Of a stretch of DNA of 31,986 nucleotides, positions 1 to 31,986 are shown in pieces. Numbering within the stretch: the first letter of the stretch is position 1; every line of letters begins with the position of its first letter. The stretch is from a virus. Location: positions 1-31,986 of the IMG/VR virus record IMGVR_UViG_3300031339_000028; one strand, written 5' to 3'. The notes under the pieces are model-generated. The model saw only the letters and a program-made list of their open reading frames with translations, was not told the DNA's origin and did no database searches. The translations under genes were made by a program, and so were the position numbers.

Positions 1-1
1 T

Positions 2-346
2 AAGAAAGCAGCAAAAGAAGAGAAGAAAGCCGAAAAATCTAGGTCAAGTGACATAAGAAAAGACCCAACTAAGACTAGGTATAGCTCGCCGGCAAAAAAA
101 CTTACTGATGCTGAGCTTACAGAGCGCATTAAGCGTATGGAAACAGAAAAGAAATACGCTGAGCTTAATTCTAGGACAGTTGGCAAAGGCGAACAGATGG
201 CTGTTCAAGTCATGACGAGCGTTGGTACTGCTACGGCCACTAAGGTTGGAAATGGCGCAGTGCAATACGCAATTCGTCAAAAGCTTGCTAAGAAAATGAA
301 CCCGGAAGCTGCGCGTCAGATTGTTCCGCCGCCGAAAAAGGGTTAA
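2..346 (+). CDS. Terminase-adjacent small basic protein (5' end missing)
   Basis: The reading frame is open from the window edge to the stop at 346, so the N-terminus lies outside and only about 114 residues are visible. The visible part begins with a Lys/Glu-rich stretch, followed by a helical segment around LTDAELTERIKRMETEKKYAEL, then a Gly/Ala-rich helix (VMTSVGTATATKVGNGAVQY) and a basic tail ending PPPKKG. From memory, a small protein with the pattern 'DxELxxRIxRxxxEKxYxxL' followed by an Ala/Gly-rich helix commonly lies just upstream of the large terminase in siphophages of Gram-positive bacteria. Its role is not established; a small-terminase or DNA-binding role is only a guess from position. 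The stop lies 15 bases before the terL start. Confidence 0.75.
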   Translation, partial: KKAAKEEKKAEKSRSSDIRKDPTKTRYSSPAKKLTDAELTERIKRMETEKKYAELNSRTVGKGEQMAVQVMTSVGTATATKVGNGAVQYAIRQKLAKKMNPEAARQIVPPPKKG

Positions 347-361
347 TGAAAGGGGGTAGAG

Positions 362-2107
362 ATGGGTTTGTCTAACACTGCTACTCCAAGGTATTACGCA
401 GAGTTTAGAGACCAAGTCCTTCGAGGCGAGATCCCAGTTAATCGTGAAATTTCAATGGAAATGAATCGGATTGATGAACTCATCTCTAACCCCAACATTT
501 ACCACGATGATAACGCGGTAAAAGGCTTTGTAAAGTACTGTGAAAAAGAACTGACCCTAACTGACGGGTCAGATCTGCATTTGTTACCCTCGTTCAAACT
601 TTGGGCCGAACAATTGTTTGGTTGGTTTTACTTTGTCGAGCGGGAAGTGTATCGTCCTGGAAAAAACGGGCAAGAAGGCGAATACGTTACTAAAGAGATT
701 AAGAAGCGATTAATCACAAAGCAGTATTTGATTGTTGCTCGAGGTTCAGCCAAATCAATGTACGCTATGTGTGTGCAAGCTTACTTTCTTAACGTGGACA
801 CTTCTACTACACACCAGATTGCTACTGCTCCGACAATGAAGCAGGCTGAAGAAGTAATGTCGCCGTTTAGAACGGCCATCACTAGGTCAAGAGGCCCACT
901 ATTCAAGTTTCTTACCGAAGGGTCAATTCTTAACACTAGCGGCTCAAAGGCGTTTAGGGTTAAATTGGCATCTACTAAAAAAGGTATCGAAAACTTTCTT
1001 ACTGGTTCTTTGCTCGAAGTTCGGCCTATGTCGGTTAACAAACTTCAGGGTCTTCGCCCTAAGTTGTCAACGATCGACGAATGGTTGTCTGGCGATATTC
1101 GGGAAGACGTTATTGGTGCTATTGAGCAGGGTGCGTCTAAGCTAGACGACTACTTGATTTTAGCCATCAGCTCAGAAGGAACTGTTCGTAACGGTTCTGG
1201 CGACACCATGAAGTTAGAGTTGGCGACAATTCTAAAAGGCGAATACCAAGCGCCTCACATCTCAATCTGGCATTACAAACTTGATGATGTCGAAGAAGTC
1301 AACCAGCCAGAGATGTGGATCAAGGCAAACCCGAACTTAGGTATGACGGTTACCTACGAAGTTTATCAACTTGATGTTGAGCGAGCAGAAAAAGCTCCAG
1401 CTTCAAGGAACGACATTCTTGCTAAACGTTTTGGTATTCCAATGGAAGGTCTTACGTACTTCTTTACCTATGAAGAAACTTTAGCGCACCGACCAAGAGA
1501 TTTCTGGGGCGTTCCTTGCGCTCTTGGTGCAGACCTTTCTCAAGGCGACGACTTCTGTGCGTTTACGTTCATGTTTCCTCTTAGAAACGGATCGTTTGGC
1601 GTAAAGACCAGAAGTTACATCACTTCGAGAACGCTCATGAAACTTCCTGGAGCTATGCGACTCAAATACGACGAGTTCATTGCCGAAGGGAGTCTTCACA
1701 TTCTTGAAGGTACTGTTCTTGACATGATGGAAGTCTACGAAGACTTAGACGAATACATTCTAGAGCAAGAGATCGACGTTAGATGCTTTGGCTTTGACCC
1801 TTATAACGCAAAAGAGTTTGTTGGGCGATGGGAAGCAGAAAACGGGCCTTTTGGAATTGAGAAAGTCATTCAGGGAGCAAAGACTGAGTCGGTGCCTTTA
1901 GGTGAGCTAAAGATCTTGAGTGAAGAGCGAAAACTCATATTTGACCAAGAACTAATGACGTTTGCTATGGGAAATGCCGTTACTTTAGAAGACACTAACG
2001 GTAACCGAAAGCTTCTTAAAAAGCGTGCAGAAGACAAAATTGATAACGTGTCCGCCATGATGGACGCTTATGTTGCCTATAAGGCTAACAAGGAGGCTTT
2101 TGAATGA
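362..2107 (+). CDS. terL: Terminase large subunit
   Basis: 581 residues, a normal length for a siphophage large terminase, the ATPase-nuclease motor that packages DNA into the prohead. The ATPase Walker A is the terminase-type ARGSAKS at about residues 126-132, preceded by hydrophobic YLIV. Walker B with the catalytic acid is LSTIDEW (D239-E240). The C-terminal RNase H-like nuclease domain shows its first acidic motif in LGADLSQGDD (D391), a middle acidic segment in CFGFDPYNAK, and a last Asp in KIDNVSAMMDAY near the C-terminus. The start is supported by an AAAGGGGG Shine-Dalgarno just upstream. It sits before the portal gene, the standard packaging order. Confidence is high from motifs plus position. 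Confidence 0.96.
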   Translation: MGLSNTATPRYYAEFRDQVLRGEIPVNREISMEMNRIDELISNPNIYHDDNAVKGFVKYCEKELTLTDGSDLHLLPSFKLWAEQLFGWFYFVEREVYRPGKNGQEGEYVTKEIKKRLITKQYLIVARGSAKSMYAMCVQAYFLNVDTSTTHQIATAPTMKQAEEVMSPFRTAITRSRGPLFKFLTEGSILNTSGSKAFRVKLASTKKGIENFLTGSLLEVRPMSVNKLQGLRPKLSTIDEWLSGDIREDVIGAIEQGASKLDDYLILAISSEGTVRNGSGDTMKLELATILKGEYQAPHISIWHYKLDDVEEVNQPEMWIKANPNLGMTVTYEVYQLDVERAEKAPASRNDILAKRFGIPMEGLTYFFTYEETLAHRPRDFWGVPCALGADLSQGDDFCAFTFMFPLRNGSFGVKTRSYITSRTLMKLPGAMRLKYDEFIAEGSLHILEGTVLDMMEVYEDLDEYILEQEIDVRCFGFDPYNAKEFVGRWEAENGPFGIEKVIQGAKTESVPLGELKILSEERKLIFDQELMTFAMGNAVTLEDTNGNRKLLKKRAEDKIDNVSAMMDAYVAYKANKEAFE

Positions 2108-2146
2108 TTCCTAAAAACAGCAACCACTTCGAGGGGGGTGATTACA

Positions 2147-3499
2147 TTGGCAATTACTAATCAAGTAAAAAAAGCTTGGAACGCGTTTAGATCTTACGAC
2201 GAAAAGCCGTTTCAGGAAGTTTATGCCCCCACTGTTGGTGTAGGTAGTTCAATTAACCTACATCGAGAGCGAACTCGGTTCTATAACGACAAGTCTATTG
2301 TTTCAGCGATCTTCACTAGACTTAGTATTGACGTTGCGGGAATTGATATTCGGCACGTTAAACTGGACAGCCAAGGGCGCTTTCTCAAAGAAGTTGATAG
2401 CGCGTTAAACCAATGTTTGACTCTTGAGCCTAATATTGACCAAGGTCCTCGGTCTTTTAGACAAGATATTGCGATGACTTTGTTTGACGAAGGCGTAGCT
2501 GCTCTCGTTCCAATTGATACAAATGCCGATCCTTCAACAAACGGACGATTTGACATTTACAACATTCGTGTAGGAACCATCGAAGAGTTCTACCCAAAGC
2601 ACGTAAAAGTGAACGTTTATAACGAAGCTAAGGGCGTAAGAGAGACAATTCTCTTAGAAAAGCGCTTTGTAACTATCGTTGAAAACCCGCTATATTCTGT
2701 AATGAACGAGCCAAACTCGACTTTGCAGAGGCTAATTCGAAAACTTCAATTACTTGACGTAGTTGACGAACAATCTGGATCTGGGAAACTAGACCTGATT
2801 ATTCAGCTTCCATATGTCATTAAATCTGAAGCTCGAAAGCAGCAAGCGGAAAACCGAAGAAAAGACATCGAGTTTCAACTTAAAGGTAGTCAGTACGGTA
2901 TTGCTTATACTGATGGCACGGAAAAGATCACTCAGCTTAACCGCCCAGCAGAGAACAACCTGCTTGGCCAGGTAGAGTATCTTACTAAAATGCTTTACAA
3001 TCAGCTAGGCCTTACTGAAGAAGTGTTTACTGGCACAGCCGATGAGAAAGCCATGATCAATTACACCAACCGAACGTTGGAACCAATCCTTGACGCAATT
3101 GTCCAAGGTATGCAACGAACGTTCCTTGGGGTTCTTGGCACTCGACGAAACGAAAGGATTAAATACTTTCAGGACCCGTTCAAACTGGTACCTCTTTCTG
3201 AAATCTCTGATATTGCTGATCGGTTCTCTAGGAACGAGATCTTCTCGGCAAACGAGATCCGAGGCTTTATGGGCTTTGCTCCTTCCGTCGATCCTAAAGC
3301 AGATGAGCTAAACAACAGCAACATGCCACAACCTCCTGCCGCACCACAAGGTCCTTCGTTTGAAGACATGGACAATGTGATGAAGGAAGTGTTTGCTGGA
3401 CTTGAAAAAGACATTGATGGTTTAGCAAAGGGCATGATTGACGACGAAGACGATGAAGAGGAAGAAGAGGAAGAAGAGGAAGACGATGCTGAAGACTGA
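2147..3499 (+). CDS. Portal protein
   Basis: About 450 residues; forms the dodecameric vertex ring through which DNA enters and leaves and to which the tail joins. Evidence is the position directly after terL, the length, and typical portal segments: an N-terminal amphipathic helix (VKKAWNAF), a central beta-rich domain, and a long helix region around LGQVEYLTKMLYNQLGLTEE followed by FTGTADEKAMINYTNRTLEP, which matches the stem and crown region of HK97/SPP1-type portals. I chose the TTG at 2147 (MAITNQ) over the GTG at 2138 because the GAGGGGGG Shine-Dalgarno at 2131-2138 would overlap the GTG but is well spaced for the TTG. The C-terminus is an almost pure Asp/Glu run encoded by a purine-only 9-bp tandem repeat; that tract also supplies the ribosome binding site of the next gene, which overlaps by 14 bases. 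Confidence 0.93.
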   Translation: MAITNQVKKAWNAFRSYDEKPFQEVYAPTVGVGSSINLHRERTRFYNDKSIVSAIFTRLSIDVAGIDIRHVKLDSQGRFLKEVDSALNQCLTLEPNIDQGPRSFRQDIAMTLFDEGVAALVPIDTNADPSTNGRFDIYNIRVGTIEEFYPKHVKVNVYNEAKGVRETILLEKRFVTIVENPLYSVMNEPNSTLQRLIRKLQLLDVVDEQSGSGKLDLIIQLPYVIKSEARKQQAENRRKDIEFQLKGSQYGIAYTDGTEKITQLNRPAENNLLGQVEYLTKMLYNQLGLTEEVFTGTADEKAMINYTNRTLEPILDAIVQGMQRTFLGVLGTRRNERIKYFQDPFKLVPLSEISDIADRFSRNEIFSANEIRGFMGFAPSVDPKADELNNSNMPQPPAAPQGPSFEDMDNVMKEVFAGLEKDIDGLAKGMIDDEDDEEEEEEEEEDDAED

Positions 3500-4508
3500 G
3501 GTTGACGGCGAAGCTTGGATTAGTTCTTTCTTAGAAGATGCGGGTAGTTTAAACCATAAAAAATCTTACTATGATCCAGTAAAGGCACGAGAGTACTATC
3601 TTCGTACTCGAGAACTCAAAGGTCGTAGAAGCGTCACAAAGCTCAAACCTGAAACTCGAAAGGGTGCTGGTAAATCTGAGCGAGAAGCTAACAAAGCTGT
3701 TTATGACGCTAAAAAAGAACGATGGGCTTACACTAAGAACGAAATCAAGACTGAGCGAAAAGACGTTCTTGACAAAGAGAGAGAAGTCAAGAAAGAAAAC
3801 ATCGCCGCTCTTAGAGAAACCGCATCGAAGCAACGAGAAGTAATTCGAGAAAAGCTTAGGGGTATTCTTAAAGGTCTTACGGAACAAAGCAAAGTTAAGA
3901 CCGGCGCAGTACGAGAAGTTAAAAGTAAAGCCCTAGAAGCTCTCAGCGAAGAGCGCAAATCAGATCTTTCTGCTATTAGCGAAACTACCAAAGCGCAGAT
4001 CTCTAGACTCAGCGAGCAAAGAAAGGCCAAGCTAGAAAAGATTACCGCCGATACTAAGCGGGATCGAGAAGCAGTACCCAAGATCCCGAGAGGCGTTAGC
4101 TCAGCGCGACGAGCAGTCCTTCAAGAGAAGCGCAGCAAAGAGCTTGACAAGATCCGGGGCACCTCTGCCTCTGCTAAAGAAGGTGTTCGCGCCGCCAACA
4201 AGGCTGCTAAAGACTCCATCAGAGAATCGGCCAAAGCTGAAAAAACTGAGGTCCGAGAAGAGATCAACTCAGAGAAAGACGATGTTCGTGAAGGGGCCAA
4301 AGCAAAGTCTACTAAGATTCGAGCAGGAATCAAGGTAAACAAGACTTCTGAAAGAGACTCTTCTAAAGCAACCCGAGAAAAACTTAGTGCTGATCTAAAG
4401 GTTAGCATTGGGAAAGCTCGAGATGTTTATGAAAAGAAGAAAGAAGAAGTCAAAGCTAAGTACGAACAGATTTATCAGCAAGAGTTTGATGCAATTGCAA
4501 ACAGTTGA
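3486..4508 (+). CDS. Long hendecad coiled-coil virion/scaffold-like protein
   Basis: 340 residues from the ATG at 3486; this start is preferred over an upstream in-frame ATG at 3438 because that one lies within the acidic portal tail, while 3486 follows a GAGGAAGA-rich tract and begins a clean MLKTEVDGEA. The N-terminus carries SYYDPVKAREYYLRTRELKG (about 27-45), a signature I recall in proteins between portal and capsid in Gram-positive siphophages. From about residue 84 to the end it is extremely rich in Lys, Glu, Arg and Ala, and reads as 11-residue repeats, for example KEGVRAANKAA, KDSIRESAKAE, KTEVREEINSE, KDDVREGAKAK, with one break at VPKIPRGVSS. That predicts a long hendecad coiled coil. 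Position between portal and protease-capsid gene suggests a scaffold or internal virion protein, but this is inference; no enzymatic motif is seen. Confidence 0.85.
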   Translation: MLKTEVDGEAWISSFLEDAGSLNHKKSYYDPVKAREYYLRTRELKGRRSVTKLKPETRKGAGKSEREANKAVYDAKKERWAYTKNEIKTERKDVLDKEREVKKENIAALRETASKQREVIREKLRGILKGLTEQSKVKTGAVREVKSKALEALSEERKSDLSAISETTKAQISRLSEQRKAKLEKITADTKRDREAVPKIPRGVSSARRAVLQEKRSKELDKIRGTSASAKEGVRAANKAAKDSIRESAKAEKTEVREEINSEKDDVREGAKAKSTKIRAGIKVNKTSERDSSKATREKLSADLKVSIGKARDVYEKKKEEVKAKYEQIYQQEFDAIANS

Positions 4509-4542
4509 ACGGTTTAAAAGCCACTGAAAGGTAACAATTAAA

Positions 4543-6570
4543 ATGGAAGCAGATTTTAGCGGCTACGCAACTAAAGCGGGCCTAAAGTGTTCTGATGGTC
4601 GAACCATCATGGCACATGCATTTCAAAAGCAGGACAAGACTCGAGTGCCACTCGTTTGGCAACACGGTCACTCAGACGTTAAGAACGTTCTGGGTCATGC
4701 TATCTTAGAAAATCGAGATGACGGGGTTTACGCCTACGGATTCTTTAACCAGTCCCCCGAAGCAGTTCATGCAGCGGGGCTTCTTAAGAACAACGACATT
4801 AACATGATGTCGATTTGGGCTAACCAGCTTATTGAGCGTTCGGGTAACGTCATTCATGGCGTCATTCGTGAAGTTAGTCTTGTTCTTTCCGGCGCTAACC
4901 CAGGAGCGTTGATTGAAAGTGTTACCATTCGTCATGCAGACGGAAGTGACTCGGAGATGGAAGATGAGGCCATTATCTACACCGGCCTCGAGATCGTTCA
5001 CTCTGACATTGACGTTGTTGATGAAGAAGCTGACGACGATTCTGACGATATCGAAGAAGGAGACGAAAGCGACGAAGAAGATCTTGAACACGCCGCTGAC
5101 GACACCGTCCAAGACATTTATGAGTCAATGAATGACGATCAGAGGAAAGTCGTTCACTTCATGATTGGCCAGCTCCTCGAGGATTCCAAAGAAGAGGAAT
5201 CTGATGACGATGAGCTTCAACAAGATAATATTACCGAAGACGAAGACCCAGAAGACCCAGAAGACACCGCCAAACATGGCAACACCGATAACGATCCGGA
5301 AGGAAGCACTATGAACGTTTTTGAGAAGACCAACGGAGAAGCGGCCAAAGACACGCTCTCGCACGACCAGCTCAACGAGATCATTGGGATGGCAAAAAGC
5401 TCGGGCTCGCTGAAGTCCGCTATGGATGACTTTGCGCTCGCGCACAACATTGAGAACATCCAAGTTATGTTCCCTGATGCGCAGGCCGTTTCCGCACAGC
5501 CGGAGTGGGTCAAGCGTCGCACCGAGTGGGTTGATCAGCTGCTCATGGCCACCAAGAAGAGCCCGTTCAGCCGCATTAAGTCGCTGTCTGCAGACATCAC
5601 CGAAGCCGATGCCCGTGCAAGGGGTTACATCACTTCTACGCTTAAGAAGGAAGAGTTCTTCAGCGTTTCTCGTCGTATCACTACCCCCACGACGATTTAC
5701 AAGAAGCAGAAGCTCGAGCGTGATGACATGATTGACATCACCGAGTACAATGTCGTTGCTTGGCTCAAGGCCGAAATGCGTCTGATGCTTGACGAGGAAA
5801 TCGCTCGTGCGGTCCTTCTCGGTGACGGACGTGATGTCTCCAGCGAAGACAAGATCAACGAGGGCAACGTTCGCCCGATCGCAACCGACAACGAACTGTA
5901 CACCACGCTCGTCAACGTGAACATCTCGGATGCCGACTCGTCCGCTGACGAGGTTATCGACGCAGTGATCATGAACCGTAGCAAGTACAAGGGTACCGGT
6001 CAGCCGGTGTTCTTCACGACTGAGACGCAGATCGCAAAGTTCTTGATGATCAAGGACACGCAGAAGCGTCGCATCTACGCCAACATTGGCGAGGTTGCTC
6101 AGGTCATGCGCGTTGCTGCTATCGTTCCTGTTGAAGTCATGGAAGAGTACCCCAACTTTGTCGGCATCATCGTCAACCCGACTGACTACACCATTGGTGC
6201 AGACAAGGGTGGCGAGGTCACGATGTTCGACGACTTCGACATTGACTACAACCAGATGAAGTACCTCATCGAGACCCGTCTCTGTGGCGCACTTACCAAG
6301 CCCAAGTCGGCCATGGTTATCAAGTCCGTCGATGCTGGCGATGTTCTGGTTGTTCCGGCTAGCCCGCTCTTCGACGCTCAGACTGGCGAACTCACCATCG
6401 TTAACACTACCGGTGTTACCTACCGTGATGCAGAAGACAACGTTCTTACTGCTGCTGGCTCGCCTTACACGGTGGCTTCCGGTGACACGATGCTTGTCTT
6501 CGCAACGGCTGGCGCTGGTTACTACATCGGCAACAGCGATAACGATGATTGGGCATTCACCGCCGACTGA
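4543..6570 (+). CDS. Fused prohead protease / HK97-fold major capsid protein
   Basis: 675 residues joining two normally separate head proteins. Residues 1 to about 150 look like a peptidase U35/S78-type prohead protease: catalytic His in VWQHGHSD (H41/H43) and Ser in IREVSLVLSGANPGA (S112). Residues about 150-256 form an Asp/Glu-rich linker. From residue 257 (MNVFEKT) there is a helical delta-domain-like segment, then a HK97-type capsid body (SPFSRIKSL, TPTTIYKKQKLERDD, LLGDGRD, IIVNPTDY, MKYLIETRLCGAL). Residues about 603-675 are an extra domain shared with the tail tube protein. A strong ribosome site precedes the ATG at 5311, so a separate 419-residue capsid protein may also be made. Codon use changes near this point to C-ending, CGT-rich codons, as expected for the most abundant virion protein. 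Protease and capsid calls are strong; independent internal initiation is inferred. Confidence 0.93.
   Translation: MEADFSGYATKAGLKCSDGRTIMAHAFQKQDKTRVPLVWQHGHSDVKNVLGHAILENRDDGVYAYGFFNQSPEAVHAAGLLKNNDINMMSIWANQLIERSGNVIHGVIREVSLVLSGANPGALIESVTIRHADGSDSEMEDEAIIYTGLEIVHSDIDVVDEEADDDSDDIEEGDESDEEDLEHAADDTVQDIYESMNDDQRKVVHFMIGQLLEDSKEEESDDDELQQDNITEDEDPEDPEDTAKHGNTDNDPEGSTMNVFEKTNGEAAKDTLSHDQLNEIIGMAKSSGSLKSAMDDFALAHNIENIQVMFPDAQAVSAQPEWVKRRTEWVDQLLMATKKSPFSRIKSLSADITEADARARGYITSTLKKEEFFSVSRRITTPTTIYKKQKLERDDMIDITEYNVVAWLKAEMRLMLDEEIARAVLLGDGRDVSSEDKINEGNVRPIATDNELYTTLVNVNISDADSSADEVIDAVIMNRSKYKGTGQPVFFTTETQIAKFLMIKDTQKRRIYANIGEVAQVMRVAAIVPVEVMEEYPNFVGIIVNPTDYTIGADKGGEVTMFDDFDIDYNQMKYLIETRLCGALTKPKSAMVIKSVDAGDVLVVPASPLFDAQTGELTIVNTTGVTYRDAEDNVLTAAGSPYTVASGDTMLVFATAGAGYYIGNSDNDDWAFTAD
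5300..5313 (+). promoter_or_regulatory. Internal ribosome binding site and ATG for the capsid part
   Basis: AAGGA at 5300-5304, within GGAAGGAAG, lies 6 bases before an in-frame ATG at 5311. The ATG falls exactly at the junction between the acidic linker and the capsid delta-domain-like segment, and codon bias changes here. It would allow the capsid protein to be made alone and in excess over the protease fusion. Initiation here is inferred, not shown. Confidence 0.6.
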
Positions 6571-6588
6571 TATTACTAAGGAGTTGCA

Positions 6589-6918
6589 ATGGCTAAATTT
6601 TATGGACCGATTGGATATGGCGATTCTGCGGAATCACCCCCAAACTCCGGAATTTGGAAAGATGTCATCACCGAAGTTTACTATTACGGTGACGTAATAA
6701 GAAACACAACTAAGTTGCAAGGAGATGACACACTCAACTCTGACATCACAATCGGCAACTCGATTAGTGTTTTAGCAGATGAGTATGCCAACGCGCACTT
6801 CTTTAATATCAAGTATGTAGGTTGGTCGGGGGCTTTGTGGAACGTTACAAACGTTGAAGTGCAAAGCCCCCGGCTTATCCTCCGATTAGGGAGTGTTTAC
6901 AGTGGCCCCACGCCTTGA
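6589..6918 (+). CDS. Head closure / connector-like protein
   Basis: 109 residues beginning MAKFYGPIGYGDSAE after an AAGGAG ribosome site. The pattern FYGxIG near the N-terminus, YYGDVIRNTTKLQG, and the C-terminal VTNVEVQSPRLILRLGSVYSG match a small, mostly beta protein that I recall between the capsid and tail tube genes of Gram-positive siphophages (possibly the DUF7253-type family). In that position the product is normally a head closure or head-tail joining protein added after packaging. The next gene overlaps its end by 17 bases, so the two are probably translationally coupled. Family recognition is from memory; structural role is from position. Confidence 0.8.
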   Translation: MAKFYGPIGYGDSAESPPNSGIWKDVITEVYYYGDVIRNTTKLQGDDTLNSDITIGNSISVLADEYANAHFFNIKYVGWSGALWNVTNVEVQSPRLILRLGSVYSGPTP

Positions 6919-7207
6919 TTTACAAGCGCTCCTAGTTAGCATCTTAGGTACTGGGAATGTATATTTTCAGCCTCCGCCTTCTATTGACATGAGATACCCG
7001 TGCATTGTCTACAATAGGGACAATGACAAAGTAGATCACGCAGACAATAAGCCTTATAGCCGAAAGATTCGGTATCAGGTTACAGTTATAGACCCTAACC
7101 CAGATAGCGATCTACCGGCCAAGATTGCAGCGTTACCTTTGTGTGCGTTTGACCGATCTTATACGGCTGAAAACTTAAATCACGACAGTTACAAACTTTT
7201 CTTCTAG
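6902..7207 (+). CDS. Tail completion / tail terminator-like protein
   Basis: About 101 residues from GTG at 6902 (MAPRLDLQALL); the GTG at 6893 is also in frame, but AGGGAG just upstream is better spaced for 6902. Notable segments are NVYFQPPPSIDMRYPCIVYNR, IRYQVTVIDPNPDSDLPAKI and the C-terminal CAFDRSYTAENLNHDSYKLFF. This pattern fits the tail terminator/tail completion family that sits just before the major tail protein in many siphophages, where a hexameric ring ends tail tube polymerisation and docks to the head. It overlaps the previous gene and precedes the tail tube gene by 12 bases. Family assignment is from recalled motifs and position; no experimental-quality marker is visible. Confidence 0.78.
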   Translation: MAPRLDLQALLVSILGTGNVYFQPPPSIDMRYPCIVYNRDNDKVDHADNKPYSRKIRYQVTVIDPNPDSDLPAKIAALPLCAFDRSYTAENLNHDSYKLFF

Positions 7208-7219
7208 AAGGAGAATAAA

Positions 7220-8086
7220 ATGACAGAACTCATTTGGGACCAGGTCGGCACCCGTTTCTACGAAACTGGCGTTGATCATGGCGTCCTCTACCTCCCTAAC
7301 GCGCAGGGTATTTACAACAATGGCGTGGCCTGGAATGGTCTCACCAGCGTTTCTGAGTCGCCTAGCGGTGCAGAGCCCAGCGCAATGTACGCTGACAACA
7401 TCAAATACCTCAACATTTACTCGGTTGAGGAATTTGGCGCAACAATTGAAGCTTACACCTACCCAGACGAGTTTGCTCAGTTTGACGGTCTTGGCGTTCC
7501 GGTTGCGGGTGTTACCGTTGGTCAGCAGGCCCGTCGTAGCTTTGGCTTGTCTTACCGGACCCGTCTTGGTAACGATCTTCAGGGCGATGACTTTGGTTAC
7601 AAGCTTCACCTTATCTACGGCTGCACAGCTAGCCCGTCCGAGAAGGCTTACGCTACGATCAATGACTCGCCTGAGGCAATCACATTCAGCTGGGAAATCT
7701 CGACCAGCCCTGTTGCTGTTGCAGGAAGCCGTCCTACGGCAATCCTGACGGTGGATTCGACCAAGGTTGATCCTTCAAACCTGACCGCCCTTGAGAACCT
7801 TCTCTATGGAACCGTTGGCACTGATCCGTCGCTTCCTCTCCCGGATGCGGTGGTCACTATGTTCTCTGGCGCTCTTACTTTGGCAACACCTGCGTCGCCG
7901 ACGTTCGATCAGGGTACGAACACGATTACCATTCCTACGGTTACCGGAATCACCTACCGCATCGACGGTGTGGAAGTTACGGGTACCGTGGTTATCACAG
8001 AAGACACGGTTGTCACGGCTACGGCCGACGACGGCTACGTCCTTCCTGCAGTCACCGACGACGATTGGTTCTTCACCTACGTCTGA
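7220..8086 (+). CDS. Major tail tube protein with C-terminal appended domain
   Basis: 288 residues with a strong AAGGAG ribosome site. Residues 1 to about 215 form the tail tube fold: LIWDQVGTRFYETGVDHGVLY, VAWNGLTSVSE, IEAYTYPDEFAQFDG, FGLSYRTRLGNDLQG and FSWEISTSPVAVAG, all typical of tail tube proteins in Gram-positive siphophages. Residues about 221-288 form a separate beta-rich domain (PASPTFD ... GITYRIDG ... DTVVTATADDGY ... DDDWFFT) that also ends the capsid protein. Such appended domains usually decorate the outer tail surface and can bind host glycans; that function is inferred. Codon use is strongly biased to C-ending codons, as in the capsid gene, consistent with high expression. 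A strong terminator follows. A paralogue lacking the appended domain lies at 9637-10428. Confidence 0.9.
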   Translation: MTELIWDQVGTRFYETGVDHGVLYLPNAQGIYNNGVAWNGLTSVSESPSGAEPSAMYADNIKYLNIYSVEEFGATIEAYTYPDEFAQFDGLGVPVAGVTVGQQARRSFGLSYRTRLGNDLQGDDFGYKLHLIYGCTASPSEKAYATINDSPEAITFSWEISTSPVAVAGSRPTAILTVDSTKVDPSNLTALENLLYGTVGTDPSLPLPDAVVTMFSGALTLATPASPTFDQGTNTITIPTVTGITYRIDGVEVTGTVVITEDTVVTATADDGYVLPAVTDDDWFFTYV

Positions 8087-8104
8087 GTTGACTCAAATTA
8101 GTTT

Positions 8105-8150
8105 AGGAGCCGGAAGCTGGCTCAGAAATGTCTCAGCTTCCGGCTCCTTT
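8105..8150 (+). terminator. Hairpin terminator after the major tail gene
   Basis: A perfect 15-bp inverted repeat pairs 8105-8119 (AGGAGCCGGAAGCTG) with 8134-8148 around a 14-base loop, GC-rich in the stem and followed by TTT. It starts 18 bases after the tail tube stop. The short T run suggests partial termination, which would lower expression of the downstream minor tail genes relative to capsid and tube; it could also protect the 3' end of the mRNA. Confidence 0.82.
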
Positions 8151-8184
8151 GCTGGTTTCACTTTATATCGTATGGAGTCCAATC

Positions 8185-8565
8185 ATGGCACAGCTAGTAC
8201 CGTTTCACATCACAGCAGGACTTCCGTTTGAGCGGACGATTACTGTCACTCTTCCTAATGGTAGAACTTGGTGGACGTTAGAGTCGCAGTTCGAAGTTCT
8301 TGGTCAGATCAGGTCTGGACCTAACGTCTCTGCAAACTTACTACTTGACTTGCACAATTCGCTCACCGCAACCTTTGACGGGGTTGACGAAGTAGTTGTT
8401 GAGTTAGTTCTTCCTGGCTCAGAAACAAGAAAAATTACGCAAGCAGGCCATTACGACATCATCATTTCAGACACCTTTACTGATGATGAGCGAGCGTTTG
8501 TTTTAACGCAAGGGCCAGTTCACTGGCAGCCGCTAGTTACAGCTTCAACGTATAGTGTATTGTAA
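8185..8565 (+). CDS. Small tail-region protein of unknown function
   Basis: 126 residues from the ATG at 8185 (MAQLVPFHITAGLPFERTITV), chosen because GGAG lies 7 bases upstream and the preceding in-frame codons fall inside the terminator region. The protein is rich in beta-strand-like alternating hydrophobic residues (TITVTLPNGRTWW, VVVELVLPG, HYDIIISDTF), contains no Cys, and shows no signal or membrane segment. It lies between the tail tube terminator and a 51-residue beta-rich mini-gene. The pattern resembles short immunoglobulin-like or decoration proteins, but I do not recognise a family. Confidence 0.75.
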   Translation: MAQLVPFHITAGLPFERTITVTLPNGRTWWTLESQFEVLGQIRSGPNVSANLLLDLHNSLTATFDGVDEVVVELVLPGSETRKITQAGHYDIIISDTFTDDERAFVLTQGPVHWQPLVTASTYSVL

Positions 8566-8567
8566 TT

Positions 8568-8723
8568 ATGACTCAATATTTTGTTACTTCAATCGTAACA
8601 GAACCAACGCCTGAAGTTTTAGAGGTTGTTGTAACTAATCCGCAAGTGCTAACTCCACCGTTATCGGTGGTTGTGACCGAGCCTCCCGAAATCACCCTAA
8701 CCGTGACAGTGACCACTCCCTAG
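8568..8723 (+). CDS. 51-residue beta-repeat mini-protein
   Basis: An ATG two bases after the previous stop opens a 51-codon frame to TAG at 8721-8723; the next gene's ribosome site (TAGGAGA) overlaps this stop. The product is almost entirely Val, Thr and Pro, with short strands separated by EP or NP turns: SIVTEPTPEVLEVVVTNPQ, then SVVVTEPPEITLTVTVTTP. There is no Gly or Cys and no membrane helix. It most resembles an extended beta ribbon or linker that would pack along another virion protein. No ribosome site is obvious apart from coupling to the upstream stop. Function unknown. Confidence 0.6.
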   Translation: MTQYFVTSIVTEPTPEVLEVVVTNPQVLTPPLSVVVTEPPEITLTVTVTTP

Positions 8724-8731
8724 GAGACCCA

Positions 8732-9064
8732 ATGCCCAAACCCCAACGTCTTACTAGGCCTAACCCTACAACATTGTCCGACGTCAGAACTAACACCCAA
8801 ATCCTTCTCAACAACTTTACTAAATCAAAAGGAACAGAAGAAGCCACTCCGTCTAAAGACGACATTCTAAAAGAGCGATCCCAATGGTTTAACAAAGGGA
8901 TGACTATGTTAAAGACCGACCACAGACTCCGTCGGGTAGCTTTTGACAAGGCTGCTGAAGACGCCAAGAAATTAGCAAGAGTAGAGCTAGACAAAGAACT
9001 TTTGCAAGAAATGGCAGCTTACAAAGCGAACTTTGATGAAGCTTGGCCTTTAGATTTAGGTTGA
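8732..9064 (+). CDS. Helical tail-region protein of unknown function
   Basis: 110 residues with a TAGGAGA ribosome site 7 bases before ATG. The first 30 residues are Pro/Thr/Asn-rich and probably disordered (MPKPQRLTRPNPTTLSD), and the rest is a charged helix-rich region (FDKAAEDAKKLARVELDKEL, then AAYKANFDEAWPLDLG). It lies directly before the chaperone-like gene at 9081, in the place where siphophages often carry tail chaperones or small tail accessory genes. I do not recognise a family and do not assign a function. Confidence 0.72.
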   Translation: MPKPQRLTRPNPTTLSDVRTNTQILLNNFTKSKGTEEATPSKDDILKERSQWFNKGMTMLKTDHRLRRVAFDKAAEDAKKLARVELDKELLQEMAAYKANFDEAWPLDLG

Positions 9065-9080
9065 CAGAACAAGGAGACTA

Positions 9081-9623
9081 ATGCTTAAACTTATTATCTC
9101 TGGAGAAGAACACTTCAACGATGATACTGAAGAATTCCTAACTGTTGGAGACATAGAACTAGAGCTAGAGCACTCTCTTCTTTCAATATCAAAATGGGAG
9201 TCAAAAACGGAAAAGTGCTTTCTTGGCGACGAACCTCAAACTAATGAAGAATTGCTTTTTTACTTTGAGTGCATGATTTTAACCCCAGGAGATCACACAA
9301 ACACTATTTCTATGATGTCCGAGGCAAACATCCTTGAGATTAATGACTATGTTAACTCCAAACAAACCGCTACTACGTTTGGAGAGATGCCAGAACGTCG
9401 AGGACGAGAAGAAACAATCAGCGCAGAGTTAATTTACTACTGGATGGTTGCTTTCACTATTCCCTTTGAGTGTGAATCTTGGCATTTAAATCGACTGTTT
9501 GCATTGATTCGAATTTGTAACATAAAGAACGCTAAACCTAAGAAAATGTCTCGACATGAGGTGGCGTCAAGGAACAGAGACATCAACGCTCAGCGAAAAG
9601 CGCAAATGAACACTAGCGGTTAA
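9081..9623 (+). CDS. Conserved tail-module protein, tail assembly chaperone-like position
   Basis: 180 residues beginning MLKLIISGEEHFNDDTEEFL after AAGGAG. Distinctive segments are LELEHSLLSISKWESKTEK, SAELIYYWMVAFTIPFECE, WHLNRLFALIRICNIKNAKP and the C-terminal RNRDINAQRKAQMNTSG. I recall this combination as a conserved protein between tail tube and tape measure genes in siphophages of Gram-positive bacteria. Its position suggests a tail assembly chaperone that keeps the tape measure soluble, but no -1 frameshift product is evident here and a second chaperone-like gene occurs at 23442. Conservation is well supported by recalled motifs; function is inferred from position. Confidence 0.75.
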   Translation: MLKLIISGEEHFNDDTEEFLTVGDIELELEHSLLSISKWESKTEKCFLGDEPQTNEELLFYFECMILTPGDHTNTISMMSEANILEINDYVNSKQTATTFGEMPERRGREETISAELIYYWMVAFTIPFECESWHLNRLFALIRICNIKNAKPKKMSRHEVASRNRDINAQRKAQMNTSG

Positions 9624-9636
9624 GAGAGGAGGGACT

Positions 9637-10428
9637 ATGACTAGAATTGTTTGGGATCGAGTTGGAGACAGAGTTTATGAAGGCGGAATTTCCAAAGGAG
9701 TTTTGCACTTAACCAATGGTGAAAGTGTTCCTTGGAATGGTCTTAAAAGTGTAAGTCAGAAAGTTAATAACACTACTAAACCAATTTACTTTGATGGAGT
9801 TAGAGTCAATAACTACGTTGACCTAGGGGACTTCTCAGGAACTATCACTGCAATAACTTACCCAGAAGAAATGAGTGCAGTAGAGGGCTTAGCCTCATTT
9901 AGTCGTGGATCATACGTTGGAAACCAGCAACCTGAATTGTTTAACCTTTCGTACGTTACTAATGTGGGTACCGACTTAACCGCAGACAAAGGGTATAAAA
10001 TTCATTTACTCTATAATCTTACGGCAATTCCCTCGGATAAATCTTATGCGTCGTTTGATTCTTCGTTTAAAACTACGGACTTTACCTGGGAAGTTCACGC
10101 AGTTCCTGAAGAAGTAGCCGGATTTAGGCCAACCGCAGAATTTGTATTTGACAGCAGAAAAGTTACTGCCGAATTTTTAGGAATTTTGGAAGATTTAATT
10201 TACGGGACCGATTTAAAACGACCCAACTTTCCTACAGTAAACGAATTAACCGATCTAATCCTGCAATACTTCATACTTGAGATTATAGATAACGGTAACG
10301 GAACATGGACCGCCACTACATCATTTGACGATCTCATTATTATGGAATCGCTTACCGAGTTTACCATTCAAGACATTGAAGCAACATATTTGTCAGACAC
10401 TCTTTATGAAGTGTCTAGCAACCGATAA
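9637..10428 (+). CDS. Second tail tube protein paralogue without the appended domain
   Basis: 263 residues with an AGAGGAGG ribosome site. It aligns along its length with the major tail protein at 7220: IVWDRVGDRVYEGGISKGVLH versus LIWDQVGTRFYETGVDHGVLY, VPWNGLKSVSQ versus VAWNGLTSVSE, ITAITYPEEM versus IEAYTYPDEF, FNLSYVTNVGTDL versus FGLSYRTRLGNDL, and GYKIHLLYNLTAIPS versus GYKLHLIYGCTASPS. The C-terminus differs: about 50 residues (LEIIDNGNGTWTATTSFDD ... YEVSSNR) replace the shared capsid/tube domain. Codon use is A/T-rich and not biased for high expression. It may be a minor tube protein, a tail-tip adaptor, or an anchor for the adhesin genes that follow immediately. Confidence 0.85.
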   Translation: MTRIVWDRVGDRVYEGGISKGVLHLTNGESVPWNGLKSVSQKVNNTTKPIYFDGVRVNNYVDLGDFSGTITAITYPEEMSAVEGLASFSRGSYVGNQQPELFNLSYVTNVGTDLTADKGYKIHLLYNLTAIPSDKSYASFDSSFKTTDFTWEVHAVPEEVAGFRPTAEFVFDSRKVTAEFLGILEDLIYGTDLKRPNFPTVNELTDLILQYFILEIIDNGNGTWTATTSFDDLIIMESLTEFTIQDIEATYLSDTLYEVSSNR

Positions 10429-10439
10429 AGGAGGCCGTT

Positions 10440-10697
10440 ATGGCAACAATTACTGGCTACACAGCAGCAAGAATGCAAGACATTGAAGATTCGTCCATTG
10501 TAGGCGGAACAATTGTAGGAGACAACTTAATTTTAGATCGCTTTGACGGGGGAACTGTAGACGCGGGAGAAGTAAGAGGACCCGTCGGAGAAGTAGGTCC
10601 TCCAGCAGACTTAGGTGGAATGCGTTTCCGTGGATACGGAGCAGCCGACCCAGTGACCGACTTGCAGGTTGGCGACGTGTTCTTCTTGGAGGCGTAA
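10440..10697 (+). CDS. Short tail protein with collagen-like turn, possible adhesin base
   Basis: 85 residues with AAAGGAGG before ATG. The N-terminal part (MATITGYTAARMQDIEDSSI, then VGGTIVGDNLILDRFDGGT) resembles the N-terminal anchoring region of minor tail and fibre proteins of actinobacteriophages, followed by a very short Gly-X-Y-like stretch (GPVGEVGPPADLGG). Base composition rises in GC within the last 80 bases, where the foreign propeller module begins. Such N-termini are normally followed by a fibre body in the same frame, so this gene may be the truncated front of an older fibre, with its stop created by insertion of the downstream module. It overlaps the next gene by one base (TAATG). 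Confidence 0.72.
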   Translation: MATITGYTAARMQDIEDSSIVGGTIVGDNLILDRFDGGTVDAGEVRGPVGEVGPPADLGGMRFRGYGAADPVTDLQVGDVFFLEA

Positions 10698-12094
10698 TGG
10701 CTGACGCACTCCTAGCAATCGCTCACTTCGATTCGCCGAGCGTCACTGTCTACGAGCAGACCGGCACCACGTTCACCAAGTTGGCGAACCCTGCCGCCCT
10801 GCCGTCCAATACCGGATACGGCGCTTCGTGGGATCCATCTGGCACCTATCTGGCAATCGCGCACAGAAGTTCTCCGTATGTCACGATCTACGAACGTTCA
10901 GGCTCGACGCTCACCAAGTTGGCTGACCCTGCCTCGCGTCCACCCGATGACGGCCGGAGCGCTTCGTGGGATCCATCTGGCACCTATCTGGCAATCGCGC
11001 ACAGAAGTTCTCCGTATGTCACGATCTACGAACGTTCAGGCTCGACGTTCACGAAGCTCGCGAACCCTGCCACGCTTCCACCCGATGACGGCAATGGCGC
11101 TGCATGGGATTCATCTGGCACCTATCTGGCAATCGCGCATGATTCGTTTCCGTATGTCACGATCTACGAACGTTCAGGCTCGACGTTCACGAAGCTCGCG
11201 AACCCTGCCTCGCTTCCACCCAATACCGGCAACGGCGCTGCATGGGATCCATCTGGCACCTATCTGGCAATCGCGCACAGAAGTTCTCCGTATGTCACGA
11301 TCTACGAACGTTCAGGCTCGACGTTCACGAAGCTCGCGAACCCTGCCTCGCTTCCACCCAATACCGGCAACGGCGCTGCATGGGATCCATCTGGCACCTA
11401 TCTGGCAATCGCCCACCAGATCGCTCCGCGCGTCACTGTCTACGAGCAGACCGGCACCACGTTCACCAAGTTGGCTGACCCTGCCTCGCTTCCACCCGGT
11501 ACCGGACACGGCGCTGCATGGGATCCATCTGGCACCTACCTGGCGATTGCTCATATCGGGTCTCCGTATGTCACGATCTACGAACGTTCAGGTACCACGC
11601 TCACCAAGCTGGCTAACCCTGCTGCACTTCCACCCGGTACTGGTTATGGCGCTGCGTGGATATCACTCAACACGGCACCGAACGCACCGACCGGCCTGTC
11701 ACCTGACGGTGCCACGATCAACAAAAACATCACGCAACGGTTCTCGTGGACGTTCGACGACCCCGATGCCGGTGACGCACAATCTGCGTACGATCTGCGG
11801 TATCGGGAGGTTGGCGATGTCACATGGATCGATGTATCTGGTGGCGCGACCGAGTTCCACGACTTCGCGGGCGGCACGTTCACTGCTGGTGATTGGGAGT
11901 GGCAGGTTCGCACCACAGACAACGGCGGTGAGGTCGGCCCGTATTCTGCGGTCGAGGCGTACACGGTGGGCGCTCCTATCCGCATCTACAACGGGACCGC
12001 TTGGGACGACTACCTCGTGCGGATCTGGGACGGGGCGCAGTGGGTCGAGTACCAGACTCGTATCTACAACGGCACCGCATGGGTGAACTACTAA
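10697..12094 (+). CDS. Seven-blade beta-propeller / fibronectin-like tail adhesin
   Basis: 465 residues. Residues 6 to about 325 are seven tandem 46-residue repeats with the core LAIAHxxxPxVTxYExxGxT followed by TKLAxPA and WDPSGTY, each fitting one four-stranded propeller blade. Residues about 328-425 resemble a fibronectin type III domain (PNAPTGLSPDGATINKN, YDLRYREVGDVTW, WEWQVRTTDNGGEVGPYS). The last 38 residues hold three copies of a [RV]I[YW][ND]GxxW[DV]xY motif (RIYNGTAWDDY, RIWDGAQWVEY, RIYNGTAWVNY). The gene is visibly richer in GC and C/G-ending codons than its neighbours, suggesting recent acquisition. A propeller with surface-exposed, nearly identical blades fits a receptor-binding or glycan-binding virion protein; this is inferred. 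The start overlaps the preceding stop, with TTGGAGG upstream. Confidence 0.85.
   Translation: MADALLAIAHFDSPSVTVYEQTGTTFTKLANPAALPSNTGYGASWDPSGTYLAIAHRSSPYVTIYERSGSTLTKLADPASRPPDDGRSASWDPSGTYLAIAHRSSPYVTIYERSGSTFTKLANPATLPPDDGNGAAWDSSGTYLAIAHDSFPYVTIYERSGSTFTKLANPASLPPNTGNGAAWDPSGTYLAIAHRSSPYVTIYERSGSTFTKLANPASLPPNTGNGAAWDPSGTYLAIAHQIAPRVTVYEQTGTTFTKLADPASLPPGTGHGAAWDPSGTYLAIAHIGSPYVTIYERSGTTLTKLANPAALPPGTGYGAAWISLNTAPNAPTGLSPDGATINKNITQRFSWTFDDPDAGDAQSAYDLRYREVGDVTWIDVSGGATEFHDFAGGTFTAGDWEWQVRTTDNGGEVGPYSAVEAYTVGAPIRIYNGTAWDDYLVRIWDGAQWVEYQTRIYNGTAWVNY
10712..11677 (+). repeat. Seven tandem 138-bp repeats encoding propeller blades
   Basis: Units begin at 10712, 10850, 10988, 11126, 11264, 11402 and 11540, each 138 bp and in frame. 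Units 2 to 5 are nearly identical in DNA, while 1, 6 and 7 diverge at the blade surface positions after LAIAH and in the loop before WD. The high DNA identity is enough for recombination that could add, remove or shuffle whole blades. Confidence 0.95.
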
Positions 12095-12239
12095 TGAAGA
12101 TGCTAAGCTCGTTCTTGCCGCTAAGCTTTCTACTGATGGCGTGACTTTTACTGATTATAACATGAAAATTTATAATGGTACAGAATTCTTAGATTATGAA
12201 ACTTTAATCTGGGACGGCACTCAGTGGGTCGACTATTAA
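12093..12239 (+). pseudogene. Orphan C-terminal fragment of an older tail fibre gene
   Basis: After the propeller stop, another frame is open from 12093 to TAA at 12237-12239 and has no ribosome site. It reads NEDAKLVLAAKLSTDG, then MKIYNGTEFLDYETLIWDGT and QWVDY, matching the xIYNGTxWxxY and xIWDGxQWVxY motifs that end the intact propeller protein. Its A/T-rich codon use matches the phage backbone, unlike the GC-rich propeller gene. The simplest reading is the stranded C-terminus of the ancestral fibre left behind when the propeller module replaced the rest. An alternative, a 25-residue peptide from the ATG at 12162, is unlikely because no Shine-Dalgarno precedes it. Confidence 0.72.
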
Positions 12240-12251
12240 AAAGGAATTAAC

Positions 12252-12629
12252 ATGTTCAGTCTCAACGACTCTGGATCGTACAAAAACCTCGAAAAGTTTT
12301 TGAAGAGCTTTGACAAGGTCGATTTTATCAGCGACCTAAAGAGATATGGACAAATGGGGGTAGACGCTTTGGCCAGCGCTACTCCTACCGAAAGCGGCGT
12401 GACTTCTAGCTCCTGGGGTTACAACGTCAAAGGAGAACGCAACATGGCCCGCATTGAATGGTTTAATACTAATGTTCAGAGCGGCTCCAATATTGCTATA
12501 TTGCTGCAGTACGGACACGGCACTCGCACAGGTGGGTACGTGCAAGGACAAGACTACATTAATCCGGCAATTAAGCCTATATTTGACAAGATCGCAGAAG
12601 ACCTCTGGAAGCAGGTGAAGAATGGCTAG
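12252..12629 (+). CDS. HK97 gp10-like tail completion protein
   Basis: 125 residues with an AAAAGGAA ribosome site. It carries the features of HK97-gp10-like neck and tail completion proteins: an N-terminal helix, YGQMGVDALASATPTESGVT followed by SSSWGYNV, then IEWFNTNVQSGSNIAILLQY, YGHGTRTGGYVQGQDYINPA and a last helix IKPIFDKIAEDLWKQV. Such proteins join tail to connector or prepare tail ends. Its location just before the tape measure, rather than between head and tube genes, is seen in some Gram-positive siphophages. Its stop overlaps the tape measure start by 8 bases, indicating coupled translation. Confidence 0.85.
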   Translation: MFSLNDSGSYKNLEKFLKSFDKVDFISDLKRYGQMGVDALASATPTESGVTSSSWGYNVKGERNMARIEWFNTNVQSGSNIAILLQYGHGTRTGGYVQGQDYINPAIKPIFDKIAEDLWKQVKNG

Positions 12630-15600
12630 TGTAGAGAATCGCGTAGTATCAATTGGTTTCAATAACAAAGCCTTTGGCTCAAAAGTTGGAGAAACCTTAA
12701 GTACTCTTGATAAGCTGAAAGCAAAGCTTGAATTCAAGAGCGCGGGGAAAGATACGGCCAAAGGTCTTAGCCCTTCTCTTAGCGTCTTAGATAAACTGAA
12801 GAATAAGCTCCGCCTCAAGGGCGGGACAAAGGGTTTAGAAGACGTTGCTTCAGCGTCGACTAAATTCAAGCTTACTGGCGTAGATAAAGCTACTGAAGGC
12901 ATCAGTAAAAAGTTTATTGCTATGTCGGCAATCGCTATTACAGCGTTGTCTAACATAACAACTAAAGCTCTTGGTATGGCCACAGATCTGGCAAAGACGT
13001 TTACCGTCACGCCAATCTCAGAAGGCTTTACCGAATACGAACTCAAGATGGGCGCAATTCAGACCATCATGGCGGGTTCGGGCGAAAGCCTGCAGGTAGT
13101 CAATGGATATTTGGAAGAGCTGAACAAGTACTCTGACGATACCATTTACTCGTTTGCCGACATGACCCAGAACATCGGTAAGTTCACTAACGCCGGTGTT
13201 GGTCTTGGAGACTCGGTTAACGCAATTAAGGGTGTGGCCAACGTTGCTGCACTCTCAGGTTCAAACGCTCAGCAGGCGTCTGCCGCTATGTACAACTTCG
13301 CTCAGGCGTTGTCTTCTGGTTCGGTTAAGCTTATTGACTGGAAGTCAATTGAGAACGCAGGTCTTGCTACCAAAGGGTTCAAGACTGAAATCCTGGACAC
13401 TGCCGTTGCTGTTGGCACAATAACCAAGAATCTTGATGGCACCTACCAAACAATTGCAGGTAGCCCAATCTCTGCAACTAAAGGCTTCAACGAAGCACTT
13501 CAGCAACAGTTCCTTACAACTGACGTATTGGTGGGGACGCTTAACCGATACGCGGACGAAACTACTGAGATTGGTGCAGCTGCAACAGCCGCAGCCTCCG
13601 ACGTTAAGACGTTCAGCCAACTCATGGACACGCTCAAGGAAGCAGCAGCTTCTGGTTGGGCATATTCCTTTGAGTTAGCAATTGGTGACTTCAACGAAGC
13701 AAAGAAGCTCTTTACAGAATTAAGCGATGCTTTCGGTGGAGCTATTGGCGCATCGGCAGAAGCTCGTAACGCTATATTGATGGACTGGAAAAAACTTGGC
13801 GGTCGAACCGTCTTGCTGACTGGTCTTCGCAACGTAATGCAGACTATTAGTAAGGTTCTTGGAACAGTAAAAGAAGCTTTCCGAGAAGTATTCCCGCGCA
13901 AAACTGGGCAGGATCTTTTAAATCTTTCATTGGGGTTCCGAGCCTTCTCTCGCATATTAAGAACCTTTGTTGATAACAATCTTGGTAACATTAAAAACAT
14001 CTTCTTAGGTATATTTAGTGTCTTTGGCATTGGCGTTGAAATTGTAAAAGGCGTATTCAGCGTCTTTAAGGCGCTGTTTAGCATATTTGCCGGACCTAGT
14101 TCTGGGGCCATACTCAGTACTGCTGGAGCGTTTGGCGCATTCCTTAACAAAATCCGAGAGTTCTTGGTTGATGGTGGCGTAATCAGTGGCATATTTGGCG
14201 CAATCACTGGAGCTATAGAGAAGGTTGGCGTTGCGTTCAGGTCGATTCTGGGTGCTTTGGCGCCAGCTAAAGAAGCTATATTTGGCATCTTTGACGGTCT
14301 AGACTTCAGCGGCGTAAGCGGTGCCTTAGGCAACCTTAAGGATACTTTCCTTGGGTTGTTTGGGTCGATTGACTTCGGTAATGTCACTGCACCCTTCTCA
14401 AAGTTCTCTAAAACTGTCATTGAGTTTGTTCAGAAAATCAATCTGCAAAAAGCAATCAACGCGTTCGAAAACTTTATTAAAAAAGTCGAAACGTTCGTCA
14501 AGAAGATTGACCTTCGACCTGCGCTTGACAGCATCAACAACTTTGCGTTAAAAGTTAAAGCCTTTATTAAGGGTATAAACTTTGACCCAATTACCGAAGC
14601 AATCACTAGATTCTTCAACAAAGTTAAGACGTTTGTTAAGGGTATTGACTTTGGACCTGCTATTGAAAAAGTTAAGGATTTCTTCCGAGAGGTAAAGGCA
14701 TTCTTTGCGGGCATTGATTTCCAACCCGCTTTAGATAAGTTCACCGCAGTCACTGACAAGATCAAATCGTTCTTTGCAGACATTGATTTCAGTGCGCCAA
14801 AACAGGCTTTGCTGGACTTTAAAGACGGCTTCCTGGCCATGTTCGGCCAAGGTGGCGGTGATGGAGATCCTACCCAAAAAGGCAAAGACATCCAACAGGT
14901 GGTTGGAGACGTTGGCGAATCCGCCGACAAAGCCGGAGAAGCATTTGATAAGTTCAAGGGCGTTCTAAGATCAATAGCGGACGCCTTTGGATTGCTTGGA
15001 ACTGGCATTAAAACTGTCATGAAGCCAATCACAGATGCGTTTGCTTCTGTTGCTGGTGACGCTGAAGATGCGTTTAGCTTTAAAAAACTTGGAGCGATTG
15101 TTGGTGGCGGTGCTCTTGTAGGCATTGCTGGAACAATCATTGCTTTGATCAATCAAATCAAGAACGTCTTCAAGGGCGGCGCCGACATAATGGACGGAAT
15201 TGCAGACAACTTAGATTCTGTCAGTGGCGCTATCGACTCATTCTCTTTGAGCATTAAAGCTGACGCCTTGTTCACTGCGTCTAAGGCTATTGGCGTTCTT
15301 GCCCTTTCATTGATTCTACTTTCCTTTGCTGACACTGGTAAAGCCGCACTTGATATGGGGGTTTTAGCTGGTGGGCTAGCTGCGCTTGTCTTGGCCATGC
15401 AAGGTCTTGAAAAGATTGCTAACGGTCCAGCTTCTGCCATAAAAATTGCAGCATTAAGTGGCGTTATTATAGCTTTAGCAGTTGCAGTAGGCATTCTTGC
15501 TGTTGCAGCCCGACTCATGGAAGGCACCAATTGGGAAGAAATGGCCGGAGGCCTAGGTTCTGTTGTTGGTCTGCTGCTTGCTATGGGTGGCGCAATTAGG

Positions 15601-18042
15601 TTGATGGGTGATCCTGGTCAAATGGCTAGTGCCGGCCTAGGTATTCTATTGATTTCGGCGGGTATGATTCCGCTGGCGTTTGCTATAGAAAAACTAGGCA
15701 ACATACATTGGCCTGAATTACTTCAGGGAATGGGCGCGTTTGCCGGGCTTCTTACTGGTTTGGTTGTAGCCGTAAATCTTATTCCTTGGAAAACTACTGC
15801 TAAAACTGGTGCGGCAATATTGCTCATATCTGTCGGTATGATGTTCATGGCTAAAGCAGTAGAAAACATGGGTGCGCTCAAAGGGGGCGATATTGCCAAG
15901 GGCGTAGCTGGCCTTGCCGGCACACTTATTGCGCTTGGTATAGCTATGCGTATAGCAGGAGACAAAAAGAGCATTGCCGGTGCAGTAAGTATAGGCCTTT
16001 CGGTCTTTGCTCTAAACAAACTAGCTGAAGTTATTGAGCGATTTGGTACCATAGATACAGACGTACTTAAAAAGGGTATGATTGCTGTTGGTCTAGGCTT
16101 AGTTGGTTTAGCAGTAGGTCTATATTTGATGTCTGGAACTATTCTTGCTGCCGCAGCGTTAATGTTAGCAGCACAAGCAATAACCGTATTGGCTGGAGCT
16201 GTTGAAAAACTCGGTAGCTTGCCGATACAGGTCTTGTTGATTGGCTTTGCCGGACTTTCAGTATTGATGCTCTCTATGGCAGCCGCAACCTTGGTATTTG
16301 CCGCAGCAGCTTTTGTGCTTGCTCCGATCGTCCCCTTAATGTTGGCATTTGGTGGGGCTATATTCCTCCTTGGTGCTGGTGCCGCTTTGTTTGGCGCTGG
16401 TGCATTACTGTTTGCGATTGCTTTAACCAAGGTAGTTGCAGCGGGTAAAGAAGGAATGGCGGTCCTAGTTCAGGTCATCGACGTTATAATTCAAAAACTA
16501 CCAGCCCTAGCCGTGGCTCTTGGTTCTGCACTAGGCATGTTTATATTCGCTATTCTATCGCAGACACCTCAGTTTGTACAACTCATAGCAAGCATAATCA
16601 CTCAAGTAATGGACGTTATAGTCGAAAACATCCCTAAGGTGATTTCGGTTATTGGCACCCTGCTTGATGCTCTACTTGACTTCTTGGTTAATCGTTTACC
16701 CGACTTCATTCTTGTTGGTATTCAGATCATATTCAATTTGTTGACTGGACTTGCCGAAAACATTAAAGAGTTTACACTTCTTGGGCTTGAGATTCTGCTT
16801 CAATTCATTGAGGCGATCAAGAGTAAAGTGCCAGAGCTTGTTGTTGCCGCAGTAGATTTAATGATTGAATTCATTGGGGCGCTTGAGAGCAAAATACCTG
16901 ACCTTGTAACCGCCACTATTAGCTTGATGGTGACATTCATTGACGAGGTGCGCAAGAAGTTTGGCGATGTTGTTAATGCCGGAATTGATTTGCTCATTGA
17001 GCTTATTAATGGCATTAAAGAACGTATTGGCGACATTGGACAAGCAGGCATTGATTTGGTCAAAGCGTTCCTTGAAAAAGTCGGCGGTATGGTGTTGGCC
17101 ATTCTTCTTGCTGGTCGAAAAGTTCTTGAGCAATTAATTGAAGGCATTTTCGAAAATGCCAGCGACCTGGTTGAAACAGGTAAAGACGCAATACTCGAAT
17201 TTATCAAGGGCGTAACATCTAGTACAGTAGAGCTTGTTGACTCAGGCTTCAAGTTAATGATCGCGTTTATTAACGGGCTTGCTCGTGCAATTGATACTAA
17301 CCAAGAACCTTTGCGTGAAGCAATACTTAATCTTGCCCTTGCATTAATTGATGGGCTTACTCTTGGTCTTGCCGACAATGCATACAAAGCGTACAACAAA
17401 GCAGATGAGATTGCTCGAACGTTGCTGTCTAAATTGGCTAAGCCTTGGGAAATTTTCTCACCGTCTAAAGCTACTGGACGAATGGGTAAGAACCTGATGC
17501 TTGGCGTTGCTGTTGGCATGGACAAAAACAAGAGTACGGCCACGAAGTCAGCAGAAAGAGCTGGTGTTGATATTCTTGGCGGACTCAATAAAGGCTTGGC
17601 AAAGAAAGAAGTCCTTGACACGGATAGACTTATAGGTAATATTGCTGACCAGATGCGTGTTGGAGGCCAAGGCAACCGGAAAGTCTTGGCTGTCTCTGGT
17701 CTTCTTGACACGGACTTCCGTCCAGTAATCAGACCAACGGTAGATTTGACGGACGTAGCCTTAGGTGCAAAGAAGACTTCTGATCTGTTTAGTGCAGGAA
17801 CTTCAACCCGCCTTGACACGGATAGACTTATAGACTCAGCGAGGATTATCTCTGATTCAACTAATGCGCAAAGAGAACAGGGCTTTGCTGATGCTGAAGC
17901 GCCGACGTCTTCTCAGATTACTTTTGAACAGACTATCAATGCGCCAAGGTGCTTGAGCACCAATGATATTTACCGGGCAACACGTGGTCAAATTACATTA
18001 GCTAAAAATGAACTTCAACTTATGAGTGGAATAGGATTGTAA
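12622..18042 (+). CDS. Tail tape measure protein
   Basis: 1806 residues, by far the longest gene, in the standard place after the tail tube and before the distal tail gene. It sets tail length and is carried inside the tube. The N-terminal third contains the classic tape measure block FTEYELKMGAIQTIMAGSGE, YSDDTIYSFADMTQNIGKFT and GSNAQQASAAMYNFAQAL. A central block of eight 23-residue amphipathic repeats spans about residues 560-743. It is followed by a long hydrophobic region with many potential membrane segments (about 830-1290), and then another helical repeat region with IDLLIELINGIKERIG-like units. The C-terminal part contains a region around KPWEIFSPSKATGRMGKNLM, frequent in actinophage and Bacillota tape measures, and repeated LDTDRLI motifs. 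No lysozyme or peptidase motif was recognised. Reverse-strand frames within it are shadows. Confidence 0.95.
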   Translation: MASVENRVVSIGFNNKAFGSKVGETLSTLDKLKAKLEFKSAGKDTAKGLSPSLSVLDKLKNKLRLKGGTKGLEDVASASTKFKLTGVDKATEGISKKFIAMSAIAITALSNITTKALGMATDLAKTFTVTPISEGFTEYELKMGAIQTIMAGSGESLQVVNGYLEELNKYSDDTIYSFADMTQNIGKFTNAGVGLGDSVNAIKGVANVAALSGSNAQQASAAMYNFAQALSSGSVKLIDWKSIENAGLATKGFKTEILDTAVAVGTITKNLDGTYQTIAGSPISATKGFNEALQQQFLTTDVLVGTLNRYADETTEIGAAATAAASDVKTFSQLMDTLKEAAASGWAYSFELAIGDFNEAKKLFTELSDAFGGAIGASAEARNAILMDWKKLGGRTVLLTGLRNVMQTISKVLGTVKEAFREVFPRKTGQDLLNLSLGFRAFSRILRTFVDNNLGNIKNIFLGIFSVFGIGVEIVKGVFSVFKALFSIFAGPSSGAILSTAGAFGAFLNKIREFLVDGGVISGIFGAITGAIEKVGVAFRSILGALAPAKEAIFGIFDGLDFSGVSGALGNLKDTFLGLFGSIDFGNVTAPFSKFSKTVIEFVQKINLQKAINAFENFIKKVETFVKKIDLRPALDSINNFALKVKAFIKGINFDPITEAITRFFNKVKTFVKGIDFGPAIEKVKDFFREVKAFFAGIDFQPALDKFTAVTDKIKSFFADIDFSAPKQALLDFKDGFLAMFGQGGGDGDPTQKGKDIQQVVGDVGESADKAGEAFDKFKGVLRSIADAFGLLGTGIKTVMKPITDAFASVAGDAEDAFSFKKLGAIVGGGALVGIAGTIIALINQIKNVFKGGADIMDGIADNLDSVSGAIDSFSLSIKADALFTASKAIGVLALSLILLSFADTGKAALDMGVLAGGLAALVLAMQGLEKIANGPASAIKIAALSGVIIALAVAVGILAVAARLMEGTNWEEMAGGLGSVVGLLLAMGGAIRLMGDPGQMASAGLGILLISAGMIPLAFAIEKLGNIHWPELLQGMGAFAGLLTGLVVAVNLIPWKTTAKTGAAILLISVGMMFMAKAVENMGALKGGDIAKGVAGLAGTLIALGIAMRIAGDKKSIAGAVSIGLSVFALNKLAEVIERFGTIDTDVLKKGMIAVGLGLVGLAVGLYLMSGTILAAAALMLAAQAITVLAGAVEKLGSLPIQVLLIGFAGLSVLMLSMAAATLVFAAAAFVLAPIVPLMLAFGGAIFLLGAGAALFGAGALLFAIALTKVVAAGKEGMAVLVQVIDVIIQKLPALAVALGSALGMFIFAILSQTPQFVQLIASIITQVMDVIVENIPKVISVIGTLLDALLDFLVNRLPDFILVGIQIIFNLLTGLAENIKEFTLLGLEILLQFIEAIKSKVPELVVAAVDLMIEFIGALESKIPDLVTATISLMVTFIDEVRKKFGDVVNAGIDLLIELINGIKERIGDIGQAGIDLVKAFLEKVGGMVLAILLAGRKVLEQLIEGIFENASDLVETGKDAILEFIKGVTSSTVELVDSGFKLMIAFINGLARAIDTNQEPLREAILNLALALIDGLTLGLADNAYKAYNKADEIARTLLSKLAKPWEIFSPSKATGRMGKNLMLGVAVGMDKNKSTATKSAERAGVDILGGLNKGLAKKEVLDTDRLIGNIADQMRVGGQGNRKVLAVSGLLDTDFRPVIRPTVDLTDVALGAKKTSDLFSAGTSTRLDTDRLIDSARIISDSTNAQREQGFADAEAPTSSQITFEQTINAPRCLSTNDIYRATRGQITLAKNELQLMSGIGL
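14299..14850 (+). repeat. Eight 69-bp (23-residue) tape measure repeats
   Basis: Units starting at 14299, 14368, 14437, 14506, 14575, 14644, 14713 and 14782 are exactly 69 bp apart. Each opens with [IL][DN][FL] and most have Lys and Phe near position 18-20, for example IDFGPAIEKVKDFFREVKAF. DNA identity is low, so they are old duplications kept in phase. Regular hydrophobic spacing fits an extended helix that spans the tail tube. Confidence 0.85.
17613..17833 (+). repeat. 23-bp direct repeat near the tape measure C-terminus
   Basis: The same 23 bases (starting CCTTGACACGGATAGACT) occur at 17613-17635 and 17811-17833, 198 bp apart and in frame, encoding LDTDRLI twice. A shorter third copy (CTTGACACGGA, LDTDF) lies between them near 17704. 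The perfect DNA match suggests recent duplication or a constrained protein motif. Confidence 0.8.
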
Positions 18043-18896
18043 TGAAAGTAACTAACGTAGATCTATATTCCAATAATACTAACGTTGCAAACTTCAGTTT
18101 TAGAGACCCTGGGGCAAGGAATCCCTACACGCTCCAGGGTCTCTGGGGGTTAGACGCAGACGAGATTATATCTAAGTTCTATGGAAACTGTTTAGCCTCA
18201 GGCGTACAGTTCTATAGTCCTTCAGTGGAAAACAGAGACATAGTCTTGAAGATTGCGCTTAACCCTCAGTTTCGCAATGGTAAAACATACTCAGATCTTC
18301 GTGACGATTTGTACCGGGTAATCTCTTCATCAAGAACCGGTCTGATCGAACTTAGGTTTAAAGACGGTGATGCCACACAGGCAAGCATCTCTGGGTATGT
18401 TTCTAAGTTTGAAGCTCCGCACTTTGAGCAAAACCCCCTGGTTCAAATCACAATCAAGTGCGATGATCCTACGCTTAAAGCAGTAGAAGTCTATGAGGTT
18501 CCTTTAGAATTCTTAGGAGAGAACTCGTCAGTCTTTGACGGTCTTTCAACAGCTCCACACGGCATTGACTTCTCGCTAGAGTTTGTCAGTGCTGCAACAG
18601 AGTTTATAATGAAAGACGACGAGACCACTCCTAGTTGGACGTTTGAGATTGTCCCCGGCATTCTTGGCGCTGACCCTGCGGGGTTTGCTATTGGCGACGT
18701 TCTATATTTCTCTAGCAACAAAGAGAGTAAAGAAGTTTACATTGTTCGGGGGGAAGACACCTATTACCTAGCCGACAAAGTGCAGCCAAACTCTATTTGG
18801 CCAATTGTGTTCCCTAGGTATAACACGTTTGTAGTGGAGCCAGGAGACGTTGACTGGAAATACATGAAGTACTACCCGACCTATTGGGGGGTGTAA
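18042..18896 (+). CDS. Distal tail protein (Dit-like)
   Basis: 284 residues directly after the tape measure, overlapping its stop by one base (TAATG). The N-terminal half contains GARNPYTLQGLWGLDADEII, NRDIVLKIALNPQFRNG, YSDLRDDLYRVISSS and TGLIELRFKDG followed by GYVSKFEAPHFEQNPLVQ, all characteristic of the siphophage distal tail family, which forms the ring linking tube and baseplate. The C-terminal half is a galectin-like or other beta domain with FEFV and WTFEIVPGI-like strands. Its order, Dit then Gp37-like protein, is that of actinophages. Confidence is good on position plus the recognisable first domain. Confidence 0.88.
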   Translation: MKVTNVDLYSNNTNVANFSFRDPGARNPYTLQGLWGLDADEIISKFYGNCLASGVQFYSPSVENRDIVLKIALNPQFRNGKTYSDLRDDLYRVISSSRTGLIELRFKDGDATQASISGYVSKFEAPHFEQNPLVQITIKCDDPTLKAVEVYEVPLEFLGENSSVFDGLSTAPHGIDFSLEFVSAATEFIMKDDETTPSWTFEIVPGILGADPAGFAIGDVLYFSSNKESKEVYIVRGEDTYYLADKVQPNSIWPIVFPRYNTFVVEPGDVDWKYMKYYPTYWGV

Positions 18897-18897
18897 C

Positions 18898-20034
18898 GTG
18901 CATTTGTTTAGATACGACTCTGTTGGCGCAGCCGCAACAAAGTTTCAAGACGCAACACCTATTCGTGAGTACGATCGAGTTATGTGGGTTGAGCGATATT
19001 TGGAAGCTGGGGAGTTTGAGATAGCGGCTCCCCTTGGTTCCGAGACTAGGAAGGTTCTTCCTATAGGAACGTTTATTTCGCATCAAGATACTTACGAAAT
19101 CATGGTCGTTGAAAATCAGGAAATAACTGACAACGATGATGGTGTGTCAGAAGTGACAATTACTGGGCGCAGCCTTGAGACTCTGCTTCAAAACCGAATT
19201 GTTGGTACGAATACTGTATTCCCAGAAGTAAACGCGGTTACGGGTAGGTTAACTGACGTATACGGCGTTCTTTCTGCGGGATTACCTATTCAGATCACTG
19301 ATTTGATTGAACAGCATATTTATACACCAAACTTAGAAGATACTGGCGATGACTTAGCCGACATCCGACCTCTCACAGCTTTGTTAGGGGTTGAGCCACC
19401 AGTCTATCGAGTAGTGGCTAAACAGGATCTATATTCTGCTGTGCTAGAGCTGCTTAAGATTGAAAACCTTGGCGTGCAGACTATTCGTCCTGGAACTTGG
19501 GCTCACACCGCAGCATTTGCTGGTGTAGCGACCAACGCAATTATAGAGATACACGCAGGGATTGACCGGAGAGCTACAGTCCTTTTTTCTTACGATCGAG
19601 GAGACGTTGCGACTGGCCAGTACCTAATCAGTAATAAGAACCTGAAGACCTCTGCTTTGGTTCTAGGTAAGTGGTATGAAAAGATGATTCACGGTCCAGA
19701 AACTGGATTTGATCGCAGAGTTATGGTAGTGGAAGCAACGGACGTTGACGAAAACTACGACGAGACCACTTACGCTGCAAACCGAGAGCTGATCTTGAAC
19801 AACCTAGAAACTCGAGGCCGGCAAGCGTTAGCAGCACAGAAGCTTATTGAGATTGAACAAATTGAGCTACATCGTGGAGCCCAAAGATACAACTATCGAA
19901 AAGACTACAACATCGGTGACCTAGTTACGGTGCTAGGTAATTACGGCGCTTCTTCGTCAATGAGAGTCACCGAGCATGTAGAAATTGAAGATGAGACCGG
20001 GGCTCAAAGTTACCCTACCCTGGCCGCGATCTAA
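18898..20034 (+). CDS. Baseplate/tail hub protein, ReqiPepy6 Gp37-like
   Basis: 378 residues starting at GTG 18898, directly after the Dit stop, with GGGGGGTG upstream. The sequence FRYDSVGAAATKFQD, then YDRVMWVERYLEAGEFEI, VVENQEITDNDDG and VTITGRSLETLLQNRIV matches the Siphovirus ReqiPepy6 Gp37-like family (a Tal-like tail hub seen in actinobacteriophages). The C-terminal part around YNYRKDYNIGDLVTVLGNYG and VTEHVEIEDETGAQSYPTL is also typical of this family. It would sit at the tail tip, connecting Dit to receptor-binding components. There is no attached peptidase or lytic domain, and no fibre gene follows it here, making the propeller locus the only adhesin candidate in the window. Confidence 0.9.
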   Translation: MHLFRYDSVGAAATKFQDATPIREYDRVMWVERYLEAGEFEIAAPLGSETRKVLPIGTFISHQDTYEIMVVENQEITDNDDGVSEVTITGRSLETLLQNRIVGTNTVFPEVNAVTGRLTDVYGVLSAGLPIQITDLIEQHIYTPNLEDTGDDLADIRPLTALLGVEPPVYRVVAKQDLYSAVLELLKIENLGVQTIRPGTWAHTAAFAGVATNAIIEIHAGIDRRATVLFSYDRGDVATGQYLISNKNLKTSALVLGKWYEKMIHGPETGFDRRVMVVEATDVDENYDETTYAANRELILNNLETRGRQALAAQKLIEIEQIELHRGAQRYNYRKDYNIGDLVTVLGNYGASSSMRVTEHVEIEDETGAQSYPTLAAI

Positions 20035-20041
20035 GGACCCT

Positions 20042-20443
20042 ATGAAACTCAAAAAAGAATCCCAAGGCCCAATGTACGGGTTAAGATTAACGTTAAAAGT
20101 CATCATTGCTTCTTATGCTTTAGGATGGATGGTATTAGCACTTCAGACAAGAAGACTGCCTTTTTTAGATCCATTTTATTGGAGACTAGCAAGTGTAATA
20201 ATGCTATGTCTTACGTTGTGGCTTGCTCTCAGCTTGTCACTCAAAGCACTTGTTTGGTGGACCACGACAGCATTAGCGTTCGCATCAGTTAGGTCTATTA
20301 GTTATCTGATAGACGGCATTTATTCTCCATTTGGTGTTTGGCTTCTTGTTCTGTCTGGCATTGCCGTTACAGTATTAGCAGTAATATCTGTCGAAGCCTT
20401 GACTAACCGATTTAAGAAAGGCTTGTATGTACAATCTGATTAA
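20042..20443 (+). CDS. Four-helix membrane protein before the holin
   Basis: 133 residues from ATG 20042, supported by AAGGA just upstream. After a basic N-terminus (MKLKKESQGPMYG) there are about four hydrophobic segments, around residues 16-34, 46-65, 67-85 and 97-118 (for example VIMLCLTLWLALSLSLKALV and FGVWLLVLSGIAVTVLAVIS), and a basic C-terminal tail (NRFKKGLY). It begins an operon-like cluster with a coiled-coil membrane protein and the holin. It may be a lysis accessory protein or second holin, but no family is recognised. Confidence 0.8.
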   Translation: MKLKKESQGPMYGLRLTLKVIIASYALGWMVLALQTRRLPFLDPFYWRLASVIMLCLTLWLALSLSLKALVWWTTTALAFASVRSISYLIDGIYSPFGVWLLVLSGIAVTVLAVISVEALTNRFKKGLYVQSD

Positions 20444-20858
20444 TGTTTACATGCCAGCTATTGCCGACGAAATAGCTAACCCTAACACAGTATTTGATTG
20501 GGGCGTAATAAGTATTGCTGTAATAGCAGTGATAACCTCGATTGGATCAGGAGTTAAGAAAATTATTGAATGGGCAGTAACCAAGATCACAGCACCAGAT
20601 ACTCGCATTGAGGAGTTAGAACTAGAGCGAGCTGACCGAGTACAGTCTGACCGACGAAGGTTGGTCAAGCTGGAAGAAGACGTAGAAAAACTTAGGCAAG
20701 AAATTATTGCGCTTCACGAAGAACTTAAGCTTTCTGAAGTTGCACGAGCAAGCACCGAAGGCGAACTAAAGGCTTTGCGTAGGCAGATTGGCCAGAACGT
20801 AAACGTTCGACCTTCTACAAACGAAGATCCATCAAGACTACAGGAGAATAATGAGTAA
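20427..20858 (+). CDS. Single-pass membrane protein with coiled coil
   Basis: 143 residues overlapping the previous gene by 17 bases; an alternative start at 20451 would remove eight residues. One hydrophobic helix (WGVISIAVIAVITSIGSGV, about 25-43) is followed by a charged coiled-coil region with Leu/Ile heptads (IEELELERADRVQ, LEEDVEKLRQEIIALHEELK) and a short disordered tail. The arrangement resembles small membrane-anchored coiled-coil lysis accessory proteins found next to holins in Gram-positive phages. It overlaps the holin start by 8 bases. Confidence 0.8.
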   Translation: MYNLINVYMPAIADEIANPNTVFDWGVISIAVIAVITSIGSGVKKIIEWAVTKITAPDTRIEELELERADRVQSDRRRLVKLEEDVEKLRQEIIALHEELKLSEVARASTEGELKALRRQIGQNVNVRPSTNEDPSRLQENNE

Positions 20859-21231
20859 CATTCCAACCCCACCAGTATTTCCGCCTCCAGCGCCTAAGCC
20901 TAGGCTTTTTAGCAATAAGGTGTACGATCGACTGAAAGAAACTGTTCAGTTGTATCTTCCGTCGTCAGCAACCCTTTACTTTAGCCTTGCAGCTATTTGG
21001 GGGTTGCCTAACGCAGAAGCGGTGGTAGCTACTGCAGCAGCGGTTGCTACTTTCGGCGGTGTTGTGTTGAAGATCAGCGGAAAGGTGTACTCCGCAAGCG
21101 GAGCAGCCTACGGCGGAGCCATTAACATCACCACCAACCAGGACGGTGCCAAGGTGTTCACCCTAGAGCTTAACGGTGACCCCGAAGCCATTGAGGCCAT
21201 GGACAACATTAACTTTAAGGTGAACCAGTAG
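20851..21231 (+). CDS. Holin, phage r1t type
   Basis: 126 residues with a CAGGAG ribosome site. After a Pro-rich N-terminus, it contains FSNKVYDRLKETVQLYLPSS followed by TLYFSLAAIWGLPNAEAVVA and TAAAVATFGGVVLKIS, a close match in pattern to the r1t-type holin family common in actinobacteriophages. It would form inner-membrane lesions that trigger lysis. The C-terminus is longer than the minimal family core, with a hydrophilic beta-rich tail of about 50 residues (GGAINITTNQDGAKVFTLEL). No endolysin gene lies next to it in this window. Confidence 0.88.
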   Translation: MSNIPTPPVFPPPAPKPRLFSNKVYDRLKETVQLYLPSSATLYFSLAAIWGLPNAEAVVATAAAVATFGGVVLKISGKVYSASGAAYGGAINITTNQDGAKVFTLELNGDPEAIEAMDNINFKVNQ

Positions 21232-21241
21232 TAATACTACC

Positions 21242-21267
21242 CTCGCAAGGTAAACAACGCTTATAAT
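21242..21267 (+). promoter_or_regulatory. Promoter-like element, copy 1
   Basis: CTCGCA at 21242-21247, a 14-base spacer containing ACAACGC, then TATAAT at 21262-21267. It starts 11 bases after the holin stop and 46 bases before the ATG at 21288. The arrangement recurs with identical spacing at 21901, 22221 and 23978 and, degenerately, at 21657. The -10-like hexamer is perfect; CTCGCA is not a sigma-70-like -35 and its distance is too short. Confidence 0.72.
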
Positions 21268-21287
21268 GACCACTACGAAAGGAACTA

Positions 21288-21584
21288 ATGTTTAATAGAA
21301 CCGCAAAAAAGAATGAAGCCGCTCAGCTTCAACTTACCATCACTCGCCTCATTGAGGAGATGGACCTCTATGGCCCAAACACCCCCGAGTATACTGAAGC
21401 TTTTCAGCACCTTGAGAAGATCTACAACCTAAAGACTATGAATAGTCCCAGCAAGGTAGATCCGAACACAATGCTGTTAGTAGCAGGCAACTTGCTGGGT
21501 ATTGCGATCATCGTTGTCTACGAATCAAGAGGAGCACTGGTAGGTAAAGCCACGAGCTTCATCAACAAGCCCACTATAAAGTAG
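21288..21584 (+). CDS. Small membrane-associated conserved phage protein
   Basis: 98 residues with GAAAGGAA before ATG, after promoter-like copy 1. The N-terminal part is a charged helix (QLQLTITRLIEEMDLYGPNT, EYTEAFQHLEKIYNLK), and the C-terminal part has one hydrophobic segment (TMLLVAGNLLGIAIIVVYES). The segment KVDPNTMLLVAGNLLGIAII is one I recall from small proteins of actinobacteriophages that travel with DUF6353 proteins. Function is unknown. A strong hairpin terminator begins 17 bases after the stop. Confidence 0.85.
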   Translation: MFNRTAKKNEAAQLQLTITRLIEEMDLYGPNTPEYTEAFQHLEKIYNLKTMNSPSKVDPNTMLLVAGNLLGIAIIVVYESRGALVGKATSFINKPTIK

Positions 21585-21600
21585 AGCTTTCCACAAGTCA

Positions 21601-21648
21601 AAATGGGAGTTGTTTGTAACACTAATACGTTACAAGCGATTCCCTTTT
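21601..21648 (+). terminator. Strong hairpin terminator
   Basis: The arms 21601-21620 and 21629-21648 pair at 19 of 20 positions, including three G-U pairs, with one T-T mismatch and an 8-base loop (ACTAATAC). The left arm starts with A's and the right arm ends in TTTT, the form of an intrinsic terminator that could work on either strand. It isolates the 21288 gene from the next promoter-like element only a few bases downstream. Confidence 0.85.
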
Positions 21649-21656
21649 GGCGAGGC

Positions 21657-21682
21657 TTCGCTGGTTTTACAACGATTATCGC
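21657..21682 (+). promoter_or_regulatory. Promoter-like element, degenerate copy 5
   Basis: TTCGCT at 21657-21662, then a 14-base spacer in which TTTACAACG sits at exactly the same offset as in copies 2 to 4, then TATCGC at 21677-21682. The spacer core is preserved, but the -10-like hexamer is poor, so activity is uncertain. It lies between the terminator at 21601 and the small gene at 21727. Confidence 0.45.
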
Positions 21683-21726
21683 TTTTTCGTAAAAAATTCG
21701 CGGGGGGAAATTTCTGAAAGGACTTA

Positions 21727-21897
21727 ATGGATACAATAGTAAACTCCAGGTGTCAATGTGGAGCACCTATTTCAATTGCGTTTGACGATCAATTAATCGG
21801 ACAAGAGCACGTCCAATCAGTAAGTTGTGTTTTTGGTCACTATACGCAAATCAAGGTTAAGATCAAAAAGTTTGTCAACTACCCGTCAACTTTTTAG
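21727..21897 (+). CDS. 56-residue Cys-containing mini-protein
   Basis: ATG follows a GAAAGGA ribosome site. The product begins MDTIVNSRCQCGAPISIAFD and contains a CxCG pair at residues 9-12, a third Cys in SVSCVFGH and a nearby His, then a basic tail (QIKVKIKKFVNYPSTF). The spacing suggests a small metal-binding fold, resembling a half zinc ribbon, but this is inference. CxCG also occurs in two mini-proteins at 31295 and 31504. The last 33 bases also form the terminator hairpin at 21865-21895, so coding sequence and terminator overlap. Confidence 0.72.
   Translation: MDTIVNSRCQCGAPISIAFDDQLIGQEHVQSVSCVFGHYTQIKVKIKKFVNYPSTF
21865..21895 (+). terminator. Terminator hairpin inside the gene end
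   Basis: AAAAAGTTTG at 21865-21874 can pair with CAACTTTTT at 21887-21895 with one bulged base and a 12-base loop. The stem is A/T-rich, and the T run falls in the right arm just before the TAG stop. It lies 5 bases before promoter-like copy 2. Confidence 0.5.
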
Positions 21898-21900
21898 CGT

Positions 21901-21926
21901 CTCGCAGAATTTACAACGCCTATAAT
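21901..21926 (+). promoter_or_regulatory. Promoter-like element, copy 2
   Basis: CTCGCA at 21901-21906, 14-base spacer ending TTTACAACGCC, and perfect TATAAT at 21921-21926 followed by GAGAAGAAGA, which is also present after copy 3. The downstream gene starts 91 bases later at 22017, leaving a leader of about 85 bases if transcription starts about 7 bases after the TATAAT. Confidence 0.72.
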
Positions 21927-22016
21927 GAGAAGAAGACCATGTTTAATTACATGAGGACAATCACAAGTCCATCTTTCGCTCACACTATTTTTTTTATCGC
22001 ACACAAAGGAGTAATA

Positions 22017-22220
22017 ATGATTAACCGCACGCTTCAAGTAAAACTGCAAAAGCCAACTAATGAAAACGGCCTTTCAGATAATCCAGCGGCAAAGAAAGTT
22101 GTGTTGAAAGAGTACGAGCAGTTTACCCACAACATTCTAAAGGATGTTTCTAAGGGTATTGCTATGTGCATCTTGTTGCACGGCGTCACCAAAGTTGCGG
22201 TTGCTCTTGCCGAAAGATAA
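22017..22220 (+). CDS. Small protein with hydrophobic C-terminus
   Basis: 67 residues from ATG 22017, with AAAGGAG 5 bases upstream. A longer in-frame start at 21939 exists, but it lies only 13 bases after the TATAAT of copy 2 with no usable ribosome site, so the shorter form is preferred. The N-terminal half is polar (MINRTLQVKLQKPTNENGLS) and the C-terminal half amphipathic to hydrophobic (NILKDVSKGIAMCILLHGVT), ending KVAVALAER. It may associate with the membrane. No family recognised. Confidence 0.72.
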   Translation: MINRTLQVKLQKPTNENGLSDNPAAKKVVLKEYEQFTHNILKDVSKGIAMCILLHGVTKVAVALAER

Positions 22221-22246
22221 CTCGCAACTTTTACAACGCCTCTAAT
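22221..22246 (+). promoter_or_regulatory. Promoter-like element, copy 3
   Basis: CTCGCA at 22221-22226 directly follows the stop codon, then a 14-base spacer with TTTACAACGCC and TCTAAT at 22241-22246. The same GAGAAGAAGA as in copy 2 follows. The next gene begins about 145 bases downstream, so the transcript would have a long leader. Confidence 0.68.
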
Positions 22247-22391
22247 GAGAAGAAGATAAGACACGAAGGTGTTAACCCACAAAAGCGTTAACCTATCTGG
22301 TGTAACATAGAGTTACAAATCACAGTTTTCTACTGGGCTGTGAACCCCTGTCTTCTCACCCTATTTTTATCCAATACAAAGGATCAATTTT
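22247..22391 (+). other. Long non-coding leader with several small hairpins
   Basis: About 140 bases lie between promoter-like copy 3 and the ATG at 22392. The stretch can form several short stem-loops: ACAC/GTGT at 22261-22272, GTTAAC/GTTAAC at 22271-22292 (alternative to the first), TGTAAC/GTTACA at 22301-22317 and TCACAG/CTGTGA at 22320-22343. TCTTCTCA at 22351-22358 is the exact complement of TGAGAAGA at 22246-22253. A T run (CTATTTTTATCC) and AAAGGA ribosome site follow. Each stem is short, so the structure is tentative; no known riboswitch is recognised. Confidence 0.4.
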
Positions 22392-22571
22392 ATGATTGAG
22401 CTACTCAAAACTTTATTGACCATCTTTGTTACTTTACTCTTTTTGAATGTACTGTTCTTTGGCGGAATTAGAATTGGGCAGATTTATCATGAGAAACGGA
22501 TAGAAAAAGCGCACAAAGTGTTACAAAAACGATTCGGCGACATAACAAAGGATTACAACAAAAGTGAGTAA
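22392..22571 (+). CDS. 59-residue single-pass membrane protein
   Basis: ATG 22392 follows AAAGGATC. The product starts MIELLKTLLTIFVTLLFLNV, a hydrophobic helix of about 20 residues continuing LFFGGIRIG, then a basic cytoplasmic-type tail with EKRIEKAHKVLQKRFGD. It looks like a type I or signal-anchored mini membrane protein. It is the first of three overlapping genes (next start at 22564, then 22664), so it is probably translated in a coupled group with the DUF6353-type protein. No family recognised. Confidence 0.7.
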   Translation: MIELLKTLLTIFVTLLFLNVLFFGGIRIGQIYHEKRIEKAHKVLQKRFGDITKDYNKSE

Positions 22572-22671
22572 TGACATAGTATTTGTTATTGCGGTGTTTC
22601 TTGTTTTTGGCGCAGGAATGTTAATAGACCTCAAGATTAATCGACCAACCAAAGAAAGTAGTGATGACTAA
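22564..22671 (+). CDS. 35-residue membrane mini-protein
   Basis: GTG at 22564 overlaps the previous gene's end by 8 bases; the frame closes at TAA 22669-22671, overlapping the next gene's ATG by 8 bases. The product begins MSNDIVFVIAVFLVFGAGML and is one hydrophobic helix followed by a short polar tail (KINRPTKESSDD). Tight overlaps on both sides and a sensible membrane helix support it, but its length makes the call moderate. Confidence 0.5.
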   Translation: MSNDIVFVIAVFLVFGAGMLIDLKINRPTKESSDD

Positions 22672-23407
22672 CATAATCAAACAATTAGAGTCGGTGCTAA
22701 AACATAATTCACCGGCGATACTAACTGCGTTTGGTATCAGCGGAGTAGTTACTACCGCATATTTGACTGGTAAAGCTTCGTTTGACGCTTGTGACACAAT
22801 CAGAGATCACGAAGCTGAGCACGGTATTCCTGACACTCGTAAAGAGCTGTTTAAGACCCGTGCTGAGCTTGTATGGCCGAGCTATATTCCAGCTGGGCTA
22901 TCTGGCGCCATCACTATTGCGTGCATCGCAAGCGCAGCTAGAGTAGGCTCAAGACGCACAGCTGCAATCACGGCGGCATATTCTATCAGTGATAGAGCAT
23001 TTGCAGAATACCGTGAGAAAGTTGTTGAACGTCTTGGCGAAAACAAAGAAAAGGCTATTCGAGGAGAAATTGCACAAGATACTATTAATAAGAACCCTCC
23101 AAGGCAAGACATCATTGTCTCAGGCATTGGTGCTACACTAACGCTTGAAACTTACACAGGGCGATATTTTAGTAGTGACATGGAATCGCTTCGTAAAGCA
23201 CAAAACACTATTAATGCTCAATTGAATTCACAAAACGAGGCTACGCTTAGTGATCTCTACTATTTGATTGGGTTGCCAGACACTTCAGAGTCAGCAAGAC
23301 TTGGATGGGACGTAGATCGTCTCTTAGACCTAGAATTCCTGGCTGTAATGACTGAAGACGGTAGACCATGCATGGCGTTTAACTACAACTACGTCAAACC
23401 CCTCTAA
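22664..23407 (+). CDS. DUF6353-type membrane protein, copy 1
   Basis: 247 residues from ATG 22664 (a GTG three bases earlier is also in frame). It has a first hydrophobic segment with NSPAILTAFGISGVVTTAYL, a second with IPAGLSGAITIACIASAARV, then a conserved amphipathic helix SRRTAAITAAYSISDRAFAE followed by YREKVVERLGENKE. This order (NSP, membrane helix, PS, membrane helix, SRR-TAAY, YRxxVxExxGExKE) is shared with the protein at 25248 and fits the DUF6353 family of actinobacteriophages. The C-terminal domain contains TLSDLYYLIGLP and GW nine residues later, a motif also in the 24380 and 25248 proteins. The role is unknown; a membrane-located virion, entry or host-modification complex is possible. 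Confidence 0.85.
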   Translation: MTNIIKQLESVLKHNSPAILTAFGISGVVTTAYLTGKASFDACDTIRDHEAEHGIPDTRKELFKTRAELVWPSYIPAGLSGAITIACIASAARVGSRRTAAITAAYSISDRAFAEYREKVVERLGENKEKAIRGEIAQDTINKNPPRQDIIVSGIGATLTLETYTGRYFSSDMESLRKAQNTINAQLNSQNEATLSDLYYLIGLPDTSESARLGWDVDRLLDLEFLAVMTEDGRPCMAFNYNYVKPL

Positions 23408-23441
23408 TACAAACCTATATTTACAAGAAAGAATCTCTAAA

Positions 23442-23975
23442 ATGCTTAAGCGCACTATCAAGTACACCGATTTCAACGATAACGAAGTGGAAGAAGAATT
23501 CTACTTCAACATGAGTAAGTCGGAACTTGTTGAAATGGAAGTCAGTTACAAAGACGGTTTCAAGGAGACCCTCGAGCGAATTATTGCTACAGACGACAAT
23601 GCAGCGCTGATCAAAGAGTTCAAGAAGATCATCTTGCTGTCATACGGCATCAAGTCCGAAGACGGTAAGCGCTTTGAGAAGTCAGACGAAATCCGGAAAG
23701 CGTTCTCTCAGTCAAGCGCATACAACGAATTGTTCATGGAGCTGGCTACTAATGATGGCCTTGCCGCTGAGTTTATCAACGGCGTTATGCCTCGATCGCT
23801 CATGGACGAAGTTGTCAAAGAGGCAGGCGTAGACCCATCTGCTGAAAACGCTTTGCAGACAGCATTAGAAGCCAGTTCAAACGTTTCAGGGACTGCTACC
23901 TCTCCCACGCAAGAAGAACTTGCAGCTGCTCAGCGAATTATCGACAGCCAGAACGCCGGCAATTCAGGAATCTGA
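23442..23975 (+). CDS. Tail assembly chaperone-like protein
   Basis: 177 residues with CAAGAAAG upstream. Characteristic pieces are MLKRTIKYTDFNDNEVEEEF followed by YFNMSKSELVEMEVSYKDGF, then LIKEFKKIILLSYGIKSEDG, FSQSSAYNELFMELATNDG and AAEFINGVMPRSLMDEV. I recall this pattern in Gram-positive siphophages as a protein usually labelled tail assembly chaperone. In those phages such genes sit near the tape measure; here it is about 5 kb downstream, between DUF6353-type and other membrane genes. No tape measure or -1 frameshift partner follows. The C-terminal 40 residues are Ser/Ala/Thr-rich. The family pattern is well recognised; the function is known only by annotation custom and should be treated with care. 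Confidence 0.78.
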   Translation: MLKRTIKYTDFNDNEVEEEFYFNMSKSELVEMEVSYKDGFKETLERIIATDDNAALIKEFKKIILLSYGIKSEDGKRFEKSDEIRKAFSQSSAYNELFMELATNDGLAAEFINGVMPRSLMDEVVKEAGVDPSAENALQTALEASSNVSGTATSPTQEELAAAQRIIDSQNAGNSGI

Positions 23976-23977
23976 CG

Positions 23978-24003
23978 CTCGCAAAATTTACAACCAGTAT
24001 AAC
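23978..24003 (+). promoter_or_regulatory. Promoter-like element, copy 4
   Basis: CTCGCA at 23978-23983 begins 2 bases after the preceding stop, then a 14-base spacer with TTTACAACC and TATAAC at 23998-24003. The next ATG is at 24039. It fits copies 1 to 3 in spacing and in placement right after a stop codon. Confidence 0.68.
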
Positions 24004-24038
24004 GAATACCCTAGCCACTAATACAAAGGATTTTAATT

Positions 24039-24356
24039 ATGGAAAATACCCCTGAAGAAGTTGACCTGCCTCAACCGAGACTTCCAATCACTCGATTGAT
24101 TGTTCGCACGCTAGCGGGTCAAGGCACAGCGTATATCGTTGGGCAAAGCATTACTACGCTAGTTGGTTCGCCGGAAACCAAGGTTCAAAAGATTTTGGAT
24201 TTCTCTGGCCGAATGGCAATTGGTATGTTTGTGACAAACATAGTAAAGAAAGATGTCGATAATGTGATTGACGACTACGTTACTCTGTATGACGAGTCAA
24301 AAATTGTTATTGCTGATATCAAGACCCAAATCGACCAGGCCGAACAAGGCCTCTGA
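24039..24356 (+). CDS. Small helical protein of the membrane block
   Basis: 105 residues; ATG follows AAAGGATTT. After an acidic start (MENTPEEVDLPQPRLPITRL) there are two moderately hydrophobic helices (LIVRTLAGQGTAYIVGQSIT and FSGRMAIGMFVTNIVKK) and a charged C-terminal helix (VDNVIDDYVTLYDESKIVIA). The pattern is one I associate with small conserved proteins beside DUF6353 genes in actinobacteriophages. No catalytic motif. It is the first gene after promoter-like copy 4 and is followed 23 bases later by the next gene. Confidence 0.78.
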   Translation: MENTPEEVDLPQPRLPITRLIVRTLAGQGTAYIVGQSITTLVGSPETKVQKILDFSGRMAIGMFVTNIVKKDVDNVIDDYVTLYDESKIVIADIKTQIDQAEQGL

Positions 24357-24379
24357 GTTTTACATAATTTAGGAGAGAC

Positions 24380-25033
24380 ATGGACGAATTTCCAGCAAAT
24401 AGCAAGACAAATAAGGCGCCAACTGAAGGTAAGCCGAAGCAAAAGGCTTTACCCAAAGCAGATGTAAAAGAGAAAGTAATCACTGGAGAAGCAATTCAAC
24501 GAAAAAAGCCCCTTGGGCGTCGATTCAAAGACGTGTTCCTTGGTGCAGACATCAAAGGAGCGTCATCGTATATTGTAGCTGACGTGTTGTTCCCGGCGGT
24601 TCGTAACATGGTTGTCGATGCCACTACTAAAGGTATTGAGCGATTTGTGTACGGCGAAACCGGTGGGCGACGACCCCCAGGTCCAGGACGACCCAGGACT
24701 ACATACCACTCACCTGTAGAGCGTTCTCGTGGTCGAGGAGTAATGCTTCCCGATCAGCCGCCACACTACGGCAGGCCTACAAGACGCCCAGACCGTCCCA
24801 GCGGAAACGAAATTGTCTTGGGATCTCGTAACGAAGCAGAGCTTGTCTTAGAAAGCCTCCGAGATGTAATTGACAAGTATGAGGTTGCTACGGTTTCCGA
24901 TTTTCATCAACTAGTTGGCCTACCCGCTAGCTATGTTGATGAGAAGTGGGGCTGGACTAACCTGTCACACGTTGACGTGCAGCAGATTAGAGAAGGCTAT
25001 TTGATCAACATGCCTTCTCCAGAGCCAGTATAA
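24380..25033 (+). CDS. Basic Pro/Arg-rich protein with the shared C-terminal motif
   Basis: 217 residues with AGGAGA before ATG. Residues 1-50 are Lys/Pro-rich and probably disordered. Residues about 50-90 form an amphipathic helix region (IVADVLFPAVRNMVVDATTK, GIERFVYGE). Residues about 95-140 are Arg/Pro/Gly-rich (RRPPGPGRPRTTYHSPVE), and the C-terminal domain (about 150-217) has EAELVLESLRDVIDKYEVAT followed by VSDFHQLVGLP and GW nine residues later. I recall this layout (helix, basic low-complexity linker, ATVxDFxxLVG domain) as a conserved uncharacterised protein in Gram-positive siphophages. The C-terminal motif links it with both DUF6353-type proteins. Stop and next start overlap (TAATG). 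Confidence 0.8.
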   Translation: MDEFPANSKTNKAPTEGKPKQKALPKADVKEKVITGEAIQRKKPLGRRFKDVFLGADIKGASSYIVADVLFPAVRNMVVDATTKGIERFVYGETGGRRPPGPGRPRTTYHSPVERSRGRGVMLPDQPPHYGRPTRRPDRPSGNEIVLGSRNEAELVLESLRDVIDKYEVATVSDFHQLVGLPASYVDEKWGWTNLSHVDVQQIREGYLINMPSPEPV

Positions 25034-25251
25034 TGGATAGTAAAGATCAACAAGAATTACACGAAGCATACGAACGGTTCAAGTCGTTCAGAGATAGCAC
25101 CCGACAATCAAAGGGTATCCAAGCAGTGATAGATGCTTGGAACGATAAAGGCCCACACCCACTTTATCATGTTGCCGCTCAGGAACAACTCCGAGCGCAT
25201 TGGCCTGCACTTGCAAGCGCACTAGATAATCTTACAAAGGAGCAATCATGA
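25033..25251 (+). CDS. Small helical protein of unknown function
   Basis: 72 residues translated by coupling to the previous gene (TAATG) and overlapping the next by ATGA. The composition is polar and helical (MDSKDQQELHEAYERFKSFR, HVAAQEQLRAHWPALASALD). There is no membrane segment and no Cys. Its fixed place between two proteins sharing the same C-terminal motif suggests a partner or adaptor, but no family is recognised. Confidence 0.72.
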   Translation: MDSKDQQELHEAYERFKSFRDSTRQSKGIQAVIDAWNDKGPHPLYHVAAQEQLRAHWPALASALDNLTKEQS

Positions 25252-26117
25252 AATTTATTCCAGAAGCAGTGACACAGAGTATTGGAAAGCAGTCTCTGGT
25301 TTTGCAGCAGAACTCGCCTCGAATCTTGTTTGTAGCGGGCATTGCCGGTGTTGTAGGCAGCACAGTTCTTGCCTGTCGAGCAACACTTAAGGTCCATGCC
25401 GTCATTGACGAAGTGGAAGCAGAAGTTGCTGGGGTCAAGAAGGACCTTGGCGAGACTGAGGGTTACAACAAAGACTTGGTGTACGTTTACGCCAAGGGAA
25501 TCACAAAGATTGGTCGTCTCTACGGCCCGTCGGTTGTTGTGGGTAGCGTGTCTATTGCTGCCCTCACAGGATCGCACGTTCAGCTCTCTCGCCGCAATGC
25601 GGGTTTGACGGCTGCTTACGCTGCGGTTTCCAAGGCATACGAAGACTACCGGATTCGTGTCCGAGAAGAGGTCGGCGAAGAGAAGGAACTGAATCTGTAC
25701 CACGCAGCAGTTCTGACTGACTTGGTCGACGAGAACAAGAAGAAGGTTCCGACACTTGTTTCTGACCCGAACAAGTTCTCGCCCTACGCAAAGTTCTTCG
25801 ACGAGTACAACAATAACTGGCAGAAGAACCCGGAACTCAATCGCTTGTTTGTGCAGGCTCAGCAGAGGTATGCAAACGATCTGCTTCTGACACGAGGGCA
25901 CATCTTCTTGAACGAAGTTTACGACATGCTTGGCATTGAACGTTCGTCTGCTGGCTCTGTTGTGGGCTGGACTCTTACACGTGACGGTGGAGAAGGCGAC
26001 GATTACGTTGACTTTGGCATGTTTGAAGCAGCAAACGCAAACTTCATTAACGGCACCGAACGAAGCATCATTCTTGACTTCAACGTTGATGGCGTCATTT
26101 ACAACAAGTTGGGATAA
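25248..26117 (+). CDS. DUF6353-type membrane protein, copy 2, codon-optimised
   Basis: 289 residues with an AAAGGAG ribosome site, overlapping the previous stop. It repeats the order seen in copy 1: NSPRILFVAGIAGVVGSTVL, then GPSVVVGSVSIAALTGSHV, LSRRNAGLTAAYAAVSKAYE and YRIRVREEVGEEKEL. The C-terminal domain has LNEVYDMLGIE and GW nine residues later, then an extra segment (DYVDFGMFEAANANFINGT, RSIILDFNVDGVIYNKLG). From about 25450 on, the codons are markedly C-ending (CTC, TTC, AAC, GAC, CGT), much like the capsid and tail tube genes and unlike its neighbours, suggesting a very abundant product. Family assignment is good; function is unknown. Confidence 0.86.
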   Translation: MKFIPEAVTQSIGKQSLVLQQNSPRILFVAGIAGVVGSTVLACRATLKVHAVIDEVEAEVAGVKKDLGETEGYNKDLVYVYAKGITKIGRLYGPSVVVGSVSIAALTGSHVQLSRRNAGLTAAYAAVSKAYEDYRIRVREEVGEEKELNLYHAAVLTDLVDENKKKVPTLVSDPNKFSPYAKFFDEYNNNWQKNPELNRLFVQAQQRYANDLLLTRGHIFLNEVYDMLGIERSSAGSVVGWTLTRDGGEGDDYVDFGMFEAANANFINGTERSIILDFNVDGVIYNKLG

Positions 26118-26120
26118 ACC

Positions 26121-26924
26121 ATGGAAACGGAAGAGATTACAGAAATTGTAGTCGATGAGATTCCATCACGAATTAGCTACATGCTCCAACAGCCGTGGGT
26201 TAAGCCTGCTGCTGTTGGGGCTGTGGCCTTCGCCGGTGGCGTTGGTATTGGCTATATTTGGGCTAAGCGGCGTTACACAAAGTTTTACGATGAGCCAGAG
26301 ACCGATCAAGAAGATCCTAATCAGCTGAGTCTGTTTGATCACTCTAGTGAAAACCTCCGTGAGCTGCTCGACGAACTCGAAGAATACGAGCGCCAAGCAG
26401 ACGAGCTTGAGTGTGCGCTAATCGAGTACACTCCAGAACTTGAGCAGGAGGCCGAAGACATTGTAGCTGAGATTGAGATTGAAGACGCACTGCTAGAAAT
26501 TTCAGACGACAAAGACGGAATTCGCAATGTCTTTGCTGGGACCAAAGGTTCGTGGAACCTCGAGCGGGAGCTTTCTACTCGCACATCAAATGCGCCGTAT
26601 GTAATTCATCTGGACGAGTTCGTTCTTGATGACATGGGGTATGAGCAGACCACAGTGGTGTATTATTCAGGGGACGATATTTTAGCCCTGCAAGATGATA
26701 CGCCAATGTACGACTACGAAAGCTTTCTTGGAGAGCTTAAGTTTGGTCACGGCTCAAACGACCCGTCAATTGTCTATATTCGTAACGAAGACCTCGAAGA
26801 AGAGTGGGAAGTCATGCTTCATCAAGGTCGATACGAGGTAGAAGTGCTTGGTCACACCATTGAAGCAGAGTACGAACGGAAAGCTCAGCTAAAGCATTCG
26901 CAAACTCGATTTAGAGACGAATAG
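26121..26924 (+). CDS. Membrane-anchored acidic protein
   Basis: 267 residues. One membrane helix lies near the N-terminus (KPAAVGAVAFAGGVGIGYIW, about 29-48), followed by AKRRYTKFYDEPE, a strongly acidic coiled-coil-like region (LRELLDELEEYERQADELEC), and a folded C-terminal domain with APYVIHLDEFVLDDMGYEQT, TVVYYSGDDILAL, FGHGSNDPSIVYIRNEDLEE and a final FRDE. The C-terminal pattern, FGxGSxDPxIVYIRNE, is one I recall from actinobacteriophage proteins next to DUF6353 genes. It probably faces the cytoplasm from an inner-membrane anchor. It starts 3 bases after copy 2 of the DUF6353 type and has only a weak ribosome site, so coupling is likely. Confidence 0.82.
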   Translation: METEEITEIVVDEIPSRISYMLQQPWVKPAAVGAVAFAGGVGIGYIWAKRRYTKFYDEPETDQEDPNQLSLFDHSSENLRELLDELEEYERQADELECALIEYTPELEQEAEDIVAEIEIEDALLEISDDKDGIRNVFAGTKGSWNLERELSTRTSNAPYVIHLDEFVLDDMGYEQTTVVYYSGDDILALQDDTPMYDYESFLGELKFGHGSNDPSIVYIRNEDLEEEWEVMLHQGRYEVEVLGHTIEAEYERKAQLKHSQTRFRDE

Positions 26925-26927
26925 CTT

Positions 26928-27461
26928 ATGGACGAGCCTATTGAAGAAGTATATTTCAATTGGCTGTACTCTAAAGTAGCATCAATAACCGTTCCGTCAA
27001 CCCCGTCGCTAACATACTTGCGGCTATTCAGAGCGCTGTATTCAACCGAATTCGTTTGGTTGATATCTGGCGACGACAACCGACTTGAAGAGGGTCTTGA
27101 GCTTCGGTCTACATTCTTACGAGAATCTAGGCTAGATCAAGACCCTCTTTGGTTTTCTGAGCCATGCTCAGTGTTAGAAACTCTAATTGCTTTTGCACAA
27201 GTGATTGAATTTGAGACTGAGTTGACCACTAAAGAGTGGTTCTGGATAATGCTAGAGAACTTGAATCTTGCATATTTGAGCGATAATCAGCTCGGTGTAG
27301 GTATCGTGTGTGAAGAGATTCTAAACACATTCATCTGGCGTTTGTATGACGAAAACGGTTTTGGAGGCTTGTTTCCTATAGAAAACCCTTGTGAGGATCA
27401 ACGAAACGTAGAAATATATTATCAATTTTGCGTTTACGTAGTTGAACACGACATCATCTGA
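26928..27461 (+). CDS. Conserved phage protein of unknown function
   Basis: 177 residues with a weak ribosome site, 3 bases after the previous stop. Distinctive parts are VYFNWLYSKV, YLRLFRALYSTEFVWLISGD, DNRLEEGLELRSTFLRES, PCSVLETLIAFAQVIEFE, TKEWFWIMLENLNLAYLSDN and the C-terminal GLFPIENPCEDQRNVEIYYQ. I recall the order 'YFxWL ... LLxxLxxTEF ... DNRxExGxxLR ... PCSVLExxxAxA ... WFWxMxxNLxL ... GLFPI' as a widely conserved, uncharacterised protein in siphophages of Gram-positive bacteria. It closes the accessory block just before the replication gene. No enzymatic motif is evident. Confidence 0.82.
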   Translation: MDEPIEEVYFNWLYSKVASITVPSTPSLTYLRLFRALYSTEFVWLISGDDNRLEEGLELRSTFLRESRLDQDPLWFSEPCSVLETLIAFAQVIEFETELTTKEWFWIMLENLNLAYLSDNQLGVGIVCEEILNTFIWRLYDENGFGGLFPIENPCEDQRNVEIYYQFCVYVVEHDII

Positions 27462-27472
27462 GGGGAGGTTTA

Positions 27473-30400
27473 ATGGATTTCTATAAGATTCGAGTCAATG
27501 CTCCAAGAGATGGCCAACCAAAGATCTTCCCTGACTGGATTGTCGGGAGAACAACCGATCTAATGGTTCGGGGAAGATCTTTCTATGGTGTTTGGGATGA
27601 AGCAAAGGGTTTGTGGTCAACGGACGAGTACGACGTACAAAGACTAGTTGACAACAACCTACACTCTTACAACAAAGAACACGGAGGCTCTTATGCAGTA
27701 AGTGACTTGAAGAATTTCGGTACTGGGTCCTGGGCCTCCTTTCGGAAGTACCTACAAAACATTAGTGACAACAGCCATCAGCTCGATAGTAAATTGGTCT
27801 TTGCTAATACAGAAGTAAAGAAAAACGACTACGCAAGCAAAAAGCTGCCTTACTCTCTCGAAGACGGCTCTCATGAGGCATGGGACGAGCTATTAGACGT
27901 TCTATATTTGCCTTCAGAGCGAGACAAGATTGAGTGGGCAATTGGCGCTGTGGTGTCCGGCGATTCAAGGTTCTTGCAAAAGTTCTTTGTGTTTTACGGC
28001 CCTGCAGGCAGTGGTAAATCCACAATCTTGAACATCATTGACAAATTGTTCGAGGGATACACCGCTGCGTTTGACGCTAAGGCTTTGGGTGGAAACAACA
28101 ATGCGTTTGCAACTGAGGTGTTCAAATCAAACCCCCTGGTTGCAATTCAACACGACGGAGACCTTTCAGGCATTTCCGACAACACGAAGCTGAACTCAAT
28201 CGTTTCCCACGAGGAAATGACCATGAACGAAAAGTACAAGCCTAGCTACAGTTCTAGGGTTAATGCTATGTTGTTCATGGGCACAAATCAGCCTGTGAAG
28301 ATCAGCGATGCCAAGTCAGGCATTCTTCGTCGACTCATTGATATTCATCCGTCAGGTTCTGTTGTCGAGCCAAAGAAGTACGCAAAGTTGATGACTCAGA
28401 TTTCGTTTGAATACGGGGCGATTGCAAAACACTGTCTTGATCGCTACAAAAAGATGGGTAAAAGTTATTACAACGCTTACCGCCCCGTTGAGATGATGTT
28501 GCAGACTGACGTCTTCTATAACTTTATAGAAGCAAACTTCGACATCATCAAGAAACAAGACGGCATTGCGTTAAAGCAAGCTTATGCTTTGTATAAAGAG
28601 TACTGTGCTGAAACCGGCATTGACAAGCTGCTTCCCCAATACAAGTTCCGAGAAGAGTTACGTAATTACTTCGAGAGGTTTGAAGACCGGGCAGTAGTTG
28701 ACGGCGTTAGCGTCTACAGCTACTATTCTATATTTAAGCCAATTATACCAGTAGTGTCTTTTAATAACGATGAAGAGGAAACGTTGGTATTCGATCAAAC
28801 TGTCTCAGTGTTTGACCAGTTGTATCCAGACTTGATAGCACAATACGCTAAAGACAGCGGGTATCCTGGCAAGAAATGGGACAGAGTAACTACAACTTTG
28901 TCTGAACTTGACACCACTAAGCTTCACTACGTTAAAGTACCAGATCATCACATCGTCATTGACTTTGATTTGACTAACGAAGACGGTGAAAAAGACTTAG
29001 ACATTAATATTCATCATGCCTCAAAGTGGCCTGCTACATACGCAGAACTGAGTAAGAGCGGTAAGGGTTTGCACCTGCACTACTTCTACACAGGAAACGT
29101 TAGCGAGCTGGCGTCAGTATATGACGTTGGCATCGAGGTCAAGACTTTGCTTGGAGATTCTTCTCTTCGGAGAATGCTTTCTAAGTGCAACGGTCTTGAC
29201 ATAGCTACTTTGACAAGCGGTCTACCCATAAAGGAAAAAATTATGCTTGACAATACAGGTGTACAAAGCGAAAAAGCCTTGCGTAATTTAATCAATCGCA
29301 ACTTGGCTAAAGAAATTCATCCGGGCACCAAATCGTCAGTAGATTTCATCCACAAGATCCTAGAGGATGCTCACGCAAGCGATCTGCCTTATGACGTTTC
29401 AGACATGCGGGCCAAGATCGTATCGTTTGCGGCGAGGAGCTCTAATCAATCCGCAGTAGCACTCAAGGTTGTGCAAACAATGCGGTTTGCTAGTGCAGAT
29501 CAAATGGAAGTCAGCGAAGATGCCAAGGGAAAGCCAATTACGTTCTATGACGTAGAGGTTTACCCTAATCTCTTTGTTGTTTGTTGGAAATACGCTGGCG
29601 ATGCTAATGTCGTAAAGATGATTAACCCCACGCCTGCTGAAGTAGAAGAGTTGTTTTCGCTTAAGTTGGTAGGATTCAACAATCGCCGATACGACAACCA
29701 TATTCTGTACGCTAGGTTCTTAGGGCGGTCTAATGAACAGCTTTATGAACTTAGTTCTAAGATCATTGATAGTGACCACAAAGTTTTGTTTGGTGAGGCG
29801 TACAATCTTTCGTATGCCGATATTTACGATTTCAGTTCAAAGAAACAAGGACTTAAGAAATTTGAAATTGAGCTTGGTATCCACCATATGGAAATGGATC
29901 ATCCTTGGAATGAACCAGTCCCTGAAGAGAAGTGGGACGCAGTTGTTGAGTACTGCGCAAACGACGTCAAAGCAACAGAAGCGGTGTTTAATGCACGAAA
30001 ACAGGACTTTGTCGCCAGAGAAATTCTATCAGACCTGTCAGGACTTTCGGTAAACCACACTACACAGAACCACACAGCAAAGATTATATTTGGCGGTGAG
30101 AAGCATCCTCAAAAAGACTTTGTCTATACAGATCTAAGTGAAGTGTTTGACGGGTATACTTTTGACGGCAAGCAAAGCACCTACCGAGGTGAAATTACTG
30201 GCGAGGGTGGTTACGTATATTCTGAACCGGGAATGTACCAAAACGTAGCTCTCCTCGACATTGCCAGTATGCATCCTACCACTATCGAGGTGCTCAATGT
30301 GTTTGGGCCATACACTGAGAATTTCAGTGCGCTTAAAGAAGCACGTATGGCGATCAAACGGTCCGATTACGCTACGGCAAAGACTCTTCTCGGAGGCAAG

Positions 30401-31186
30401 CTTGCTCCATATTTGGAAGATGATAAAGACGCCGAAGCACTCTCTTACGCATTGAAGATCGTGATCAACATTGTCTACGGTTTGACGTCGGCAAAGTTTG
30501 AGAATGCGTTCCGTGACAACCGCAACAAAGACAACATCGTTGCCAAACGGGGCGCACTGTTCATGATTGAACTCAAACATGCAGTGCAGGAAAAGGGTTG
30601 GACAGTCGCACACATCAAGACTGACTCTATCAAGATTCCTGACGCCACACCAGAGATGATTCAGTTTGTCACCGACTTTGGTAAGGAATACGGCTATGAC
30701 TTCGAGCACGAAGCAACATACGAACAGCTCTGCTTAGTAAATGATGCTGTGTACGTGGCTCGACAAGGTGACAAGTGGACTGCGGTTGGTGCACAATTCC
30801 AGCATCCGTATGTATTCAAGAAGTTGTTTACCAAGGAGCCAATTGAGTTTAGCGACTTGTGTTTGACAAAAAGCGTTGTGCAAGGCGCTATGTATCTTGA
30901 TTACAACGTAGACCCTTTGCGTAAGGTCACTGACTATCAGCATATTGGTCGAACAGGAAGCTTTGTTCCTGTCGTACATGGTGGCGCTACGTTGTGGCGG
31001 ATCAAGGACGACAAGAAGTACGCAGTTACTGGTACTAAGGGCTTCCGATGGCTTGAGCGTGAGCTTGCTGTAGAACGTGAAAAAGAAGACAAACTCGAAA
31101 TTGATATGACGTATTTCGAGAAGATGGCCGAAGAAGCAGAGAAAGCCATCGAGTACTTTGGACCGTTCAACCGGTTTACGGAATGA
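27473..31186 (+). CDS. Helicase - primase-polymerase-like - family B DNA polymerase fusion
   Basis: 1237 residues with a GAGGGGAGG ribosome site. Residues about 170-290 form a D5/SF3-type helicase: Walker A YGPAGSGKST (K182), a second acidic motif AIQHDGDLS (about 223-231), and a sensor-type MLFMGTNQP (about 266-274). Residues about 450-580 resemble an archaeo-eukaryotic primase: VIDFD (D497, D499) then SKSGKGLHLHYF (H534/H536). Residues about 690-840 are a 3'-5' exonuclease: FYDVE (D693, E695), GFNNRRYD (N736, D741), YCANDV (Y827, D831). Residues about 925-1055 are family B polymerase: LLDIASMHPT (D929), K995-x3-N999-x2-YG, and IKTDSI (D1051). The last motif has Lys where DTDS has its first Asp. 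This protein would carry out priming, unwinding and synthesis in one chain. Helicase and polymerase assignments are strong; the primase is moderate. Confidence 0.92.
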   Translation: MDFYKIRVNAPRDGQPKIFPDWIVGRTTDLMVRGRSFYGVWDEAKGLWSTDEYDVQRLVDNNLHSYNKEHGGSYAVSDLKNFGTGSWASFRKYLQNISDNSHQLDSKLVFANTEVKKNDYASKKLPYSLEDGSHEAWDELLDVLYLPSERDKIEWAIGAVVSGDSRFLQKFFVFYGPAGSGKSTILNIIDKLFEGYTAAFDAKALGGNNNAFATEVFKSNPLVAIQHDGDLSGISDNTKLNSIVSHEEMTMNEKYKPSYSSRVNAMLFMGTNQPVKISDAKSGILRRLIDIHPSGSVVEPKKYAKLMTQISFEYGAIAKHCLDRYKKMGKSYYNAYRPVEMMLQTDVFYNFIEANFDIIKKQDGIALKQAYALYKEYCAETGIDKLLPQYKFREELRNYFERFEDRAVVDGVSVYSYYSIFKPIIPVVSFNNDEEETLVFDQTVSVFDQLYPDLIAQYAKDSGYPGKKWDRVTTTLSELDTTKLHYVKVPDHHIVIDFDLTNEDGEKDLDINIHHASKWPATYAELSKSGKGLHLHYFYTGNVSELASVYDVGIEVKTLLGDSSLRRMLSKCNGLDIATLTSGLPIKEKIMLDNTGVQSEKALRNLINRNLAKEIHPGTKSSVDFIHKILEDAHASDLPYDVSDMRAKIVSFAARSSNQSAVALKVVQTMRFASADQMEVSEDAKGKPITFYDVEVYPNLFVVCWKYAGDANVVKMINPTPAEVEELFSLKLVGFNNRRYDNHILYARFLGRSNEQLYELSSKIIDSDHKVLFGEAYNLSYADIYDFSSKKQGLKKFEIELGIHHMEMDHPWNEPVPEEKWDAVVEYCANDVKATEAVFNARKQDFVAREILSDLSGLSVNHTTQNHTAKIIFGGEKHPQKDFVYTDLSEVFDGYTFDGKQSTYRGEITGEGGYVYSEPGMYQNVALLDIASMHPTTIEVLNVFGPYTENFSALKEARMAIKRSDYATAKTLLGGKLAPYLEDDKDAEALSYALKIVINIVYGLTSAKFENAFRDNRNKDNIVAKRGALFMIELKHAVQEKGWTVAHIKTDSIKIPDATPEMIQFVTDFGKEYGYDFEHEATYEQLCLVNDAVYVARQGDKWTAVGAQFQHPYVFKKLFTKEPIEFSDLCLTKSVVQGAMYLDYNVDPLRKVTDYQHIGRTGSFVPVVHGGATLWRIKDDKKYAVTGTKGFRWLERELAVEREKEDKLEIDMTYFEKMAEEAEKAIEYFGPFNRFTE

Positions 31187-31305
31187 TTCATCAACACAAG
31201 TATCAAATCAAATACTTAGTGTTTTCTCCTGTGGCTATTTGCGTCCAATGTAAAAAGATGACTATTCGTCCACAATGGCCAACATGGAAAAGGCATGACT
31301 CATAA
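31183..31305 (+). CDS. 40-residue CxxC mini-protein
   Basis: ATG overlaps the polymerase stop (GGAATGA), and the frame runs to TAA at 31303-31305, overlapping the next gene by 11 bases. The product begins MIHQHKYQIKYLVFSPVAIC and has CVQC at residues 20-23, followed by a basic aromatic tail (KKMTIRPQWPTWKRHDS). One CxxC alone is half a zinc ribbon, so it might dimerise around metal or pair with a neighbour. Support comes from tight overlaps on both sides and non-random composition; it is short, so confidence is moderate. Confidence 0.55.
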   Translation: MIHQHKYQIKYLVFSPVAICVQCKKMTIRPQWPTWKRHDS

Positions 31306-31504
31306 CATTGAAATCGTCACAGGGGCACTGGCAGTTAATACTGTTACGTGCCCCTGTGGGTTCTATAAAGAAACTACTAGCGGGCATGAAGCAATGCGAC
31401 TAGCTCGATCGCACTCTAGAGAGAACAATGGAGCACCTATATTTGAAACTAATCCCGGAAGCCCATCTACAAAACACCGAATACAGAAAAAGGGATTTAT
31501 TTAA
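31295..31504 (+). CDS. 69-residue CxC/His mini-protein
   Basis: Starts within the preceding gene and overlaps the next start by one base (TAATG). A CPCGFY motif (Cys19, Cys21) is followed by His31 and His40 within GHEAMRLARSHS, giving a CxCG-x(8)-H-x(8)-H arrangement typical of a small zinc-binding fold. The C-terminus is basic and disordered (GSPSTKHRIQKKGFI). It could bind nucleic acid or act as a small regulator beside the replication gene; no family is assigned. Confidence 0.7.
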   Translation: MTHNIEIVTGALAVNTVTCPCGFYKETTSGHEAMRLARSHSRENNGAPIFETNPGSPSTKHRIQKKGFI

Positions 31505-31689
31505 TGTACAATCCTAAACAAACGCAATCAGTGTATGTGACTCCAGTGGGGTTTACCTGCACTTGTGGTACCGCTACACACCACCAGCAACACAGTACTG
31601 CCACTAAGGGTGCCGAAGCACATGCTGCTGCGCATCACCGAAAGTCCCAAATTATTCAAATGACAGAAAAGAAGGTTGATAATGGCTGA
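31504..31689 (+). CDS. 61-residue CxC/His-rich mini-protein
   Basis: Coupled to the previous gene by TAATG and overlapping the next by 8 bases. It contains FTCTCGTATHHQQH, then GAEAHAAAHHRKSQ: a CxCG pair followed by clusters of His. The layout parallels its upstream neighbour (CxCG, then helix with His), suggesting tandem duplication and divergence. The His-rich helix could bind metal. No known function. Confidence 0.68.
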   Translation: MYNPKQTQSVYVTPVGFTCTCGTATHHQQHSTATKGAEAHAAAHHRKSQIIQMTEKKVDNG

Positions 31690-31986
31690 TTTGCAATTCA
31701 TGGTCGAAGACACTAAGTTGATTTTTAGGAATTTTGCCGGGGCCGAAAACATGTACAATGCTCAAGGTTCACGCAACTTTGCGGTTGTGCTTGAGCCGGA
31801 AGTAGCCGAGCAGATGGCCGCAGACGGTTGGAACGTTAAGTTCCCGGAGGCTCGTATAGAAGACGAAGAAGAAATCGCTCGAGATCCCTATATTTCAGTA
31901 GAAGTCAGCTACAAGAACCGCCCGCCGTTGGTTGTCATGATCAGCTCTACGGCTAGAACTAATCTGAACGAAGACTCAGTAGAACT
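31682..31986 (+). CDS. Likely single-stranded DNA-binding protein (3' end missing)
   Basis: ATG at 31682 overlaps the preceding gene; the frame is still open at the window end, with 101 residues visible. It begins MADLQFMVEDTKLIFRNFAG, continues ENMYNAQGSRNFAVVLEPEV, GWNVKFPEARIED, and YISVEVSYKNRPPLVVMISS followed by TARTNLNEDSVE. I recall this pattern (IxFRNFxG...YNxxGxRNFxVxL...GWNxK...VxYxNRPPxVxxITS...TxLxEDxV) as a conserved protein in Gram-positive siphophages that structural prediction relates to OB-fold ssDNA-binding proteins. Location after the replicative polymerase fits that role. The assignment rests on recalled family and position. Confidence 0.72.
   Translation, partial: MADLQFMVEDTKLIFRNFAGAENMYNAQGSRNFAVVLEPEVAEQMAADGWNVKFPEARIEDEEEIARDPYISVEVSYKNRPPLVVMISSTARTNLNEDSVE

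Follow-up and report, generated by a model that had tools for sequence, protein, structure and literature searches.

Phage membrane proteins have been proposed as anchors of viral replication machinery, as in the case of p1 and p16.7 of phi29 (PMC4974454). Compared to the complex proposed here, the phi29 proteins are a work-alike only. First, phi29 uses protein-primed replication, whereas the locus described here encodes a primase-polymerase fusion. Second, p16.7 interacts with ssDNA, whereas the C-terminal modules described here are acidic. Third, two of the three proteins that carry these modules (A and B) are integral membrane proteins by hydropathy and in this respect resemble the p1/p16.7 type of scaffold, while the remaining one (C) does not.

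Two protein families bear directly on A, B, and C. DUF6353 (phrog_2152) has been described without a function; A and B match nearly its full model, at the C-terminal end of which the module lies, and C is no member of the family, yet has its last part. A stand-alone version of this end is found in phrog_19999-like proteins. C matches over its full length phrog_4079, which includes gp43 of Lactococcus phage 1706 and gp067 of ReqiPepy6 (the ReqiPepy6 record mentions the similarity to 1706 gp43) and has neither an assigned function nor a Pfam family. A relationship between the C-terminus of phrog_4079 and DUF6353 is unstated in the libraries searched, in which weak cross-matches are present, and a literature search found no paper naming DUF6353. 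These core genes are labelled only hypothetical or membrane in about 250 annotated phages and in prophage-like loci of many Clostridia. If three or more of the proteins carry one domain, families that had been separate and uncharacterized can be treated as one complex open to testing, and a membrane site of replication may be indicated in phages with a primase-polymerase fusion.

The gene block and its families

The window, that is, the whole stretch of DNA analysed, is a 31,986-base virus record representing a siphovirus-type genome fragment. It encodes a terminase (at 362), a portal (2138), a capsid-protease (4543), a major tail protein (7220), a 1,806-residue protein judged from its length and position to be the tape measure (12622), a minor tail protein (18898), and a holin (20851). 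The major tail protein family, phrog_2645, was matched twice, at 7220-8086 (CAI 0.75) and 9637-10428 (CAI 0.42), with very unlike codon use in the two genes.

The block under study lies on the plus strand. Its first gene, A (22661..23407, with a GTG start at 22661 and an ATG at 22664), encodes a 248-residue membrane protein by hydropathy and by its match to DUF6353/phrog_2152. T (23442..23975) is a tail assembly chaperone by its Pfam name (Phage_TAC_17, PF23803, E 1.5e-45) and stands far from the tape measure gene. S (24039..24356) is a small hydrophobic protein (phrog_7539) that is conserved in 56 loci and is without the module. C (24380..25033) is the 217-residue phrog_4079 protein (E 1.9e-55). 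B (25248..26117) is a DUF6353/phrog_2152 membrane protein of 289 residues. D (26121..26924; phrog_4695, with one N-terminal hydrophobic segment) and E (26928..27461; phrog_4678) both lack the module. The conserved run ends with the primase-polymerase fusion (27473..31186; phrog_4210 DNA polymerase). A small 72-residue gene (25033-25251) lies between C and B, and C, this gene, B, D, E, and the polymerase gene overlap or abut in the window. The small gene was rejected as a core member, as only two loci carry it. A scan of promoters and terminators gave no excess over shuffled sequences, and an NCBIfam search gave nothing near any cut-off.

A reading made from the sequence alone (the sequence-only reading) had called the first and third proteins DUF6353-type and had described the second as different in its N-terminal half. 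Both assignments were borne out. A matched PF19880 with 242.4 bits (E 6.9e-72; model positions 1-247 of 253) and B with 239.6 bits (E 4.9e-71; positions 1-251 of 253), each above the curated 25-bit cut-off, and C belongs to phrog_4079 without a Pfam match. PF19880 did not match the C protein of the window, and five of 65 C relatives matched it below threshold (best E 0.019). In a direct hhalign comparison, A and B aligned over 246 columns (100%, E 1.6e-39). A and B are thus full-length homologues, or paralogues, for which a common motif is expected; the new element is the link to C alone.

The C-terminal GW module

It is well supported, by sequence comparison and by predicted secondary structure, that the C-termini of A, B, and C are formed by a homologous alpha/beta domain of ~60-95 residues with a nearly invariant Gly-Trp (GW) pair. 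The putative module covers about residues 175-248 of A (23183..23404; placed by the motif and profile comparisons), 143-217 of C (24806..25030; motif, predicted structure, and profile comparison), and 194-289 of B (25827..26114; motif, predicted structure, and permutation test). In A, SDLYYLIGLP at residue 197 is followed by GW at 215 (23249-23308); in C, SDFHQLVGLP at 173 by GW at 191 (24896-24955); and in B, NEVYDMLGIE at 222 by GW at 240 (25911-25970). The strings and the spacing given in the sequence-only reading were exact, with GW nine residues past the last listed residue in each of the three.

Relatives were collected from 84 viral loci and 12 annotated phage regions, the ORFs of which were sorted into families from which clean profiles were built; 45 loci, nearly all bacterial contigs of a genome collection, were added later. 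GW was retained in 128 of 131 A, all 116 B, and all 114 C sequences, and the distance from the conserved glycine to GW was 11 residues in 125/131, 115/116, and 97/114 of them, respectively. A loose form of the motif occurred in 310 of 444 A/B/C sequences, compared to 2 of 9,658 other ORFs of the same loci; because it is nearly confined to A/B/C sequences, it is not a product of chance. Both outside strings are of the B type and come from loci in which D and E, but no C, were assigned. A further match in a Microbacterium contig (L142) was discarded as a short coincidence in an unrelated frame.

Profile searches linked the families in both directions. Among 6,406 ORFs, a non-iterated profile of A alone matched 28 C proteins (best E 1.5e-4) and a non-iterated profile of C alone matched 20 A proteins (best E 5.4e-4), in each case aligned at the motif and with almost no other matches. 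In profile-profile comparisons of the enlarged set, the A-C pair reached a probability of 84% (score 45.6) and the B-C pair 44% (score 35.9), while control pairs of neighbouring families scored at most 28.4. When the columns of the C profile were permuted 300 times, the observed A-C score of 43.2 stood against a permutation maximum of 22.2 and the B-C score of 33.4 against 24.9. The A-C similarity of the C-terminal regions is significant by this comparison, and the common C-terminal module that had been proposed from the motif is upheld. The direct B-C probability varied from 2 to 44% with the alignment used (2% with another B alignment) and is weak alone, so that the link between B and C rests on the permutation test, on A as an intermediate, and on predicted structure.

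Convergence of C and A/B on a short motif, in place of a common domain, would agree with an aligned cross-family stretch of only 34-38 columns and with the weakness of B-C alone. However, the observed scores lie far over the permutation null, the motif is specific among about 9,700 other ORFs, its spacing is near-fixed, and the predicted structural elements of C and B come in the same order; convergence is accordingly judged very improbable. The sharing of a module between DUF6353 and the unrelated family phrog_4079, as these comparisons indicate it, is new. Further carriers were sought by profile comparison among D, E, T, S, and the gene at 21288-21584, with negative results.

On sequence evidence, the module is portable. 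In Arthrobacter phage Paella, a 118-residue protein corresponds to the C-terminal part of B alone (L009:7889-8245), and the C module stands behind a different N-terminal region (L009:5320-6006). Another stand-alone B module is present in L137, and viral protein models of 99-131 residues match the end of B. The two proteins of Paella (genome of 113.7 kb) form an additional, incomplete set, located between A and the usual C-B pair (L009:3294-12559). A further C-like module was noted inside a different protein of D_HF5_2C (L010:15530-16057).

Predicted fold, charge, and membrane topology

The module is predicted to consist of a helix, a short strand, a second helix, a loop, the GW strand, and a hairpin. 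In the model of C, the last 75 residues (pLDDT mostly above 90) contain a strand, a helix at 150-167, a short strand, a helix at 172-179, a short helix, the GW strand, and a hairpin. The model of B (pLDDT 90) has a long helical hairpin (23-67 and 73-142), followed in the module by a helix at 195-216, a strand, a helix at 221-228, the GW strand at 239-242, and a later helix and strand. The predicted elements of C and B come in the same order, and at the level of secondary structure the two models thus do not diverge.

Foldseek gave no significant match to the PDB for C or B, VIA-align against solved structures gave weak matches only, and a profile search of PDB sequences gave nothing convincing. 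A winged-helix-like DNA-binding domain, through which A and B would tether DNA directly to the membrane, is suggested by the way the elements of C follow one another (helix, strand, helix, short helix, strand, hairpin) and by weak structural matches to LexA (Z 2.3) and other winged-helix proteins (Z 2.0-2.3). However, parvulin-type domains match about as weakly (four parvulins, Z 2.6-3.0, within the range of chance arrangements), no structural match is significant, and the would-be recognition helix has only about five residues. Furthermore, the modules are acidic on average in all three families, with mean net charges of -7.0, -6.5, and -5.7, which disfavors DNA binding. A winged-helix domain is judged improbable. 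The acidic charge points instead to docking, and a protein-protein docking domain is the most likely role of the GW module.

Hydropathy separates C from the other two proteins. Two hydrophobic segments were found in 108 of 132 A and 105 of 116 B sequences (residues 19-37 and 75-93 in A of the window), whereas 91 of 114 C sequences had no segment over the threshold. C is probably soluble or peripheral and not transmembrane. The description of three membrane-block proteins made from the window sequence holds by position and not by nature in the case of C; likewise, a membrane complex fits A and B with their two segments, while C looks soluble or peripheral. The positive charges of A and B show a slight, weak bias toward both ends being inside, in which case the module would lie in the cytoplasm. 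The N-terminal helix of C was weakly matched by small membrane-type proteins in two loci (L112:6816-7022, E 0.1; L014:7200-7409, E 0.006).

Gene order, codon use, and candidate functions

The order C-B-D-E is kept in nearly all actinophage-type loci. The bacterial contigs, mostly from Clostridia, have the order A(-A)-C-B-D-E, and the gene that comes next usually encodes a protein of 900-1,500 residues, taken by its position to be the polymerase. The run is interrupted in Lactococcus phage 1706 and in D_HF5_2C, where C, B, and the polymerase are separated by other genes. Among annotated phage records, C was found in 251, B in 252, and the polymerase in 253, from nearly the same organisms; A and E were not found in Lactococcus records at the sensitivity used. 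The capsid-protease has nearly the same distribution as the block, plus weak Streptococcus matches, and the co-occurrence with the polymerase is thus in part a mark of one phage lineage. That neighbouring genes kept together in phages of Actinobacteria and Firmicutes have a module in common fits a common partner or mutual assembly.

The gene order and the co-occurrence with the polymerase suggest that the block acts in the same process as the replisome. What the sequence-only reading had left as a complex of unknown purpose is narrowed slightly by this, in that the genes of C, B, D, and E are tightly packed in one run with that of the primase-polymerase. A possible though tentative reading is that the module is the docking domain of a membrane-anchored complex, with copies on A, B, and C, that holds the replisome at the membrane and has B as its scaffold. 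For A and B, the anchor would be a hairpin of two membrane helices, and their modules would face the cytoplasm, as hydropathy and the weak positive-inside bias suggest, and C would add another copy on a soluble or peripheral protein. The copies may meet each other or a common partner, and the assembly, made with D and E from the polymerase gene run, would hold the replisome at the membrane. A wider proposal is speculative and on balance doubtful. In it, the GW module would be a phage assembly domain of a new kind, by which three or four proteins, some in the membrane and some soluble, are joined into a replication platform bound to the membrane, as a core feature of a siphovirus lineage over Actinobacteria and Firmicutes hosts.

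Codon use points to B as an abundant scaffold of such an assembly. The remark that the codon bias of the third protein suggests large amounts agrees with its rank as second of 29 window genes, tied with T and near the major tail and capsid genes; the codon use of A and C is unlike that of the major virion genes. Over 83-95 actinophage-type loci, the codon bias of B also exceeded that of A, C, D, and E (p < 1e-6); in the bacterial loci, it did so for D and E only.

The strongest competing explanation is a role in virion assembly or DNA entry, because a tail-chaperone-like protein, T, lies in the block and correlates with B. A and B would then act in morphogenesis or in the particle, the module would dock on virion proteins, and T would act in that unit as a genuine tail chaperone. 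T stands between A and C in most actinophage-type loci as in the window, B and T share virion-gene-like codon use, and the distribution of the block is nearly that of the capsid-protease. The partial correlation of family distances was 0.49 for B-T and only 0.16 for B-C; these correlations are mixed as a whole, with A-B, A-C, and B-T supported and the B-C link unclear. However, the block comes after the holin and lysis-type genes, outside the tail run, and abuts the polymerase, and T was not found in the Clostridia loci. A weaker point is that the record of phage 1706 labels several proteins as structural, orf43 and orf51 not among them; no open virion proteome of Lactococcus phage 1706 or the related Arthrobacter phages was found in the literature. 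A virion role is considered rather unlikely.

Alternatively, the complex could alter the membrane of the infected cell, for example in superinfection exclusion or in the timing of lysis, which would suit two-segment membrane proteins in numbers near a holin gene. Typical accessory exclusion genes are not usually present in every member of a lineage with conserved order, whereas the genes of the block occur in essentially every phage of this lineage with their order conserved, and the defence library gave no match. Control of the envelope is held to be quite improbable, and replisome docking at the membrane is kept as the preferred, tentative reading. As for the number of A genes, many of the Clostridia loci among L100-L141 carry two, even three, DUF6353-A copies upstream of C and B.
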